A stretch of DNA of 64,000 nucleotides from the NCBI RefSeq assembly GCF_000975135.1, contig NZ_BBRF01000001.1, positions 1,800,380-1,864,379 on the forward strand, read 5' to 3'. Positions 1 through 64,000 of this stretch are shown here, one piece after another. Source of the stretch: Demequina aurantiaca. GTDB taxonomy: Bacteria > Actinomycetota > Actinomycetes > Actinomycetales > Demequinaceae. Made by a program: the position numbers and the translations under genes. Under the pieces are notes generated by a model that was not told the origin of the DNA, searched no databases, and was given only the letters and a program-made list of their open reading frames with translations. Each line of letters starts with the position of its first letter. Within the stretch, counting starts at the first letter, position 1.

Positions 1-18
1 CCTCGGGTAGAGCGGTGA

Positions 19-82
19 GCGTGCAAAAACGGACCAGCACAATGCTCTGACCCTCCCAGAGCGTGCGAAAACGGACCAATAG
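19..82. repeat. Intergenic repeat pair, CGGACCA family, copy 1
   Basis: Two related units lie here. ACGGACCA occurs at 29-36 and 71-78, each preceded by GTGC(A/G)AAA, 42 bp apart. The second unit continues as ACGGACCAATAG. A similar pair with 41-bp spacing lies at 5851-5907 upstream of hisH. No coding function is visible in bases 1-136. Confidence 0.6.
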
Positions 83-136
83 CGGGCGGGAGCGAGGTTG
101 GTTCGGTAGGCGTGAGCGGGAGGGCCGCCGCTTCCC

Positions 137-142
137 TAGGCT
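137..142 (+). promoter_or_regulatory. -10 hexamer of the DUF4260 gene
   Basis: TAGGCT ends 6 nt before the ATG at 149. There is no Shine-Dalgarno in between, so a leaderless transcript is likely. Confidence 0.55.
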
Positions 143-148
143 GGTGTC

Positions 149-541
149 ATGAATCCAGTGAAATGGCAGCGAGTGGAAGCTGCAGCAGTCGCAATTGCAA
201 TCATCGTCGGAATGTTTGTCCTCGACTTTGGCTGGTGGTGGCTGTTGGCGCTGTTCCTGGTGTTCGACCTGTCCGCGCTGGGTTTTCTCGCGAACCCCAA
301 GGTGGGTGCGGTCTTCTACAACGCGGTGCACAACTACGCGGGCCCCGCGCTACTCGTGCTGATCTACTTCGCGACCGACGCGAGCTGGGTCGCCCTGGTC
401 GCGATGGTGTGGGCCTTCCACGTCGCGGTCGACCGCGCGCTGGGTTACGGGCTCAAGTACGAGGACGACTTCCAGCACACGCACCTAGGCTGGATCGGCA
501 AGCGCAAGAGCGCAAGTAAGGAAAGTAGCTCACCCCAGTAG
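149..541 (+). CDS. DUF4260-like small membrane protein
   Basis: This 130-residue protein has three to four hydrophobic segments (about 12-50 and 65-95). Its pattern resembles the DUF4260 family: NPKVGAVFYNAVHNY near residue 50, and a C-terminal GLKYEDDFQHTHLGWIGK in which the family usually has a GLKY...F..THLG-type ending. The family is an integral membrane family of unknown function. The ATG at 149 is preferred over the overlapping frame at 112 because hydrophobicity and family similarity lie in this frame. Its TAG stop forms the first bases of the hisD -10 hexamer, so the two genes are tightly packed. I infer no role in histidine synthesis beyond proximity. Confidence 0.75.
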   Translation: MNPVKWQRVEAAAVAIAIIVGMFVLDFGWWWLLALFLVFDLSALGFLANPKVGAVFYNAVHNYAGPALLVLIYFATDASWVALVAMVWAFHVAVDRALGYGLKYEDDFQHTHLGWIGKRKSASKESSSPQ

Positions 542-544
542 ACT
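539..544 (+). promoter_or_regulatory. -10 hexamer of hisD
   Basis: TAGACT ends 6 nt before the GTG at 551. It overlaps the stop codon of the upstream gene. No ribosome-binding sequence lies between the hexamer and the start. Confidence 0.5.
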
Positions 545-550
545 CGTCGC

Positions 551-1855
551 GTGCTTTCACTCATCGATCTTCGTGGCCAGAATCTCACCGCGCGCGAGCT
601 GCTCAAGGTAGTGCCGCGCGCCGACGTCAACGTCGGCGACGCGCTCGCCACCGTCGAGCCGATCATTCACGACGTGCGCGAGCGTGGAGAGGTCGCGCTT
701 CGCGAACTCGGCGAGAAGTTCGATGGCGTCAGTCCCGAGCACCTGCGGGTCCCAGCGGACGCCATCTCCGAGGCGCTCACCACGCTCGACCGCGACGTCC
801 TGAACGCCCTCGAAGAGGCCATCACTCGGGTCCGCACGTATCACGAGGCGACTGTGCCGCCGGAGGTCTCCGTGGACCTCGCCGAGGGCGCGAACGTCAC
901 GCAGCGGTGGATCCCCGTGGGCCGCGTGGGACTCTACGTGCCAGGCGGTCTTGCCGTATACCCGAGCTCGGTCATCATGAATGTGGTCGCCGCGCAGGCG
1001 GCCGGCGTCGAGTCGATTGCAGTGACCAGCCCGCCGCAGAGCGAGTTCGGCGGCCTGCCGCACCCGACCATCCTGGCCGCGTGCGCCCTGCTCGGCATCA
1101 CCGAGATGTACGCGGTGGGCGGCGCTCAGGCCATCGCGATGCTTGCCTACGGAGTTGACGACCTCTGCGACCCCGTGGACGTCATCACCGGCCCCGGCAA
1201 CGTCTACGTTGCGGCGGCCAAGCGCGCCGTGCGCGGCGTGGTGGGCATCGACGCCGAGGCTGGCCCCACCGAGATCGCGGTCATCGCGGACTCCACCGCC
1301 AATCCCGACTTCATCGCCGCGGACCTGCTCAGCCAGGCCGAGCACGATCCTATGGCCGGCTCGGTGCTGATTACGGACGATGCCGCACTCGCCGAGGCGG
1401 TCGAGAAGGCTTTGGGTATGCGCGCCGATGCGACCAAGCACCTCGCGCGTACCAAGGAGGCGCTGAGTGGTCGCCAGAGCGCAGTCATCCTCACCAGCGG
1501 CATCGCGCAGTCCATCGCGGTTGCCGACGCGTACGGCGCTGAACACCTGGAGATTCACACTGCCGATGCCGCGGCCGTCGCGGCGAATATTCGCAACGCC
1601 GGCGCGATCTTCGTGGGACCACACAGCCCCGTGCCGTTAGGTGATTACCTCGCGGGCTCCAACCACGTGCTGCCCACCGGCGGCACCGCACGCTTCGCGA
1701 GTGGCCTCAACACCACGAGCTTCCTGCGCGCCGTCTCTGTGATCACTTACAGCGCCGATGCGCTGGCGGCGGTAGGGGACAAGGTGGTCGCGCTCGCGAA
1801 CGCCGAGGACCTGCCGGCACACGGTGAGGCCATCACCGCGCGCACCAAGCCCTAG
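551..1855 (+). CDS. hisD: Histidinol dehydrogenase HisD
   Basis: This cytoplasmic NAD- and zinc-dependent enzyme catalyses the last two oxidations of histidine synthesis, L-histidinol to L-histidine. The 434-residue product has the usual family length. Visible signatures are the glycine-rich VITGPGNVYV near 211-220, the zinc/catalytic motif SQAEHDP at 261-267, GAEHLEIHT around 335, and the C-terminal SNHVLPTGG region. The start is GTG at 551, directly behind a -10 hexamer. In many actinobacteria hisD is followed at once by hisC and hisB; here two lipoprotein genes intervene. Identification is secure. Confidence 0.97.
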   Translation: MLSLIDLRGQNLTARELLKVVPRADVNVGDALATVEPIIHDVRERGEVALRELGEKFDGVSPEHLRVPADAISEALTTLDRDVLNALEEAITRVRTYHEATVPPEVSVDLAEGANVTQRWIPVGRVGLYVPGGLAVYPSSVIMNVVAAQAAGVESIAVTSPPQSEFGGLPHPTILAACALLGITEMYAVGGAQAIAMLAYGVDDLCDPVDVITGPGNVYVAAAKRAVRGVVGIDAEAGPTEIAVIADSTANPDFIAADLLSQAEHDPMAGSVLITDDAALAEAVEKALGMRADATKHLARTKEALSGRQSAVILTSGIAQSIAVADAYGAEHLEIHTADAAAVAANIRNAGAIFVGPHSPVPLGDYLAGSNHVLPTGGTARFASGLNTTSFLRAVSVITYSADALAAVGDKVVALANAEDLPAHGEAITARTKP

Positions 1856-1861
1856 CGCCAC

Positions 1862-1867
1862 TACATT
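1862..1867 (+). promoter_or_regulatory. -10 hexamer of first lipoprotein gene
   Basis: TACATT ends 6 nt before the ATG at 1874, with no Shine-Dalgarno between them. Confidence 0.45.
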
Positions 1868-1873
1868 GAGCGC

Positions 1874-2302
1874 ATGAGACACGTGCGCTTCTCGCTGATC
1901 GTCGCGGTGGCGACAGCCGTGACCGTGCTCGCGGGCTGCTCCGAAAACGGCGGCGGCCCGACGGAGATTCAGGGTGGCGCAGAGGCTGCGTGCGCGGCGC
2001 CCGAGGTGGCGGTCACCCCAAACCCGGTGGTGGTCGGAGAGGCCGCGACGCTCGACGCGACCAACCTCGAGGCGACCTGCAATGACCAGGGCGAAGGCCC
2101 GGCGGCTCCCGCCGCGGACGTCACGGTGAGCCTGGAGGCGGTGGACGGTTCGTGGGGACCCTCTGACGTGGCGATGCTGGATGCAGCAGAGGACTTCACG
2201 GCGTCGGCAACATTTCTGTTGCCGAGCGATACGGTGCCGGGCTGGGTGAACGTGATGCTTGACGGCATCCAGTACGCAACCTTCGAGGTGGTCGCGCCAT
2301 GA
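1874..2302 (+). CDS. Small lipoprotein, tandem paralogue A
   Basis: This 142-residue protein has a signal peptide (residues 1-21) ending in the lipobox LAGC, so Cys21 is the predicted lipid attachment site. The mature part is short, acidic and probably beta-rich. It shares a layout with the next gene: an early Cys, PNPVVVGE-type strand, LEATCND, a LLPSD turn near 115, and the same C-terminal EVVAP. The paired cysteines (in CAAPEV and ATCND) may form a disulfide outside the cell. I do not recognise a named family. It lies between hisD and hisC and its stop overlaps the next start. Confidence 0.8.
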   Translation: MRHVRFSLIVAVATAVTVLAGCSENGGGPTEIQGGAEAACAAPEVAVTPNPVVVGEAATLDATNLEATCNDQGEGPAAPAADVTVSLEAVDGSWGPSDVAMLDAAEDFTASATFLLPSDTVPGWVNVMLDGIQYATFEVVAP

Positions 2303-2724
2303 TGACGAGGGTGCGCTCGGCGCTGACGTGCGCGAGCGGCGCGATCGTGCTGGCAGTTGCGCTTGCAGGCTGCTCTAACTTAGAAGGCGGGGAGTCGATG
2401 GCCGAGGCCTCGTGCGTGCCGATGACCGTCCACATAAACCCAACACCGGCCGTCATCGGCCAGGACGTGACCCTGGAGCTCGAGAACGTCCACGCCACGT
2501 GCAATGACACTGACCCGGAAGGCACAGCCCTCGAGGGGACGATCGTCGTGGGACTACGGGCCGACGACAGGTCCTGGGCCTCCAGCGGTCTCGCTACCGC
2601 AGACGTCAGCGCGGATCTGTCGACATCGGTAAAGGTGACGCTCCCCAGCGACACCCCGACAGGCACAGTGTTTATCACCGCGTATGACCGCGATATCGCG
2701 TCGATTGAGGTTGTAGCGCCGTAG
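2299..2724 (+). CDS. Small lipoprotein, tandem paralogue B
   Basis: This 141-residue lipoprotein has a lipobox LAGC near residue 25. It begins with an ATGA overlap on the stop of paralogue A, so the two are probably translated from one message. Equivalent positions are clear: CVPMTVHINPTP against CAAPEVAVTPNP, HATCND against EATCND, VTLPSDTP against FLLPSDTV, and both proteins end EVVAP. This indicates an in-place duplication. Function is unknown. An extracellular, membrane-tethered domain is all that can be inferred. Confidence 0.8.
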   Translation: MMTRVRSALTCASGAIVLAVALAGCSNLEGGESMAEASCVPMTVHINPTPAVIGQDVTLELENVHATCNDTDPEGTALEGTIVVGLRADDRSWASSGLATADVSADLSTSVKVTLPSDTPTGTVFITAYDRDIASIEVVAP

Positions 2725-2757
2725 TCGGCCCTGATAGGCCCACGCCCTGCTCGCCGC

Positions 2758-2763
2758 TAGACT
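2758..2763 (+). promoter_or_regulatory. -10 hexamer of hisC
   Basis: TAGACT ends 7 nt before the ATG at 2771. The same hexamer precedes hisD at 539. Confidence 0.5.
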
Positions 2764-2770
2764 GCCACCC

Positions 2771-3865
2771 ATGACTCTGCCCCTGCGCCCTGAACTTGTC
2801 GGGCTTGAGCCGTATGGCGCTCCCCAACTCGAAGTCCGAGCGCGTCTGAACGTCAACGAGAACCCCTACTCACCGCCTCCCGCCGTCGCAGATGCGATCG
2901 CGACGGCCGTTCGCAAGGCAGCCGAGGGGCTCAACCGTTACCCTGACCGCGACTTCACAGCGTTGCGCGCCGACCTCGCGAAGTACCTTGCGACCGAGAG
3001 TCACGTCGACTTTCTCGAGGTGCGCAATATCTGGGCCGCGAACGGCTCGAACGAGGTCATGCTGCACCTCCACCAGGCCTTCGGCGGCCCGGGTCGCACC
3101 GTGCTCAGCTTCGCGCCGACCTATTCGATGTATCCGGAGTACGCCCGCGACTCGTTGACCGAGTTCGTGACGTTGCCGCGCAATGAGGATTTTAGCCTCG
3201 ACATCCCGGCCGCCGTGGCCGCGATCGCGGAGAAGAAGCCCACTCTGGTGATTGTCGCCAGCCCGAACAACCCCACGGGCACGGCGCTGCCGCTTGATGA
3301 CGTCCGACAGCTAGTCGATGCCGCCCAGGCCGTGCCGGGAGGCTGCGTCCTGGTTATCGACGAGGCTTACGGCGAGTTCCGCAGAAGCGGTGTTCCCAGC
3401 GCTGCGAGCATCCTGCCCGAGTACCCCAACCTCGCGATCAGCCGCACCATGTCCAAGGCCTTTGCACTGGCCGGCGGCCGACTGGGCTACCTCGCAGCGC
3501 ACGAGCCCGTGGTGGACGCACTGCGCGTGGTTCGCCTGCCGTATCACCTGAGCGCCGTGACGCAGGCGACCGCCCGCGCGGCGCTCGCGCACAGTCGCGT
3601 GCTTCAGGCCCAGGTAGATGAGATCCGCGCCGAGCGCGACGAGACGGTCACGTGGCTTAAAGATCAGGGCTACACGGTTGCGGACACGGACGCGAACTTC
3701 GCGCTGTTCGGGCCGTTTGAGGACAGGGTCAAGGTTTTTGAGGGACTCCTCGAGCGTGGAGTGTTGATCCGCGTCGTCGGTCCCGAAGGATGGTTGCGCG
3801 TGTCCATCGGCACGCCCGCAGAAATGGCGCTGTTCCGCGCCGCACTACTGGAGGTCACGGCATGA
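2771..3865 (+). CDS. hisC: Histidinol-phosphate aminotransferase HisC
   Basis: This PLP-dependent class I/II aminotransferase converts imidazole acetol phosphate to L-histidinol phosphate. The 364 residues match family length. Visible motifs are SPNNPTG at 164-170, DEAY at 197-200 and the Schiff-base lysine in SRTMSKAF (Lys229), followed by the GGRLGY loop that contacts phosphate. The ATG at 2771 follows a -10 hexamer by 7 nt. The stop overlaps the hisB start (ATGA), so translation is coupled. Confidence 0.96.
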
Positions 3866-4491
3866 GTGAGACGGCATCGGCTATGGAAAAGGGAACCCGC
3901 ACGGGCCGCATCGAGCGCGCTACCAGCGAGTCCAGCGTGCTCGTGGAGCTGGACCTCGACGGCTCCGGCACCACCGAGATCAGCACCGGCGTGCCGTTCT
4001 ACGACCACATGCTGACCGCGTTGGGCAAGCACTCCCTCATGGATCTGAAGGTTCAAGCCACGGGCGACGTGCACATCGACAGCCACCACACCGTCGAGGA
4101 CGTCTCGATCTGCATCGGCGAGGCACTCAAGCAGGCGCTCGGCGACAAGGCTGGCATTTCCCGCTTTGGCGACGCGATGGTGCCGCTTGACGAGGCACTC
4201 GCACAGTGCGTCGTGGACGTGTCGGGACGCCCATACTTTGTGCACGTGGGCGAGCCGGTCGGCCAGGCCACCCACCTCATCGGCGGTAATTTCGCGGGCT
4301 CGCTGACGGCTCACGCCCTCGAGTCCATCGCTCACCACGCGGGCATCTGCGTGCACATGCGCGTGCTCGCGGGCCGCGACCCGCACCACATCGTGGAGGC
4401 CCAGTTCAAGGCGCTCGCGCGGGCGTTGCGTTTTGCGGTGGCGGCCGACTCTCGGGTCAGCGGGATTCCGTCGACCAAGGGTGCGCTGTAG
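3862..4491 (+). CDS. hisB: Imidazoleglycerol-phosphate dehydratase HisB
   Basis: This enzyme dehydrates imidazole glycerol phosphate to imidazole acetol phosphate. It is the monofunctional HisB type, 209 residues, with no phosphatase domain. The metal-binding motifs DSHHTVED (73-80) and HHIVEAQFK (about 175) are present. The ATG at 3862 is chosen because it overlaps the hisC stop as ATGA and removes 24 unrelated residues present if translation began at 3790. The gene ends one base into the next start codon. Confidence 0.96.
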
Positions 4492-4988
4492 TGAAGGAAG
4501 CGACGCCTATGGGCCGGCCGGCCGAGGCATCGGAGGAGAAGGCGACGGTCGCGCTGCTCACCCCGCTGCCCAATGGCAAGGTGCTGGCCGCGCTGTGCTC
4601 GCTCAACAGCATCGACGGCAAGGTTATTGAGACCGGTGCCGGCGCGTTCGCTGTGCTCGACGACACCTCCGAGGGCGCTGTCGACAACGCGGGCAAGGCG
4701 ATCTCCACGTTCCTCAAGGAGCAGCCGATGCTCGCCATGGAGCGTCGTGGCGGTCACATCACGATTCACCGCTGGTCGGCGGGGGAGAAGGGTGAGTCGC
4801 TGTCGCCCGGTTTCGCGCTGGACCAGGCGCCCAGTGCCATCACCAACTTGATGATGGGCACCGAGAACATCGAAGACTTTGCCGTGACGCATCCGGACAA
4901 GGTTCACGACGCCAACATGGGTCGCTTCAAGGCGTTCAAAGAACTACGCAAGATGGCTAAAGAGGCGAACCGCAGAGAAGGTCTGTGA
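4491..4988 (+). CDS. Conserved small protein of the actinobacterial his cluster
   Basis: This 165-residue soluble, alpha/beta-looking protein has no signal peptide or membrane segment. The GTG at 4491 shares a base with the hisB stop, giving translational coupling; the in-frame ATG at 4509 is an alternative start. Distinct stretches are PLPNGKVLAALCSLNSIDGK and, near the C-terminus, a basic helix (FKAFKELRKMAKEANRREG). I believe unknown proteins are common between hisB and hisH in actinobacteria, but I cannot assign a family. Its position suggests, but does not prove, a link to histidine synthesis. Confidence 0.75.
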   Translation: MKEATPMGRPAEASEEKATVALLTPLPNGKVLAALCSLNSIDGKVIETGAGAFAVLDDTSEGAVDNAGKAISTFLKEQPMLAMERRGGHITIHRWSAGEKGESLSPGFALDQAPSAITNLMMGTENIEDFAVTHPDKVHDANMGRFKAFKELRKMAKEANRREGL

Positions 4989-5022
4989 GCGACGAGGCAC
5001 TCAACGCGAACCCGTTCGCGGC

Positions 5023-5769
5023 CTACTTGGGGTTGATGCCCCGCAGTCGTACCGCGTCCTCGGCGGCGCGCACCTTGGCCATGCTTTCCTGTTCGGCCGC
5101 GTCGTAGCGCGCCTGAGCATTGTTGGCCTCGATGGTCGCGTTTGAATTCGCTTCGGCGACCTCCTGCTCCGCGGCCGCCACGGCATCGTCCCGTTGCTTC
5201 TGCAGCGTCTCCACGTGCGCCGCGGCGCTCGTGATCTTGGCGGCCAGGGCGCGGACCTCGGCCTCCTTACCGAGAGCGAACGTCACCACATCGGAAATGC
5301 CGTTGCCGCCGAGTGTCAGTGCTACGGTCCGGGTATCCACCGCATCGTCCGTGCCCTCCACGCCATCGGCGACGGCGGGTGAGCCCGTGATGTCCGCGCT
5401 CGCTGTGGTCTGGGGTGTGATCGCATATTCGCCCGATGGTGTGGTGATCATCAGGCCAGTAAATGACACGGTGCCGTTCGCGCCCTTCAGCGAGTCGATC
5501 TTGTCGCTGCCAATGGCGGTCGCCTCCCTGAGGCGATCCTCGGCGCGTTTGGTGCGCTTGCGGGATTCCTTCTCGGTGGCCTTGAGGTCGCTGGCGAGTT
5601 CACTGATACGGGTCGAGTATTGCTCCTTGGCATAGACGAGCTCGCGCTCCTCCGGGGTCAGCGCGGCGAAGGTGCGGGCCTTGCGCCGACGAATCGCCAC
5701 GACCAATACGACCGCGAGTACTGCGACGATGGCCAGGCCGACGATGATGAGTACGGTGTTGCTGTCCAT
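5023..5769 (-). CDS. Single-pass membrane protein with coiled coils
   Basis: This 248-residue protein begins with a transmembrane helix (residues 5-27, then RRRK), suggesting N-terminus out and the bulk in the cytoplasm. Coiled-coil regions cover about 45-88 and 170-240, rich in Ala, Glu, Gln and Lys. The middle (95-155) is a small beta-rich segment with GTVSFTGLMITTPSGEY. The gene is convergent with the gene ending at 4988 and divergent from hisH. No family is recognised. The topology resembles scaffold-like membrane proteins, but this is inference from composition only. Confidence 0.75.
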   Translation of the reverse strand: MDSNTVLIIVGLAIVAVLAVVLVVAIRRRKARTFAALTPEERELVYAKEQYSTRISELASDLKATEKESRKRTKRAEDRLREATAIGSDKIDSLKGANGTVSFTGLMITTPSGEYAITPQTTASADITGSPAVADGVEGTDDAVDTRTVALTLGGNGISDVVTFALGKEAEVRALAAKITSAAAHVETLQKQRDDAVAAAEQEVAEANSNATIEANNAQARYDAAEQESMAKVRAAEDAVRLRGINPK

Positions 5770-5850
5770 GATGTGCCCCTATGCCCGTGAGTAATTCCTA
5801 CTATTCACAGTAGTCGGCGCGGTGGATTGGTGCTCAGCGGAGGGAGCGGT

Positions 5851-5907
5851 CCAGAACGGACCACTAGGGCGCAGAAACCTGCGAGAGCGTGTGAAATCGG
5901 ACCAATA
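5851..5907. repeat. Intergenic repeat pair, CGGACCA family, copy 2
   Basis: AGAACGGACCACTAG (from 5853) and GTGAAATCGGACCAATAG (from 5891) resemble the pair at 19-82. The CGGACCA cores are 41 bp apart. It lies in the 258-base gap (5770-6027) between a minus-strand gene and hisH. Confidence 0.6.
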
Positions 5908-5938
5908 GGGAACGGGGCCCGGGATGGGGTCGCGAGTC

Positions 5939-5994
5939 GGTGCGGGTGCGGGTGCGGGTGGAAGGCAGCGGGTGCAGGTGGAAGGCAGTGGGGG
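5939..5994 (+). repeat. Short tandem repeats upstream of hisH
   Basis: Three GGTGCG hexamers run from 5939. They are followed by two copies of GGTGGAAGGCAG at a 20-bp period. This looks like simple-sequence slippage in the hisH upstream region. The remainder of 5770-6014 shows no gene. Confidence 0.7.
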
Positions 5995-6014
5995 AGCGGG
6001 GCGGTCAGTCCCGG

Positions 6015-6020
6015 TAAACT
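6015..6020 (+). promoter_or_regulatory. -10 hexamer of hisH
   Basis: TAAACT ends 7 nt before the ATG at 6028. The intervening TGCGGCC is not a ribosome-binding site. Confidence 0.5.
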
Positions 6021-6027
6021 TGCGGCC

Positions 6028-6699
6028 ATGTCTGCTCCCCTCGTCTGCGTCCTCGACTACGGCTTTGGCAACGTGCGCTCTGCCGTGCGCGCCCTGGAGC
6101 ACGTGGGCGCACGGGTGGTCCTTACCGATGACCGCGTCGTCGCCGAGAATGCCGACGGGCTCATCGTCCCCGGAGTGGGAGCCTTCGAGGCGGTCATGAC
6201 CGGCCTTAAGCAGGTGCGCGGCGAACAAATCATCGGCCGTCGTCTCGCGGGAGGACGCCCCGTGATGGGCATCTGCGTGGGCATGCAGGTCATGTTCGAG
6301 AAGGGCGTCGAGCACGGCACCCAGACGGATGGCCTGAACGAGTGGCCCGGCACCATCGAACGGCTACAAGCCCCGGTGGTCCCCAACATGGGCTGGGCAA
6401 CGGTCGAGGCCCCCGAGGGCAGCGCGTTGTTCGACGGCATCCGCGACGAGCGCTTCTACTTTGTCCACTCGTACGGCGCCCGCGCCTTCCCGCTCGGCAC
6501 CACCGAAGATACGGGTCGGTTCGCACCCCCGAGTGTCACGTGGTCCACGGCAGGAACCCCCACGGCCGATGCGCCCGATGCCGGGGACAGGTTTGTCGCC
6601 GCGGTGGAGAACGGCCCGCTCAGCGCCACCCAGTTCCACCCGGAGAAGTCCGGCGAAGCTGGCCTGCACCTGCTGCGCAACTGGCTCGCTACGCTATAG
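6028..6699 (+). CDS. hisH: Imidazole glycerol phosphate synthase glutaminase subunit HisH
   Basis: This class I glutamine amidotransferase hydrolyses glutamine and channels ammonia to HisF. It is 223 residues from the ATG at 6028; the open frame extends further upstream, but that part is not HisH-like. The catalytic nucleophile is Cys83 in GICVGMQ. The His-Glu pair is His204/Glu206 in QFHPEKSG, and the oxyanion glycine region PGVGAF is present. HisF is not in this window. priA follows after 90 bases. Confidence 0.96.
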
Positions 6700-6789
6700 A
6701 CCGACATCGTGAAGCCCGCGCGCTACATCACGAACACCGCGGACGATGACAAGACTTAGTCCACCCAGACCCACCCGAAAGAGAACCCC

Positions 6790-7527
6790 GTGACCGACGC
6801 AACTCGCCTCGAACTCCTGCCCGCCGTCGACGTTGCCGATGGCCAGGCCGTCCGCCTCACCCAGGGTGAGGCCGGCTCCGAGACCAGCTACGGCGATCCC
6901 CTCAGTGCTGCGCTCGACTGGGTCAAGGGCGGCGCCGAATGGATTCACCTGGTGGACCTCGATGCAGCGTTTGGACGCGGCTCCAACGCCGAACTCCTCG
7001 CCTCCGTAGTCAAGGCAGTCGACGTCAAGGTGGAGATGAGCGGTGGTATTCGTGACGACGAGTCGCTCAAGCGCGCGCTCGCCACCGGCTGCACCCGCGT
7101 GAACCTCGGAACCGCGGCGCTCGAAAACCCTGAATGGACCGCGTCTGCCATCGCCGAGTACGGCGACCGCATCGCCGTGGGCCTCGACGTGCGCGGCTCC
7201 ACGCTCGCCGCTCGCGGCTGGACCAAGGACGGTGGCGACCTCTGGGAGGTTCTCGCCCGTCTGGACGCCGAGGGCTGCTCACGCTACGTCGTGACGGACG
7301 TCAAGAAGGACGGCATGCTGTCGGGCCCCAACATCGAACTACTGATGGAGGTCTGCGAGGCCACCAAGGCACCCGTGGTCGCCTCGGGTGGCATCAGCTC
7401 GCTCGACGACATCGCGGCGCTGCGCACCGTGACCGGACTCGGCATCGAGGGCGCCATCGTGGGCAAGGCGCTCTACAACGGCAACTTCACCCTTCCGCAG
7501 GCACTGGACATCGCGGGCCGCCCGTAG
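6790..7527 (+). CDS. priA: PriA, bifunctional HisA/TrpF isomerase
   Basis: This (beta/alpha)8 barrel enzyme isomerises ProFAR in histidine synthesis and, in actinobacteria, also phosphoribosyl anthranilate in tryptophan synthesis. It has 245 residues from the GTG at 6790. Catalytic aspartates correspond to Asp14 (PAVDV) and Asp174 (VKKDG). The ARGWTKDGG segment at 141-149 carries the Arg and Trp that distinguish dual-substrate PriA from plain HisA. Phosphate-binding loops EMSGGIRD and ASGGISS are intact. No trpF is seen in the window, in keeping with this role. Confidence 0.93.
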
Positions 7528-7530
7528 CAT
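7525..7530 (+). promoter_or_regulatory. -10 hexamer of the SseB-like gene
   Basis: TAGCAT overlaps the priA stop codon and ends 7 nt before the ATG at 7538. No Shine-Dalgarno is present. Confidence 0.5.
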
Positions 7531-7537
7531 TGAAGCT

Positions 7538-8263
7538 ATGAGCGACGGCGAGCCCTTCAAGGAGATCCCCGAGTCGATCTTCGCGGACGACGACGGTAGC
7601 GCCGACGCGCGCCTCGCCCAGGCACTCATCAAGTATTCGCGCGGCAAGGCGCCACTGACTGACGTGGTGGATGCGCTCGCGTACGCGCGCGTGCTGGTTC
7701 CCGTGCTCGCCTCTGGGGACGAGCGTTTCATCGGCAAGCACGGGCTTGAGCAGGACGAAGTCGCCTCGACAGGAGTGGTCGCCGTGCAGATGCCCGACGG
7801 CCGCGCCGCGCTGCCCGTGTTCACGGACGTGGACGCGATGAAGGCCTGGAACGCGGAGGCCCGCCCCATCCCCGCGGAGGGGCCCCGCGCGGCGCTCGCG
7901 GCCATGGCGGAGGAGTGGAGCACCCTCGTGATCAACCCTGGGATGGAGACCGTCCTGATCCCGCGCCCGGCAGTGTGGGCGCTAGGCCAGGGCGAGGACT
8001 GGAAGCCGGCCGTGACGGACGGCGTCGTTGACGGAGAGATTCTGGAGGCGGTGCGCGCCGCGGTGCGCACCGACGCACAATTGCGGGGCGTGGACGCGGT
8101 TGCCGGCCGTGGGGCCGAGGTCGCCATTGTGCTCAGCCTCGCCGCGGGCCTCACTCAACCCGAGGTCGACGACCTCGTGCAGCGGGTGCAGAGCCAGCTC
8201 GCCCAAAGCAGTGTGGTCGCGACCAGGATCGATAGCCTCGAGCTGCGTCTGGCCCAGGCCTGA
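7538..8263 (+). CDS. SseB family protein
   Basis: This 241-residue cytoplasmic protein resembles actinobacterial SseB-like proteins found beside his genes. The N-terminal SseB domain (about 20-125) contains RVLVPVLASGDE and the conserved MPDGRAALPVFTD. A second domain (about 135-235) follows. SseB was named for serine-sensitivity phenotypes in enterobacteria; its molecular function is unclear. The gene starts 10 bases after priA behind its own -10 hexamer and converges on a protease gene only 4 bases away. Confidence 0.85.
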   Translation: MSDGEPFKEIPESIFADDDGSADARLAQALIKYSRGKAPLTDVVDALAYARVLVPVLASGDERFIGKHGLEQDEVASTGVVAVQMPDGRAALPVFTDVDAMKAWNAEARPIPAEGPRAALAAMAEEWSTLVINPGMETVLIPRPAVWALGQGEDWKPAVTDGVVDGEILEAVRAAVRTDAQLRGVDAVAGRGAEVAIVLSLAAGLTQPEVDDLVQRVQSQLAQSSVVATRIDSLELRLAQA

Positions 8264-8267
8264 GCGA

Positions 8268-9008
8268 CTACCCGCAGTCAGCGTCATTCGGCAGCTGAAG
8301 CGACGTGTCCGACAGGAACGTGTTCAGTGACTGCAGGGTGACCGCAAAGCTCTCTCCCTTTTTGTCCGTCGCGTAGAGGACTCCCACCACCTGGCCGTTG
8401 GGGTCATAGACGGCGGAGCCGGAATTGCCGTGCTCGGCCTCCACCTTGATGAGGTCGACGTCGTCGCGGCCCTGGCCAATAGTGTCGGGCACGCGCTTCA
8501 CATACGGCCCGGTGCGAGTCTCGAGTGGTCCGCCGAGGGGGTAGCCCACGACGTCCAGTTCGTCGTCCGGCGCGGGTTCGGCGCTACCGATGGGGGCCGC
8601 GAACTCCAGCGGCTCGTCGACGGTCACTAGCGCGAGGTCCGCGAAGTCGGCCATCACGGAGGACGTTCCCTCGTACTGCTCACCGTCGTACGTGGTCAGC
8701 GTGATGTTTTGCGCGTCCTCGACCACGTGACGGTTGGTGACGACCGTATGCGCGTCCAGCATGAAGCCAGAGCCCACGGTGAACTCGTCGCACGTGCGCG
8801 CCCGGATCCGCAACGCGGCATGCTCCTGGTCGGTGAATCCATCGGCGACAGTGACCGCGGCGACGCTGGGCGAGGCGGACGGTGTGGGAGTGGTGGACGT
8901 GTTCGCGGTGTCAGGTGCGGTCGACGGCAGGGGCGGCGGCGACTGCGGCAGGACGGAGCAACCGGCAAGCGCGACCGCGGCGGGGACCAGCAGCAGAAGG
9001 CGGCGCAC
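8268..9008 (-). CDS. Trypsin-like serine protease lipoprotein, module 1
   Basis: This 246-residue protein is exported and lipid-anchored at Cys17 (lipobox LAGC). A Pro/Thr/Ser-rich linker (20-50) precedes a chymotrypsin-fold domain of the HtrA/S1C-like type, without a PDZ domain. The triad is His93 (TNRHV), Asp124 (ADLAL) and Ser196 (HGNSGSAV). Cys73 and Cys245 may form a disulfide tying the C-terminus to the domain. The GTG start lies 3 bases behind the coiled-coil gene at 9012-9674. It is paralogous to the protease at 9685-10413 in both sequence and gene order. Confidence 0.88.
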   Translation of the reverse strand: MRRLLLLVPAAVALAGCSVLPQSPPPLPSTAPDTANTSTTPTPSASPSVAAVTVADGFTDQEHAALRIRARTCDEFTVGSGFMLDAHTVVTNRHVVEDAQNITLTTYDGEQYEGTSSVMADFADLALVTVDEPLEFAAPIGSAEPAPDDELDVVGYPLGGPLETRTGPYVKRVPDTIGQGRDDVDLIKVEAEHGNSGSAVYDPNGQVVGVLYATDKKGESFAVTLQSLNTFLSDTSLQLPNDADCG

Positions 9009-9011
9009 GTG

Positions 9012-9674
9012 TCAGCTCGACTTAAGTGAGGCCTGGTAGTCCAGGTAAGACTGTTCGACGTCACTGCAGTAATTGGAGACGTCGCGACCCTCCGCCGCGA
9101 GGCTCGAGGCCGTATAGCGTGATGCGTTCTCGAGATGAGAGATGTGGCTGGCTTGAGCCTCTGCGCACTGCTGGAAGGAGTCAGCCAGCTCGGTCAGAAA
9201 GGCCGCCTGGTCCTTGGCGTTCGCCGAGCTGTCGGCAAGATCGGTGACCTTGCCCGTGGCGCCCTCGAGGTTCTCCTGAGCGTTGGTGAGTTCCGCCTGC
9301 AGGCCCTGGATCTGCGCGTTGTTTTCCGCAACGTCCGCGTTCAGCGAGGCCACCTGGGTGCGTAGCTCGTCGTTTTGATCCTGCCATTGTTCGTTGATCA
9401 CCCACAGGTACGCGGCAAGCGTGGCGAGTCCGGCGCACACCACCGCCAACACCACCACCCACCCTCGAGCATGCGACTTCTTGACGGGAGGCGGGGAGAA
9501 AGCGGTAGGTGGCGAAGCATCGGCGGACGATGCAGCGGTGGTGTGGGGCGGGTCGCTGCGGACCGGAGGCGGTGAGGTGGAGGAGAACACCGGCAGGCCG
9601 CTCTTTGGCGCGACGACAGGGAACCGTGTTTCCCTGTCGCTCGGCCTGCTGGTGGGCTCGTCGTTCGTGCTCAT
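9012..9674 (-). CDS. Membrane-anchored coiled-coil protein, module 1
   Basis: This 220-residue protein has a long disordered Pro/Ser-rich cytoplasmic tail (1-67), one transmembrane helix (about 70-92) and an extracellular coiled coil (95-165). It ends in a small helical part with two cysteines (in QQCAEAQ and NYCSDVE). It is directly upstream of, and surely co-transcribed with, the protease at 8268-9008. The gene at 10410-11081 has the same architecture and the same two-cysteine layout. Family unknown. It could sense or present substrate to the protease, which is inference. Confidence 0.8.
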   Translation of the reverse strand: MSTNDEPTSRPSDRETRFPVVAPKSGLPVFSSTSPPPVRSDPPHTTAASSADASPPTAFSPPPVKKSHARGWVVVLAVVCAGLATLAAYLWVINEQWQDQNDELRTQVASLNADVAENNAQIQGLQAELTNAQENLEGATGKVTDLADSSANAKDQAAFLTELADSFQQCAEAQASHISHLENASRYTASSLAAEGRDVSNYCSDVEQSYLDYQASLKSS

Positions 9675-9684
9675 GGAGTCATGC

Positions 9685-10413
9685 CTAGCACTGTGCGGCT
9701 TCGGGCACCAGTAGCGAGGTCTCGTCCAACAGCGTCTTCAGGGTAGAGACGGGCACTATGAAACTCTGGTTGGACTTGTTTTTGGCGTAGACCACGCCCA
9801 CCACTCGCCCGTCCTCGTCGAGCACCGGAGACCCGGATGAGCCCGGCTCGACGGTGGCCGTCGTGGCCAGCACGGCGCCGATCGCACTACCGAGCGGATC
9901 CGGAGACTCGCCCAACACGATCCCGGATACCGTGCTGAGGCGGCCGCCCTTGGGGTAGCCCACCACGGTGACGACATCGGACTCGACGGGGTCCTGGCGG
10001 GCGACGTTGGCGAACGTTCCTCCCAGTGACTCTTCGGTGGTGATGATGGCGATGTCGGCGACCGTGGTCGTAGACGCGGTGGTCGCGTTGATCGACCGGC
10101 CGTCGTAGGTTTGAACCTGAATCTTCTTGGTGTCCTCGATCACGTGGCGGTTGGTGACGAGGGTGTGGGCGTCCAGGGCAAAGCCGGTGCCGGTCGAGAT
10201 GAATCCACACCCCACGTTGCGCACCCGCACGGTCATGCGCTGAGCGGCGGTGAAGCCGTCGGGGGACAGGGCGCCGGGTCCTTCGCCGGGGGAGACCGAG
10301 GGCGCAGGAACAAAGTTGGTCGGCAGTGAGCCTGGCGCGTCGGGTAGCAGGCTGCAACCAGACAGCGCCAACGTGCACGCGGCGACCAAGGCGGCAACAG
10401 ACCGTGACCTCAC
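9685..10413 (-). CDS. Trypsin-like serine protease lipoprotein, module 2
   Basis: The GTG start at 10413 overlaps the stop of the upstream coiled-coil gene (CAGTGA) and gives 242 residues with a clean signal peptide. Extending the frame to 10914 would add residues antisense-like in character. The lipobox LSGC places Cys20 at the lipid anchor. The triad is His90 (TNRHV), Asp120 (ADIAI) and Ser193 (GSSGSPV), so activity is expected. Cys69 and the last residue Cys242 mirror the possible disulfide of the paralogue at 8268-9008. Confidence 0.87.
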   Translation of the reverse strand: MRSRSVAALVAACTLALSGCSLLPDAPGSLPTNFVPAPSVSPGEGPGALSPDGFTAAQRMTVRVRNVGCGFISTGTGFALDAHTLVTNRHVIEDTKKIQVQTYDGRSINATTASTTTVADIAIITTEESLGGTFANVARQDPVESDVVTVVGYPKGGRLSTVSGIVLGESPDPLGSAIGAVLATTATVEPGSSGSPVLDEDGRVVGVVYAKNKSNQSFIVPVSTLKTLLDETSLLVPEAAQC

Positions 10414-11081
10414 TGCGCGAGTTCCTTCTGCAGGTTGGAGTTGGCCTTCTCTGCGTTGTCGCACAGTTCCTTCACGCTGTCCTGATAGTCGGTGATCTCC
10501 TCGGGCGTGTATTCCTCGTCGCTGGCGAGGGTCTCGGCGAGTTCCTGCTGCCCATCCGTGCAGCGCTGCAGCCCGTTGGCGACGGACGCGGCTTTCGCGA
10601 GCAGGTCCTCGGTTGCCTCGACTTGTTGTTGTGCAAACTCCGTGTCGTCGCGCCACTGCGCTTTCTGGTCGGACAGCTGGAGCACGGTGTCCTTGGAGTT
10701 CGACAATTGCTCTTCGAGTAGGTCGATGTTGTCGTTCAGGCGCACGTTTTCGGTCTTCTCGTCCGCGACCTGCTTGCCGAGGACGTAGCTCGTGTCGGTG
10801 ATCTCGTCGACCTGACTCGACCACTCGTTCGAGCGCACGCTCGCCTCGTAGGTCATGGTGGTCGAGGCGGCCAGTAGGCCCAGCAAGATGAGGATCGCTA
10901 CGATCCAGGGCCACCGGCGGCGAGGCTTCGCGGTGCTAGTGCGCATTCGCGGGGAGGTTTCGACATCACCAGGCGCGGCGTCGCTTTGTACACCGGTCTG
11001 CGCGTCAGACACCTCAGTGTCTTCAATGCGAGATTCGGTTTTTACGCGGCCTTCGTCCGCCTCTGGTGTGTCGTCTGCCAA
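10410..11081 (-). CDS. Membrane-anchored coiled-coil protein, module 2
   Basis: The 223-residue protein has an acidic N-terminal tail (1-50), a transmembrane helix (about 53-72) and a long extracellular coiled coil (75-165). A helical end follows with two cysteines (LQRCTDGQ and ELCDNAEK). Translation appears to start at TTG 11081, immediately after the TAA of the DUF1844 gene; GGGAG lies 11 bases upstream. The four-gene run from 11081 to 8268 is one probable operon with DUF1844 as its first gene. Confidence 0.78.
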   Translation of the reverse strand: MADDTPEADEGRVKTESRIEDTEVSDAQTGVQSDAAPGDVETSPRMRTSTAKPRRRWPWIVAILILLGLLAASTTMTYEASVRSNEWSSQVDEITDTSYVLGKQVADEKTENVRLNDNIDLLEEQLSNSKDTVLQLSDQKAQWRDDTEFAQQQVEATEDLLAKAASVANGLQRCTDGQQELAETLASDEEYTPEEITDYQDSVKELCDNAEKANSNLQKELAQ

Positions 11082-11468
11082 TTAAGCCACTGCTCCCGTG
11101 TATTTCTCACCCGGACCCTCACCCGGTACGTCCGGAATGACCGAAGCCTCCCGGAATGCCAACTGTACGCTCCTGAGTCCATCGCGGAGCGATCGAGCGT
11201 GAGTGTCGCCTAGGTCCGGCGCGGCGGCGGTCACGAGTCCTGCCAGGGCGTTGATGATGGTGCGTGCCTCATCGAGGTCCTGGTATTCCTCGCCGTCGTC
11301 TGCCAGACCGCATCGCAACGCGGCTGCACTCAATAAGTGAACGCTTACAGTAGAGATAAGTTCCACGGCATTGACCTCGGAAAGGTCACGCGCGGGATCG
11401 TTGGGGGAGTCCGCGAAGAAGCGGTCGAGGGGCTGGTTTGGCTCAGGTGCCTGATTTATGTCGCTCAT
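11082..11468 (-). CDS. DUF1844 family protein
   Basis: This 128-residue protein matches the actinobacterial DUF1844 family encoded divergently from infC. It is acidic at the N-terminus, with a helical core about 28-100 including AVELISTVSVHLLSAAALRCGL and DLDEARTIINALAGLV. The ATG at 11468 is the natural start; the frame stays open far upstream only because it is antisense to infC. No catalytic motif is visible. The function of the family is unknown. It heads the minus-strand operon of the coiled-coil/protease modules. Confidence 0.88.
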   Translation of the reverse strand: MSDINQAPEPNQPLDRFFADSPNDPARDLSEVNAVELISTVSVHLLSAAALRCGLADDGEEYQDLDEARTIINALAGLVTAAAPDLGDTHARSLRDGLRSVQLAFREASVIPDVPGEGPGEKYTGAVA

Positions 11469-11473
11469 AGTGA

Positions 11474-11479
11474 TATTCT
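11474..11479 (+). promoter_or_regulatory. Possible -10 of the infC operon
   Basis: TATTCT lies in the DUF1844-infC divergent region, about 209 bases before the infC start, which would give a long leader. No convincing -35 is seen. Confidence 0.3.
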
Positions 11480-11578
11480 GTCTTACTGACCGGCCGTGGG
11501 ATCTCCCGCGGCGCGCAAGTGGAGTCCACCTCCCACCTTCGGACCAGAACATGGATCGGGGTATGTCACCGGTGTTGG

Positions 11579-11595
11579 CCGTGCAGATTGCACGG
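11579..11595 (+). other. Leader hairpin upstream of infC
   Basis: CCGTGCA-GAT-TGCACGG forms a perfect 7-bp stem 20 nt before the terminator-like hairpin. It may take part in alternative folding of the infC leader RNA. Confidence 0.5.
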
Positions 11596-11614
11596 AAGGC
11601 GCACGGTACTTGGT

Positions 11615-11653
11615 GGCCTTTGCTCGCGTTCGAGCAGGGGCCTTTTTCTTTGC
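11615..11653 (+). terminator. Attenuator-like intrinsic terminator in the infC leader
   Basis: GGCCTTTGCTCG (11615-11626) pairs with CGAGCAGGGGCC (11631-11642) over 12 positions, with two G-U pairs and a CGTT loop. TTTTTCTTT follows at once. It stands 35 nt before infC with no gene upstream on this strand, so it should control read-through into infC-rpmI-rplT. A 39-codon frame from ATG 11551 to 11670 reads through it. Confidence 0.75.
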
Positions 11654-11687
11654 CCGGCGGTAGGAACTGACTACACAAGGAGCCACC

Positions 11688-12557
11688 ATCAACGAGCCCC
11701 GCATCAACGAGCGCATCCGAGTCCCGGAGGTGCGCCTTGTCGGCCCCGCCGGCGAACAGGTTGGTATCGTCCGCATTGAGGACGCGCTCCGTCTTGCGCA
11801 GGAAGCTGACCTCGACCTGGTTGAGGTTGCACCCAACTCGCGTCCCCCGGTCGCCAAGCTCATGGATTATGGCAAGTTCAAGTACGAAGCCGCGGTGAAG
11901 GCTCGCGAAGCACGTCGCAACCAGGCCAACACTGAGATCAAGGAGATGCGTTTCCGTCTCAAGATCGATGAGCATGACTACGAGACCAAGAAGGGCCACG
12001 TCATCCGCTTCCTCAAGGGCGGCGACAAGGTCAAGGTCACGATCATGTTCCGTGGCCGCGAGCAGTCGCGCCCCGAGATGGGTCGCCGCCTGTTGCAGCG
12101 CCTCGCCGAGGACGTCGCGGACCTGTCGATTGTCGAGAACGCTCCCACGCAGGAGGGGCGCAACATGTCCCTCGTGCTCGGCCCGCTGAAGAAGAAGGCC
12201 GAGGCGCGCGACGAGGCACGCAAGGAGCGCGAAGCGAAGAAGGCAGCCGATGCTGCCGAACGTGCCGCGCTCAAGGCGGAAAAGGCAGCGACAGGCGCAG
12301 CAGCAGCCGATGCCGCACCAGCTGAGGCTCCGGCCGAGGTTGTCGCGGACGAGGCTGCGGACACGCCAGTTGCCGAGGGGACCGCACCCAAGCCTGTTGC
12401 CAAGAAGGCCGCGCCTAAGCCCGCGGCCAAGGCGGCACCCAAGCCTGTGGCCAAGCCAGCACCAAAGCCGGCTGCCAAGAAGGCACCAGCAAAGAAGGCT
12501 CCGGCCAAGACCACAGCAGCGGAGGCCCCGGCCGCCGCAGAGACTTCGGGCGAATAG
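11688..12557 (+). CDS. infC: Translation initiation factor IF-3 with unusual AUC start
   Basis: IF-3 binds the 30S subunit and checks the initiator tRNA-start codon pairing. The true start is taken as ATC at 11688, five bases after AAGGAG. This gives a canonical N-terminus ([19 protein letters not shown]), whereas the first ordinary start, GTG 11730, would cut off 14 conserved residues. IF-3 genes commonly use AUU or AUC so that IF-3 represses its own translation. The N- and C-domains occupy about 1-170. They are followed by an unusual tail of about 100 residues, rich in Ala, Lys and Pro with AAPKP-like repeats. The product is 289 residues. Confidence 0.92.
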
Positions 12558-12570
12558 CCCGTTACTACGT

Positions 12571-12590
12571 GCCGAGTCGTAAGACTCGGC
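12571..12590 (+). other. Hairpin between infC and rpmI
   Basis: GCCGAGTC-GTAA-GACTCGGC forms a perfect 8-bp stem with a GTAA (GNRA-type) loop, 19 bases before the rpmI start. It has no T-tract. An r-protein binding site or mRNA-stability element is more likely than a terminator. Confidence 0.6.
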
Positions 12591-12609
12591 CTGACACGAA
12601 AGGGCAGTC

Positions 12610-12804
12610 ATGCCGAAGAACAAGACCCACTCGGGTTCCAAGAAGCGCTTCAAGCTCACGGGTACCGGCAAGGTAAAGCACGCTCACGCAATGAACGTGC
12701 ACAAGTTTCAGGAGAAGACGAGCTCGCGCAAGCGTCGCGTCGCCGTGGACGGAATCCTTTCCGCTCCCGACTCGAAGAAGATCAAAAAGCTGCTGGGCAA
12801 GTAA
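12610..12804 (+). CDS. rpmI: 50S ribosomal protein bL35
   Basis: This 64-residue, very basic protein of the large ribosomal subunit starts MPKNKTHSGSKKRF and ends KKLLGK, both typical of bL35. The ATG at 12610 is preceded by AAAGGGCAGTC. It sits between infC and rplT in the universal order infC-rpmI-rplT and is probably co-transcribed. Confidence 0.97.
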   Translation: MPKNKTHSGSKKRFKLTGTGKVKHAHAMNVHKFQEKTSSRKRRVAVDGILSAPDSKKIKKLLGK

Positions 12805-12832
12805 CCGCCCCCTCGAAACAAGGAGTTAGAAA

Positions 12833-13216
12833 ATGGCACGCGTCAAGCGGGCGGTCAACGCCCAGAAGAAGCGCCGCAGTACCCTCGAGCGGGCTGCGGG
12901 TTACCGCGGTCAGCGCTCGCGCCTGTACCGCAAGGCAAAAGAGCAAGTCACCCACTCAATGGTGTACGCCTATGGCGACCGCAAGAAGCGTAAGGGTGAC
13001 TTCCGTCGTCTGTGGATCCAGCGTATTAACGCTGCGGCTCGCGCAAACGACATGACGTACAACCGTCTGATCCAGGGCCTCAAGCTCGCGGAGATTGAGG
13101 TTGACCGTCGCATGCTCGCCGAGATCGCCGTGACCGACCCCAAGGCGTTCACCGCACTCGTCGCGCTTGCCAAGAAGGCACTGCCCGCCGACGTGAACGC
13201 CCCTGCGGCCGCGTAA
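12833..13216 (+). CDS. rplT: 50S ribosomal protein bL20
   Basis: This 127-residue basic protein binds 23S rRNA early in assembly. It starts [15 protein letters not shown], and the [14 protein letters not shown] and [13 protein letters not shown] segments are diagnostic. AAGGAG lies 9 bases before the ATG. In several bacteria bL20 represses its own operon by binding a leader; the hairpins at 11579 and 12571 are candidate sites here, unproven. Confidence 0.97.
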
Positions 13217-13228
13217 GCGAATAGAGCA

Positions 13229-14068
13229 ATGACAGAACGCCCCACGGGGCCCCACTTCACGCCTACCTTCACCAACGCGAAGGCCGAGCGAGTCAAGCAG
13301 GTGCGGGCCCTGGCGGGGCGTTCTGCGCGTTCCAAGACCGGCAGAATGCTGGTTGAGGGGCCCCAAGCCGTGCGCGAGGCGGTGCGTTTTGCGCCCGGCC
13401 GCGTCCGCGACCTTTTCATGACCGAGGACTCGGCGACTCGCTACAGCGAGATCGTCGCCGATGCTGAGGCCGCTGAGATGTATCTTCACATCGGCACCCC
13501 GGCCGTCCTCGAGGCCATGAGCCCCGACGGTCAGGGCGTTGTCGCGGTCCTCGACAACGCGGGCATCTCACTCGATGACGCGCTGGCCGCTGACACCCCT
13601 CCGCGCCTCGTGGTGGTCCTCAGCAACGTGCGCGACCCCGGCAACGCCGGCACCGCGATCCGCGTGGCCGATGCTGCGGGCGCCGATGCCGTCGTGCTGG
13701 CGGGAGAGAGTGTCGACCCCTCCAATCCCAAGGTGATCCGCGCATCGGCCGGAAGCCTTTTCCACGTGCCAGTGGTGCGCTCCCTTCCCCTCGACGATGC
13801 GCTCGCTGCACTCGCCGAGGCGGGTATGCAGATTGTTGCGGCAGACGGCTCGGGTAGCGCTGAACTGGGCGACGGTGACGCAGGTGACGCGTTCCTTGCC
13901 AAGCCCACCGCCTGGGTGTTCGGCAACGAGGCGTGGGGCCTGCGCGAGGAGGAGTTGGCACTTGTCGACTCCGTCGTGCGCATCCCCATTTACGGCAAGG
14001 CTGAGAGCCTGAACCTGGCAACAGCGGCCTCCGTGTGCCTTTACGCCAGCGCGCGGGCTCAGCGCTAG
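13229..14068 (+). CDS. TrmH/SpoU family RNA 2'-O-methyltransferase
   Basis: This 279-residue SAM-dependent methyltransferase of the knotted SPOUT class probably acts on 23S rRNA. An N-terminal substrate-binding domain (1-110) precedes the SPOUT domain. The three motifs are visible: NVRDPGNAGTAIRVADAAG (motif 1), FGNEAWGL (motif 2) and IPIYGKAESLNLATAASV (motif 3). It lies just downstream of rplT, 12 bases away, where actinobacteria usually encode it, often before pheS. The exact target nucleotide cannot be read from sequence. Confidence 0.92.
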   Translation: MTERPTGPHFTPTFTNAKAERVKQVRALAGRSARSKTGRMLVEGPQAVREAVRFAPGRVRDLFMTEDSATRYSEIVADAEAAEMYLHIGTPAVLEAMSPDGQGVVAVLDNAGISLDDALAADTPPRLVVVLSNVRDPGNAGTAIRVADAAGADAVVLAGESVDPSNPKVIRASAGSLFHVPVVRSLPLDDALAALAEAGMQIVAADGSGSAELGDGDAGDAFLAKPTAWVFGNEAWGLREEELALVDSVVRIPIYGKAESLNLATAASVCLYASARAQR

Positions 14069-14158
14069 ACGCGGTTACGCCCCTGTTCAAGGTGACGATT
14101 GGGTCACACTCCACGCATGATGCCAGCGCGTTTATATTTTTGCGCACGTGAGCGGGCG

Positions 14159-14164
14159 TAACGT
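14159..14164 (+). promoter_or_regulatory. -10 hexamer of the diguanylate cyclase gene
   Basis: TAACGT ends 6 nt before the ATG at 14171. No ribosome-binding site is seen. Confidence 0.4.
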
Positions 14165-14170
14165 GAACGC

Positions 14171-15775
14171 ATGAACGTGAGCGCAGGCCGTCGTCCTCGC
14201 TCGCTCAGCCGTTCCCGGAGCCTGCTCATCGGGGCGGCGGTTCTGATCGCGATCCTGCTGGTGCAGATGGTCACGTCCGTCATTGGCGCCGTGGTCGCGC
14301 AACGACAGGCGGTGGATGCGGCTAAGGACACGTTCTCCTACGTCGGAGACCTGACGGCGGAACGGGTGTCTCGTTTTGCCCAGGCGGGCGAGGAGGTCGT
14401 GGGCGCCACGACGGCGGCGATCGACGACGCAGACACCGTCACGCTCGACGACGCCGCCCATCTGATGTACCTGGCTTTGGAACGCGCGCCCGAGGTGCGG
14501 GGTGCCTACGTCGGATTCCCCGACGGGACTTTTGTGTCGGTGAGCCACGTCGGCACCGGGTACACGTCGCAGCGAGTGGAGATTGCGCCGGAGTACCGCG
14601 TCACACAGATCACCTACGACGCGACGTTCGCATCGATCGCCACCGAGGAGCTGGACCTGCGCTACGACCCGCGCGAGCGGCCCTGGTACATCGCGGGCGC
14701 GGACTCACTCAATACGGTCTGGACCCAGCCGTACTTGCTGTTCGACACCAACGTGACGTTCGCGTCCGTGACTCGTGCCTCACGGGACAGGGATGGGGTC
14801 CATGCTGTTATTGGTGCGGACCTGGACGTTGACCAGATGGCGACCGTGCTCGACAACTTGCCGCTGGGTGACGGCGCCGAGGCATTCGTGATGTCTCCCG
14901 ACCGGAGGGTGATCGCCGCACCGTCCAGCTATCGGGAACAGCTGCGAGCGACCGCGGGGCTCAGGGGAGAGGTGCCGCAGGCGAGCGACATCGGTGTGGG
15001 TTCGGAGGCGGTAGCGACGTCGTACGAGGACGGCGACGTCTTTGGCCGTGACGATGGTCGCCTCACGTTGGAACGGGGCTTTCGTAAGAAGGAGGGATTA
15101 GATTGGATCCTTCACCTTGAGGCTGACGAGAGTCAGTTGTCGCCGGGACTGGATCGCTTGCAGTTGACGATCTATGCGATAACCGCGTTCTCCGCGCTGA
15201 TGGTGATTGCCGTCGCGGTACTGATGTACCGCATGTGGCGACCGCTGCGCCGGCTAAGCGTCCGTGCACGCACCGATCAACTGACCGGTCTAGCCAACCG
15301 CCACGAATACCGCGCCCGCGGTAATGCGATGCTGCGGCGAGCGCAGTCGCGTGGCGACACGGTGGTGGTGGCCGCGTTCGACATGGACAATTTCAAGGAC
15401 GTGAACGACGCATTCGGTCACCTGGCAGGAGACACCGCACTCAGGGTCGCCGGAGATGCGTTGCTGGCCGCGTCCCGCGAGAGTGACGTGGTGGCACGTA
15501 TGGGCGGCGACGAGTTTATGGTGATGCAGGTGGTGGCGGAAGGCGCCGATGCCGCAGAGGTTGTTGAGCGCGTGCGGGCGGCGGTGGTCCACACGGTTCA
15601 AACCACTACCGCTGGTGGTGACCGGGTGGGGCTGACCGCCGGCTACACCCTGTCGCGTGAGGGCTCGTTCGACCTGGACGGGCTGACAGCGCAGGCGGAT
15701 GCGGCACTGCTGTACGGCAAGCGCAACGGCAAGGGTGCGACATACCGCTACGAGCGCCCCGCCGAGCCCAAGTAG
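14171..15775 (+). CDS. Membrane diguanylate cyclase with Cache-like sensor
   Basis: This 534-residue enzyme should make cyclic di-GMP from GTP. A transmembrane helix (about 17-40) and a second (about 337-356) enclose a large extracytoplasmic region (45-335). Its features (RYDPRERPWYIAG near 160-172) are those of a dCache ligand-binding domain, e.g. for small organic ligands. The cytoplasmic GGDEF domain has an intact GGDEF at 445-449. An inhibitory-site RxxD (Arg436-Asp439) stands exactly five residues before it, so product feedback is expected. It is transcribed alone after the methyltransferase gene. Confidence 0.92.
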   Translation: MNVSAGRRPRSLSRSRSLLIGAAVLIAILLVQMVTSVIGAVVAQRQAVDAAKDTFSYVGDLTAERVSRFAQAGEEVVGATTAAIDDADTVTLDDAAHLMYLALERAPEVRGAYVGFPDGTFVSVSHVGTGYTSQRVEIAPEYRVTQITYDATFASIATEELDLRYDPRERPWYIAGADSLNTVWTQPYLLFDTNVTFASVTRASRDRDGVHAVIGADLDVDQMATVLDNLPLGDGAEAFVMSPDRRVIAAPSSYREQLRATAGLRGEVPQASDIGVGSEAVATSYEDGDVFGRDDGRLTLERGFRKKEGLDWILHLEADESQLSPGLDRLQLTIYAITAFSALMVIAVAVLMYRMWRPLRRLSVRARTDQLTGLANRHEYRARGNAMLRRAQSRGDTVVVAAFDMDNFKDVNDAFGHLAGDTALRVAGDALLAASRESDVVARMGGDEFMVMQVVAEGADAAEVVERVRAAVVHTVQTTTAGGDRVGLTAGYTLSREGSFDLDGLTAQADAALLYGKRNGKGATYRYERPAEPK

Positions 15776-15857
15776 CGGCTCTCGCTGACGTGCCGCGCAA
15801 CATTGCGGACACATGCACGAGGTATTCTCGCCACATTCACATGTGAGGGAGCATCAG

Positions 15858-16313
15858 ATGGACAACGTCCAGAAGCTGGACATCGAGGGCGCGCGCGACA
15901 CCGTAGAGGTCGACGGCGTATTTGGCGTGTTTTACAAGATTCGAGTGGGTGGCGAGGTCGTGCGGCGCGGCAAGGGCGGCTGGGACGTGCCGATGCGCAA
16001 CGGCAGCACGTCAAAACTGACCGCACGCGGACTCATTCCGGGATTTCAAAAGCTCTACCTCGACAACACGCCCATCTACGCGATGGGGGCACACGTCGAC
16101 CTCGGCATGCGCATCCTCATGTTCTTGCCGTTCATCTTGATTCTCATCAATTACTTCCTCGGCCTAGTGCTCGCGCTCGTCCTGTTCTTCTTGAACATCT
16201 CAGTGGTCAAGAATCCACACATGCCCGCCGCCGTGCGCATCATCCTGCCGGTGGCCAACACCCTCGCGGGTGGGCTGTTGCTGTTCCTGCTGGCTGGGCT
16301 GCTGTACTCGTAG
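15858..16313 (+). CDS. Small membrane protein of unknown function
   Basis: This 151-residue protein has a soluble N-terminal half (1-85) followed by three hydrophobic segments, about 88-106, 107-122 and 130-150. The ATG at 15858 is chosen because GAGGGAG lies 6-7 bases upstream; the alternative ATG at 15813 lacks a site. The N-terminal part (DTVEVDGVFGVFYKIRVGGEVVRRGKGG) looks like a beta-rich domain on the cytoplasmic face. No family is recognised. It lies alone between the cyclase gene and pheS. Confidence 0.75.
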   Translation: MDNVQKLDIEGARDTVEVDGVFGVFYKIRVGGEVVRRGKGGWDVPMRNGSTSKLTARGLIPGFQKLYLDNTPIYAMGAHVDLGMRILMFLPFILILINYFLGLVLALVLFFLNISVVKNPHMPAAVRIILPVANTLAGGLLLFLLAGLLYS

Positions 16314-17474
<1,161 letters not shown>

Positions 17475-20135
17475 ATGCCAAAGGTACCGCTGAGTTGGCT
17501 CGCTGAGTCCGTCGACCTGGTTGATGGGTCCTCCGCCGAGGATGTCGCCGCGGCGCTCGCGCGCGTGGGTCTTGAGGAAGAGGGAATCGAGGGCCCTCCC
17601 GTCAAGGGCCCGCTGGTCGTCGGCCGCGTGCTGTCGTTGGTCAAGGAGACCGCGAGCAACGGCAAGACTGTGAACTACTGTCGCGTGGACGTGGGCGAGC
17701 ACAACGATGAACCCATCACCGAGGGCTACGACAACGTCGGTCAGGTAGAAGGCAAGGGGCCGGATGCTGGTCACTTCTTCACGCCCAGCCGCGGCATCGT
17801 CTGTGGTGCGCACAACTTTGTCGAGGGCGACTACGTCGTCGTCGTGCTTCCCGGCGCGGAACTGCCTGGACCGTTCCCCATCTCGGGTCGCAAGACGTAC
17901 GGCCACTGGTCCGACGGCATGATCTGCTCCGCCAAGGAGCTGGGCTTGGGTGAGGAGCACGATGGCATCATCGTGTTGCAGTCACCTTCGCGAGACGCCG
18001 ATGCTGAGTTCGGCGGTTTTGGTCTGGCTCACTTGGAGCCGGGTCAGGACGCGATCGAGTTGCTTGGCCTCGACGAGAACACCATCGAGATCAACGTGAC
18101 CCCGGACCGCGGCTACTCGTTCTCGATTCGTGGTGTGGCGCGTGAGTACGCGCACGCCACGGGGCAGGAGTTCCGCGACCCTGCCGCCCTCAAGACCCCG
18201 GAGAGGACCTTCGGCGGCTTCGCCGTCGAGATCGACGACCCCGAACCCGTGCGAGGCAACGTCGGCGCCGACCGCTTCGTGGCGCGCATCGTGCGTGGAT
18301 TCGATCCCACCGCACCAAGTCCCACCTGGATGAAGAGCCGCCTGACCGCATCGGGAATGCGGCCCATCTCGCTGGCCGTCGACGTCACCAACTACGTGAT
18401 GCTCGAGCTGGGACAGCCGTTGCACGCCTACGACCTCGCCAAGGTGACGGCACCGATCGTGGTGCGTCGCGCATCGGCGAGCGGTGAACTGTCCGCCATC
18501 TCGACGCTGACCACGCTGGACGACGCTGAGCGAACGCTCGATGGCGAGGACCTGCTGATTTGCGACTCCGAGGGTGGGCGCGGCGCGCGCGCCATCGGCA
18601 TCGCGGGTGTCATGGGAGGTGCGGACACCGAGGTGTCGGACACCACCACCGACATTCTGCTCGAGGGCGCGCACTTCGACCCCATCACCATCGCGCGCTC
18701 GGCCCGCCGTCACAAGCTGGGATCCGAGGCCTCGCGCCGGTTTGAGCGTGGCGTGGACACGCAGCTCGCGCCCGTCGCGGTGCAGCGTGCCATCGACCTG
18801 CTAACCAAGTTCGGTGGCGGCGAGGTCGACCACCAGGTCACCGACGTCAACACCACCGTCGCCCCCACGCCTATCGAGATGCGCGTGGACTTCCCCGGGT
18901 CGATTGTTGGCGTGGAGTACACCCAGGCGGGCGTCATCGGCGCCCTCGAGCAGGTGGGCTGCACCGTCAAGTTGTTCGAGGCGCTGTCCGAGCCGGACTC
19001 GCTGACGGTCACGCCGCCCACGTGGCGGCCCGACCTCACCGACGCGATCAACCTGGTGGAGGAGGTGGCGCGCCTGCACGGGTTCGAGAACTTGCCGTCG
19101 GTGCTTCCCGTCGCGCCTCCCGGTCACGGTTACACGCACTCGCAGAAGGTGCGCAAGTCCGTCGCGCGCGGTCTCGCGGATCGCGGGTTGACGCAGGTGC
19201 TGACCTACCCGTTCATCTCGGAACAGCGTCTGGACGACATGCTGATTCCGGACGGCGATCCGCGTCGCGACCTGGTGCGTCTGGCAAATCCGCTGAGTGC
19301 GGAGCTGCCCCTCATGCGCACGTCGCTCATCCAGACCCTGGTGGATGCGCTCAAGGTCAACTTGGGCCGCGGCGCCCAGGATGTCGCGATCTACGAGGTG
19401 GGACGCGCGTACCAGTCCGGTCGTATCGGTGATGTACCGCGCAGTTTCAGCGGCAACGCGATCACGCCCGACGACGTCGAGGCGCTCAACGAGGCGCTGC
19501 CGATGCAGCGCCGACGTGTGGCGGGCCTCATGACCGGGCAGCGCACGCCGTCCGGTTGGCATGGCACCGGCGCGGCCTTTGACTGGACCGATGCTCTGGC
19601 TGCCGCTCAGGCGGTCGCGCAGATGGCGGGGGTCACGATTGTGGCGGCTGCCGAGGCGCACATGCCGTGGCACCCGGGCCGATGCGCCACGTATCGTCTT
19701 GAGGACGGCACCTTTGTGGGTCACGCTGGCGAGTTGCACCCCAAGGTGCTAGAGACCCTCGGTCTGCCCGCCCGTACCGTTGCGTTCGAGATGATCCTGG
19801 ACCCGATGGTCGAGTTCCGCGAGGGTCAGATCACTCTGGCCGAAGCCGTCAATGCTCAGCCGCTCGCCAAGGAGGACTTCGCGTTCGTCGTGGCCTCCAA
19901 CGTGGCCGCCGGTGACCTCGTGGCGTGCGTCAAGCGCGCCGGGGGAGACCTGATCGAGGACGCGCGTGTGTTCGACGTCTACGCGGGCGAGCAGGTGGGC
20001 GAGGGCAAGAAGTCGCTGGCCGTGGCGGTGCGCATGCGTGCTGCGGACAAGACACTGTCCGCCGAGGACGTGCTCGAGGTGCGCAAGGCGATCATCGCTG
20101 CTGCGGAGGGTGAGTTCGAGGCAGTGCTCCGCTAG
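17475..20135 (+). CDS. pheT: Phenylalanine-tRNA ligase beta subunit
   Basis: The 886-residue beta subunit binds tRNA-Phe and edits mischarged Tyr. Visible domains in order are B1 with the EMAP/OB-type tRNA-binding fold (about 40-155), and B3/B4 editing (about 215-400; HKLGSEASRRFERGVD near 410). B5 and B6-B7 catalytic-like domains follow, with a C-terminal FDX-ACB anticodon-binding domain (about 790-886). Length is slightly above the usual 800. It starts directly after pheS with no gap. In many Micrococcales argC follows; here it is 31.6 kb away. Confidence 0.96.
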   Translation: MPKVPLSWLAESVDLVDGSSAEDVAAALARVGLEEEGIEGPPVKGPLVVGRVLSLVKETASNGKTVNYCRVDVGEHNDEPITEGYDNVGQVEGKGPDAGHFFTPSRGIVCGAHNFVEGDYVVVVLPGAELPGPFPISGRKTYGHWSDGMICSAKELGLGEEHDGIIVLQSPSRDADAEFGGFGLAHLEPGQDAIELLGLDENTIEINVTPDRGYSFSIRGVAREYAHATGQEFRDPAALKTPERTFGGFAVEIDDPEPVRGNVGADRFVARIVRGFDPTAPSPTWMKSRLTASGMRPISLAVDVTNYVMLELGQPLHAYDLAKVTAPIVVRRASASGELSAISTLTTLDDAERTLDGEDLLICDSEGGRGARAIGIAGVMGGADTEVSDTTTDILLEGAHFDPITIARSARRHKLGSEASRRFERGVDTQLAPVAVQRAIDLLTKFGGGEVDHQVTDVNTTVAPTPIEMRVDFPGSIVGVEYTQAGVIGALEQVGCTVKLFEALSEPDSLTVTPPTWRPDLTDAINLVEEVARLHGFENLPSVLPVAPPGHGYTHSQKVRKSVARGLADRGLTQVLTYPFISEQRLDDMLIPDGDPRRDLVRLANPLSAELPLMRTSLIQTLVDALKVNLGRGAQDVAIYEVGRAYQSGRIGDVPRSFSGNAITPDDVEALNEALPMQRRRVAGLMTGQRTPSGWHGTGAAFDWTDALAAAQAVAQMAGVTIVAAAEAHMPWHPGRCATYRLEDGTFVGHAGELHPKVLETLGLPARTVAFEMILDPMVEFREGQITLAEAVNAQPLAKEDFAFVVASNVAAGDLVACVKRAGGDLIEDARVFDVYAGEQVGEGKKSLAVAVRMRAADKTLSAEDVLEVRKAIIAAAEGEFEAVLR

Positions 20136-20335
20136 CCGAGCTGCGGGACCCGAATCTAGGTGCTTAGAAGTGCACAGCAGGATCTCCAATGGAGCAACTC
20201 GTTAATACACCCGCTCGGCAGCACGCTCGCGAGCATGCGACCTGGAAGATAGTCGTTGCTCGTGGTGGTGGCGCGGGTGCGCCGAGCCTCCCTGAATCCG
20301 TCTAGTTTTAACAGAGTCCTCGCCTCACTGTCCCC
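20136..20335. other. Intergenic stretch after pheT, left junction
   Basis: I see no gene in these 200 bases and no clear terminator. The sequence is noticeably more A/T-rich in places (e.g. around 20301-20320) than its flanks. It marks the left edge of the region separating pheT from argC. Confidence 0.4.
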
Positions 20336-20341
20336 TAGGCT
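20336..20341 (+). promoter_or_regulatory. -10 hexamer of the DUF4145 gene
   Basis: TAGGCT ends 7 nt before the ATG at 20349 and is identical to the hexamer at 137. Confidence 0.5.
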
Positions 20342-20348
20342 GGGGACC

Positions 20349-21122
20349 ATGAACCAGATGTCGATCAGTCCGTCCCTATATGGAGATCGTTTCAACTGCC
20401 CGTGCTGCGGTGCCTTCAGTCATCAGGTTTGGGGTGACTTGCAGATCGACGCGAAATATTCAAACGGGCAACGAGGCTTTCTTTCGAGGTCTTTTGGTTT
20501 CTCGGACGTAGCGGGTGCGTTTACGGTACAGGGCACTGCCGTTCATTTGGATGGTGACTCGGTCGAGCCAACTTGGCGCTACTCAATTTGCTCATCCTGT
20601 TCGGAGAGCACTGTGTGGCGGGGACCAGTGATTGTGTACCCGGAAGACTTGACCACTCCGGAAGCGCACCCTTCGATGCCCCTGCAAGCCCGCGAACTCT
20701 ACGAAGAAGCGCGTGCCACCTTCCCGGTTTCACGTCGCGCGGCAGCGGCGCTGGCGCGTGCGTGCCTTGAATCGCTATTGCGCGATATTGAACCTGCCAA
20801 TAAGTCCAAACGGCTCGACGAGATGCTCGCTTCCATGAAGACGCGACTGGGCGACGACCTCTGGCAGTTGCTTACGGCGCTACGAGTGGTCGGCAACGAC
20901 GTGTTACATGGTGACCGCGATGATCTTGTGCTGCTCCTACTCGACGGCGAAGCGGACGTATTGATCGAACCATTGTTCGGAGCGATAAACACGATTGTCG
21001 ATAAGGAGATCGCCCAGCCTGCGCGAACTCAAGCGCTCTACGACCTCATTCCTCAGGCGAAGCGGCAAGCGGCAGAGGCGAAGGCAATCAAGGCGGACTC
21101 AGCACCTCTGAGTGAAGAGTGA
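20349..21122 (+). CDS. DUF4145 protein with N-terminal zinc ribbon
   Basis: This 257-residue protein starts at ATG 20349; upstream in-frame residues are excluded because the hexamer and start fit here. The N-terminus carries FNCPCCG and a second pair in CSSCSE, a likely zinc ribbon (17-85). The C-terminal half is the DUF4145 domain (about 115-210) with YEEARATFPVSRRAAAALAR, LRDI and LRVVGNDVLHG. The domain occurs in restriction-associated and other nuclease-linked proteins, but no nuclease or methylase gene is adjacent. Codon use is less GC-biased than in neighbours, compatible with transfer. Confidence 0.82.
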   Translation: MNQMSISPSLYGDRFNCPCCGAFSHQVWGDLQIDAKYSNGQRGFLSRSFGFSDVAGAFTVQGTAVHLDGDSVEPTWRYSICSSCSESTVWRGPVIVYPEDLTTPEAHPSMPLQARELYEEARATFPVSRRAAAALARACLESLLRDIEPANKSKRLDEMLASMKTRLGDDLWQLLTALRVVGNDVLHGDRDDLVLLLLDGEADVLIEPLFGAINTIVDKEIAQPARTQALYDLIPQAKRQAAEAKAIKADSAPLSEE

Positions 21123-21448
21123 TGCGCGCACTTCACTTGAAGTAGCAACATAACTCGGAAGAGATTTTCACTCGGTCCACCCACGCTAAGGCGCACACGA
21201 ACTACCAACTCACGCAGTGACGAACTCGGATTCCTGGGCTGCTTTTGCCCTTCGGGGCACCGCGCCGCAAGGCGGAGCCGGGCGCGCTGCCCGAGGCAAT
21301 CAGCCCATGGACCCTGAACACGCGCTCGCCTGGCAGATTGCGGACAGGGGGATGCGTTAGCGAGTCATACCCAATGGAGCGCTGCTGTGCACCTAGTTCG
21401 CGAAATTGTCATGGCTCGGTTTCTCGATACCCTCGGTACAAGTTGGAG
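21123..21448. other. Gene-poor stretch between DUF4145 and DUF1232 genes
   Basis: These 326 bases show no convincing gene. A GC-rich complex fold is possible at about 21238-21307 (GGGCTGC, GCGCCGC-AAG-GCGG, and GCAATCAGCCC). An open frame of 101 codons from 21245 overlaps the minus-strand DUF1232 gene and looks spurious. Confidence 0.4.
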
Positions 21449-21856
21449 CTACTTCAATCCACCGGTCAGACGCTGAAGTGCGATCAGGCCATCGGCACTG
21501 CCGGGCCAGTGACGGGTCACTGCGGCAGCACCCGCGTGGCGCACCGTTGACCGGAGCACCAACACCACAATGATCGCGTCGTCGGCCCAACCCAGGATGG
21601 GAATGAAATCGGGCACCAGGTCTATGGGTGAAAGCAGGTAGCCGAGCAGTAGCCACAGCCGCGCGCGGACTCCCCGCGGCAGTGTGATGTCAGCTGCGAG
21701 GCGTCGCACGAGCCGCACGACGTCCGGCAGAAGCCGCATGATGTCTCGCAACGTCATGTCGTCGGGCCGCTTCAGCCACAAGATGATGACTAGCGCGACC
21801 CACACAATAATGAGGCCAATGACGGCGCTGAGCAGCGACCATGCCCAGTCATTCAC
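21449..21856 (-). CDS. DUF1232 (YkvA-like) membrane protein
   Basis: This 135-residue protein has an N-terminal transmembrane helix (about 8-28). The conserved DUF1232 core follows with LGYLLSPIDLVPDFIPILGWADDAIIV-type residues near 90-115, where SPIDLVPDFIP is diagnostic. Function is unknown. The Pro/Asp-rich core is thought to sit at the membrane. GAGGAGATGACG upstream of the ATG at 21856 is a plausible but distant ribosome site. It is separated from the next minus-strand gene by a short gap. Confidence 0.88.
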   Translation of the reverse strand: MNDWAWSLLSAVIGLIIVWVALVIILWLKRPDDMTLRDIMRLLPDVVRLVRRLAADITLPRGVRARLWLLLGYLLSPIDLVPDFIPILGWADDAIIVVLVLRSTVRHAGAAAVTRHWPGSADGLIALQRLTGGLK

Positions 21857-21913
21857 TCGTGATCACGTCATCTCCTCGTTAGTGGAACGTGGTCGTGCGA
21901 GACGAATGCATCG

Positions 21914-22534
21914 CTAGTCCTCGCGCAGCACCCTTGCTGGGTTGCCACCCACCACCACACCAGGCGGTACGTCCTTGGTGACCACGGAACCGGCTCCCAC
22001 AATGGAGCCGCGCCCAACGGTCACGCCTGGACAGATCACCACCGAGCCGCCCAGCCATACATCGTCCTCAATGGTGATGGGCAGGCCGATCTCCCAGCCC
22101 GCTCGTCGCAGGTCGAGATCCACGGGGTGGTTGGGGGTGTAGAGGCGGGCATCGGGGCCGATCAGCACGTTGTCTCCGATGGTCACCATGCCACCACCCA
22201 GCACCATGAAGTCCGTGTTGATGAAGACATTGCTGCCGAAGCGCACGCGTTCCTGGTACTCGATTGAGAACGGCGGACGGAAGTCCAGGCCGGGACCGCA
22301 CTCATCGAGAAGGTCGGTGAGCAACTGCGTCGCTTGGACGGGGTCCGCCGGGTAGAGGTCGTTGATGGCCCGGCACGTGCCCTTGGTGATACGTTGCGCG
22401 TCGGCGAGTTCCGGGCCCGCGCGGTACTTGAACCACTCGCCGGCCAGCATCTTCTCGCGGTCGCTGCGGGTGGGATCCTCCACCGGATCAGTGCGGCCCG
22501 CGGACTTGCCGTCAGGCCTGGGCACCGTGGTCAC
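21914..22534 (-). CDS. Maltose/galactoside O-acetyltransferase family (LbetaH)
   Basis: This 206-residue hexapeptide-repeat acetyltransferase of the Maa/LacA/NodL type transfers acetyl from acetyl-CoA to a sugar. The N-terminal mac domain (about 30-90; EKMLAGEWFKY) precedes the left-handed beta helix. YTPNHPVD holds the catalytic histidine, and GSVVTKDVPPGVVVGGNPARVLRE is the typical C-terminus. An unusual charged extension of about 28 residues precedes the mac domain. The stop region overlaps no gene. It is just downstream of the CNNM-like gene and overlaps its stop by 4 bases, so it may share its transcript. Confidence 0.88.
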   Translation of the reverse strand: MTTVPRPDGKSAGRTDPVEDPTRSDREKMLAGEWFKYRAGPELADAQRITKGTCRAINDLYPADPVQATQLLTDLLDECGPGLDFRPPFSIEYQERVRFGSNVFINTDFMVLGGGMVTIGDNVLIGPDARLYTPNHPVDLDLRRAGWEIGLPITIEDDVWLGGSVVICPGVTVGRGSIVGAGSVVTKDVPPGVVVGGNPARVLRED

Positions 22535-23574
22535 GACGCGATCGCCTGCCCCGCGTCCACGACCTCACCCACCAGGCGCTCCACGACGTCCTCGAGCATG
22601 GCGGCGCCCACAATCTGGTCGCCGTCGGTCACCAACGCGATGTGCGTGCCCTGTGCCTGCATGGACGACAACGCCGAATCCAGACGCTCATCGGCGGAAA
22701 TCGTCACTAGTGGCCGCACGGCATCGGCGGGTAGTGACTTGGTGGCGCCGCCCCGGGGGACGGATACGAAGTCCTTGAGGTGAACGTAGCCCACGAGGGT
22801 TCCGTCCTTGTCCTCCAGCGGGAAGCGTGAGAACCCAGTCTTGACGCACAGGCGTTGAGCCTGCTGAGGCGTGGCACCCACGGGCAAAGTGACCAAATCC
22901 TCGCGGGTCACCATGACATCGCGCACCGTCTCAAAACCCAGCGTGAGCGATCCGCTCAGCACGCGATGCTCCGCCTCATCCAGGAGTCCCTCGGCCCGGG
23001 ATTGAGCGATGAGCCCACCCACCTCATCGGCATCAAAGGTGGACGCTACCTCGTCTTGCGGGGTGACGCGCAGCACGCGCAACACCACGTTCGCGATGGC
23101 GTTGAGCAGCCAGATCACCGGCTTCAACACAGTGACAATTAAGTACAACGGCGGACCCAGAATGAGAGCAGTGCGTTCGGGTCCCGCGATGGCGAGGTTC
23201 TTGGGCACCATCTCGCCGAGCACCATGTGCAGGAACACCACGAGGGCCAGGGCGATCGTGAAGGCCACGCCGTGCAGCCAGGCCCCGGACACTCCGATGG
23301 CCTCCAGCGGCACCTCGAGAAGGTGGGCGATGGCGGGTTCGGCAATGGCACCCAAGCCGAGGGAGCACATGGTGATGCCTAGCTGGGCACCCGCCATCAT
23401 CATCGACACGTGTTCCATGCCGCGAATCGTGAGCCTAGCCGAGCGCGAACCGGCGGCGGCGCGGGGCTCAATCTGGGTACGCCGGGCCGAGATCAGGGCG
23501 AACTCGGCGCCCACGAAGAAGGCGTTACCGAGCAGCAGTGCAATGGCGATGGCGATCGCGGTGAAGTCACTCAT
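22531..23574 (-). CDS. CNNM/HlyC-like transporter, short form
   Basis: This is a 347-residue membrane protein of the CNNM/CorB family, linked to magnesium or other divalent cation transport. The N-terminal DUF21 transmembrane domain (1-190) is followed by a CBS pair (about 205-330) including the VMVTREDLVTLPV and SRFPLEDKDGTLVGYVHLKDF stretches. The C-terminal CorC_HlyC domain seen in the partner gene is absent. The ATG at 23574 overlaps the partner stop (ATGAGTGA) and has AGGAGG 6 bases upstream, so it is preferred to the ATG at 23580. Confidence 0.88.
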   Translation of the reverse strand: MSDFTAIAIAIALLLGNAFFVGAEFALISARRTQIEPRAAAGSRSARLTIRGMEHVSMMMAGAQLGITMCSLGLGAIAEPAIAHLLEVPLEAIGVSGAWLHGVAFTIALALVVFLHMVLGEMVPKNLAIAGPERTALILGPPLYLIVTVLKPVIWLLNAIANVVLRVLRVTPQDEVASTFDADEVGGLIAQSRAEGLLDEAEHRVLSGSLTLGFETVRDVMVTREDLVTLPVGATPQQAQRLCVKTGFSRFPLEDKDGTLVGYVHLKDFVSVPRGGATKSLPADAVRPLVTISADERLDSALSSMQAQGTHIALVTDGDQIVGAAMLEDVVERLVGEVVDAGQAIAS

Positions 23575-24931
23575 CGTCATCCTCCTCTCGCTCGAGGACG
23601 TCCAGCATGACGCGGTCCACCCGGTGGCCATCGATGCGCGTGACCTTCAGCGTGACGGTTACTGGCCGCGCCAAACCATCGGAGTCGCGGTCGGTCTCGT
23701 CGCGGACTTCAAGCTCAATCAGGTCGCCCCGCACGGGAAAGCGCTCCAGGTGCTCCGTGAGCAGTCCGCCCAGGGTGTCAGACTCGTCCGCCTCGGGCAT
23801 CTCCAACCCAGCGATCTCGCCGGCCTCGTCGGGCCGCAAGAGCCCCGACAGCGACCATCGGCGAGGCCCGATCTTGCGGTGACGGCTCACCGGCAGGTCC
23901 TGTTCGTCCTCGATTTCTCCCACGATCTCCTCGACCAGATCCTCGAGGGTGATGACGCCATCCGTACCGCCGTACTCGTCGACGACGACGGCCATCTGCA
24001 CGCCCGCGCGCAGTTGTTCGAGCACCGCGTTCAGCGGCATCGAGGATGGGACGGCGGCGATGGGCATCATGATGTCCGACATGCGCGTGGAGTTGCGCGA
24101 GCGGGCGGGAACCGACAGGGCGCGCTTGAAGTGAGCCACGCCCACAATGTCATCGACGTCTTCGCCGCGGATAGGAAAGCGGGCGTGCCCGGTCTCCGAG
24201 GCGAGGCGAAGTAAATCGGTGACCGTGTCGTCGGCATCGACAAAATGCAGGCGGGGTCGGGGTGTCATCGCGTCCGATGCGGTGCGTTCCCGCAGTTCTG
24301 CCGCCCGGGAAAGCCGCTGTGCGACGTGGGGTTCGAGGGTGCCACGTTCGCCCGATCGCGCTGCTAGGGATTCGAGCTCTTGAACCGAACGCGCCGAGGC
24401 CAGTTCCTCGCGCGGCTCAACCCCGAGGGCCCGAACAATGCCATTCGCTGAGCCGTTGAGCACGCGAAGAAGAGGCTGGGCCACCCAGGTGAAGCCGCGC
24501 TGGAAGCCTGCCACGAAGCGACCCGCCCGCATCGGCTCGGCAATGGCCCAGTTCTTGGGGACCAACTCGCCGAACACCATCTGAGTCACGGTGGCGATGA
24601 TGAACGCGCACGCGAGCGACACCGCTAGGGCGGAGCCCTCGGGGACGCCCAGCGCGGCGATGGGCCCCTCCAATAGCGTCGCGATGGACGGCTCGGCAAT
24701 GAAACCCACCAGCAGTGAGGTGACGGTGATGCCCAGCTGGGCTCCGGAGAGCTCTGTCGAGAGCTTCTTCAGGCCGGCCTGCAACGACGCGGCCCGGGAG
24801 TCGCCTTCGCTGGCACGCTTGTCCACCGATGCGCGGTCCACCGTGATGAACGCAAACTCGGCGGTCACGAACAAGGCGTTGGCCGCAATGAGAGCCAAGG
24901 TCAGGATCAACAGAAGCCAGGCGGCGGTCAT
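23567..24931 (-). CDS. CNNM/HlyC-like transporter, full form
   Basis: This 454-residue protein has the full arrangement: a DUF21 membrane domain (1-190), a CBS pair (about 210-330; [36 protein letters not shown]) and a CorC_HlyC domain (about 350-450). The motifs [27 protein letters not shown] and the acidic end EREEDDDE are visible. The family moves or senses Mg2+ and related ions, with ATP or nucleotide bound at the CBS pair. It forms a tandem pair with the short paralogue, common in actinobacteria. The ATG at 24931 is divergent from the gene at 25133. Confidence 0.9.
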
Positions 24932-24967
24932 GCGGCGGCCTCACGTAGTAGCGGTGATGAAGGACGG

Positions 24968-25002
24968 GGGAGCGTGAGGCAGTCGGAGTTCGGACCGCTC
25001 CC
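24968..25002. other. Inverted repeat in the CNNM leader region
   Basis: GGGAGCG (24968-24974) and CGCTCCC (24996-25002) flank 21 bases containing a smaller GTC...GAC repeat. It lies in the divergent region, 37 bases before the minus-strand CNNM gene. It could be an operator or leader hairpin; no known riboswitch class is recognised. Confidence 0.35.
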
Positions 25003-25120
25003 ACGCTGGAGACTATGAGCGTCGGGCATGTGACCACTTTAGGCGAAGCAGCGCTGTGAGCAGACTCGTGGACGCCGCGCGCCAAGGGAGCGGGCATCGG
25101 GAGGCGAATGAAGTTGTGGG

Positions 25121-25126
25121 TAGCCT
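25121..25126 (+). promoter_or_regulatory. -10 hexamer of gene 25133
   Basis: TAGCCT ends 6 nt before the ATG at 25133, with no ribosome-binding site. Confidence 0.5.
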
Positions 25127-25132
25127 TTCCTC

Positions 25133-26077
25133 ATGACTGAGCCCATCGCCGACGAACCATTCGTCCTCAACGCAGGGCGCACGGGACCCTTTGTGCTGAT
25201 CGAGCGCAAGCACGTGCCCTGGTACGGAGCGCTCATCGTGGGCTCGGCGTTACTCGCATGGCCCATAGCGAGCACCTGGCAACCCCTCGGGTTCGTCGGC
25301 ACGCTCACGTTCATCACCGTCCTACTGGCGGTCGTCGTCGCCGGCTACTACCGCACCAAGGCGTACCTCGACTGGCGAGCGAGCGAGGTCTACTTCACCG
25401 CAGCGCCCGATGCGCTCACGGGCTGGCACGGGACGGCCCAGTCCCGTCACGCGGTAGCGACCTTCGCGACAGGGGAGACCCTTGCCGTCGCCTCGGACAC
25501 TCGCACCGCACTTCCGCGTCTGGTGGTCACCGCCGCCGGCGAGAGCCTGGTCCTCGGCCCGCTGTGGGGTATCTACCCCCAGGAGTACGAGCGCTGGCGG
25601 AGCTGGGTCGAGTCTCATGGCTGGACCGTTAACGACACCTACATCGAGGATCCAAACTCCAAGCGTGCCCGCCCACTACGCGTCGCCGATGACTGGGTTG
25701 AGTTCTCCCCACAGGACGACGCCGCACAGTTTGTGTTTGGCATTCCCCTGGGGCCGGACCTGGCAAGCGTGCGCGCTGGGGGCCGGGAGAACTGGCTTCC
25801 CGCCAAGAACCCCAAGCACGTGGGCGCGTTTACCTCCACGCTTCCGGGTGCACAGGTGACCTCGGTGGCCGTATGCATCGGCGATGTGCCACCAGAGGTG
25901 ACGGTGTCGGAATTCGGAGGCGTCGCATCGGCCGCTGAAATCCGTCAGGGAGGTGTCATCGCCGATCTGGACTTCGCGGAGGATGTGGACGCTGTGGCCG
26001 TCTCGCACACCGCCGATGGCCGGGTTGAGTTGCGCTTTCGCCGCGCCTCTGGCGATTCCACGGGTCGCGATCGATAG
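25133..26077 (+). CDS. Two-helix membrane protein of unknown function
   Basis: This 314-residue protein has two closely spaced transmembrane helices (about 29-47 and 52-70). Two soluble regions follow: 70-170 (GETLAVASDTRTALPRLVVTAAGESLVLGP, PH-like in appearance) and 190-310. Both termini are predicted cytoplasmic. It starts behind a leaderless-type -10 and is followed after 9 bases by an ACT-domain gene with its own hexamer. No family is recognised with confidence. Confidence 0.7.
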   Translation: MTEPIADEPFVLNAGRTGPFVLIERKHVPWYGALIVGSALLAWPIASTWQPLGFVGTLTFITVLLAVVVAGYYRTKAYLDWRASEVYFTAAPDALTGWHGTAQSRHAVATFATGETLAVASDTRTALPRLVVTAAGESLVLGPLWGIYPQEYERWRSWVESHGWTVNDTYIEDPNSKRARPLRVADDWVEFSPQDDAAQFVFGIPLGPDLASVRAGGRENWLPAKNPKHVGAFTSTLPGAQVTSVAVCIGDVPPEVTVSEFGGVASAAEIRQGGVIADLDFAEDVDAVAVSHTADGRVELRFRRASGDSTGRDR

Positions 26078-26080
26078 TGT
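26075..26080 (+). promoter_or_regulatory. -10 hexamer of the ACT-domain gene
   Basis: TAGTGT overlaps the preceding stop codon and ends 6 nt before the ATG at 26087. Confidence 0.45.
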
Positions 26081-26086
26081 GGCGAC

Positions 26087-26509
26087 ATGTCAGGTGAAGT
26101 TGATCTGCGCGTGCTACTCGCGACCATGCATCCGCGGCTGGACCCCTCCGTCTACGTCTGGGTAAGCGTCGGCTCGGCCACCGCGGATAGGGAAGTTGTC
26201 GCTCACGCAGTCGTGACTGTTCGTGAGGACGAGGGGCTGACCATGGTCGTCGAACGCTCCGTCGCCGATGCGCACGGCCTGGCATACGAGTTTCCGAGCG
26301 CGAGGATCACGCTCGAGGCTCACTCGGCGCTCGAGGCCGTGGGCCTGACCGCGGCCTTCGCCGCGGCGCTCGGCGAGGTCGGCATCAGCGCGAACGTCGT
26401 CGCGGGATATCACCATGACCACATCTTTGTGCCGCTTGACAGAGCCGACGATGCGATGACGGCACTTCGAGAGCTGTCAACGGCATCGGCGGAGGGGCAC
26501 CGCACCTGA
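26087..26509 (+). CDS. ACT domain protein (ACT_3/ACT_7 type)
   Basis: This 140-residue protein resembles the small two-lobed ACT proteins formerly DUF2241. The N-terminal lobe begins DLRVLLATMHPRLDPSVYVWVSV. The C-terminal ACT-like lobe holds HSALEAVGLTAAFAAALGEVGISANVVAGYHHDHIFVP. ACT domains bind amino acids, and this family is usually a stand-alone sensor or effector of unknown partner. No amino-acid pathway gene is adjacent. Confidence 0.85.
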   Translation: MSGEVDLRVLLATMHPRLDPSVYVWVSVGSATADREVVAHAVVTVREDEGLTMVVERSVADAHGLAYEFPSARITLEAHSALEAVGLTAAFAAALGEVGISANVVAGYHHDHIFVPLDRADDAMTALRELSTASAEGHRT

Positions 26510-26570
26510 TTAAGGGGCTGACTTGCGACGGAGCGAGCTTCCCGGATGGTGAGCATTTGCCTTAAACGAG

Positions 26571-26596
26571 GGAGTTTTGGTTGATTTCACAACTCC
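26571..26596 (+). other. Inverted repeat upstream of the micro-ORF
   Basis: GGAGTT (26571-26576) and AACTCC (26591-26596) can form an outer CGAG...CTCG-supported stem. It lies in the 284-base gap 26510-26793, which holds no convincing conventional gene but several structures. Confidence 0.35.
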
Positions 26597-26658
26597 GACA
26601 CCTCGTTGCGGGGCACTCCGATGGTGGTAAACCGCCGCTATGTGGGGCATTATGAAAG

Positions 26659-26680
26659 CGAGCCTCCAACCGGAGGCTCG
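26659..26680 (+). other. Strong RNA hairpin upstream of the micro-ORF
   Basis: CGAGCCTCC-AACC-GGAGGCTCG is a perfect 9-bp stem with a 4-base loop, 113 nt before the micro-ORF start. No T-run follows directly. With its neighbours it may be part of a structured leader; no GEMM (c-di-GMP) riboswitch consensus is seen. Confidence 0.55.
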
Positions 26681-26793
26681 TATTACCCCGGGGGCAATGA
26701 CCGGCCAATGAAGTCCTTTAGTGTCCTGGCGCTCTCAGCGCGTCTGGATGGGCTCGATCTTCGTCTCCATTCCTCTATATCAAGGAGAGCAAG

Positions 26794-26904
26794 ATGAACA
26801 AGTGGACCATCTTTCAGAACAGCAAGGTAGTGCGCGTGACCGCAAGTGCGGGCACCATCGTGGCTGTTGCAGCAATCGTCGGCGCTGGGTGGAAGTGGAG
26901 TTGA
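26794..26904 (+). CDS. Micro-ORF, 36-residue hydrophobic peptide
   Basis: ATG 26794 is preceded by AAGGAG at 7 bases, an unusually good site for this genome. The peptide begins MNKWTIFQNSKVVRVTASAG and ends GAGWKWS. A single hydrophobic helix of about 14-17 residues (19-32) follows a short cationic amphipathic start, and tryptophans sit at both ends. This looks like a small membrane peptide. Its TGA overlaps TTG 26901, a possible start of the GGDEF-EAL gene. A very strong hairpin follows 14 bases after the stop. I do not recognise a family. Confidence 0.6.
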   Translation: MNKWTIFQNSKVVRVTASAGTIVAVAAIVGAGWKWS

Positions 26905-28961
26905 TTCCACCTAGGAACACGGGCGGTGCCAGGAAGAAATTCTTGGCACCGCCCGTGCTCCTTGCTGCCTACTTGGCGGCAATCTGTACGCTCGGGTTTG
27001 TTGCATTAATTTATGTTCTGACGTCCACGCAGTGGACCGCGATCGCCGATGAACTTTTGTGGTGGCCCGTGATGTTCCTCGCGGTCGCGGCAATTGCGGG
27101 CGAGGTTAAGCCGCTTGTGGTGACGTCGCGTTCAGAAGAACGAACACTCTCCACGTCTGCACCATTCGTGCTGGCGCTGATCGTGGTTGCTGGCGTCGGG
27201 GTCGCAATTGTGGTCCAGATCATCGCGAGCCTGTCTGACGATGTTCTCCACCGCCGACAGCTGAAGAAGTCGCTTTTCAATACCGCGCAGTACGCATTGA
27301 GCGTGCTCAGCGGTGCGGCCACTTATTCGTGGCTGGCAGGAGTCCCTATTTTCGGGTCGCCGTTGGGCGTCGAGCCTGGTGACATCCTCCCGCTCATGGT
27401 CGGCGGCATCGTGATGGTCGCGGTGAACTGGGTCCTGGTTGCGGTCGTCGTGACACTGGCGTCGGGGCAGACGCTGTGGACCGTGTTGCGCGGCGATTTC
27501 CGCGAGTTTCTTGTCACCAACGCGGTCCTCCTTTGCGTCGGAGGAATCGCGGCGATCGTGACCGGAGATGGAGTCGGCGCGCTTGTGTTGCTCGCTGCGC
27601 CAGTTCTCGCGGCGCACCTCTTCGCCGCAGCGTCCGCAAGGCACGCTCACGACGCTACTCACGACGCGCTGACGGGTCTAGGCAATCGTGGCCAGGCCAA
27701 CTACGAGCTTGGCGGGGCTCTCCAAAACGCGCGCCAGTCGGATTCCGACGGGCCGGGTTTTGTATTCCTCGACCTCGACCACTTTAAGGACTTTAACGAC
27801 GCCTTGGGTCACCCCGTGGGCGACAGGATTCTGTGCAAAGTCGCAGAACGACTCGTCGATGCCGCCCCAGAGAACTCCTCCGTGCACCGCCTCGGCGGCG
27901 ACGAATTCGCTGTGGTGGTTCGTGGTGGCGTTGACGAATCAGAGCAGGTAGCGCGCGACCTTGTTGCCTCGCTTGACGCCCCTATCAAGGTCGATGACCT
28001 GGAGCTGCTCGTCCGCGTAAGCGCCGGAGTAGCGGCGGCGCCCATGCATGGCACCGATGTCGAGACGCTCATGAAGAACTCCGACATCGCCCTGTACCGC
28101 GCCAAGGTGGAGCGCGACCAGATCAGCGTGTACTCGCCCGAATTTGACGTGAACAGCGCAGAACGACTGCAGCTCCTCGTTGACCTCCGCACGGCCCTGG
28201 ATTCGCGCCAGCTCGAGGTCGTCTACCAGCCTCAATTCAACCTCGCTGATCGCCGCATGGTGGGAGTCGAGGCCCTGGTGAGGTGGAACCATCCCACACG
28301 CGGCACGGTGTACCCAGATGAGTTCATTCCCCTGGCCGAGAGCTCGGGACTCATCTTCCCGCTGACCGCCTTTGTCCTCGACGAAGCCTTGGGCCAGCTG
28401 GCTCGGTGGCGTGCCTCCGGCCACTTCCTCCGGATGGCGGTCAACCTTTCCGCCCGCCACCTCTCCGACTTGGCGCTCCCGGACAGGGTTGCCGAAGTCG
28501 CCGAGCGGCACGGAGTCTCGTTGGGGTCCTTGGTCCTCGAAGTGACGGAGACGGGAATCCTGTCGGATCCTGTCCGTGCCGACCTCGTGATCCGCGCTTT
28601 GCGCGAGCGAGGGGTCGCAATTGCGATCGACGACTACGGCACAGGCAATGCCTCGCTCAGTTACCTCAAACGCCTGGAGATCGACGAGCTCAAGGTCGAC
28701 CGTTCCTTCGTCAGCAACATTGGCGACGATCACCAGGACCTCGTGATCGTGCGCTCGACAATTGCGCTGGCGCTAGCGCTCGGGCTGCGAGTCGTAGCGG
28801 AGGGCATCGAGGACGAGTCCACCGCGGTCGCCTTGCAGGAACTGGGCCGGGTGGTCGGCCAGGGATATCACTTGGGCCGCCCCACGACGCCGGATGTCAT
28901 TGAAGCCGTGCTCGACGCAGAGCGCCAGGCGTCCGCCTCGCACAAGACTGCGGGGTACTGA
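26901..28961 (+). CDS. Membrane GGDEF-EAL cyclic di-GMP protein
   Basis: This protein probably makes and/or degrades cyclic di-GMP. The N-terminus has about six to eight transmembrane helices (20-235). The GGDEF domain has HRLGGDEF (GGDEF at 332-336) and the EAL domain has VGVEALVRW (EAL at 457-459). Supporting EAL-domain residues DDYGTG, KVDRSFV, VVAEGIE and QGYHLGRP are intact, so phosphodiesterase activity is plausible. Start is uncertain: TTG 26901 overlaps the micro-ORF stop and gives a positive-inside N-terminus; TTG 26943, GTG 26955 or GTG 26889 are alternatives. A hairpin lies over this start region. DUF5317 follows. Confidence 0.88.
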   Translation: MIPPRNTGGARKKFLAPPVLLAAYLAAICTLGFVALIYVLTSTQWTAIADELLWWPVMFLAVAAIAGEVKPLVVTSRSEERTLSTSAPFVLALIVVAGVGVAIVVQIIASLSDDVLHRRQLKKSLFNTAQYALSVLSGAATYSWLAGVPIFGSPLGVEPGDILPLMVGGIVMVAVNWVLVAVVVTLASGQTLWTVLRGDFREFLVTNAVLLCVGGIAAIVTGDGVGALVLLAAPVLAAHLFAAASARHAHDATHDALTGLGNRGQANYELGGALQNARQSDSDGPGFVFLDLDHFKDFNDALGHPVGDRILCKVAERLVDAAPENSSVHRLGGDEFAVVVRGGVDESEQVARDLVASLDAPIKVDDLELLVRVSAGVAAAPMHGTDVETLMKNSDIALYRAKVERDQISVYSPEFDVNSAERLQLLVDLRTALDSRQLEVVYQPQFNLADRRMVGVEALVRWNHPTRGTVYPDEFIPLAESSGLIFPLTAFVLDEALGQLARWRASGHFLRMAVNLSARHLSDLALPDRVAEVAERHGVSLGSLVLEVTETGILSDPVRADLVIRALRERGVAIAIDDYGTGNASLSYLKRLEIDELKVDRSFVSNIGDDHQDLVIVRSTIALALALGLRVVAEGIEDESTAVALQELGRVVGQGYHLGRPTTPDVIEAVLDAERQASASHKTAGY
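26918..26957 (+). terminator. 18-bp hairpin after the micro-ORF
   Basis: The arms are 26918-26935 and 26940-26957, with 18 consecutive pairs (one G-U) and a GAAA loop. No T-run follows. It could terminate or stabilise the micro-ORF transcript, or sequester an AGGAAG site ahead of TTG 26943 in the GGDEF-EAL gene. Confidence 0.6.
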
Positions 28962-28963
28962 TA

Positions 28964-29527
28964 GTGCTCGTCGTCGCTCTCTGCGCGATCGCCGTGGCCT
29001 CACCACTGGTGGCGTTGCGCTGGCCCGCGGGCCTACTGATGCATCGGTGGCGCTGGCCGCTGTTGATTTGGGCCGTGCTGGCATTCCAGGTGGTGGTGCT
29101 CGAGGTGTCGATGCCCACGGGTCTCGCGGCAGTTCTCCACGTCCTGACGTACGTGGCCGCCGTCGGCTTTCTCTGGATGAACCGTCGCGTGGCCGGTGTC
29201 TGGATCGTCGCTGCGGGAGCGACGCTCAACGGGATCGTCATCGCGCTGAACGGCGGAACGTTGCCAGCCAGCGCATCGGCCGTCGCCTCAGCCGGGCTCG
29301 ACCCAGACGATGCCTTCGCAAATTCTGGAGTGGTCGACAATCCCGTCCTGCCGTGGCTTGGCGACGTCTTTGCCTGGCCGGCGCCCATGCCGCTTGCCAA
29401 CACGTTTAGCGTGGGGGACATGCTGATTGTGGCAGGGGTGTTTGTCGCAGCGTGGACTGGGACACGTCGCCTCGGCCAGGGCAGTGGCGCAACAACGGAC
29501 CAGGCCGACACGCCTCACCACGCTTGA
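28964..29527 (+). CDS. DUF5317 family membrane protein
   Basis: This 187-residue protein has four to five transmembrane helices. It shows the DUF5317 pattern ALNGGTLPAS, then NPVLPWLGDVFAWPAPMPLANTFSVGDMLI near 110-155, where the NGG-P and FSVGD elements are conserved. The GTG at 28964 begins 2 bases after the GGDEF-EAL stop, so co-transcription is likely. The family often neighbours cyclic di-GMP or HD-type signalling genes in actinobacteria and clostridia. Its function is unknown; a membrane partner of the upstream protein is inference. Confidence 0.85.
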   Translation: MLVVALCAIAVASPLVALRWPAGLLMHRWRWPLLIWAVLAFQVVVLEVSMPTGLAAVLHVLTYVAAVGFLWMNRRVAGVWIVAAGATLNGIVIALNGGTLPASASAVASAGLDPDDAFANSGVVDNPVLPWLGDVFAWPAPMPLANTFSVGDMLIVAGVFVAAWTGTRRLGQGSGATTDQADTPHHA

Positions 29528-29534
29528 CCGCGCA

Positions 29535-29550
29535 TCGAACACATGTTCGA
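29535..29550. promoter_or_regulatory. LexA (SOS) box
   Basis: TCGAAC-ACAT-GTTCGA is a perfect match to the actinobacterial/Gram-positive LexA palindrome (CGAACN4GTTCG core). It is 8 bases before the radical SAM gene start, so LexA would block its promoter until DNA damage. Confidence 0.8.
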
Positions 29551-29558
29551 ATGTGTGT

Positions 29559-30668
29559 ATGCGTTGGCAGACACAGGAACTTACGGCAGAACAAGCCGAT
29601 GCGCTGCCCGGATTGGCCAAACTGTCCAACCTGGTGCGGTCGGTGCAGACGCCCGGCTTCGAGGGCGTGACGTTCCACGAGGTCGTCGCCAAATCTGCAC
29701 TGAACAAAGTGGGCGCTGGTAGCGCGGTTCCGTTCACGTGGACCATCAACCCGTACCGCGGATGCAGCCATGCGTGCGTGTACTGCTTCGCCCGCACCAG
29801 TCACAAGTACCTGGAGTTGGATGCTGGGCAGGACTTCGACAGTCAGGTCATCGTCAAGGTCAACGTCGCAGACGTTCTCCAGCGTGAACTGGCGCGCACG
29901 TCCTGGAACCGCGAGCCCGTGGCGTTGGGAACCAACACCGACCCGTACCAACGCGCTGAAGGCAAGTACAAGCTCATGCCTGGCATTATTGCCGCGCTCG
30001 CGGACTCGGGAACGCCCTTCAGCATCCTGACCAAGGGCACGCTGCTACGCCGTGACCTGCCGTTGCTGACGGAGGCCGCCACGACCGTCGACGTGGATGT
30101 TGCGATGTCGATTGCGATTTTCGACGACGATCTGCAGAGGTCCGTGGAGCCCGGAACGCCCTCCACTGCGGCACGGCTGGCCACCGTCAAGGCGGCACGC
30201 GACGCTGGCCTCAACGTCTCGGTCTTCATGATGCCGGTGTTGCCGTTTCTCACTGATAGTGAGGAGCATCTGGATGGCGCGCTCGCGCGGATCAAGGCAG
30301 CCGGGGCGACTTCGGTGACCTACAGTGGGCTCCACCTGCGCCCAGGCGTGAAGGAGTGGTACGCGCAGTGGTTGGGGCGCGAGCGTCCCGAGGTGCTGCC
30401 GCGTTATCGCGAGATGTATGGCGATGACTCGTATGCCCCCAAGGAGTATCGGCGTTGGCTTGCGGCACGCATCAAGCCGCTGATCGCCAAGCACGGGCTG
30501 GAGCGGGCAGAGACCGATGCGAACACCGGGGGAGCGGCATCATCTGCTCCTCGTAGGGCAGAGTTTCGCGACGCGAACGGCGAGCTCCCGGCCCGCGCGT
30601 CCGGCGCCCGCGGTGCGGCGGCCTCGAATAACCTCGCCGAGCGCGAGCTTGCCGCGACGCTGTTCTAG
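29559..30668 (+). CDS. Radical SAM protein, Rv2578c/SplB-like
   Basis: This 369-residue iron-sulfur enzyme has the cluster motif GCSHACVYCFA (Cys69, Cys73, Cys76), followed by GTNTDPYQRAEGKYKLM and SILTKGTLLRRDLPLL, typical of the Rv2578c family related to spore photoproduct lyase. A Pro/Ala-rich tail (from 325) is variable. The ATG at 29559 is chosen because conservation begins at MRWQTQ and the LexA box lies just upstream; longer in-frame starts run through the box. Mycobacterial relatives are, to my recollection, also LexA-controlled. The substrate is unknown. Confidence 0.88.
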   Translation: MRWQTQELTAEQADALPGLAKLSNLVRSVQTPGFEGVTFHEVVAKSALNKVGAGSAVPFTWTINPYRGCSHACVYCFARTSHKYLELDAGQDFDSQVIVKVNVADVLQRELARTSWNREPVALGTNTDPYQRAEGKYKLMPGIIAALADSGTPFSILTKGTLLRRDLPLLTEAATTVDVDVAMSIAIFDDDLQRSVEPGTPSTAARLATVKAARDAGLNVSVFMMPVLPFLTDSEEHLDGALARIKAAGATSVTYSGLHLRPGVKEWYAQWLGRERPEVLPRYREMYGDDSYAPKEYRRWLAARIKPLIAKHGLERAETDANTGGAASSAPRRAEFRDANGELPARASGARGAAASNNLAERELAATLF

Positions 30669-30799
30669 CCGGGCCCAGGAGCGGTGCTCGTGAGCGCCTG
30701 ACGCGCGCCTGTGGATAACTCTGGGGTCCGTTCTGTCAACCTCCCTATGCTGGCTCACGAAAGCACCGAATGACCAACGACGATCGTGAGGAAGAACCC

Positions 30800-31585
30800 A
30801 TGCCCGACAACGTCCCACCGCCGATGCCGCCGTCCGCCAAGCAGTCGATGGATCCAGAAGCAGTTCCCCCACAAGCACCCACGGCGCTCAGTCGCCGCAG
30901 GTTCAGTGTTGTCGCCATCGTGCTGTTCGCGGTTTCAGTCGTGATTCTGCTCACCGTCGCTATTGCAGTCTCGCTCGGCTTCGCGCGGTCTGGCTCGCAG
31001 GAGTCCGAGGGGACAGCCGCGGCACCGAATCAACCGACCGAGGACCTCGAGACGGAAGTCGACACGGGAGTCGACGGTAAGGCGGCGCCCGTACCGATGG
31101 CCGACCCTGTGGAGGTATCAGGCACGAACGTGACGCTGATCAACGGTGTGGTGTCCTCGCAGTGCTTCGACTATCAAGTCCCGACCTACGGTGAGCACGA
31201 ACTGAACCCGGCTTCCAGCGCGTGCACCTCGTCTATTCGTCTCGCTGGCGGCGACTCCCTTTCCGAGATCAACGTCAACGCACAGGTCAACACCGGATCC
31301 CTTGACGAGCTGGCAGCGGACGTCAATGAATTTCTGGTCGGCTCAGGTCAGGAGGCAAATGCCCGCATCGACACGGTGGCAGGACGAGAGTGGGTGGTCG
31401 CCGATGCCGTTGATGGCTACGGTTTGCCGATGGCCATTTATGAGACTGATATCACGGACGCTGGCCTCGTCTACGAAGGTGATCCCCTCACCTCAATCTT
31501 CGTCTCGGGACACAATGGAGATCCCGCGGTAGCCGACGAACTGCTCGACCTGGTGGAGTCCATAGACATTGCAGGTCTCGACTGA
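30800..31585 (+). CDS. Single-pass exported protein of unknown function
   Basis: This 261-residue protein has a Pro-rich cytoplasmic tail (1-30), a transmembrane helix (about 36-61) and an acidic linker. An extracellular domain (100-261) follows with two cysteines (QCFDYQ, SACTSS) that may pair. The ATG at 30800 has GAGGAAG at 5 bases; ATG 30770 in the same frame is possible and TATGCT at 30743 could be its promoter. The domain contains VPTYGEHELNPASSACTSSI and ends in LLDLVESIDIAGLD. No family is recognised. Its layout resembles actinobacterial small envelope proteins. Confidence 0.72.
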   Translation: MPDNVPPPMPPSAKQSMDPEAVPPQAPTALSRRRFSVVAIVLFAVSVVILLTVAIAVSLGFARSGSQESEGTAAAPNQPTEDLETEVDTGVDGKAAPVPMADPVEVSGTNVTLINGVVSSQCFDYQVPTYGEHELNPASSACTSSIRLAGGDSLSEINVNAQVNTGSLDELAADVNEFLVGSGQEANARIDTVAGREWVVADAVDGYGLPMAIYETDITDAGLVYEGDPLTSIFVSGHNGDPAVADELLDLVESIDIAGLD

Positions 31586-31645
31586 TGGCCCTCGCGGGGA
31601 GGGTGGGGTGCGGGTGAGCACCTCGCCGTCCGGCACACTTGAGTC

Positions 31646-32518
31646 ATGAACTTCCTCGTCTCGCCTCGACTCGTGGTCGGAGTGGTGCTGGGGGCAGGCG
31701 TATTGGTGTCGTCCGGGTGTAGTACGGGCGATCCCACGCCGCCGCCGGCTGTGGGACCGACGGTCAGCACCTCCCCAGTGCCGTCCGCGGAGGCGACGGG
31801 CGAGGCAACCGCCCCCACGCCATCGGCCAGTCAGGTCGAGTCCTCCGTCGACGCGCGAGTCATCGATCATGCGAACAATCGCTACTTGGTGGTGACGTTG
31901 CCGCTCGATGAGTGGGACGTTCGGGTCGACTGGAACCCCGAGGACGAGGGCACGATGCTGCGCGACGTCGTCGCACAAGATTCCACGGTGGCGGTCGCCA
32001 CCAACGGTGGAATTTTCACCGACCAGTTGGTGCCCGGGGGTCTACTGGTCAGCGACGGTGAGGAACAGGTGAGTCTCAACCTCAACGACGGTGGCGGTAA
32101 CTTTCACCTCATGCCCAACGGGGTGTTCGCGGTGATGGTCGACGGCACTGCAGCCGTCGTGAACTCCGTGGACTACGAGCCGACCGGTGTCGAGTTTGCC
32201 ACCCAGTCGGGGCCCGCCTTGCTACTCGACGGCGAGGTGCACCCCGAGTTCAATGAAGGCTCCACGAATGTGGCGTTCCGGTCGGGCGTGGGCGTCAGCC
32301 CAGGGGGCGACACGGTGTACCTGGCAATGTCCTGGAGCCTGACCAACTTCCATGACTTCGCGACGCTCTTTCGGGACGAACTGGGTGTCGACGACGCGCT
32401 CTACCTGGACGGCGACATCTCTCGGCTGTGGGTCGACCAGATGGAAGAACCCGGTCCACTCGCGGGCCCCTACGCCGGTGTCATCACCGCGCGCCTGCAT
32501 GACAAACTGAAGTCATGA
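31646..32518 (+). CDS. Phosphodiester glycosidase (DUF2233/NAGPA) lipoprotein
   Basis: This 290-residue exported protein carries a lipobox VSSGC near residue 25 and a Ser/Thr/Pro linker. Its NAGPA-like domain (about 70-285) includes VAVATNGGIFTDQLVPGGLLVSDGEE, LMPNGVFAV, FATQSGPALLLDGEVHPEF and DDALYLDGDISRLW, which follow the family pattern. Relatives act on phosphodiester-linked sugars such as GlcNAc-1-P diesters in cell-wall polymers. CACACT at 31634 stands 6 nt before the ATG. The stop overlaps the next gene as ATGA. Confidence 0.87.
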   Translation: MNFLVSPRLVVGVVLGAGVLVSSGCSTGDPTPPPAVGPTVSTSPVPSAEATGEATAPTPSASQVESSVDARVIDHANNRYLVVTLPLDEWDVRVDWNPEDEGTMLRDVVAQDSTVAVATNGGIFTDQLVPGGLLVSDGEEQVSLNLNDGGGNFHLMPNGVFAVMVDGTAAVVNSVDYEPTGVEFATQSGPALLLDGEVHPEFNEGSTNVAFRSGVGVSPGGDTVYLAMSWSLTNFHDFATLFRDELGVDDALYLDGDISRLWVDQMEEPGPLAGPYAGVITARLHDKLKS

Positions 32519-32976
32519 GCAACACCTACACGGCGACCCAGTACAGCTACGAGCAGCCGATCGTCTCGGTCGTGGTGCCGCTCACGCTGGTGAGCCTGGT
32601 CATCGTGTTCATCGCGACGGGGGACGCGACGGCATACCTGTGGACGATGGCGCTGAGCCTCCTGCTGGTCGTGGCGCTGTTCTTCATGCCGCTCAAGATC
32701 GAGGTCACGGCGCAGCAGATCCGCGTGCGGCTCGCGTGGGTGTTTCATCGCGACATTAACTTGGCCGATGTCGTCACGGTGCAGCAGCGCGAATATCACG
32801 CGCTGCGGCAATTTGGTGGCTGGGGATGGCGCTTTGGGCGCGATGGAAGCCGTGCCTACTCGATCAAGGGCAACGACGCCGCCGTGCTGACGTTGCGCGA
32901 CGGCACTGAGATCTACCTGGGTGCCCGCGACACGCACGCACTCGCGCAGGCCATCGGCGAGCGCGTACCGGCCTGA
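32515..32976 (+). CDS. PH-like membrane protein
   Basis: This 153-residue protein has two transmembrane helices (about 18-36 and 40-60) and a C-terminal beta-rich domain (65-150). IEVTAQQIRVRLAWVFHRDINLADVVTV and GGWGWRFGRDGSRAYSIKG suggest a bacterial PH-like fold. It overlaps the preceding glycosidase gene by 4 bases and is convergent with gnd. A role at the cell envelope is possible; no precise function can be read. Confidence 0.75.
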   Translation: MSNTYTATQYSYEQPIVSVVVPLTLVSLVIVFIATGDATAYLWTMALSLLLVVALFFMPLKIEVTAQQIRVRLAWVFHRDINLADVVTVQQREYHALRQFGGWGWRFGRDGSRAYSIKGNDAAVLTLRDGTEIYLGARDTHALAQAIGERVPA

Positions 32977-32994
32977 AGGGCCGTCACCCACACG

Positions 32995-34038
32995 CTAGCC
33001 GGCGGGCGCGTTCTTCTCGTCGTGACCACCAAAGCCCTTGCGCATTGCGCTGAGGATCTTGTCGGCAAAGTCTTCCTGGAGTTGAGACTCGAAGCGCGAA
33101 TACAGCGCCGTGGTGAGTACGGGCGTGGGCACGCCCTCATCGATGGCCGCGATGGACGTCCACCGGCCCTCGCCGGAATCTGACACGCGTCCTCCAAACT
33201 CCTGAAGGTCGGGCGACTCGTTCAGCGCCTCTGCGGTGAGGTCCAGGAGCCAGGACGAGATCACGCTGCCGCGCCGCCACACCTCGGCCACCTGCGCCGT
33301 GTCGATGTCGTACTGGTAGAACTCAGGATTCGCGAGTGGTGCCGTCTCAGCATCGGCCGATGCGCCGGCCAGACCCGCATTCGCCTTGCGTAGAACGTGG
33401 ATTCCCTCTGCATAGGCGGCCATCAGGCCGTATTCGATGCCGTTGTGCACCATCTTGACGAAGTGCCCGGCACCGTTCGGGCCGCAGTGGAGGTAGCCAT
33501 GCTCGGCATTGGTGGGGATCTCTGGTCCGCCAGGGGTGCGGGGGGCCGAGTCCAGACCAGGAGCGATGGTCTCGAAGATGGGGTTCAGGCGGTTGACCAC
33601 CTCGGGCTCGCCGCCGATCATCAGGCAGAAGCCACGCTCCAGGCCCCAGACGCCGCCGGAGGTGCCCACGTCCACGTGGTGGATGCCCTTTGCCTTGAGC
33701 ATCGCCGCGTGGGCGAGGTCGTCACGGTAGTAGCTGTTCCCGCCATCGATCACGGTGTCGCCAGGCTCCAGGACTGCCGCCAGACTCTCCGTGACCTTCT
33801 GAGTGATGGTGCCGGCCGGCACCATGATCCACACGGTGCGGGGCGCCTCGAGCTTCTCGATAAAGTCCGACAGCTCGGGGGCGCCCACGGCGCCCTCACT
33901 CACCAACTCGGCAATGGCATCGGCGCTCACGTCGTTGACCACCATGTGGTGGCCGTCACGCATGAGGCGGCGTGAGAGGCCGGCTCCCATACGCCCAAGT
34001 CCCACCATTCCTAATTGCATCGGGGTGTCTGTCGCCAT
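32995..34038 (-). CDS. gnd: 6-Phosphogluconate dehydrogenase, short type
   Basis: This enzyme oxidises 6-phosphogluconate to ribulose 5-phosphate and CO2. The 347 residues fit the shorter, often NAD-preferring (GntZ/YqeC-type) branch rather than the 470-residue dimeric form. Visible are the Rossmann GLGRMG at 11-16, the substrate motif DVGTSGGVWGLERG, and the catalytic region GAGHFVKMVHNGIEYG. The ATG at 34038 is preceded by AAAGG; upstream in-frame residues are noise. It is transcribed just after zwf, giving an oxidative pentose-phosphate pair. Confidence 0.92.
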   Translation of the reverse strand: MATDTPMQLGMVGLGRMGAGLSRRLMRDGHHMVVNDVSADAIAELVSEGAVGAPELSDFIEKLEAPRTVWIMVPAGTITQKVTESLAAVLEPGDTVIDGGNSYYRDDLAHAAMLKAKGIHHVDVGTSGGVWGLERGFCLMIGGEPEVVNRLNPIFETIAPGLDSAPRTPGGPEIPTNAEHGYLHCGPNGAGHFVKMVHNGIEYGLMAAYAEGIHVLRKANAGLAGASADAETAPLANPEFYQYDIDTAQVAEVWRRGSVISSWLLDLTAEALNESPDLQEFGGRVSDSGEGRWTSIAAIDEGVPTPVLTTALYSRFESQLQEDFADKILSAMRKGFGGHDEKNAPAG

Positions 34039-34087
34039 CGTGGTGCCTTTCGCTTGTGTCGTGCTGCCTGGGGTGAAGTGAGGGTGA

Positions 34088-35500
34088 CTATTCGTGACCG
34101 TGGAGGGCCTGAGGGTTGTGCCAATGCGTGTGCTCCGCGATGAGGGCATCGGCTTGGAGTGGCCCCCAGGACCCCTGCTCGTACGGAATGCACTTGGGGC
34201 GGTCGGTCAGGATGTCGTCCACGACCTCCCAGGCGGCCTCGACGGACTCCTCACGGGTGAAGAGCGCGCCGTCGCCGTTCATGGCATCAGTCAGCAAGCG
34301 CTCGTACGGTGAACGCTCCTCAGGACTCTCGGTGTGCAGCACGAGCTCCTCGGGTTCGCCCACGAACTCCTCGCCGGGTGTCTTGACTCGCGCCGAGATC
34401 GCGATCTCAGAGACGGGGGACAGGCGGAAACGCACATAGTTGCCGCGCTGCAGTGTGTCGAGAGCGTCGTCGAACAGTGACTGCGGCGGGTGCTTGAACT
34501 CGACCACCACCTCACCGGCGGTGCGCGCGAGGCCCTTTCCGGTTCGCAGGTAGAACGGAACGCCCGCCCAGCGCCACGAGTCGATCCACAGCCGCACGGC
34601 CGCGTACGTCTCGACGTCGGAGTCCGGCGCGACGCCGGGTTCATCTCGGTATCCCACGAACTGACCGCGAACGATGTCGTCCCGGGTGAGCTTGCGCATG
34701 GCCTTGAACACGTCGACCTTGGCCGACTGGACCGCGCCATACCCCTGGTACGGAGGCGCGTCCATGGCGAGTAGCGCGACGATCTGGAAGAGGTGGTTTT
34801 CGATTACGTCGCGCAGAGCGCCGGCGGATTCGTAGAAACTGCCGCGACCTTGGACTCCAAAGTCCTCGGCAACCGTGATCTGCACGCTCGCGATATGGTC
34901 GCGATTCCACAGCGGCTCGAACATTGCGTTCGCAAACCGGAAGTAGAGCAGGTTCATGATCTCCTCCTTGCCCAGGAAGTGATCAATACGGAAGACCGAG
35001 TCCTCGGGGAAGGCGTCCGAGATCACCGCGTCGAGTTCGAGGGCAGAGGTAAGGTCGCGACCGAAGGGCTTCTCCACCACCACGCGAGCGTTCTCGTTGA
35101 GGCCCTGCTTCTTCAGACCCCCCACCACGGTTCCAAATAAGGTGGGCGGAATCGCGAGATAGTGCGTCGCGTGAGTAGTGTCTCCAAGTGCTTCACGGAG
35201 TTGCTCAAACGTGGAGTCTTCGTTGTAGTCACCGTCGACGTAGCGCAGCAGGCCGAGGAGCGTGTCCATCGCGCCCTGGTCGTCGATGCCATCGCCGGAC
35301 GCGGAGACGGCGTCGTGGGCCCGCTTCTTGAGGTCGTCTAGACCCCAGTCGGAATGTGCAACGCCGATGATCGGCACCGTCAGATTCCCGTGCTTCACCA
35401 TCTGATACAGCGACGGAAAGATCATCTTGCGAGCAAGGTCGCCGGTGGCGCCAAAGAAGACAAATGCGTTGGAGGTCTTGTGGTGGACGGGGCGGGCCAT
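34088..35500 (-). CDS. zwf: Glucose-6-phosphate 1-dehydrogenase
   Basis: This enzyme starts the oxidative pentose-phosphate pathway, making 6-phosphogluconolactone and NAD(P)H. The 470-residue product has the nucleotide motif GATGDLARK at 18-26, the catalytic RIDHFLGKE, and the usual C-terminal domain. The ATG at 35500 has AGGAG at 5 bases. gnd follows after 49 bases. No opcA or pgl gene is next to it, unlike the zwf-opcA-pgl arrangement of many actinobacteria. Confidence 0.95.
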
Positions 35501-35626
35501 GGCACTCCTAGGTTGTGACGATGCGTGCATCTCTCACCCTAGTCATCTAGCCGTATCGATGCAGGTAGCGCTCCCACGCAAGCGGCGCGAGAATAGCCTG
35601 ATAGCGCGGGGTCAAAGGAGAAAACA

Positions 35627-35944
35627 ATGCCCGATGCACAAGTGTCATTGGCCAATGAACGCACCTTCTTGTCATGGGTGCGCACGTCACTTGCTCTTGA
35701 GGTCACCGGTGTCGCCATCGTGGCGTTCGATCTCCCGATCTCGCGTGGTTGGCAGATCGCCTCGGGGCTCATGTTCGCGGCCCTTGGCATCGCCGCTGCG
35801 GTGCAGGCGTGGCTGGGATGGCGGGCCACCGATCGGGCCCTGCAGCGTGGAGCCGAAGTTCCAGCGCCATCGTCCGCCGTAGTCATGGTCATAGGAGTGG
35901 TGGCCGCCGTGCTGGTCCTGGGTGTGGGAGCACTTCTCGCATGA
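35627..35944 (+). CDS. DUF202 membrane protein 1
   Basis: This 105-residue YidH-like protein has three transmembrane helices. The conserved N-terminal SLANERTFLSWVRTSLAL is typical of DUF202. AAAGGAG lies 6 bases before the ATG, and TAGCCT (35596-35601) is a likely -10. Function unknown. Its stop overlaps the start of a second DUF202 gene, and such pairs are common. Confidence 0.87.
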   Translation: MPDAQVSLANERTFLSWVRTSLALEVTGVAIVAFDLPISRGWQIASGLMFAALGIAAAVQAWLGWRATDRALQRGAEVPAPSSAVVMVIGVVAAVLVLGVGALLA

Positions 35945-36285
35945 GCGCACGCGGTCGACAGCGCGCGGCGGAGGAGACGCTACTCGCCTGGCGCCGCACC
36001 GCCCTGCAGGTGGGTCTGGCGGCGGTCGTTGCTGCGCGTGGCTTGGCACAGCAATTTGGGGTGGGCGTAGTCGTGGTGGCGCTGGGTGCAGTTGCGCTGG
36101 CCGTGGTGGTGCACGCTTCTGCCAGCCGAGCGTATTCACGGGCCGCACATGCCGACGGTTCGGTCTCTCAGCGGGCGCTCTCCAGGTTGGAGTCTCCACA
36201 CACCCGACTCACCCTGATTGCTGCCGGCAGTATTGCCGTTGGGCTCCTGTCGATGGGGTGGATGGTGGAGCAGTTGCTGCGCTGA
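35941..36285 (+). CDS. DUF202 membrane protein 2
   Basis: This 114-residue protein starts at ATG 35941 in an ATGA overlap. Its N-terminus AAEETLLAWRRTALQVGLAAV is a divergent DUF202 motif, followed by helices at about 40-62 and 88-110. With the preceding gene it probably forms a heteromeric membrane unit, which is inference. It converges on the SDR gene with a 9-base gap. Confidence 0.82.
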   Translation: MSARGRQRAAEETLLAWRRTALQVGLAAVVAARGLAQQFGVGVVVVALGAVALAVVVHASASRAYSRAAHADGSVSQRALSRLESPHTRLTLIAAGSIAVGLLSMGWMVEQLLR

Positions 36286-36294
36286 CGGTGTCCA

Positions 36295-37191
36295 TCACGG
36301 CGTGGGCAGGCCGCCGTTCACGTTGAGGGTCTCGCCCACCACATAACTGGACTCTGGTGACGCCAGGAATACGTAGGCGGGAGCGAGTTCCACGGGCTGG
36401 CCCATCCGCCCCAATGCCGTGTTCTCGCCGAAGTGCTCAATCTTGTCCTGAGGCTGCCCGTCCGTAACCTGCAACACCGTCCAAATGGGTCCGGGTGCCA
36501 CCGCGTTCACCCTGATGCCTCGCGGAGCGAGTTGCATTGCGAGCCCCTTGGTGAAGCCATTGATACCAGCCTTAGTGGTGGCGTAGTCCACCAGAATGGG
36601 GGATGGCTTGTACGCCTGGACTGACGTGGTGTTGATGACGGTTGAGCCCGGTTGCAAGTGGGGGAGTGCCGCGCGCGTGATCCAATGCATGGCGTAGAGG
36701 TTGGTCTTCATTGTCCGGTCGAACTGCTCGTCGTCAAGGTCCTCGAGATCTTCCGTGAATATCTGGTGGCCGGCATTGTTCACGACAATGTCCAAGCCGC
36801 CCAGCGCTTCGGCGGCCTGTGATACGAGCTCCGCGCAGAAGTCGCGCTCTCGGATATCGCCGGGGATGAGTTCGGCGATCCGTCCCTCCGCCCTGACGAT
36901 GTCCGCGACGTGGTCGGCATCTACTTGCTCGCTAGGAAGATAGTTCAGCGCGACGTCGGCGCCCTCCCTCGCGAAGGCAATCGCGACCGCTGCGCCGATG
37001 CCCGAGTCGCCTCCCGTGATGAGAGCCTTGCGACCCGTGAGCCGCTCGGTTCCACGGTAGGACTCTTCTCCATGGTCGGGACTCGGATTGAGGCGCGCGT
37101 CCTGTCCGGGAACGCTCTGCTGCTGGCGTTGCGGTGTGATGTGCGAGAACCGCTTTGTAGGATCGGTGAGGGCGAGTTGATCGTCGGTCAT
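36295..37191 (-). CDS. SDR family oxidoreductase, GSP39/YghA-like
   Basis: This 298-residue short-chain dehydrogenase has the extended N-terminus (about 45 residues) of the general-stress-protein-39 group. The cofactor motif is TGGDSGIG near 58-65, NNAG is present, and the catalytic Tyr-Lys is in DYATTKAG with the Ser in TTSVQAYKPS. The C-terminus NVNGGLPTP fits the group. The ATG at 37191 follows AAAGGA at 7 bases. The neighbours include a stress-type small protein, compatible with a stress role; the substrate is unknown. Confidence 0.88.
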   Translation of the reverse strand: MTDDQLALTDPTKRFSHITPQRQQQSVPGQDARLNPSPDHGEESYRGTERLTGRKALITGGDSGIGAAVAIAFAREGADVALNYLPSEQVDADHVADIVRAEGRIAELIPGDIRERDFCAELVSQAAEALGGLDIVVNNAGHQIFTEDLEDLDDEQFDRTMKTNLYAMHWITRAALPHLQPGSTVINTTSVQAYKPSPILVDYATTKAGINGFTKGLAMQLAPRGIRVNAVAPGPIWTVLQVTDGQPQDKIEHFGENTALGRMGQPVELAPAYVFLASPESSYVVGETLNVNGGLPTP

Positions 37192-37215
37192 GGTAGTTCC
37201 TTTCAGAGACACGGT

Positions 37216-37250
37216 GGACTCCCTCAGTATTTTCAGATTAGGGAGAGTCC
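37216..37250. other. Imperfect hairpin in the SDR leader
   Basis: GGACTCCCT (37216) and AGGGAGAGTCC (37240) can pair with one or two bulged bases around an A/T-rich loop. It lies 25 bases before the SDR start codon and may be an operator or leader hairpin. Confidence 0.35.
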
Positions 37251-37383
37251 CTGCAGGTTGCACGGCGAACTTCCCTTTTTTCGCCCTCTGCGGAAAGCGC
37301 CCCATTTGTGACCGTGCGTGCTAGACCTGAAGGGGTGCGAGCACGGCGCTCGCAGCGGCGAAAAGCGAGGAAGGGTTGTGGTT

Positions 37384-37557
37384 ATGCCTGACAACAACAA
37401 TTGGTCCGAGAAGCGCGAGCGTCAGTACGAGCACGTCAAAGAATCCGAGAAGGAAATGGGCAAGTCTGACGACAGGGCCGAGGAAATTGCTGCTCGCACT
37501 GTGAACAAGGAACGAGCCCGTAAGGGTGAGACCAAGGACGTCGTCGAGAACGACTGA
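37384..37557 (+). CDS. Small hydrophilic protein, often named plasmid stabilisation protein
   Basis: This 57-residue charged protein (NNWSEKRERQYEHVKESEKE, then EEIAARTVNKERARKGE) matches a widespread short family usually annotated as plasmid stabilisation protein, although no plasmid role is established. AGGAAGGG lies 7-8 bases before the ATG at 37384. It precedes tal by 53 bases and may share its promoter. It is helical and intrinsically soluble; stress association in other bacteria is common in annotation but unproven here. Confidence 0.82.
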   Translation: MPDNNNWSEKRERQYEHVKESEKEMGKSDDRAEEIAARTVNKERARKGETKDVVEND

Positions 37558-37610
37558 CGACGCGTTCTATCTCGCCATCAATCCCAATCATCACCGAGCA
37601 TGGAGGACAA

Positions 37611-38723
37611 GTGTCCGAGCACTCTGCAGCACTGAAGCACCTATCGAAGGCCGGCGTATCCATCTGGCTTGACGACCTATCGCGCGAACGCCTGAACACT
37701 GGCTCGTTGGCCGCGGATGTCGCCGAGAATCACATCGTGGGCGTGACGTCGAACCCCAGCATCTTCGCCAAGTCCATCGGTGACCCGGACACGACGGACT
37801 ATGACCGTCAGCTCGAGGACCTGCGCGAACGCGAGGTGACCGTAGGCGAGGCGGTACGCATGATGACCACCGCCGACGTCCGCGGGGCGTGCGATGTGTT
37901 GGGTGAGACCTACGAGCGCACCAGCGGCGTTGACGGCCGAGTGTCGATCGAGGTGAGCCCTTTCTACGCTCGCGACACCGCGAAGACCATCGCCGAGGCT
38001 CGCCAGCTGCACTGGCTGGTCGACCGACCCAACGTGCTGATCAAGATTCCCGCCACCAAGGAGGGCCTGCCGGCGATCCGCGCCGTGTTGGGCCAGGGCA
38101 TCTCCGTCAACGTGACGCTCATCTTCTCCCCAGAGCGTTACAAGGAGGTCCTCGAGGCCTTCCTGCTTGGCCTGGAGGACGCGAAAGCCAACGGTCTCGA
38201 CCTGTCGCTCATCGAGTCGGTTGCCTCGTTCTTCATTAGTCGCATCGACACCGAGGTGGACAATCGCCTGGGGGAGAACGGGCCGAACGCCGAGTTGCGC
38301 GGGACCGCGGGCATCGCCAGCGGCCGCCTAGCGTACGAGCACTTTGACGAGGTCATGGGCTCCGACCGCTGGAAGGCGCTCGCGGACGAAGGTGCGCACC
38401 CGCAGCGACTGCTCTGGGCATCCACGGGAGTCAAGAACCCGGACTATCCCGCCACCATGTACGTGGACGAGCTGGTGACCGAGGACGTCGTCAACACGAT
38501 GCCCCAGGCCACGATCGATGCGGTTGCCGCCGCGGGCCAGGACCACTTCTCGGACACCATCAAGGGCACCTACGAGTCCGCTCACGCGGTCATGTCCGGG
38601 CTCGCCGATGCGGGAGTCGATATGGCGGAGGTCACGCAACTGCTCGAGGACCAGGGCGTCAAGAGCTTCGCGGACGCGTGGCAGGGTCTGCTCGACGGCG
38701 TCGAAGAGTCCCTCAAGGGCTAA
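37611..38723 (+). CDS. tal: Transaldolase
   Basis: This enzyme exchanges a dihydroxyacetone unit between pentose-phosphate sugars. The 370-residue product is of the long actinobacterial type. The Schiff-base lysine is Lys145 in VLIKIPAT. GVTSNPSIFAKSI near 44-56 and the LLWASTGVKNPDYP stretch are characteristic. The start is GTG 37611 with GGAGG 4 bases upstream. With gnd and zwf nearby, it completes part of a pentose-phosphate group, although not in one operon. Confidence 0.94.
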   Translation: MSEHSAALKHLSKAGVSIWLDDLSRERLNTGSLAADVAENHIVGVTSNPSIFAKSIGDPDTTDYDRQLEDLREREVTVGEAVRMMTTADVRGACDVLGETYERTSGVDGRVSIEVSPFYARDTAKTIAEARQLHWLVDRPNVLIKIPATKEGLPAIRAVLGQGISVNVTLIFSPERYKEVLEAFLLGLEDAKANGLDLSLIESVASFFISRIDTEVDNRLGENGPNAELRGTAGIASGRLAYEHFDEVMGSDRWKALADEGAHPQRLLWASTGVKNPDYPATMYVDELVTEDVVNTMPQATIDAVAAAGQDHFSDTIKGTYESAHAVMSGLADAGVDMAEVTQLLEDQGVKSFADAWQGLLDGVEESLKG

Positions 38724-38736
38724 CTCACGTGTAGCG

Positions 38737-38792
38737 GTTCACGGTATTGCCCGAACCAAGGGAACCCTTGGGATCTAGGCGATACCGTGAAC
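38737..38792. terminator. Nested bidirectional hairpin between tal and permease
   Basis: GTTCACGGTATTGCC (38737-38751) pairs with GGCGATACCGTGAAC (38778-38792) over 15 positions. Inside, CCAAGGG (38756) pairs with CCCTTGG (38765). The right arm covers the last permease codons. The location between convergent genes suits a shared terminator. Confidence 0.75.
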
Positions 38793-40013
38793 GGCGCGCG
38801 AGCGGCGCGAGATTGCGTCCACGATCACCGCAAGGAGCAGCACTGCGCCCGTGACCATGTATCGCACGGACGAGTCGAGGCTGAGCAACGTCAGGCCGCT
38901 CGAGATCGACATGATGACCACGATGCCGAGGAGCGCCGACCAGGCCGATCCGCGCCCGCCAAAGAGGCTGGTGCCGCCAATGACGGCCGCGGCGATGGCA
39001 GTCAGATTGACATCGCTGCCGCCGGAACTCTGATTCGCGGCAGCCAGGCGCGCTGCGGCGAGGATTCCTCCAAGAGCGGCGAAGGTGGTCGCCGCCATGA
39101 ACACGGAGATGTAGACGCGATTGACACGGATTCCCGCGCGGCGGGCTGCCTCGACGTTGCCACCCACCGCGTACACCGAACGGCCCCACTTGGTGCGCGT
39201 CAGCATGTAGTTCGCGCACACCACGAGCATGACGAACAGCACGAACATCAGGCCAATCCCACGGTCCTTGTTCAGGTACCAGGAACCGAAACCCAGCAGG
39301 GCGAGCAGAGAAAGCGCACGGATCGCGGTCTCGGTGATGTGCATCGACCCGAGTCCCGCAGCGGCACGTCGGCGCTGTGCCCGGAACGTGACCCAGAAGT
39401 ACAGGCCCGCAGCCGCGACGGCGGCAATGTAGGACACGACGTCGGGCAGGAACATCTGCTGCGCGAAGCGCACAATCCACGAGTCAAAGGGAAGGTTGAT
39501 GGACCCGTCGTCGCCCAGCACCCACAATTGAAGACCGAGCACACCGAGCAAACCGGCAAGCGTGATGATGAACGTGGGGACACCGAAGCGCGTGTAGAGG
39601 AAGCCGTACACCGCACCAATCGCTGCGCCGGCAGTCAACGCGAGAAGGATCGACGCGACCACGGGCCAGTCCCATTGGACAAACGTCACCCCCAGAATCG
39701 CTGCGGCGAGGCCGCTGATTGATCCCACGGAGAGGTCGATCTGGCCGAGGAGCAGCACCAGCACGACGCCAATCGAGATGGTGCCGACCGCGGCGCACTG
39801 CAAAGCCAGGTTCACGAGGTTGGGGGCCGTGAGGAACGTGGGGTTGAGAATCTGAAAGACCACCCAGATGATGATCAGGCCGATGACCACCGGGGTCGAT
39901 CCCAGATCGCCGTCGCTGAGGCGCTGCTTGAAGGCGCGCAGCGAGTCACCGATGCGCCGCTGCTTCGATGGTGCTGTCACGACGCGGTTGCTGCCGGTGG
40001 TGGGCGTCGTCAT
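38775..40013 (-). CDS. Sugar ABC transporter permease (XylH-like)
   Basis: This 412-residue integral membrane protein of the BPD_transp_2 class has about ten transmembrane helices. QIDLSVGSISGLAAAILG and AVGGNVEAARRAGIRVNRV (EAA-like loop contacting the ATPase) are visible. It is the single permease for the transporter encoded with the ATPase and binding protein, typical of xylose/ribose/multiple-sugar systems. The ATG overlaps the ATPase stop. The last codons sit in the terminator hairpin. Confidence 0.9.
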   Translation of the reverse strand: MTTPTTGSNRVVTAPSKQRRIGDSLRAFKQRLSDGDLGSTPVVIGLIIIWVVFQILNPTFLTAPNLVNLALQCAAVGTISIGVVLVLLLGQIDLSVGSISGLAAAILGVTFVQWDWPVVASILLALTAGAAIGAVYGFLYTRFGVPTFIITLAGLLGVLGLQLWVLGDDGSINLPFDSWIVRFAQQMFLPDVVSYIAAVAAAGLYFWVTFRAQRRRAAAGLGSMHITETAIRALSLLALLGFGSWYLNKDRGIGLMFVLFVMLVVCANYMLTRTKWGRSVYAVGGNVEAARRAGIRVNRVYISVFMAATTFAALGGILAAARLAAANQSSGGSDVNLTAIAAAVIGGTSLFGGRGSAWSALLGIVVIMSISSGLTLLSLDSSVRYMVTGAVLLLAVIVDAISRRSRAVHGIA

Positions 40014-40813
40014 GGCTGCCGCCCTTCCGTCGAGGCCTGCGCGCGGCGACTGACGGCATTGTCGGTGGCACCGGTGATGGCGGCGATGATTTGCTCATAA
40101 CTGACGTCTGGCACGCGGAACTCGCCATTGTTCTTGCCGAGTCGAAGCACCACCACGCGGTCGGCGACGGCTTGCACGTCGGCCATGTTGTGGCTGATGA
40201 GGACCACCCCGAGCCCGCTCTCTCGCAGGCGTTCGATCAGGTTGAGCACCTCCGCGGTCTGCGCTACTCCCAGAGCCGCAGTGGGCTCGTCTAGCACCAC
40301 TACGGTCGGTTCTCCCACGAGCGAGCGTGCAATCGCCACTGTCTGACGCTGCCCACCGGACAACGAAGCGATGGGAGTGCGCACGGTGGGTAGCTTGGCG
40401 GAGAGTTGGCGCAGCAGAGCCCAGGCACGCTGCTCCATCTCGACCTCATCGAGGGCCATGTCACCCACCTCGCGTCCCAGGAATAGGTTCGCGACCACGT
40501 CGAGGTTGTCGCACAGCGCGAGGTCCTGAAAGACCGTGGCGATGCCGAGCTCGCGGGCATCAGCGGGGGAGTCAATCGTGACAGGTTCGCCCTGGTAGAG
40601 AATCTCTCCGGAGGTCGCGCGGTGATCCCCGGCCAGGACTTTCACGAGCGTGGTCTTGCCAGCCCCATTGTCGCCCACGACCGCCACGACCTCGCCAGCG
40701 TAGACATCAAAGTCCACGCCTTGGAGCGCCTTGACCGCGCCGAAGTTCTTGGTCACGCCGCGCAGCGAGAACAGCGGCACTTCCTCCACCACATGGAGAT
40801 CTTCAATAGGCAC
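40010..40813 (-). CDS. Sugar ABC transporter ATPase (single domain, XylG-like)
   Basis: This 267-residue ATPase energises sugar uptake. The GTG at 40813 is chosen: GGGAG lies 7 bases upstream, and an earlier in-frame start at 40903 would overlap the binding-protein gene by 80 bases. Walker A is GDNGAGKTTLVKV, the signature LSGGQRQ, and Walker B VVVLDEPTAALG. It has one ATPase domain rather than the fused double form of RbsA/XylG, as in FrcA-type transporters. Confidence 0.92.
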   Translation of the reverse strand: MPIEDLHVVEEVPLFSLRGVTKNFGAVKALQGVDFDVYAGEVVAVVGDNGAGKTTLVKVLAGDHRATSGEILYQGEPVTIDSPADARELGIATVFQDLALCDNLDVVANLFLGREVGDMALDEVEMEQRAWALLRQLSAKLPTVRTPIASLSGGQRQTVAIARSLVGEPTVVVLDEPTAALGVAQTAEVLNLIERLRESGLGVVLISHNMADVQAVADRVVVLRLGKNNGEFRVPDVSYEQIIAAITGATDNAVSRRAQASTEGRQP

Positions 40814-40823
40814 GAGCGTCTCC

Positions 40824-41948
40824 CTATCCGATTCCAGCGTCGGCACACGCGGACGCGTACTCAGGGGTGCAGATTTGGTCGACGGTGTAGAAGCCGTCGG
40901 CAATCACGGTGTCCATGATGTTGCTCTTGGTGACGGCGACCGGGTCGAACAACGTCGTGCGAACTCCCTTGATGTCTTCACCCGCGCTCACCGCGCCATC
41001 AGCTAGCAACTCGAACGCCGCATCGGCGGCAGCCCGCGCCTGAGTGGGTATGGCCTTGTAGACGGTCATGTACTGATCTCCCGCAATGATGCGCTGGATG
41101 GCGGCGAGGTCGCCGTCCTGCCCGGTGACGGGCGGAAGCGGGTGAACCCCGGCGGCCTTTAACGCGGCAATCGCCCCGCCCGCGGTTCCGTCGTTCGCGG
41201 CGTAGACGCCCGCAATTCGGTCGCCGTGCTGAACTACTTGACCGGCGGCCCATTCCTGGGCCTTGTCCGGGCTCCAGTCGGGTGAGTCGTATTCCGCAAT
41301 CACTGTCAGGTTTGACTCGTCGATCACAGAGTGGGCGCCGTCCTTGAAGTCCTGGGCGTTGGGGTCCGTGGGGGAGCCGTTGATCATGATGATGTCGCCG
41401 TGAGTGTCGCCGTTCGCGGCCATGCCATCCACCAGCGCGACGCCCTGCAATTCACCTACGGCCTCGCCGTTGAAGGACACGAAATAGGCGATGTCCGCCT
41501 CGGCAATCTCGCGGTCGTAGGCAATGACGGGCACGCCCCGAGCGTTGGCGGCGACGACAATGGACCTCGCCGCGGAGGAGTCCACCGCATCGAGGACGAG
41601 GACATCGATGTCCTGCGTGAGTGCAGACTCGGCCTGCTGTTGCTGCTTGGAGGCGTCGCCGTCGGCATTCGAGTAGATCAGCTCACAACTGGGGCAGACC
41701 TCCGCCAGGCGATCCTCGAACACTGGGTGGTCCACGGCCTCATAGCGGGTGGTCTTGGACTCCGGAAGCAGAAAGGCCACCCGGCCGCCGTCGCCGGAGT
41801 CGCTGTCCGTAGTACTCGGACTGCAACCGGATAGCGCGACCGCGGCGAGCCCGAGCGCCACCATGCGCGCCCCTGTTCCTCGGATGGCGCTGCCCAACGG
41901 AGTCCGGCGTGGGCGTGGTGCCCGCGGCGGTAAAGTCACTGGCGTCAT
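40824..41948 (-). CDS. Periplasmic-type sugar-binding lipoprotein (XylF-like)
   Basis: This 374-residue type I binding protein has an unusually long, Arg/Pro-rich N-region before its signal helix and a lipobox LSGC (Cys about 42). The sugar-binding core shows RVAFLLPESKTTRYE, VIAYDREI, GVYAANDGTAGGAIAAL and VTGQDGDLAAIQRI, as in xylose/multiple-sugar binding proteins. The ATG overlaps the ROK gene stop (ATGA). It delivers substrate to the permease and ATPase encoded next. Confidence 0.9.
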   Translation of the reverse strand: MTPVTLPPRAPRPRRTPLGSAIRGTGARMVALGLAAVALSGCSPSTTDSDSGDGGRVAFLLPESKTTRYEAVDHPVFEDRLAEVCPSCELIYSNADGDASKQQQQAESALTQDIDVLVLDAVDSSAARSIVVAANARGVPVIAYDREIAEADIAYFVSFNGEAVGELQGVALVDGMAANGDTHGDIIMINGSPTDPNAQDFKDGAHSVIDESNLTVIAEYDSPDWSPDKAQEWAAGQVVQHGDRIAGVYAANDGTAGGAIAALKAAGVHPLPPVTGQDGDLAAIQRIIAGDQYMTVYKAIPTQARAAADAAFELLADGAVSAGEDIKGVRTTLFDPVAVTKSNIMDTVIADGFYTVDQICTPEYASACADAGIG

Positions 41949-43174
41949 GAAGCGACGGCCTTAGTGTGCGTGGTGTGGGCGCGCTGTGAGCTATCCGAAA
42001 CTGCACCGTCGGTGAGCACGCTGAGTTGATCAATTGCGTAACTCACGGCGCCGAGAACCTCGGCGCGATTGCCCAACTGTCCCTGAATGACCTCGGGCGC
42101 GTTCTCCGGAGCGACCAGCAGCGACCGCTCGAGAGTGTGCCGCAGCGGGCCAAGCAGGATCTCGCCGGCGTTGGCAAGATCGCCGCTGACGACGACGCGC
42201 TCGGGATCCAGGATGTTGCAGAGGTCCGCAGTCGCCACGCCGATGCGGTGGCCTGCGTCGGCGATCGCGCGCACGAATCTGGCCTCACCGCCTACGGCAC
42301 GGCTCACCACGTCCTGAAGTTTGAGGCCACGACGGTCGGAACGAAGCGGCTCGATAATGGCCGAGGCGCCCACGTACATTTCGAGGCATCCGCGCTTGCC
42401 GCAACGGCAGAGCGGTCCTTGCTCGTCGACGGTGACGTGGCCGAGTTCTCCGGCGATGCCGTGATTGCCTCGCCACACCTTGCCACCCAGCACGATGCCG
42501 GCGCCGATTCCCTCTGAGGCGTTGATATAGATCATGTCGCCACGGCGGCGGGCGGCCCCACGTCGGTACTCGGCGAGCGCGCCTAAGTTGCAGTTGTTGT
42601 CGACAAACACGCGACAGTTGAGGGCCTCGCCGAGCGACTCCGAGACATTGACACCGTCCCAGCCGCGCATGATGCCCGGGCGAGAGATCAGCCCCGTGCG
42701 CTTGTCGATGGGCGCCTCGATTGCGACACCCACAGCGAGCATTTCGCTCAGATCCGTGTCGAGCGACTCGAACATGTCCGCGAACATGCGCGCCAGGCGG
42801 CCAAGTTCGGCGTCTGCCCGGTGATCCTTGGCGAGCGGAAGGTGGTGCTCCGCGACCACCTGCTGAGCGACATCGGCTACCACCACACGAAGGTGCCGCT
42901 GGGCGATATGTACGCCGCCGACTAGGCCCAACTCGTGGGCGAGCGTGACGAACTGCGCGCGGCGACCGCTCCGCGTGGACTGAGTGGTGTTCAGGATGCC
43001 CTGCGCGGCGAGTTCCTTGACGATGTTGGACACCGATGCGGGGGACAGTCCCGTTGCGCCCACCAGTTCTACCTGCGTCAGTCCGCCGTGCAGTTTGACC
43101 GCGTCGACGATTCGCGCGCGGTTGGCCTCGCGCAACGACGTTTGTGAGCCCGGCGTTGGGCGGTTCGTGGTCAC
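41945..43174 (-). CDS. ROK family transcriptional repressor
   Basis: This 409-residue regulator has an N-terminal winged HTH (about 20-75; LTQVELVGATGLSPASVSNIVKEL). The ROK sugar-kinase-like domain contains a zinc site (CRCGKRGCLEMYVG) and IGAGIVLGG. It is the first gene of the ROK-binding protein-ATPase-permease operon, all overlapping or nearly so, so it should respond to the imported sugar and control its own uptake. The start is GTG 43174 behind a -10 at 6 nt. An inverted repeat immediately upstream is the likely operator. Confidence 0.9.
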   Translation of the reverse strand: MTTNRPTPGSQTSLREANRARIVDAVKLHGGLTQVELVGATGLSPASVSNIVKELAAQGILNTTQSTRSGRRAQFVTLAHELGLVGGVHIAQRHLRVVVADVAQQVVAEHHLPLAKDHRADAELGRLARMFADMFESLDTDLSEMLAVGVAIEAPIDKRTGLISRPGIMRGWDGVNVSESLGEALNCRVFVDNNCNLGALAEYRRGAARRRGDMIYINASEGIGAGIVLGGKVWRGNHGIAGELGHVTVDEQGPLCRCGKRGCLEMYVGASAIIEPLRSDRRGLKLQDVVSRAVGGEARFVRAIADAGHRIGVATADLCNILDPERVVVSGDLANAGEILLGPLRHTLERSLLVAPENAPEVIQGQLGNRAEVLGAVSYAIDQLSVLTDGAVSDSSQRAHTTHTKAVAS

Positions 43175-43180
43175 CCCGCA

Positions 43181-43186
43181 AGGTTA
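43181..43186 (-). promoter_or_regulatory. -10 hexamer of the ROK operon
   Basis: On the minus strand TAACCT ends 6 nt before the GTG at 43174, with no ribosome site between. Confidence 0.5.
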
Positions 43187-43210
43187 CACGGGGCCACCCC
43201 ACGCCCCGTG
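43187..43210. promoter_or_regulatory. Candidate ROK operator
   Basis: CACGGGG and CCCCGTG flank a 10-base spacer directly behind the -10 hexamer. The arrangement fits autoregulation by the ROK protein. Confidence 0.45.
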
Positions 43211-43231
43211 CTGGTTTCCGGCGAGGCGCCC

Positions 43232-43249
43232 CACCCGCGGCCGCGGGTG
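43232..43249. terminator. 18-bp perfect palindrome after the YhgE gene
   Basis: CACCCGCGG joined to CCGCGGGTG is a perfect palindrome 13 bases downstream of the minus-strand YhgE/Pip stop. It could be a terminator hairpin without T-run or a second operator; placement favours the former. Confidence 0.4.
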
Positions 43250-43262
43250 CGACGCGTGGACG

Positions 43263-45296
43263 CTAGCCGATCAGGCTGGGTTGCAGGTCGCGCAATGTGC
43301 GCTGGTGAGTCATGCGCACCACGCCGATCGCTGCGATCGCCAGTGACACGATCAGCCAGATGGCGAGCACGCCAGCGTCGCTCCATGCCGTGGTGGAACT
43401 GCCTCCGTACATCGTCTGCCGGATGCCGTCTACGGCAAAGCTCATGGGCAGGACGTGGTGCAGTGCGGCCAGTGGGCCGGGCAAGGTCTGCCAGGGGAAC
43501 GTGCCGCCAGCCGTCACGAGTTGAAGCACCATCAGCACCAGGCCGAGGAACTGCCCCACGGAGCCCAGCCACACGTTGAGAGCCAGGATCATCGCCGCGA
43601 AGGTCAGTGAGGCCAGCGCCATCAGACCGTAGGTGGCGAGAGGGTTCGCGACGTCAAAGCCCAGCACCCCAGAGACGATGGCGAACAGGCCGATCATCTG
43701 TGCCGCGCCCAGCAGCCCCGGCGTGAGCCAACCGGCGGCCGTGATGCGCAAGGGCGAGTGCAGCGCGGTGATAGCGCGACGAGAGACCGGCTTAACGATC
43801 AGGAACAAGGCATAGATACCGATCCAGGCGGCCAGCGAAATAAAGAACGGAGCGAGCCCGGCGCCATAATTACCCGCGGTGGTCACCGTGGTGTTTTCCA
43901 GATCAACGGGGTTGGCGATGGTTTCCGCCTGGTCCGCACGAAGCTCCGGTGAGGAGTCAGGGATTTGCGTGACACCGTCGTCGAGCCCGTCTCGCAGTGA
44001 CGCGGCACCGTCGTGAAGTTTCGCGATGCCGGCGGCCAGGTCAGAGGCTCCGTCGGCGGCGTCGGAGACTCCCGAAGACAGTGTGGAAGCGCCAGTGGCC
44101 GTCTCCGTGGCGCCATCCCGCAACGTGGCGCTGCCCACGGCGGCCTCGTCGGCGCCGTCCCTCAACGCAGCGCCGCCGTCGGCCGCCTGAGACGCTCCGT
44201 CGCGCAGTTCCCAGCTGCCCGCGGCGGCCTCTCGTGCGCCGGCGGCGAGCTGGTCAACCTGGCCGGCGAGGGCCTGGACCTTGGCGTTGCCGTCCTTGAT
44301 CTTTGCGCCCAACGGGTCGATCGCGGCGAGCACGTTGTCGATCTGATCCTGGGTGAGGCCCTGAGCCGCGAGCTCGTCGGCGATTGCCTGGCGTGCCTGC
44401 GGTAGTTCGGCGACGGCTGCGTCGGCCTTAGCCGCAGCATCGTCCGCCTTGGTGGCGAGCAGAGTGTTGCCGTCGGCCACTTTCTGAATGCCGTCCGCGA
44501 GCGTGGAGGCCCCGTTCGACAACTTCTGGTTGGCCTCAGCGAGAGCTTTCGCGCCGTCCGCTAGGGCGTCGTTCGCGTCGGCGAGTGTCCTCGCCCCGGC
44601 GGCTAGATCGTCCGTGGCTCCCGCGAGCGTGGTCGCGCCGTCGGACAAGGTGGAGGTCCCCTCAGCGAGTTGCTGGGAGCCCGCCTCCGCGTCATCGCTG
44701 CCGTCGACCAATTGCGTAGCGCCGTCCGCGGCTTCCATGAGCTGACCGCGGATATCCGACAGGCCCAGCAGGAACTGGTTAGCGGCCTCTTCGTTGACCT
44801 TCTGCACGATCGATACTCGGATTGCCTCCGCTGCCTGCTCGCCGATGCTAGAAGCGAGGTATGCGTTTGTGTCGTTGGTGGTGAGGACCACCTGAGCCTG
44901 GTGGGGGTCGTCCGTCGACGCTGAGGCGAGCGAGGACGAGAAGTCGCTCGGGAAGGTCACTGAGAAGTCGTAGGTGGCACCGTCGACGCCGGTGGTGGCG
45001 TCCGCCGTGTCGACGATGTGCCAGTCGAAGCGACCATCGTCGACCAATTGCTGCGCGACCTCCTGGCCGTAGTCGCGCTCGGCGCCGTCGACGCTTGCGC
45101 CGGTGTCCTCGACCACGATCGCTGCGGGTACCTGATCCAGTCGCGCGTACGGGTCCTGATTGGCCCACAGGTACAGGCCGCCGTAGAGGATGGGCACGCA
45201 CATGAGTGCAAAAAGGGCGATCACTGCCATAGGGCTGGAGGTCAGGCGCCGCACTTCTGCGGTCACCATCTGGGGGATCTTGACGTGGAACTTCAC
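43263..45296 (-). CDS. YhgE/Pip family ABC-2-type membrane protein
   Basis: This 677-residue protein has one N-terminal transmembrane helix (about 20-42). A long extracytoplasmic region (45-470) follows, dominated by regular DGA-x-L-x-x-GA-type heptads (about 175-460), which should form coiled or stacked structure. Five to six C-terminal helices (about 490-670) belong to ABC-2 type transporters. The GTG at 45296 overlaps the stop of the preceding ATPase-like gene. Relatives include phage receptor Pip and ESX-associated or export-linked YhgE; substrate unknown. Confidence 0.88.
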   Translation of the reverse strand: MKFHVKIPQMVTAEVRRLTSSPMAVIALFALMCVPILYGGLYLWANQDPYARLDQVPAAIVVEDTGASVDGAERDYGQEVAQQLVDDGRFDWHIVDTADATTGVDGATYDFSVTFPSDFSSSLASASTDDPHQAQVVLTTNDTNAYLASSIGEQAAEAIRVSIVQKVNEEAANQFLLGLSDIRGQLMEAADGATQLVDGSDDAEAGSQQLAEGTSTLSDGATTLAGATDDLAAGARTLADANDALADGAKALAEANQKLSNGASTLADGIQKVADGNTLLATKADDAAAKADAAVAELPQARQAIADELAAQGLTQDQIDNVLAAIDPLGAKIKDGNAKVQALAGQVDQLAAGAREAAAGSWELRDGASQAADGGAALRDGADEAAVGSATLRDGATETATGASTLSSGVSDAADGASDLAAGIAKLHDGAASLRDGLDDGVTQIPDSSPELRADQAETIANPVDLENTTVTTAGNYGAGLAPFFISLAAWIGIYALFLIVKPVSRRAITALHSPLRITAAGWLTPGLLGAAQMIGLFAIVSGVLGFDVANPLATYGLMALASLTFAAMILALNVWLGSVGQFLGLVLMVLQLVTAGGTFPWQTLPGPLAALHHVLPMSFAVDGIRQTMYGGSSTTAWSDAGVLAIWLIVSLAIAAIGVVRMTHQRTLRDLQPSLIG

Positions 45297-45910
45297 GCTT
45301 CTCTTTCCTTGTTCGAGTCCGAAACTCCCAGAGCTGCGGCCGATGCGGCGCCGGCGACGACGGCTACGGCAAGCCCACGCTCGGCGAGGTCGAGCGCGGT
45401 GTCCCACCATTCGGTGGGGCTTCCACCGTGGCGGTCGGGGGAGACGATGATGAGTCCGTCAACCTCGGCGCGCAACGTCGCGAGCTCGGTGAGCAGGCGC
45501 ACGCGGTGGCGCGGTGGGACAGTGGAGATGGAGTCTTTGGCGTACTCGGCGAGGTCGATTCCGGCGAGCAACCGGCGGACGGCCGCTCGGTTGGACGGGA
45601 GGCCGGCGAACATGAGCTCCTCGGCGGTGACGCCAGCGACGGTGACGTTGGGCGCCGGCTCACAGGCATCAGGCGCGTCGACGAGCGCGACGCGGCGACG
45701 GATGTTGGACCAGTCTGAGGGGACGTCGTCGAGGGTGACGGTACCGGAGGCAGGACGCATGCGGCCCGATGCGATGAGACCCACGATCGTCGGTCTGCGC
45801 TCGGTCTCCGCGAGGATGAACGTCACGCTGCCGGATTCGATGGTGGCGGTGACCGCGTCGACCGCGCCGTGCCCCTCGCCTTTCGTGACGCTGTCGAGGG
45901 CGAGGATCAT
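45293..45910 (-). CDS. ABC ATPase-like protein lacking the Walker A motif
   Basis: This 205-residue protein aligns by layout to an ABC ATPase: a start like ALDSVTKGEGHGAVDAVTATIESGSVTFILA, then RMRPASGTVTLDDVP, and a Walker-B-like DGLIIVSPDRHGG. However, the P-loop is replaced by AETERRPTIVG, with no GxxGxGKS/T and no LSGGQ signature. It is probably unable to hydrolyse ATP in the normal way. The gene lies between TetR and YhgE/Pip with overlaps at both ends, so it may be a structural partner for the YhgE protein. Confidence 0.72.
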   Translation of the reverse strand: MILALDSVTKGEGHGAVDAVTATIESGSVTFILAETERRPTIVGLIASGRMRPASGTVTLDDVPSDWSNIRRRVALVDAPDACEPAPNVTVAGVTAEELMFAGLPSNRAAVRRLLAGIDLAEYAKDSISTVPPRHRVRLLTELATLRAEVDGLIIVSPDRHGGSPTEWWDTALDLAERGLAVAVVAGAASAAALGVSDSNKEREA

Positions 45911-46554
45911 GACCTGGCACCGACACTCACGTGCAGGATGGGGTGTTTATCGATGAGCTTCTCCGCGCCGCGCCAGCTCATGCCGGCCGTGCTGAGCGCG
46001 CTGAGGATCACCAAGCGGTGTCCGCGCTGAAGGCTCATCCGGGCCCGGGTCGCCTCGTCGAGGACTGCGAGGGCTCCACCCTCGATCAGTCGCGCGAGTG
46101 TCTTTGGCGGGATGTCCGAGCGAATGTCGTTGTCGCGGACGCCTCGCTCAATGGTGTGCTCGAGTCGTGAGCGTAGCGGGGCGAGGGCCGCGGCGACCTG
46201 CCTGCGGTGCGGGCCCCGGAGTGCAAAGTTGGCGAGCGCGCGAGCGTGCTCTACCTCGGCCCAGAGCGTGGCTCCCAGCAGCGCCAACTCCACCAGCGCG
46301 TCCGGGTGCTCGACCTGCGCCACCGAAGCGGCGATGCGTGACGCGCCACGCGTCAGGGTCTGCTCGACAATCTCGTCGCGGCCGGAGAAGTGTCCGTACA
46401 CGGCGCGACGGCTCAGCGAGGCAGCGGCAGCTATGTCGTCCACGGAGGCGTCGGGATTAATGGAGAGTACCGCCGCGGCGGCAACCAGGATGAGCTCGCG
46501 GTTTTCGGCAGCGTCGCGGCGCTGTGGGCGATCAATAATGGCGGGAGCGGTCAT
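45907..46554 (-). CDS. TetR family repressor
   Basis: This 215-residue regulator has a TetR HTH (about 18-62: SVDDIAAAASLSRRAVYGHFSGRDEIV) and a helical ligand domain (65-205). It is the first gene of the TetR-pseudoATPase-YhgE operon and its stop overlaps the ATPase-like start. The ATG lies 6 nt after TAGAAT, and a 30-bp palindrome stands directly upstream. Autoregulation is expected. The inducer is unknown. Confidence 0.92.
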   Translation of the reverse strand: MTAPAIIDRPQRRDAAENRELILVAAAAVLSINPDASVDDIAAAASLSRRAVYGHFSGRDEIVEQTLTRGASRIAASVAQVEHPDALVELALLGATLWAEVEHARALANFALRGPHRRQVAAALAPLRSRLEHTIERGVRDNDIRSDIPPKTLARLIEGGALAVLDEATRARMSLQRGHRLVILSALSTAGMSWRGAEKLIDKHPILHVSVGARS

Positions 46555-46560
46555 ATCGCC

Positions 46561-46566
46561 ATTCTA
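46561..46566 (-). promoter_or_regulatory. -10 hexamer of tetR
   Basis: Read on the minus strand TAGAAT ends 6 nt before the ATG at 46554. Its upstream edge touches the palindromic operator. Confidence 0.5.
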
Positions 46567-46594
46567 TAACTTGCACAGCAATGTGCAAGTTATA
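46565..46594. promoter_or_regulatory. 30-bp palindromic TetR operator
   Basis: TATAACTTGCACA and TGTGCAAGTTATA are perfect inverted arms of 13 bases around GCAA. The repeat lies 10 bases before the tetR start and overlaps its -10. Length and symmetry match TetR operators. Confidence 0.8.
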
Positions 46595-46707
46595 TTTCGA
46601 TTGGCACGCTACCACTCCCGTGTCGCATACGGCGCAGCGCGCTTCGCGATGCCCATCTCACGCTACCGCCGATGCCTCGATGGCGCATGGGCCCCGTGGG
46701 TCGGTGT

Positions 46708-46713
46708 TAAATT
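46708..46713 (+). promoter_or_regulatory. -10 hexamer of mntH
   Basis: TAAATT ends 7 nt before the ATG at 46721. No ribosome site is present. Confidence 0.5.
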
Positions 46714-46729
46714 GTTCGGTATGCCGAAC
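46714..46729. promoter_or_regulatory. Palindromic operator over the mntH start
   Basis: GTTCGG-TATG-CCGAAC is a perfect 6+6 palindrome covering the transcription start region and the ATG. It is consistent with a DtxR/MntR-type site; mntR lies at 48065-48733. Confidence 0.6.
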
Positions 46730-48046
46730 TTTGACGACGTGCCGCTGCCCGAGAGGGCCGCCGTCGTCAGCGAGGCATCGGAATTCGAACGAGCATCGGC
46801 CGCTCGAAAGGGGAAGCCGGAGCGCGGCTTGTGGCGGCTGCTCGGCCCCGCCTTCGTGGCGGCCGTCGCGTACGTGGACCCGGGCAATGTCGCCGCGAAC
46901 CTCACCGCAGGAGCCAACTACGGATACCTGCTGGTGTGGGTGCTCGTGGCCTCGAACGCCATGGCGGTCCTCATTCAGTACCTGTCTGCGAAGCTGGGGC
47001 TTGTCACGGGCAAGTCACTGCCAGAGCTGTTGGGAATCCGCCTGCGCACGGGTAGCCGGCGTGTCTATTGGCTTCAGGCGGAGGTGATTGCGGCCGCCAC
47101 CGACGTTGCCGAGGTGATCGGCGGGGCGATTGCGCTGAACCTGCTGTTCTCCATCCCGCTGTGGTGGGGCGGACTCATCACCGGCGCCATCTCGATGGTG
47201 CTGCTCGCCATCCACAGCAGGCGCGGGCAGCAGCCTTTCGAGTTCGTCATCATCGGCATGCTCGCGGTGATCGCCTTCGGCTTCCTCGCCGGTCTTTTTG
47301 TCTCCGACGTGAGTTGGGCCGATGCTGCTGCAGGCCTCGTGCCTCGCTTTCAGGGTTCGGAGACCGTGCTCCTAGCGGCGTCGATGCTCGGAGCAACCGT
47401 CATGCCGCACGCGATCTACTTGCACTCCGCTCTCGCGCGCGACCGACATCGTCCACAAGGCGTGCCTGAGGAGCCCGTCCATGAGGACCACCAGCTCACG
47501 CGGCGCCTACTGAAGGCCAACCGTTGGGACGTAGGTGTGTCGCTCATCATCGCTGGTTCGGTGAATATCGCGATGCTGTTGCTTGCCGCGGCGAGCCTGC
47601 GAGGAGTGGCGGGCACTGACACGATTGAGGGGGCGCACGCTGCCATTCAGAGCGCGCTTGGCCCCGGCATTGCCATCATCTTCGCGGTTGGGTTGCTCGC
47701 CTCGGGTCTGGCTGCAACCTCCGTAGGGGCGTACGCGGGTGCGGTGATCATGGGAGGCCTCATTCAGAAGCGTATTCCGCTGCTGGTGCGCCGCCTGGTC
47801 ACCCTGATTCCGGCCCTGATCCTGCTCGCGTTGGGGGCCAACCCCACGTGGGCGCTGGTGATGTCTCAGGTTGTGCTGAGTCTCGGCATACCGTTCGCGC
47901 TGATTCCGCTGGTGCGTCTCACCGGTAGCCGCGCAGTGATGGGGCGGTTCGTGAATCCGCGGGCCACCCAGGCCATCGCTTGGACTGTCGTTGCACTGAT
48001 CGTGGCGCTCAATGTCGCGCTTGTTGTGATCACCTTCGCGGGTTAG
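46721..48046 (+). CDS. mntH: Nramp family Mn2+ transporter
   Basis: This 441-residue proton-coupled divalent metal importer has about eleven transmembrane helices. The family signatures are clear: AFVAAVAYVDPGNVAANLT holds the DPGN metal-binding motif, and SMLGATVMPHAIYLHSAL holds the MPH motif. The ATG at 46721 is chosen because Nramp similarity begins shortly after and a -10 lies 7 nt before; the frame stays open upstream, antisense to tetR. It converges on mntR with an 18-base gap. Confidence 0.95.
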   Translation: MPNFDDVPLPERAAVVSEASEFERASAARKGKPERGLWRLLGPAFVAAVAYVDPGNVAANLTAGANYGYLLVWVLVASNAMAVLIQYLSAKLGLVTGKSLPELLGIRLRTGSRRVYWLQAEVIAAATDVAEVIGGAIALNLLFSIPLWWGGLITGAISMVLLAIHSRRGQQPFEFVIIGMLAVIAFGFLAGLFVSDVSWADAAAGLVPRFQGSETVLLAASMLGATVMPHAIYLHSALARDRHRPQGVPEEPVHEDHQLTRRLLKANRWDVGVSLIIAGSVNIAMLLLAAASLRGVAGTDTIEGAHAAIQSALGPGIAIIFAVGLLASGLAATSVGAYAGAVIMGGLIQKRIPLLVRRLVTLIPALILLALGANPTWALVMSQVVLSLGIPFALIPLVRLTGSRAVMGRFVNPRATQAIAWTVVALIVALNVALVVITFAG

Positions 48047-48064
48047 CGCGTCGGGGGAGGCGGA

Positions 48065-48733
48065 TTACGTCTGTACGACCCAGACCGCGTCCGCGTCCTC
48101 CGCGCTCAGGTTCAGGATCCTGCCATTCACCTCGACCTGCATCGCACAGGTGGCATCTGAGTGCATCACCACGTCAACCGTGGCATCGAGCACCAGACCC
48201 TGGGCGGCAAAGTCCCGTAGACGCTCGGGATCCGCGTCAGAGATGCGAGCCACCACGGCGGTATCGCCGATGACCACGCTCGACAGCGGGAAGGCGTCGG
48301 GCAGATGCGGTGCGCCCGCTGCTGAGGGGATGGGGTCGCCGTGTGGGTCTCGGGTGGGGTGACCTAGTCGGGCGTCGATGGCGTCGAGCAGGCGGTCGGA
48401 CACGGCGTGTTCGAGCACTTCAGCCTCCTCGTGAACCTCGTCCCAGTCGTAGCCAAACTCACGCACCAGGTACGTCTCCATGAGTCGGTGGCGGCGCACC
48501 ATCGACACGGCATGCGCGCTGCCGAGCTCGGTCAGTTGCACTGCGCCGTAGGGCGAGTGCTCGGCGAAGCCGTTCTCGACGAGTTTTTTCACGCCGTCCG
48601 ATGCGGTGGACGTGCGGATCCCTAGGCGTTCGGCAATGGCGGTGACGGTGACGCCCTCGTTCGACCATTCGCCCAGCGACCAGATGGCTTTCAGGTAGTC
48701 CTGGGTGGCAGAGGTGAGATTGGTGACGGACAC
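48065..48733 (-). CDS. mntR: DtxR family metal-dependent repressor, MntR-like
   Basis: This 222-residue regulator has the DtxR winged HTH (about 6-60: TVTAIAERLGIRTSTASDGVKKL). The metal-binding/dimerisation domain (65-140) includes MVRRHRLMETYLV, DEVHEEAEVLEHAVSD and GHPTRDPHGDPIP, and a C-terminal FeoA/SH3-like domain (145-222) follows. The residues are those of Mn/Fe-sensing repressors. The GTG start lies 6 bases behind the epimerase gene with AGGGA upstream. Its placement beside mntH and the palindrome there point to Mn control. Confidence 0.9.
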   Translation of the reverse strand: MSVTNLTSATQDYLKAIWSLGEWSNEGVTVTAIAERLGIRTSTASDGVKKLVENGFAEHSPYGAVQLTELGSAHAVSMVRRHRLMETYLVREFGYDWDEVHEEAEVLEHAVSDRLLDAIDARLGHPTRDPHGDPIPSAAGAPHLPDAFPLSSVVIGDTAVVARISDADPERLRDFAAQGLVLDATVDVVMHSDATCAMQVEVNGRILNLSAEDADAVWVVQT

Positions 48734-48739
48734 GCGCGG

Positions 48740-49813
48740 TTAGTCCCTGGGCGCGTGGGGTGAGTCGCCCAGGAAGGCGGCGGTGGCTTGCTCATAGCGG
48801 TCGATGAGCTGATCCCAGCGTGCGTTGGTCTCCGCATCGACGGTGAGTCGGGACGGGTCCGCACGGTGCCACGCGATGGACTCGTGAATGCCGTCCTTGA
48901 AGCGTCGGGTGGGGTTGAAATCGGGGACGATGGCGCGCAGCTTGGACGTATCGAACACGCCCGCGTTCGCCTTGTCGCCTAGCAGGGGACCCTCGAACGC
49001 CTCCGGGTCGTACTGCGCGAGCAGGGTGCTCGGGATGAAGACCGACTGTGCGGCAACTGCCTCAGCGGAGACTCCCACGGCAGCGCCCACGTACTCGTGG
49101 ATCTGATTCCACGTCAGCACGTCATCGGACGTGATCGTGAAGTCCTCCCCCAGGGCTTTGGGGTTACCGAGCAGCCCCACCAGGCCCACCGCGAAGTCCC
49201 GGTGGTCGGTGAGGGTCCACAGCGACGTTCCATCACCGTGGACGATGAACTTCTTTCCGCTCTCAATGCGGTCCACTGCCGTCCACGGTGCGTCCCAGGC
49301 GGCGATCGCAAGCGGAATCTCTGAGTATCCGTAGGTGTGCGAGGGGCGCACGATCGTGAACGGGAAGTTGGACTCGCGTCCAGCCTCGCGCAACACTGCC
49401 TCAATCGCGGCCTTGTCGCGGCTGTATTGCCAGAAGGGGTTGACCAGCGGCACCTGCTCAGTGGTCACGAAGTGCTCGGGTGGGGTCTGGTACGCGGATG
49501 CCGAGGAGATGAAGACGTACTGGTCGGTGAGATCAGCGAACGTCTCAACGTCCTGGCGCGCGTGGTCGGGGGTGAAACAGATCCATTGGACAACAGCGTC
49601 GTAGCGTCCGTGAGCCTCGACGTCCGCACGCAACACCTCGCGCAGGGCGTCAACATCGTGAATGTCCGCATGCAGGACACGCGCGCCGGCGGGAGCGTCG
49701 GCCTTGGCCGATTGGCCACGGTTGACCAGGGTGAGGTCCATTCCGCGTTCGACGGCAAGGGGGGAGCAGGCGGAGGAGATGAGTCCCGTTCCGCCAATGA
49801 AAAGTACGCGCAT
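48740..49813 (-). CDS. NAD-dependent epimerase/dehydratase family protein
   Basis: This 357-residue extended SDR has the cofactor motif GGTGLISSA (7-15), a variant in which the usual GxxGxxG spacing is kept. The catalytic-type YSRDK is near 150 and SSASAYQT precedes it. It resembles plant CSP41-like and bacterial isoflavone-reductase-like SDRs rather than a classical sugar epimerase. mntR follows at 6 bases, so they may share a transcript. The substrate is not predictable. Confidence 0.85.
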   Translation of the reverse strand: MRVLFIGGTGLISSACSPLAVERGMDLTLVNRGQSAKADAPAGARVLHADIHDVDALREVLRADVEAHGRYDAVVQWICFTPDHARQDVETFADLTDQYVFISSASAYQTPPEHFVTTEQVPLVNPFWQYSRDKAAIEAVLREAGRESNFPFTIVRPSHTYGYSEIPLAIAAWDAPWTAVDRIESGKKFIVHGDGTSLWTLTDHRDFAVGLVGLLGNPKALGEDFTITSDDVLTWNQIHEYVGAAVGVSAEAVAAQSVFIPSTLLAQYDPEAFEGPLLGDKANAGVFDTSKLRAIVPDFNPTRRFKDGIHESIAWHRADPSRLTVDAETNARWDQLIDRYEQATAAFLGDSPHAPRD

Positions 49814-49828
49814 GGGGTGCCTCCGGGG

Positions 49829-50344
49829 CTAGTTGCAGTGAAGTTCTTCGGCCGCCGACAGGACCTTGCCCGCCTCAGTGATGTCGTCGGACAGCGCGGA
49901 GCCTTGGTCGTTGAGGTCTCCGAGCGTCGCGGTGAAGTCGTCGACGTCGTTCGCATTGGTGCTGGCTATTGCCATCTGTTGAAAGACATCGAGCATCTCA
50001 AGGTAGGTGCCGAGCGCATCGGCGATCTCCTCGTCGGGCGCCGTATCCCTGGCGGTCTGAAACTGAGTGCCCACGTCAGCGACGGTCTCTTGCGCCTCGG
50101 CTCCCCACGCGTTCAACGCGGTGAAGTCACCCTGACCCGCGGCAGTGAGGGCGTCCTGGTCGGGGACGAGCCCGTCAATCTGCTCGGTTTGCGCCTCCAG
50201 GCTGCGGCTGGTGTCGCAGAAGTCCTTGTACTGGGAGTCTTCGCTAGAGCACCCTGCAAGAAGCACTGCGCCGACCAGCACCGCGGCACCTGCGCGAAGG
50301 GTGCGCGGACGGATGAACTGTGCTGCGGGGAATCTGCTTCTCAT
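49829..50344 (-). CDS. Helical lipoprotein of unknown function
   Basis: This 171-residue protein has a signal peptide with lipobox LAGC (Cys32) and an N-terminal tail of about 17 residues that is longer than usual. The mature part is acidic and helical with three cysteines (lipid Cys, KDFCDTS and the C-terminal HCN), so one external disulfide is possible. The ATG at 50344 stands 6 nt after TAGGGT. No family is recognised. It lies 15 bases upstream of the epimerase gene. Confidence 0.78.
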   Translation of the reverse strand: MRSRFPAAQFIRPRTLRAGAAVLVGAVLLAGCSSEDSQYKDFCDTSRSLEAQTEQIDGLVPDQDALTAAGQGDFTALNAWGAEAQETVADVGTQFQTARDTAPDEEIADALGTYLEMLDVFQQMAIASTNANDVDDFTATLGDLNDQGSALSDDITEAGKVLSAAEELHCN

Positions 50345-50350
50345 GAGCCA

Positions 50351-50356
50351 ACCCTA
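50351..50356 (-). promoter_or_regulatory. -10 hexamer of the lipoprotein gene
   Basis: Minus-strand TAGGGT ends 6 nt before the ATG at 50344. There is no ribosome site. Confidence 0.5.
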
Positions 50357-50396
50357 AGGCGCGGTGAATCGGTGGGCAACACACTCAGGTGCGGGG

Positions 50397-50708
50397 TCAC
50401 ACCAGGGTGCGTGCGACGCCTACCAGGGCGAGCACGATCGCGAGCACGGCGATGCCACGAGCGGTGCGGGCGCGAGACTCGATCTTGGGGTCCACGCCCT
50501 CGACCGACGCACGCTTGACGAAGTAAAACGTGCCGGCAGCCTCGACGAGCACCATGGCGCCCAGGAGGAGTGCCAACGTGGACATCAATACGGCGCCCAC
50601 CCCCAGCACCACACCCATGATGCTGAGCCTGATGGCCACCATTGCGAATTTCGACGATTCGGCGTTCAGTGCGGAGTCTTGTGATTCGGGTGAGCTCATG
50701 GCCGACAT
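50397..50708 (-). CDS. Small membrane protein 1
   Basis: This 103-residue protein has three transmembrane helices (about 22-40, 42-62 and 84-102) separated by a short basic/acidic loop (VKRASVEGVDPKIESRARTA). The ATG at 50708 is one base after the stop of the next upstream gene, and an in-frame ATG at 50699 is possible. It is related in layout to its upstream neighbour. Function unknown. Confidence 0.72.
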   Translation of the reverse strand: MSAMSSPESQDSALNAESSKFAMVAIRLSIMGVVLGVGAVLMSTLALLLGAMVLVEAAGTFYFVKRASVEGVDPKIESRARTARGIAVLAIVLALVGVARTLV

Positions 50709-50709
50709 C

Positions 50710-51036
50710 CTACGAGGTGAGGTTCTGCACCACTCCTACCGCGCCGAGCACGATGCCGATGGAGGCGAAGGCGACCGCTGTCTGCCGCCACTTGCGGTCG
50801 CGCGCACGCACCTCATTCGCGGCGTCGTCGCCATTGACCGGGTTGCCTCGCCAGGCGAACACCAGCCCCGCCGCGCCCATCGCGATGGCGGCTGCGCCGA
50901 GCACATGCTGTGACAGTGAGATGATCCCGAATACCATCGCAATGATGCTGAAGGCGTACCCGCCGTCGGCCGCCTGACGTGACTTCTTGATGGCGTTGGT
51001 CGCCGCTTGGTTGCCGCCGGCTGGTTCGTTGCTCAT
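50710..51036 (-). CDS. Small membrane protein 2
   Basis: This 108-residue protein has a polar N-terminus (1-24), two to three helices (about 28-60 and 84-105) and a central loop (RGNPVNGDDAANEVRARDRK). The AFSIIAMVFGIISLSQ start is reminiscent of DUF4190-type proteins, without firm assignment. The ATG lies 6 nt after TAGCGT. With the gene at 50397 it forms a two-gene unit of similar architecture, perhaps a duplication. Confidence 0.72.
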   Translation of the reverse strand: MSNEPAGGNQAATNAIKKSRQAADGGYAFSIIAMVFGIISLSQHVLGAAAIAMGAAGLVFAWRGNPVNGDDAANEVRARDRKWRQTAVAFASIGIVLGAVGVVQNLTS

Positions 51037-51042
51037 ATGCCC

Positions 51043-51048
51043 ACGCTA
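51043..51048 (-). promoter_or_regulatory. -10 hexamer of the small membrane protein pair
   Basis: Minus-strand TAGCGT ends 6 nt before the ATG at 51036. Confidence 0.5.
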
Positions 51049-51114
51049 AGGGTGGCCCGGGGCCGTCGCAACACCGGCGCGGACGCCCGACCGTCGAGCT
51101 TGCGTCGTGTTGAT

Positions 51115-51615
51115 CTAGTAGACGTCGCGACAGAGCATGACGACGCGTACGGTGCCGCCCTTGGTCTCGCGCTCCTCGAGCTGGCGGAAGCCGAGCTTCT
51201 CATGGAACGCGATGGAGCCAGGGTTGGGGGGACGCACGTTGACCTCGGCCGCGATCTCAGAGGCCCCGCGCTCGCGGGCACGCTCAAAGACGGACTCGTA
51301 CAGAGCGCGTCCGATGCCGGTTCCCTTGGCGCCAGGGCCGACCACGATGCGGTCGATGTATTGATGGCGCACGCCGCGACCCTCGAACCACGCGTAGTTC
51401 TCCGACTCGTACGGCTGTCCTCCACCCAGGCTCAGCAGAAATGCATTCACCTTGCCGTCGCGGTCCATCGCGACCAATGCGACGTCGCACATGGCGAGCA
51501 GGGTGGTGACTTCGCTCTCCTCCAGAACGTTCACTGCCGGGGCAGCATCGTTGTTGAGTGCGGTCACCGCGGGGACGTCGGTCTCGCGCATCACGCGCAG
51601 TCGGAGGTTTTGCAT
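51115..51615 (-). CDS. GNAT family N-acetyltransferase
   Basis: This acetyl-CoA-dependent acetyltransferase, 166 residues from ATG 51615, has the acetyl-CoA loop VGPGAKGTGIGRALYESVFERA (motif A) and the C-terminal IAFHEKLGFRQ. The ATG at 51666 in the same frame would add 17 residues but is less typical; CACACT is 6 nt before 51615. It is transcribed away from argC across a 115-base region. Target unknown. Confidence 0.88.
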   Translation of the reverse strand: MQNLRLRVMRETDVPAVTALNNDAAPAVNVLEESEVTTLLAMCDVALVAMDRDGKVNAFLLSLGGGQPYESENYAWFEGRGVRHQYIDRIVVGPGAKGTGIGRALYESVFERARERGASEIAAEVNVRPPNPGSIAFHEKLGFRQLEERETKGGTVRVVMLCRDVY

Positions 51616-51715
51616 GTCAACAGTGTGCCTGGTCTTTGTCACGAATGTGTGACTAGCGAAGGTCATTTTGATGTCGGGCCACGCCGCAGGCTACTCGCAA
51701 TTTCATGCAAACCAC

Positions 51716-51729
51716 TGTATGTTTATGCA
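51716..51729. promoter_or_regulatory. ARG box over the argC promoter
   Basis: TGTAT-GTTT-ATGCA resembles the ArgR operator half-palindrome TGNATNNNNATNCA. It overlaps TATGTT (51718-51723), which is 7 nt before the argC ATG. A second weaker element, TTCATGCA, is at 51702. ArgR is encoded in the operon. Confidence 0.6.
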
Positions 51730-51730
51730 C

Positions 51731-52774
51731 ATGACGATTTCAGTCGCAGTATCAGGCGCCTCCGGCTACGTCGGCGGCGAAGTCCTCAGAGTATTCAGTG
51801 CGCACCCGGATGTCGAGTTCGGTGCGCTCACCGCACACTCGAGTGCTGGTGACGCCGTTGGCGTTCATCAACCTCACTTGCGCCCGCTCGCGGAGCGCAC
51901 CCTGGTGCCCACCACGGCAGAGAACCTTGCCGGGCACGACGTGGTGGTGCTCGCCCTGCCGCACGGCGCATCGGGCGACATTGCCGCACAACTTCCGCCA
52001 GAAACCCTGGTGATCGATTGCGGTGCAGACCACCGCCTCGCCAGCGCCGATGCCTGGGCTGAGTACTACGGCGGCGACCACTCGGGCACCTGGCCGTACG
52101 GCATGCCCGAACTCATCACCGCGGCCGGCCACCAGCGCGACGTGCTCCTCGGCACCAAGCGCATCGCCGTTCCCGGATGCAACGTCACCGCCGTGACCCT
52201 CGGCCTTCAGCCTGGTGTTGCCGCCGGCCTGATCGACCCCACCAACATCGTCGCTACGCTCGCCGTCGGCTACTCCGGCGCGGGCAAGAAGCTCGCCACC
52301 AACCTGCTCGCGTCCGAGGGACTCGGTGCGGCCAGCCCCTACGCAGTAGGCGGCACGCACCGTCATATTCCTGAGATCGTTCAGAACCTCAACGTGGCCG
52401 GCGCGGACGATGTGCGTCTCAGCTTCACGCCCGTCCTCGTGCCGATGGCCCGCGGGATTCTTGCGACCATCACGGCCCCTCTCGCCGAGGGCGCCGATGC
52501 GGATGCGGTGCGCAGCGCCTGGGAGGCCGCCTACGCGGACGAGCCATTCGTACACCTGCTGCCCGAGGGCCAGTGGCCCACGACCGCCGCGACCCTGGGA
52601 GCCAACACTGCACTCGTGCAGGTCACGGTCGACAAGAAGGCGGGCAAGGTGGTGGTCATCGCCGCGATCGACAACCTCGTCAAGGGCACCGCGGGCGCCG
52701 CGCTGCAGTCAATGAATATTGCGCTTGGCCTGCCGGAGACCACCGGACTGACCACGATTGGAGTCGCACCATGA
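51731..52774 (+). CDS. argC: N-acetyl-gamma-glutamyl-phosphate reductase ArgC
   Basis: This enzyme reduces N-acetylglutamyl phosphate to the semialdehyde in arginine synthesis. It has 347 residues from ATG 51731. The Rossmann motif [10 protein letters not shown] is at 8-17, and the catalytic cysteine lies in VPGCNVTAV. The C-terminal part holds [11 protein letters not shown]. The frame is open upstream to 51668 but without family similarity. The start sits just behind the ARG box. The stop overlaps argJ as ATGA, opening a chain of tightly coupled genes. Confidence 0.96.
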
Positions 52775-53946
52775 GCGTGACCTATGCACAGGGTTTCGAG
52801 GCTGCAGGCGTGGTCGCCGCCCTCAAGTCCACCGGGGCCAAGGATGTCGCGCTCGTGGTCAACACCGGACCCACCAAGGTGGGTGCGGGAGTATTCACCA
52901 CCAATCGTGTCTTCGCCGCTCCCATCGCGTGGTCGCGCGAGGTCATCGCCGACGGCCGCATCGATGCCGTCATCCTCAACTCGGGTGGCGCGAACGCGGC
53001 GACCGGACCTGAGGGATTTATCGACACGCACCGCACCGCGGAGCACACCTCAGAGGCGCTCCAGGCCGCTGGTCATGACGTGTCTGCCACCGACGTGGCG
53101 GTGTGCTCCACCGGACTCATTGGTGTGCGCCTACCCATGGACAAGCTGCTCGGCGGCGTCGACCAGAGCGTCGCGGACCTCTCCGCCACGGGTGGGGACG
53201 ATGCTGCACACGCGATCATGACCACCGACTCCGTGCCCAAGCTCGCCACCGCAGACGGTGCCGGCTGGGTCGTAGGTGGCATGGCTAAGGGTGCCGGCAT
53301 GCTCGCGCCCGGCATGGCCACGATGTTGTGCGTCGTCACGACAGATGCCGCGATTGATTCCGACGTCGCCCAGGCCGCGCTCAACCGCGCGGTCGCGACC
53401 ACCTTGAACCGGGTCGACTCGGACGGATGCATGTCGACCAACGACACCGTGTTGTTGCTCGCGTCCGGCGCATCGGGCGTCACGCCCACGGCGGAGGAGT
53501 TTCAGGCCGCACTGACCGATGTGTGTGCGCAGTTGTCACGCGGACTGGTCGCCGATGCTGAGGGCGCCAAGCACGATATCTCGGTGACCGTCACAAACGC
53601 GAGTTCGGAGGACGCAGCGGAGCAGGTCGCGCGTGCCATCACCCGCTCGAACCTGTTCAAGACCGCGATCTTTGGCAACGACCCCAACTGGGGTCGCATC
53701 ATTTCCGCCGCGGGAACGGTCCCCGAGGATGTCGCCCCGTTCGACGCAACCAACCTCGACGTCCACGTCAACGGCATCCACGTGTGCCGCGCCTCCGGCG
53801 TGGGAGACGACCGCGACCTGGTCGACCTCACCGGCCGCGAGGTGTTCGTGGTGCTCGACCTGCACGCAGGCGACGCCCAGGCCACCATCTGGACCAACGA
53901 CCTTACCCATGACTACGTCCACGAGAACAGTGCATATTCATCATGA
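52771..53946 (+). CDS. argJ: Glutamate N-acetyltransferase/ornithine acetyltransferase ArgJ
   Basis: This bifunctional enzyme recycles the acetyl group between acetylornithine and glutamate. The 391-residue precursor self-cleaves before a threonine: [14 protein letters not shown] carries that residue (Thr184). The C-terminal subunit includes [11 protein letters not shown] and a terminal AYSS. The ATG at 52771 is in a 4-base overlap with argC. Presence of ArgJ implies the cyclic acetyl pathway. Confidence 0.96.
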
Positions 53947-54863
53947 GCCATGACTTTGAACTTCCCGACCTGAGCGCCAACCAGAAGGTGGGCGTCCTCA
54001 TCGACGCCATGCCCTGGATCGAGACGTACAAGGGCGCCACCGTCGTCATCAAATACGGCGGCAACGCCATGATCGACGACGAACTCAAGCGTGCCTTTGC
54101 CCAGGATGTAGTTCACCTGCGCCTACTCGGTCTGTACCCCGTCGTCGTGCACGGCGGCGGCCCGCAGATCTCCGAGATGCTCACCAAGCTGGGCATCGAG
54201 TCAGAGTTCCGCGGGGGCCTGCGCGTCACCACGCCCGAGGCCATGGACGTGGTGCGCATGGTGCTCACCGGCTCCGTGTCGCGCGAGCTCGTGGGGCTCA
54301 TTAATGACCACGGCCCGCTGGCCGTCGGCCTCTCGGGCGAAGACGCCGGCCTACTCCAGGCGAAGCGTCGTAAGGCAACCGTCGACGGCGAGCCCGTGGA
54401 CGTGGGCCTGGTGGGAGACGTCGTCAAGGTCAACCCGGCCGCGGTCGAGGACATCATCCACGCCGGACGCATCCCCGTGGTTTCTACGGTCGCGCCCGAC
54501 GTCGACGACCCCACTACGGTGCTGAACGTGAACGCCGACACCGCGGCTGCCGCAATCGCGGTGGCGTTGCGGGCGCGCAAACTCATCATGCTGACCGACG
54601 TGGAGGGCCTGTACGCGAACTGGCCGGACCGCACCTCACTGGTGCGCCGGATCCACGCGACCGATGTCGAGAACCTGCTGCCGAGCCTCGCGTCGGGCAT
54701 GGTGCCCAAGATGGAAGCATGCCTCCGGGCAGTGCGTGGCGGCGTCTCTCACGCGCACATCATTGATGGCCGCGAGTCGCACTCGATCCTGACGGAGATC
54801 TTCACCAGCTCGGGAGTCGGCACCCTCGTGCGTCCCGACGACGTCGAACTGTGGGCATCATGA
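53943..54863 (+). CDS. argB: Acetylglutamate kinase ArgB
   Basis: This kinase phosphorylates N-acetylglutamate and is commonly feedback-inhibited by arginine. The 306 residues include [18 protein letters not shown] and [14 protein letters not shown], with [11 protein letters not shown] and the long N-terminal helix (1-35) typical of arginine-sensitive hexameric forms. The ATG overlaps the argJ stop, and the stop overlaps the argD start. Arginine sensitivity is inferred from the N-terminal helix. Confidence 0.96.
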
Positions 54864-56155
54864 GCGCGCAGCCTCCCTACGAGCACGGTGGCGCCGGCCT
54901 CGACAGGGGTGCGGCGGAACTGCAGCGCTACAGCCACGCGCTGATGGCTACGTACGGCCAGCCGATGCGCGTGATTGAGCGCGGCGAGGGCAGTTACGTC
55001 TGGGATGCGGACGGCAACAAGTACCTGGACCTGCTGGGCGGCATCGCCGTCAACACGCTCGGTCACGCCCACCCCGCGTGGGTGGCGGCGATCACGCAGC
55101 AGGCGCAGACGCTCGCGCACACCTCGAACTTCTTCGCAACCAAGCCGCAGATCGAGCTGGCCGAGAAGCTGCTCGACCTTGCGAACGCCCCCACGGGTTC
55201 GCGCGTGTTCTTTTCCAACTCTGGCGCCGAGGCCAACGAGGCGGCGTTCAAGATGGCGCGGCGCACGGGCAAGGGCACGATCATTGCCCTGGAGGGTAGC
55301 TTCCACGGTCGCACCATGGGCGCTCTCGCTATGACGCACAAGCCCGCGATTCGCGAGCCGTTTGAGCCGATGCCGGGTGGCGTCGTCTTTGTGCCCGCCG
55401 GAGACGTCGAGGCGCTTCGTGCGGCCGCGACCCAAGCGGGCGATGACTTGGCCGCGATCATCCTCGAACCCATTCAGGGTGAGGCCGGGGTGCGTCCGCT
55501 GACGCATGGCTTCATGGCGGCGGCTCGGGTGTTCACGGCGCGCCACGACGCGTTGCTCATCATTGACGAGATTCAGACCGGCGTCGCCCGTACCGGTGCG
55601 TGGTTCGCCCACCAGTTGCACGGCATCACACCTGACGTCATGACCCTCGCCAAGGGCCTTGGCGGTGGCTTCCCGATGGGCGCGGTCATCGCGTACGGCG
55701 AGCGTGCTGGCAATCTACTCACCAAGGGCGACCACGGCACCACGTTCGGTGGAAATGCGCTGGGCGCTGCCGTCGCTTTGGCAACCCTGCGCACCGTCGA
55801 GGACGATGGCTTGATCGCGAACGTGAAGTCCGTAGGGGAGCACCTGCGTACCTCGCTGGGTGCGGTTCCCGGGGTCAAGGAGGTTCGTGGTGAGGGACTG
55901 TTGCTCGGCATCGGCCTGGCCGCTCCCGTGAGCGCGGAGATCGCGACCGCGGCCGTCGAGGCGGGCTTCATTATCAATCCGCCGTCGCCGGACACCATCC
56001 GTCTGGCGCCCGCGCTGAACTTGACCACCGCTGAGGCGGACACCTTCATCGATTGGTTCACCAACTACGTCAGCAAGCACCCGATTGAGGTGACAGCTGT
56101 CGAGGCGACGCCGACCTCCGAGGACGCGCAAGAACAGGAGAGCGAGCGTGACTAA
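54860..56155 (+). CDS. argD: Acetylornithine aminotransferase ArgD
   Basis: This PLP enzyme converts N-acetylglutamate semialdehyde to N-acetylornithine. The 431 residues start at ATG 54860, overlapping arg[30 protein letters not shown] and the PLP lysine region [13 protein letters not shown] (Lys265) are present. The C-terminal extension beyond VSKHP (about 30 residues, acidic) is longer than typical. The last codons contain the argF GTG. Confidence 0.95.
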
Positions 56156-57077
56156 GCACTTCCTGAGGGATGACGACCTCACCCCCGCGCAGCAGCGGGA
56201 GGTCCTGCAACTCGCCCTCGACTTCCGCCAGGACCGGTTCGTCAAGCAGCCATTCCTCGGGCCCAAGGCCGTCGCGGTGATCTTCGACAAGCCGTCCACG
56301 CGTACTCGGGTGTCCTTCGCGGCGGGCATTGCTGAACTCGGCGGCTACCCGCTGGTCATCGACGCGCTCACCTCACAGCTCGGACGGGGCGAGTCGATCG
56401 CGGACACCGCGAGAGTGCTCGACCGTCAGGTGAGCGCGATCGTTTGGCGCACCTTCGGCCAGGAGCGGCTTGAGGAGATGGCCGCATACTCGTCCGTGCC
56501 CGTGGTCAATGCCCTGACGGACCTGTTTCACCCGTGCCAGATTCTGGCCGACTTTGCGGCGATCGCCGACGAACGCGGCTCGGTGGGCGCTCTGGCCGGC
56601 CTCGACTTCGCCTATGTGGGCGACGGTGCCAACAACATGGCGCACTCCTATCTCCTCGGCGGCGCGACCGCCGGCATGCACGTGCGCATCGGCACTCCGG
56701 AGGGCTATCTGCCCCACCCGGAGGTCGTCGCCAAGGCGGAACTCATCGCGGACTCGACGGGCGGCTCGGTGCTCGTCACCCACAGTCACGACGAGGCCGT
56801 GCGTGGCGCGGACGCCGTGGCCACGGACACCTGGATCTCCATGGGCGACGAAGCACAGACTGACCAGCGCTCCACAGTGTTCGCGGACTTCCAGGTCAAT
56901 GCGGCGTCTCTCGAACTCGCGGCACCCGGCGCACACGTCCTGCACTGCCTGCCGGCCTACCGGGGCAAGGAGATCTCAGCGGACGCCATCGATGGCGACC
57001 AGAGCATCGTCTGGCTGGAGGCGGAATACCGCCTGCACGCGCAGAAGGCGCTGCTCACTTGGCTGGGGGAGCAGTGA
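56148..57077 (+). CDS. argF: Ornithine carbamoyltransferase ArgF
   Basis: This enzyme transfers the carbamoyl group of carbamoyl phosphate to ornithine, giving citrulline. It has 309 residues from GTG 56148, which lies in the argD end. The phosphate motif is DKPSTRTRVSF near 45-55. Ornithine binding is shown by HPCQILADF and HCLPAYRGKEIS (catalytic Cys). The stop overlaps the argR GTG. Confidence 0.95.
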   Translation: MTKHFLRDDDLTPAQQREVLQLALDFRQDRFVKQPFLGPKAVAVIFDKPSTRTRVSFAAGIAELGGYPLVIDALTSQLGRGESIADTARVLDRQVSAIVWRTFGQERLEEMAAYSSVPVVNALTDLFHPCQILADFAAIADERGSVGALAGLDFAYVGDGANNMAHSYLLGGATAGMHVRIGTPEGYLPHPEVVAKAELIADSTGGSVLVTHSHDEAVRGADAVATDTWISMGDEAQTDQRSTVFADFQVNAASLELAAPGAHVLHCLPAYRGKEISADAIDGDQSIVWLEAEYRLHAQKALLTWLGEQ

Positions 57078-57568
57078 ATCCGTTGACCAAGATTCCCGCC
57101 ACCAAGGCCGCACGCCAGGCGCTGATCCGGCGCCTGATCGAGTCGGAGCCTATTCGTTCGCAGGGCGACCTGGCAGCCCGACTTGAGGCCGCGGACATTT
57201 CCGTGACTCAGGCCACGCTGTCGCGCGACCTCGTGGACATCGGCGCGGTTAAGGTGCGGGCCATGGCCGGGGGACACGTCTACGCGGTGGGGGAAAGCGG
57301 CGAGGCCTCCGAGAGCTCGGACCAGCGCCTGTCGCGGCTGTGCAGCGAGTTGCTGTTCAGCGCCGATGGCTCCGCGAACCTCACTGTGATCCGTACGCCC
57401 TCGGGCGCCGCGCAATACCTGGCGAGCGCGATCGACGGCCACGACGACCTCGACATTGTCGGCACCGTTGCAGGCGACGACACCGTGATGGTGATCTCCC
57501 GCGACCCTCACGGCGGGCTTGCGCTCGCCCAACGATTCCTCGACCGAGCATCGGGCACGCTGCACTAG
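57074..57568 (+). CDS. argR: Arginine repressor ArgR
   Basis: This 164-residue arginine-dependent repressor has an N-terminal winged helix (about 10-80: SQGDLAARLEAADISVTQATLSRDLVDIGAVKV). The hexamerisation/arginine-binding domain (90-160) carries TPSGAAQYLASAIDGHD and GTVAGDDTVMVI. The GTG at 57074 is chosen because it overlaps the argF stop; longer in-frame residues are unlike ArgR. It should bind the ARG box before argC, closing a feedback loop. Confidence 0.94.
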   Translation: MNPLTKIPATKAARQALIRRLIESEPIRSQGDLAARLEAADISVTQATLSRDLVDIGAVKVRAMAGGHVYAVGESGEASESSDQRLSRLCSELLFSADGSANLTVIRTPSGAAQYLASAIDGHDDLDIVGTVAGDDTVMVISRDPHGGLALAQRFLDRASGTLH

Positions 57569-57663
57569 ACACGCATCGGGCCCGCACAAAACCGGCCGCT
57601 ACCGGCCCCGCAAGACTTCCCAAACGAACATCTGAACGAACGACTTAAGAAGAGGTAATTGAC

Positions 57664-60323
<2,660 letters not shown>

Positions 60324-60337
60324 GTAAAGGCGTTGAT

Positions 60338-60369
60338 GGCGGCACCCAGTCCGCGGACTGGGCGCCGCC
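60338..60369 (+). terminator. Terminator hairpin after argH
   Basis: GGCGGC-A-CCCAGTCC and GGACTGGG-C-GCCGCC pair over 14 bases with one A-C mismatch and a 2-base loop. No long T-run follows, as often in actinobacteria. Confidence 0.75.
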
Positions 60370-60415
60370 GTTACACCCGCTGCGCTCACCCTAGAAAGCT
60401 CCGGGAAATTGCGGT

Positions 60416-60492
60416 GGTCTAGGCCTCCTACGTTCAGCTGGTGGTTGAAATTCGGGGGTCTGGGCGTCCTGCGTTCACCTGGTGGTTGGCCT
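60416..60492. repeat. 41-bp-period intergenic repeat, copy 1
   Basis: Two units start at 60416 and 60457. They share GGTCT-GGC-TCCT-CGTTCA-CTGGTGGTTG, with periodicity 41 bp. A related pair lies at 63774-63837, on the other side of the three-gene cassette. Confidence 0.65.
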
Positions 60493-60541
60493 GCGCTCGC
60501 CGCTGGACCCGGACGGCTCGCATCTCCGACACAATGGACAC

Positions 60542-61702
60542 GTGACCTACCTCGACGCAAGTCTCAGCCGGCTTCCCCAGATGCTCGAGGACGTCGAGCG
60601 CATCATTCAGTTCGAGTCGCCGTCCGACGACCACGCCGCGGTGGCCCGCAGCGCCGAACTCGTCGCCGACATCCTGGGCGCCCCTCTCGCGTTGGCCGGC
60701 ATCCACGCCACGGCGGATTCGATCGTGATCGACGGCGTCACCCACCTGCGTTGGCGCGTTGGCTCCGGCCGCCGCCGCGTGCTGTTGCTTGGGCACCACG
60801 ACACCGTGTGGCCCCACGGCACCCTCGACACAATCCCGTTTGGCATTCGTGACGGCGTCCTACGTGGGCCCGGCTGCTTCGACATGGCCATCGGGCTGGT
60901 TCAGGCGGCGCATGCCACGGCAATTCTTGCTGAACGCAATGGCGCCGATGCCGTGGACGGTGTCACCATCTTGGTCACCGGTGACGAGGAAGTGGGCTCG
61001 CTGACGTCACGCGCACTGCTGGAGGACGAGGCTCGGGACTGCGACGCCGTGTTCGTGCTTGAGGCGTCGGGGCCTGGCGGCTCTCTCAAGACCGAGCGCA
61101 AGGGCACATCTATGTACACGGTGCACGCGCACGGCCGCGCCTCGCACGCGGGCCTCGACCCCGAGTCGGGCATCAACGCCGGGATCGAACTCGCTCACCA
61201 GATCCCCGCCATTGCCGCACTCGCGGCCCCTGACCAGGGCACCACGGTCACGCCCACCAGTGGCCGCATCGGCGCCACCACCAACACCGTTCCCGCGCAG
61301 GCGCGCGTCGAGGTGGACGCGCGCGGACGCACAACCGCCGAACTCGAGCGCGTCGACGCCCAGATTCGCGAGCTCACACCAGTCCTCGACGGCGCCACCA
61401 TCACCGTCACTGGCGGCATCAACCGCCCGCCGCTCGAACTTGCGAGTGCCGAGGGTTTGTTCGCTCGCGCCGCACGACTTGCGCCCGATGCCGGGATTGA
61501 GGACCTTCGCGACGTCGCCGTGGGCGGCGCCTCCGATGGCAACTTCACCGCAGGAATCGGCGTCCCGACGCTGGACGGGCTGGGAGGCGTAGGCGGCGGA
61601 GCGCACGCCGAGTCTGAACACGTCGAACTGTCACACGTCCCGCATCGCACGGCCCTGCTGGCCTTGTTGATCGAGGACATGCTGCGCGAGGCCAGCCAAT
61701 GA
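60542..61702 (+). CDS. M20 family metallopeptidase
   Basis: This 386-residue zinc hydrolase of the M20/CPG2 type has LGHHDTVWPHGTLD (metal His, Asp), GPGCFDMAIGL, VTGDEEVGS (catalytic Glu-Glu) and GRASHAGLDPESGINA. The GTG at 60542 lies 6 nt after CACAAT, and upstream residues lie in repeats. Substrates in this family are N-acyl amino acids or short peptides. The overlap with a GNAT and a racemase gene suggests it removes an N-acyl group from an amino acid. Confidence 0.9.
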   Translation: MTYLDASLSRLPQMLEDVERIIQFESPSDDHAAVARSAELVADILGAPLALAGIHATADSIVIDGVTHLRWRVGSGRRRVLLLGHHDTVWPHGTLDTIPFGIRDGVLRGPGCFDMAIGLVQAAHATAILAERNGADAVDGVTILVTGDEEVGSLTSRALLEDEARDCDAVFVLEASGPGGSLKTERKGTSMYTVHAHGRASHAGLDPESGINAGIELAHQIPAIAALAAPDQGTTVTPTSGRIGATTNTVPAQARVEVDARGRTTAELERVDAQIRELTPVLDGATITVTGGINRPPLELASAEGLFARAARLAPDAGIEDLRDVAVGGASDGNFTAGIGVPTLDGLGGVGGGAHAESEHVELSHVPHRTALLALLIEDMLREASQ

Positions 61703-62574
61703 GCGATACCCAGCACGCGACCATACGCGCGGACGCCTGGGACGACTACCGCACCCTGGCGACGCACGTAGGCGTCGACGTCCGTCAGGTGACGGGCACC
61801 GACCCCTGGGTCGCGACCGCATTGCTGGAAGATATCTGGGGGACCAAACCAGTCGAGGCTGCGCTACTGGTCGCGCTCGAGCACGCGGGCGGCTACGCCG
61901 TCGTCGCGGTCGACGCCAGCGCGGACGCCGGGGACCCGAGCAAGGCAACTGATGAACGCCAGGTCGTCGGCGCTGCCGCCGGATTCTTCGCGACTCCGCT
62001 CGGCGTGGCGCTTCACTCCCACGTCGCCGGGGTGCGCCCTGGACTGGGCCGTCCCGGCATCGGCCGCACAATGAAACTTCACCAGCGTGCGTGGTGCCTG
62101 GACCGCGGCGTGACCGAGGTGACGTGGACGTTTGACCCATTGGTGTCGCGCAACGCGCACATCAACATCGTGCGCCTGGGTGCTCAAATCGACGAGTACC
62201 TCGTGGACTTCTACGGCAACATGCCCGACGGCATCAACGCAGGTCAGGGAAGCGACCGCGCACTGGTTCGATGGCGCCTCAACCGCCCGTATCTGCCCAA
62301 CGGTGCCGAGTTGCCCACCGCCCACGCCACAGCATCCCCAGTACTAGTCGCCGCGCCAGACGGCTCGCCGCACAGCAACCCGGCCCCGGCATCGGCCGCC
62401 GTCACGCTCGCTATCCCACGCGATATCGAAGGACTGCGCGTAACCAACCCGGCCCAGGCATCGGCCTGGCGGACAGCGCTACGCGACACGATGGCCCCAT
62501 TGCTTGGCGATGGATGGCGCGTCACAGGATTTGAACCCCACACTGGCTACCTCGTCGAAAGGCCCACCTCATGA
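61699..62574 (+). CDS. GNAT-like acetyl/acyltransferase (COG3375-like)
   Basis: This 291-residue protein has a GNAT-type fold with an acyl-CoA loop FATPLGVALHSHVAGVRPGLGRPGIGRTMK-like region (about 95-125) and WTFDPLVSRNAHINIVRLGAQ. It matches the predicted acyltransferases found beside racemases of the MenC/NSAR group. In the G. kaustophilus pathway such a protein succinylates D-amino acids. It overlaps the M20 gene and the racemase gene by 4 bases each. Direct substrate proof is lacking. Confidence 0.8.
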   Translation: MSDTQHATIRADAWDDYRTLATHVGVDVRQVTGTDPWVATALLEDIWGTKPVEAALLVALEHAGGYAVVAVDASADAGDPSKATDERQVVGAAAGFFATPLGVALHSHVAGVRPGLGRPGIGRTMKLHQRAWCLDRGVTEVTWTFDPLVSRNAHINIVRLGAQIDEYLVDFYGNMPDGINAGQGSDRALVRWRLNRPYLPNGAELPTAHATASPVLVAAPDGSPHSNPAPASAAVTLAIPRDIEGLRVTNPAQASAWRTALRDTMAPLLGDGWRVTGFEPHTGYLVERPTS

Positions 62575-63704
62575 CGCTGCAGATCATCTCAGCCACGTAT
62601 CACTCGCTCGAGATTCCGTTGGTGACGCCGTTCACCACCTCGTTTTCCACGCAAACCGCGCGCAAGATGCTGGTGGTCGAGGTGCGGGCCGAGGTGGATG
62701 GCACACAGGTCACGGGCTGGGGAGAGTGCGGCGCGCTGGCGGAGCCGGTGTACTCCGAGGAGCACACCGCAGGCGTGCTCGATGTGAGCGAGCGCTTCTT
62801 GCTGCCGCTGCTCGGAGCCGCGCAGCGCGACGGCGGCATCACCGCCGAGACCGTGGGGCATCACCTGGAAGCCATCGTTGGCCAGCGGATGGCGAAGGCG
62901 GCGCTCGAAATGGCCGTCCTCGATGCCCAACTGAAGGCGGCCGGCACCTCGTTCGCGGACTATCTTGGCGTGACGAGCGACAAGGTGGCGTCGGGAGTAT
63001 CCGTGGGCATCCAGGATTCCGTGGCGCAACTGCTGAGCGTAGTGGACGGCTACCTCGACGAGGGTTACCAGCGCATCAAGCTCAAGATCAAGCCGGGTTG
63101 GGACATAGATCCCGTGCGTGCCGTGCGCGAGGCTCACCCCGACGTGCCCCTGCAGGTCGACGCGAATGCCGCCTACACGCTGGTCGACGCGGCACAACTT
63201 CGCAAGCTCGACGCGTACGACTTACTGCTGATCGAGCAGCCACTCGCGGAGGACGACCTGCGCCAGCACGCCGAACTCGCCCGGGTGATGCAGACACCCA
63301 TGTGCCTGGACGAATCCGTGGTGAGCGCCGCATCGGCTGCCGACGCAATCTCCATGGGGGCCGCGGCCATCATCAACATCAAGCCCTCGCGCGTGGGTGG
63401 CTACCTGGAGGCGCGACGTATCCACGACATCGCCAGCGCGCACGGCACCGCGGTGTGGTGTGGCGGCATGCTCGAGACCGGCATTGGCAGGGGAGCGAAC
63501 GCCGCCCTCGCGGGTTTGCCCGGGTTCACGTTGCCGGGCGACATCTCCGCATCGAGTCGGTTCTACGCTCAGGACATCACGACCCCGTTCGTGTTGGAGG
63601 ACGGCTTCATCCGCGTCCCCACCACGCCGGGCCTCTGTGAGGATCCCAATCTCGACACGCTGGCGGACTTCACCAGGGCAACGCGAACGGTCGAGGTCGC
63701 GTAG
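62571..63704 (+). CDS. Enolase superfamily o-succinylbenzoate synthase / N-succinylamino acid racemase
   Basis: This 377-residue MLE-subgroup enzyme has intact catalytic residues: the KIK lysine in IKLKIKPGWD, metal ligands in VDANAAY, IEQPL and CLDES, and the second lysine in INIKPSRVGGYLEA. The IKPSRVGG form is typical of proteins with NSAR activity. MenC for menaquinone synthesis is an alternative, but no men gene is in the window. Partners upstream (M20 and GNAT) favour the racemase role. Confidence 0.85.
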   Translation: MTLQIISATYHSLEIPLVTPFTTSFSTQTARKMLVVEVRAEVDGTQVTGWGECGALAEPVYSEEHTAGVLDVSERFLLPLLGAAQRDGGITAETVGHHLEAIVGQRMAKAALEMAVLDAQLKAAGTSFADYLGVTSDKVASGVSVGIQDSVAQLLSVVDGYLDEGYQRIKLKIKPGWDIDPVRAVREAHPDVPLQVDANAAYTLVDAAQLRKLDAYDLLLIEQPLAEDDLRQHAELARVMQTPMCLDESVVSAASAADAISMGAAAIINIKPSRVGGYLEARRIHDIASAHGTAVWCGGMLETGIGRGANAALAGLPGFTLPGDISASSRFYAQDITTPFVLEDGFIRVPTTPGLCEDPNLDTLADFTRATRTVEVA

Positions 63705-63773
63705 CCGGCGCGTCCATCACCTAGCGACCACCGCCCAGCACTTCTCGCCGTCCCGCCTTCGCGCCCTCCCATT

Positions 63774-63837
63774 CCAGCGTTCAGGAAATGGTTGGATCAG
63801 AGCCGTTCGGCGCTCTGGTGTTCACCTGGTGGTTGAA
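63774..63837. repeat. 41-bp-period intergenic repeat, copy 2
   Basis: GTTCAGGAAATGGTTGG (63779) and GTTCACCTGGTGGTTGAA (63820) are 41 bp apart, matching the units at 60416. The rest of 63705-63773 shows no feature. Confidence 0.6.
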
Positions 63838-63838
63838 G

Positions 63839-64000
63839 CTAGCGACTTACGGCCACTTCGGTGCCATTGGTGACCCGCACCAGGTCGTCGTAAGTGATCC
63901 CAAACAGCGACGCCGGGATGCCGCCCGCAGCCCAGAGTTCGTCGTACTCGCGAAGCGCCACATCGATGTAGGTGCGCATCGGGGAGGGATGACCAACGGG
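63839..64000 (-). CDS. YbaK/EbsC-type aminoacyl-tRNA deacylase, 3' part
   Basis: The last 53 residues and a TAG stop are inside the window; the rest lies beyond 64000. The fragment reads VGHPSPMRTYIDVALREYD, then WAAGGIPASLFGITYDDLVRVTNGTEV. This fits the C-terminus of the YbaK/EbsC editing domain (IxxxLxxYxxxWxxAGxPxxxFxxTxxxLxxxT-like pattern). Such proteins remove wrongly attached amino acids, e.g. from Pro-tRNA or Cys-tRNA. It is convergent with the racemase gene. Confidence 0.7.
   Translation of the reverse strand, partial: PVGHPSPMRTYIDVALREYDELWAAGGIPASLFGITYDDLVRVTNGTEVAVSR

Follow-up and report, generated by a model that had tools for sequence, protein, structure and literature searches.

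MarP (Rv3671c; NF033740), the mycobacterial acid resistance protease, is an example of a membrane-tethered serine protease that, according to the available parts of two reports, governs wall hydrolysis and acid survival (PMC4992679, PMC7554673). In the accessible text of these papers, the MarP chain is described as bearing four membrane helices (PMC4992679), the membrane tether as necessary (PMC4992679, PMC7554673), the enzyme as activated by disulfide reduction (PMC4992679) and the wall hydrolase RipA as a protein that MarP processes, more strongly in acid (PMC7554673). Two further systems resemble the locus described here. The HtrA/DegP/DegS proteases (Do family) share the fold of the enzyme (Z up to 26), and in DegS–RseA signalling a membrane-tethered protease likewise stands beside a single-pass membrane protein.

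We analysed a stretch of 64,000 nucleotides (the window) from the 2.57 Mb genome of Demequina aurantiaca. Its positions 8268–11081 hold a two-gene module twice in tandem, each copy consisting of a gene for a coil protein followed by a gene for a lipobox protease (Table 1), just as a first-pass annotation had proposed. The annotation had also described neighbouring stops and starts as overlapping or almost touching, and indeed coil2 and protease2 overlap by 4 nt, and gaps of 10 nt and 3 nt separate protease2 from coil1 and coil1 from protease1, respectively. Read in the direction of translation on the minus strand (11468–8268), the order is DUF1844, coil2, protease2, coil1, protease1; the DUF1844 gene is a fifth member that the annotation did not include, and its stop directly abuts the coil2 start. 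In most genomes of the genus, a coil2 start codon is no more than a few bases away from where DUF1844 stops, which supports the TTG start assigned to coil2. Throughout the genus, DUF1844 is the upstream gene of the same run; in loci of a related family (f9) it lies close to the pair, and it was not found in more distant loci. The five-gene run is flanked by hisH-hisA-sseB and infC-rpmI-rplT (gene names by our reading of the window's frames). Taken jointly with the wider reading set out below, we lean towards explaining the region as an obligate coil and protease module of two genes that has been duplicated in tandem.

Table 1. Positions and predicted parts of the five-gene run in the window.
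Feature	Protein	Positions	Strand	Length and start codon	Parts
DUF1844 gene	P0005	11082..11468	-		Pfam PF08899 (5.7e-15)
coil2	P0004	10410..11081	-	223 aa, TTG	Cytoplasmic tail (acidic, disordered); single membrane helix; coiled coil; helical hairpin carrying C174 and C207
protease2	P0003	9685..10413	-	242 aa, GTG	Lipobox Cys20, flexible linker, chymotrypsin fold; His90, Asp120, Ser193; Cys69 (His-21), terminal Cys242
coil1	P0002	9012..9674	-	220 aa, ATG	Tail rich in Pro and Ser; single membrane helix; coil shorter than in coil2; C170 and C203
protease1	P0001	8268..9008	-	246 aa, GTG	Lipobox Cys17, Trypsin_2, intact triad, Cys73 (His-21), Cys245 at end; paralogue of protease2

Elsewhere in the window, positions 5023–5769 (minus strand) encode another small protein that by eye has coil-like stretches and a membrane segment at its N-terminus; no kinship to the pair was seen. 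At 14171–15775 (plus strand) lies the gene of a likely diguanylate cyclase, by eye a membrane protein that has both a portion outside the cell and a GGDEF-like domain.

Both window proteases exhibited the features that had been claimed for them, namely a lipobox Cys, the triad, a Cys before the domain (21 residues ahead of the catalytic His) and a second Cys at the end. Scans against Pfam returned Trypsin_2 (E 8.5e-22 for P0001 and 2.2e-24 for P0003) and Trypsin, no PDZ family was among the matches, and the chain ends about 152 residues past the His. The two proteases share 40% identity (E 1e-53), and the AlphaFold2 model of P0003 shows a chymotrypsin-type fold (pLDDT 90). By predicted fold and triad, the pair protease is a chymotrypsin-fold serine protease. 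Its key residues are nearly invariant among 125 aligned pair proteases, a count from which we excluded the named loci L172–L196, several of which duplicate genomes already represented (L193, for instance, is the genome of L153). The catalytic H, D and S were intact in 125/125, a Cys in the lipobox column of the signal peptide, the putative site of acylation, was present in 124/125, and the His-21 and terminal cysteines were both kept in 124/125, the exception being locus L253.

Among solved structures, the closest relative of these enzymes by profile is MarP. Profile searches of the PDB gave MarP Rv3671c (3k6y) as the best match (8.7e-27), with the His-21 Cys aligned, and superposition of the fold on 3k6y yielded Z 25.0 over 187 residues (rmsd 2.6), a value tied with those of HtrA/Deg chains (Z about 26). 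The cysteines separate these families: in 40 MarP rows, classed by at least three upstream hydrophobic segments, the first Cys stood exactly at His-21 in 38 (at -20 and -25 in the other two) and the terminal Cys was present in all 40, whereas the pair was missing from all nine HtrA rows. Pair proteases and MarP thus have in common an extracytoplasmic chymotrypsin-fold domain, the triad and both cysteines. In contrast to MarP, the pair proteases carry a lipobox signal peptide only, together with a separate coil protein, and no four-helix membrane domain in the chain; they also fall below the curated NF033740 cut-off (89.7 and 87.8 bits for the window proteases vs 250) and outside the MarP clade. 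From the HtrA/Do proteases they further differ by the lack of a PDZ domain, and the window proteases had no HtrA match over the curated cut-off. A maximum-likelihood tree of 97 rows, which used 43 chosen pair rows of 154 and whose bootstrap had not fully settled, placed the 43 pair proteases in one group (99/97), the 40 MarP sequences in another (100/99) and the nine HtrA sequences in a third (99/86). Within the pair group, the Demequina protease1 and protease2 sequences formed two clades, the latter taking in the sister-genus genome G186. This topology fits a duplication within the family, although protease1 evolves faster. Also found was a MarP-like frame of 244 aa in a bacterial MAG (L228:2854–3585, plus strand) with two cysteines, one upstream hydrophobic segment and a long tree branch.

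Regarding the distribution of MarP itself, the best MarP score was far under the cut-off in 35/35 genomes of the family, from which true MarP thus appears to be missing. A hand tally across the order counted MarP over the cut-off in 16 of 78 coil-bearing genomes vs 160 of the 318 others. A strict replacement of MarP by the pair was rejected, because both coexist in those 16/78 genomes and families with neither exist. We likewise rejected a role in anti-phage defence: in PADLOC, the matches of P0001 and P0003 to RT-Protease and similar models were confined to the protease portion, P0002 gave weak coil matches only and P0004 none.

The coil proteins are the less familiar half of the module. In agreement with the annotated topology, P0004 and P0002 each contain a single hydrophobic segment, a helix predicted to be long and a pair of cysteines close to the C-terminal end; P0002 has one further Cys inside the membrane segment. 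The two proteins are only 21% identical (E 7e-5), and one joint profile recovers both, which, like the similarity of the proteases, reflects common descent. The two cysteines were the only invariant positions in a joint alignment of 35 coil sequences. According to the AlphaFold2 model of P0004, a poorly ordered tail (residues 1–55) is followed by a single helix (57–139) spanning the membrane segment and the coil, and then by a helical hairpin (141–186 and 193–222, pLDDT mostly 92–98) that carries one Cys per helix, so that C174 and C207 fall in two antiparallel helices. Scanning P0004 against Pfam and NCBIfam at E≤1e-4 returned zero families, and at the same threshold each family matched at most two of 26 coil members, those families being generic coil models; the coil protein lies outside every curated Pfam/NCBIfam family. 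The P0004 model had zero matches in the PDB at E≤0.001, a result that says nothing on fold novelty, and the coil profile found generic coiled coils only among solved structures. The label "sensor", which had been attached to the coil protein, was not borne out: the model shows its cytoplasmic tail as disordered, the length of this tail ranges across loci from about 33 to 183 residues, and Pfam and NCBIfam scans recognised no domain in it.

The spacing and the losses of the cysteines are informative. In most loci 30–37 residues separate the two coil cysteines, and 55–62 where the inter-helix loop has grown; the cysteines thus remain paired even when the intervening stretch expands from about 33 residues. 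In four Quadrisphaera-type loci (L065 and L152–L154), the coil stops before the hairpin and lacks both cysteines, yet it still precedes a protease, and that protease keeps its own Cys pair. The reverse is seen in L253, where the protease is without both cysteines and the coil retains both. As each Cys pair is lost within one protein, these cases point to one disulfide inside each partner and none linking the two. An intermolecular disulfide between coil and protease was rejected on these grounds, given that either protein can lose both its cysteines while its partner loses none. The coil hairpin is thus probably locked by an internal disulfide of its own, and another would probably brace the protease domain. 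Moreover, the hairpin is not essential for pairing, since Quadrisphaera-type genomes manage without it.

The gene pairing extends across the phylum. Counting each examined locus once and leaving out L172–L196, L272 and L273, we collected 138 proteases from 104 loci in 103 genomes. Of these, 131 came immediately after a coil with a score above 30 bits; one shared an open frame with its coil (G009), six followed a diverged single-pass, two-Cys coil protein, and none was found without a coil partner (0/138). Because many loci had been picked by their coil, a protease-led scan is the fairer test for a protease lacking a coil, as a coil-led scan is for a coil lacking a protease. The protease-led scan of 396 phylum genomes revealed 18 genomes besides the window's own, with a coil pair in 16 (16/18): ten had a recognised coil directly upstream, and in six the upstream gene encoded a single-pass coil protein that has two cysteines late in its chain but scored only 2–27 bits against the coil profile. 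The two exceptions were not of the lipobox type, L272 being a degenerate gene that has neither lipobox nor cysteines and L273 a MarP-type protease with its own membrane helices. Three weak coil matches from the phylum scan (L262–L264) had no adjoining protease and were counted as ordinary coiled coils. The coil-led scan of 396 order genomes gave 94 with coil-profile matches at E≤1e-3. Among these, 78 were strong (E≤1e-8, a limit set after the list was seen), and the protease adjoined the coil in 78/78, with both in the same frame in G009; the 16 weaker matches (E about 2e-5 to 1e-3) lie outside this count. Hence, both scan directions supported what the first-pass annotation had suggested, namely a proteolytic module tethered to the membrane and encoded by two genes that form a unit, and rare co-occurrence, which would have spoken against such a module, proved to be the opposite of what is found.

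The arrangement of the pair is equally regular. Only three of 135 coils were not directly ahead of a protease, two being the first coil of coil-coil-protease sets (L132, L133) and one a piece of a coil2 split over two frames in G027 (L083), probably through an assembly error or a frameshift. At 94 of 130 junctions the genes overlapped by 4 nt, and 125/130 fell within -8 to +30 nt; these figures, which exclude L172–L196, rest on choosing the start codon nearest the coil stop, a rule biased toward small gaps. The coil gene adjoins the protease gene in Demequina, Cellulomonas, Isoptericola, Georgenia and others, and the pairing is also found outside the hisA/infC neighbourhood, for example in L133, L147, L148, L152–L154, Intrasporangium calvum and Nitriliruptorales MAGs. 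Within the genus, orthologues of coil2 and protease2 stood side by side in 37/37 genomes. The second pair was present in 29/37, whereas the remaining eight had neither its coil nor its protease. No substrate gene travelling with the module was seen in the neighbourhoods of the examined loci, and searches for plasmid-borne relatives gave generic protease matches only, none spanning 80% of the query.

Some loci depart from the standard layout. In G009 (L080:4183–5565, plus strand), coil2 and protease2 occupy one uninterrupted frame with an ATG ahead of the lipobox signal, which reflects either a fusion that arose naturally or the loss of a stop codon combined with an internal start. G186 (loci L132 and L133), which belongs to the same family and another genus, contains at the usual place a coil-protease pair plus a coil-coil-protease set; a second place also holds coil-coil-protease, giving two different coils per protease. 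The gene at L272:939–1613 (minus strand, genome G686) is a stand-alone relative of the pair protease that lacks lipobox and cysteines and has a TAG flagged in frame.

With moderate confidence, we regard the pair as an obligate two-part membrane protease in which a MarP-like enzyme works with a separate coil partner in trans. The first gene would supply a coil protein that a single helix anchors in the membrane and whose outside coil is tipped by the helical hairpin, and the second a lipoprotein with a MarP-like protease domain on a linker of about 49 residues. Coil and protease would then form a membrane-bound complex on the outward-facing side of the membrane, with the coil as a dedicated partner that may hold, position or control the protease, doing in trans the job that the four-helix membrane domain of MarP does in cis. 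Such a complex would cleave a small number of envelope proteins (one or a few), for example a wall hydrolase, in the way MarP processes RipA, and might, like MarP, be needed under acid or oxidative stress. The genome encodes two NlpC/P60 wall hydrolases, which are the first candidate substrates. By analogy with the tether and disulfide reported for MarP, the coil partner would thus control or position the lipid-anchored protease.

The dimensions of the two proteins would allow contact. From membrane helix to hairpin the median distance was 94 residues, and the protease linker had a median of 49; the corresponding reach of about 14 nm for the helix vs about 17 nm for the extended linker implies, as a matter of geometry only, that hairpin and protease could meet. 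Coil distance and linker length correlated weakly (Spearman 0.38 over 117 pairs, not corrected for descent), and pair 1 of the window was off this trend (coil 76, linker 56). Partial distance correlations amounted to 0.75 for coil1–protease1 and 0.53 for coil2–protease2, with cross pairs reaching up to 0.48 and 0.42 and the bystander DUF1844 giving 0.39–0.57. The co-evolution signal between the partners is weak and not clearly above that of DUF1844.

An unlikely explanation, in our view, is that the coil is the substrate of the protease and is cut outside, a stub or the released hairpin then signalling in the manner of DegS/RseA. The single-pass topology with a cytoplasmic tail and the strict pairing would suit a dedicated substrate, and DegS was among the close fold matches. 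However, the tail offers nothing obvious to release into the cytoplasm, being disordered, about 33–183 residues long and free of conserved domains, anti-sigma domains included; moreover, the Pfam scan found no PDZ domain in the protease, and the conserved part of the coil protein is the hairpin, which lies outside. We judge it just as improbable that the coil is an inhibitor or maturation factor that silences or folds the protease until an envelope change such as redox or acid releases it. The coil gene comes first and the protease gene second, with coupled reading frames, and a control-protein gene ahead of its enzyme gene is a usual order. Independent Cys pairs in both partners could respond to a redox change, and disulfide reduction is reported, in the available part of the source, to activate MarP (PMC4992679); against this, the module persists in Quadrisphaera-type loci despite the natural loss of the coil hairpin. 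The least probable alternative is co-transcription only, with both genes serving the same envelope process and their products making no direct contact, because the pair holds together in several unrelated neighbourhoods and doubles and vanishes as a unit, even though operon order by itself requires no contact and the DUF1844 distance correlations almost match those between the partners.

A literature search, with most subscription journals outside its reach, found no description of the coil/protease pair. The pair had been put forward as an undescribed system, and this holds for the combination in the literature searched; it does not hold for the protease type, which is MarP/HtrA-like and already known. 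What would be new here is that a protease of the MarP-like kind depends on an obligate partner acting in trans. More tentatively, and at less than even confidence, we propose that the pair constitutes an undescribed two-component protease of Actinomycetota in which a stalk formed by a new family of disulfide-capped coil proteins, with a reach similar to that of the protease linker, gates or aims a lipid-anchored MarP-like protease in trans, duplicated in Demequina. If this is true, the two coils per protease in G186 would suggest that the coil is a variable element for targeting or dimerisation. A protease branch without a built-in anchor, bound gene by gene to a coil, makes the function of the membrane part open to study, and a conserved coil protein of unknown function thereby gains a testable role.

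Follow-up and report, generated by a model that had tools for sequence, protein, structure and literature searches.

CydX, KdpF, and AcrZ are small single-transmembrane (TM) subunits or regulators (PMC4325964, PMC7267776). They are about 30–50 residues long, contain one hydrophobic helix, and work with a larger membrane protein. The genes for CydX and KdpF are located in the operon of their partner, and the ECF S-components CbiM and NikM likewise function alongside a small membrane protein (CbiN or NikN). To our knowledge, no such small subunit has been described for a cyclic di-GMP (c-di-GMP) enzyme, and we know of no input signal for most membrane GGDEF-EAL proteins, those with MASE9 domains (PF20972) in particular. 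In gene pairs coupled by termination-reinitiation (TeRe), the stop codon of one gene overlaps the start of the next, usually by 1 or 4 nt (PMC6728339, PMC10666635), and subunits of heteromeric complexes are over-represented among pairs whose spacing ranges from an 8-nt overlap to a 10-nt gap (PMC10666635). Gram-positive peptide pheromone precursors are encoded by short ORFs near a presumed receptor, with a conserved C-terminal segment and extra copies.

The locus described here lies in a window of 64 kb (the whole stretch of DNA that was analysed) from a Demequina-type genome of 2.57 Mb (Actinomycetes), and shares some features with each of these systems. Its micropeptide resembles CydX, KdpF, and AcrZ in length and in its one hydrophobic helix, but shares no sequence family with them (Pfam, NCBIfam), and its partner would be a c-di-GMP enzyme. 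Like TeRe-coupled genes, the micro-ORF and the enzyme gene overlap at stop and start; unlike them, the overlap is 10 nt rather than 1 or 4 nt, and a conserved, covarying hairpin follows just past the stop. The enzyme resembles MASE9 GGDEF-EAL proteins, for which no peptide partner was noted or found in the literature search. Its N-domain, as modeled, has the fold of CbiM and NikM, but is fused to GGDEF-EAL instead of serving a transporter, and a kinship of the micropeptide with CbiN is only conjectural. The short ORF near a presumed receptor, the conserved C-terminal segment, and the extra copies are also seen for the micropeptide, which differs from pheromone precursors in that it matches no family, has Pro after the putative cut in some relatives, and would have a c-di-GMP enzyme as its receptor. 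Small TM partners and reinitiation are already known kinds, whereas the libraries and literature searched contained neither the peptide family, nor its link to a MASE9 c-di-GMP enzyme, nor the covarying structures past the stop and in the leader.

Organization of the locus

An ACT-domain gene (26087–26509) is followed by the leader, the 36-codon ORF, the 18-bp hairpin, the GGDEF-EAL gene, and a DUF5317 gene. The features are as follows.

26634–26793, + strand: structured 5' leader of the micropeptide–enzyme mRNA (model CM R1, 39/47 Demequinaceae genomes)
26659–26680, + strand: leader hairpin 1, 9 bp, loop AACC (exact inverted repeat; covariation over 28 leaders)
26690–26768, + strand: leader long-range helix, arms at about 26690–26699 and 26759–26768 (covariation over 28 leaders)
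26782–26787, + strand: Shine-Dalgarno (SD) sequence AAGGAG of the micro-ORF (similar in nearly all relatives)
26794–26904, + strand: micro-ORF, 36 aa, one predicted TM segment (39/47 family genomes; dN/dS; invariant residues)
26895–28961, + strand: MASE9-GGDEF-EAL gene, 688 aa, predicted start GTG 26895 (frame in 39/42 loci; Pfam domains; MASE9)
26918–26957, + strand: post-stop hairpin, 18 bp, loop GAAA, codons 8–21 of the enzyme gene (41/42 loci; covariation)
28964–29527, + strand: gene of a DUF5317 membrane protein, by position in the same operon (Pfam PF17248, E 6.6e-27)

Conservation of the micropeptide

The micro-ORF with a good ribosome site, which had been predicted from the sequence of the window, runs from ATG 26794 to TGA 26904 and encodes the 36-residue peptide MNKWTIFQNSKVVRVTASAGTIVAVAAIVGAGWKWS, with AAGGAG 6 nt upstream of its start. 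Of the 47 Demequinaceae genomes searched, 39 contain the peptide (E below 1e-4); weak matches in a 113-aa frame (residues 9–36) were treated as unrelated. An SD sequence and an ATG or GTG start were seen in essentially all copies, the SD being purine-rich in nearly all relatives. M1, K3, W4, T21, A31, G32, K34, and W35 were invariant in 33 sequences, and the single hydrophobic segment has a mean KD value of 1.88 over 19 residues. In close pairs, dN/dS was about 0.06–0.5, most of the variation fell at codon position 3, and the other two frames exhibited no comparable signal of selection. This conservation and selection rule out a chance ORF, and the substitution pattern indicates that purifying selection maintains the micropeptide as a protein.

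No family matching the micropeptide was found in Pfam, NCBIfam, or PHROGs, and the literature searches returned no report of such a peptide. Since there is no Pfam or NCBIfam model and the members are shorter than most annotation length cut-offs, the family is probably unannotated in many genomes.

Co-occurrence of the micropeptide and the enzyme

Of the sampled genomes of the genus, the 32 that encode a strong enzyme orthologue all carry the micropeptide, and the micropeptide was absent from all five sampled genomes without the orthologue. The micropeptide thus has the characteristics by which CydX-like proteins are recognized: a short ORF, one predicted TM helix, co-encoding, and co-inheritance (32/32, 0/5). 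The search for homologous micro-ORFs before GGDEF-EAL genes, which the original prediction had proposed, found relatives across actinomycetes upstream of the same enzyme family. In a scan of named genomes, peptide relatives were detected in Cellulomonas, Actinotalea, and Kineosporia; wherever the contig extended far enough, each lay directly 5' of a GGDEF-EAL gene of this kind. The class-wide search added several more families, often with two tandem peptides ending in G-x-K-W. In Cellulomonadaceae, Kineosporiaceae, and other actinomycetes, such relatives stand in front of genes of the same MASE9-GGDEF-EAL family; the phylum-wide search gave few additional matches outside the class. In some lineages (L161, L162, L164), the peptide lies 100–300 nt upstream of the enzyme, with neither overlap nor hairpin.

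On a tree of 74 enzyme N-domains, the presence or absence of the peptide required 4 changes, as compared to 20.4 in shuffles, and the tandem enzyme paralogues of Demequina without a peptide formed one group. A wider motif scan of the 800 nt upstream of enzymes labeled peptide-less found such an ORF in 0 of 24. These distributions indicate that the micropeptide tracks one enzyme subfamily. Taken with the conservation of the peptide, the gene is very probably that of a real, so far unnamed partner or signal of the c-di-GMP enzyme.

Tandem GGDEF-EAL paralogues, none with a peptide of its own, were seen beside the peptide-linked copy in four genomes (G005, G007, G042, and G013; loci L061, L062, L063, and L078, respectively).

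Start site of the enzyme gene

The overlap of the micro-ORF stop with an enzyme start, as originally predicted, is real; the start, however, is most likely not TTG 26901 but GTG 26895, within the last codons of the peptide, giving a 10-nt overlap with the stop at 26904. This GTG (GTG −10) lies inside the AAG-TGG codons of K34-W35 and shares the reading frame of the enzyme in 39 of 42 loci; in five loci it is the sole ATG, GTG, or TTG start before the first TM helix. Therefore, termination-reinitiation is likely to be the mode by which the enzyme is initiated. The AAG codon of K34 is uninformative as support for the GTG start, because every Lys codon is AAG.

In the three remaining loci (G016, G039, and G043), the frame of GTG −10 is not kept owing to small indels, and two of these have another start inside the hairpin; the exceptions reflect either assembly errors or the use of another start. 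For G043 (L117:3030–3110), no recognisable enzyme start was seen, and the sequence is one base off the GTG −10 frame, beside G and C homopolymers, an offset that is likely to be a sequencing error.

A fusion of peptide and enzyme by a −1 frameshift was also considered. The enzyme frame is indeed −1, but an in-frame TAA stands right before GTG −10 in the Y-K genomes, and inspection showed no slippery heptamer; this candidate was rejected.

Domains of the enzyme

The downstream gene matched PF00990 (GGDEF) and PF00563 (EAL) far above the cut-off, and the motifs GGDEF, EALVRW, IDDYGTG, and LKVDRSF were read in its sequence. Both output domains of this membrane enzyme, which would make or degrade the signal molecule c-di-GMP, seem to retain their catalytic motifs, and therefore the direction of the effect on c-di-GMP is not predictable. 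For the N-domain of the window, the MASE9 score was marginal (24.5 bits, cut-off 24.3) and fell below the cut-off, to 21.9, when the enzyme was read from TTG 26901; 25 of 29 N-domains matched MASE9 at E <= 0.01, with a best value of 2.8e-7.

The model of the N-domain (window 26895–27644, mean pLDDT 81) adopted the fold of ECF S-components, closest to NikM and CbiM, and superposed on NikM2 (4m5b) with a Z score of 14.4 and 3.5 Å over 188 residues at 13% identity. The small partner of CbiM and NikM would be a parallel to the micropeptide that is suggestive, no more. Enzymes with and without a linked peptide differ at 15 N-domain positions (for example, D at position 108 of the domain alignment), a difference confounded by phylogeny.

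RNA structures flanking the micro-ORF

The 18-bp stem with a GAAA loop, recognized in the original prediction, pairs 26918–26935 with 26940–26957, and no 62-nt stretch elsewhere on the + strand of the window folds as stably as its region. Of 42 loci, 41 retain the hairpin, with a mean z of −5.8, the exception being a genome with an array of micro-ORFs (G037, below). Over 38 aligned sequences, two-sided changes were observed at 17 of the 18 pairs, 88% of the cells pair, and the covariation score was 0.576, compared to 0.230 for shuffled and at most 0.173 for slid partners; here, as for the leader, the counts take related sequences as independent, and the slid-partner control retains this relatedness. 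In several, though not all, of the other lineages, a comparable hairpin stands after the last peptide.

The post-stop hairpin begins about 10–14 nt 3' of the micro-ORF stop, which would place it close to the front of a ribosome terminating there. The first 16 residues of the enzyme are predicted to be disordered, and thus leave coding room for the hairpin. The original prediction also proposed that this stem hides an AGGAAG ahead of an alternative start and acts as a switch. Such an arrangement (AGGAAG and TTG 26943) is present in the window, but the combination is not conserved: in relatives, in-frame ATG, GTG, or TTG codons within the hairpin are only sporadic. A hidden start of this kind was rejected, and the specific switch built on it is not supported.

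The perfect 9-bp leader hairpin, likewise predicted, is formed by CGAGCCTCC (26659–26667) and GGAGGCTCG (26672–26680), and covaries in relatives, with two-sided changes at all 11 modeled pairs in 28 leaders. In addition, the leader contains a long-range helix that the original prediction lacked, with two-sided changes at 9 of 12 modeled pairs in the same number of leaders; 8 of its 10 pairs form in the window sequence, and its 3' arm ends 13 nt before the SD sequence. The leader model CM R1 scored 82.8 bits in the window and matched 39 of 47 Demequinaceae genomes, 11 of them outside the training set, essentially once each and only at the peptide locus; these are the same 39 genomes that have the peptide. 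Peptide, post-stop hairpin, and leader hairpin are all conserved in relatives. The original prediction had named a lack of such conservation as grounds for refuting it, and the comparison did not refute it on these grounds. Covariation of the kind seen here indicates that the post-stop hairpin and the leader are selected as RNA structure, numbers that leave their role aside.

Neither the leader nor the hairpin of the window matched Rfam at the gathering score, and relaxed searches gave nothing credible at E <= 5 for the locus or E <= 1 for 20 related loci; no Rfam family matched the post-stop hairpin. A known riboswitch or other RNA family, such as the c-di-GMP riboswitch, was rejected on this basis. 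A dispersed riboswitch class was likewise rejected, the model matching essentially only the peptide locus, with one weak extra match in G013 (E 0.003).

Multiple and truncated copies

For the actinomycete G465, 11 peptide matches were obtained, with one linked enzyme copy. The orphan copies (L149:3095–4351, L151, L152) comprise three consecutive tandem peptide pairs, spaced by about 500 nt, plus further copies; the pairs have similar leaders and are followed by GC hairpins, with no such GGDEF-EAL enzyme adjacent. For the Demequina genome G037 (L064:5758–7150), about ten micro-ORFs stand in a row before the enzyme, each with its own SD and many with a small hairpin after the stop. Three are full-length, and about seven are cut to 22–23 aa, with the TM part deleted and MDKW...GWKWN kept. 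By eye, second, non-hydrophobic mini-ORFs of 19–20 aa ending in PGYKW(V) were also seen at L066:2698–2760 and after the first peptide of L069; their start GTG overlaps the stop of the first peptide (GTGA).

A purely cis-acting leader ORF would need neither the orphan copies, nor the array, nor the soluble mini-ORFs, and so the best reading of these arrangements is that the micropeptide acts in trans and that the product itself matters.

Proposed function of the micropeptide

The explanation that we moderately favor gives the peptide the role of a small TM subunit or regulator, which serves the MASE9-GGDEF-EAL protein and is synthesized together with it through translational coupling. An action of the peptide on the enzyme, as suggested in the original prediction, is also the best reading of the comparative data for a conserved membrane peptide tied to the enzyme gene. 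The micropeptide, with its single TM segment, would act in trans on the adjacent enzyme; ribosomes terminating at 26904 would re-initiate at GTG 26895, so that both products are made together; the post-stop hairpin, at the leading edge of the ribosome, may set the frequency of re-initiation or protect the peptide part of the mRNA; and the structured leader may control expression of the whole operon. The physical interaction, the membrane insertion, the reinitiation, and the roles of the hairpin and the leader are all inferred. Against this explanation are the three loci that are off the GTG frame, the overlap of 10 nt as opposed to the usual 1 or 4, and the peptides of L161, L162, and L164, which lack overlap and hairpin. 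The TM-less short forms in G037 and the second peptides of L066 and L069 also misfit a pure TM subunit.

These short forms also speak against the idea that the peptide is the precursor of a secreted signal, cut after V-x-A to release a C-terminal G-x-K-W-x peptide that the MASE9 domain senses, since they have no signal sequence. Most peptides have V/A-x-A|G at the putative signal peptidase I site, where the invariant A31 and G32 are preceded by small residues (VGA|GxKW), and conservation across lineages is highest in the C-terminal GxKW. The multi-copy orphan genes of G465, with one linked enzyme, recall pheromone genes, and the modeled S-component fold of the MASE9 domain is a ligand-binding one. 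However, four relatives (L065, L166, L161, and L163) have Pro right after the putative cut (GAPKKF, AAPGKW), which is hard for signal peptidase I, and the N-terminal KW is conserved too; we consider this origin of a signal unlikely. Still less probable is that translation of the micro-ORF controls initiation of the enzyme in cis and the peptide product is unimportant. The conserved overlap, the covarying hairpin, and the covarying leader would be expected of such an ORF, but not the amino-acid conservation, the orphan peptide genes that no enzyme gene follows, or the retention of the peptide where overlap or hairpin is missing. A small hydrophobic toxin or bacteriocin-like product, in the operon by chance, seems highly improbable: the peptide is short and hydrophobic, with basic and aromatic ends, and occurs in tandem pairs and arrays, but it is strictly linked to one c-di-GMP enzyme subfamily and lost together with the enzyme, and no antitoxin or immunity gene was recognised beside the copies examined.

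For the hairpin alone, a role as a partial transcription terminator or an mRNA-stability element, by which peptide would be more abundant than enzyme, is conceivable though doubtful, and is compatible with the subunit or regulator explanation. A very stable GC hairpin directly follows the stop, and hairpins also follow the orphan peptide genes and the short array copies. Conversely, there is no U-tract in Demequina, and the hairpin lies among the first enzyme codons with constant spacing to the stop, a placement for which a terminator has no need. No T-run was seen after the stem in the relatives inspected, as an intrinsic terminator would have, and terminators without U remain compatible with this pattern.

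The G-x-K-W micropeptides of actinomycetes might be dedicated ligands or subunits of MASE9-GGDEF-EAL receptors that directly set c-di-GMP, sometimes from multi-copy orphan genes. If true, this would be peptide-to-c-di-GMP signalling of an undescribed kind. The micropeptide, which tracks one enzyme subfamily over much of the Actinomycetes, is a direct, testable candidate for what the MASE9 sensor domain sees, and the covarying hairpin just beyond the stop, between two genes that overlap, provides a clean test case for RNA structure tuning termination-reinitiation.

Downstream genes

Slightly downstream of the DUF5317 gene, an ORF resembling the Rv2578c/SplB-like radical SAM proteins (window 29427–30668) was recognized by eye only, with no evidence that it belongs to the peptide–enzyme system. 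In four other loci (L087, L113, L116, and L118), the next ORF 3' of the enzyme looks, by eye, similar to DUF5317.
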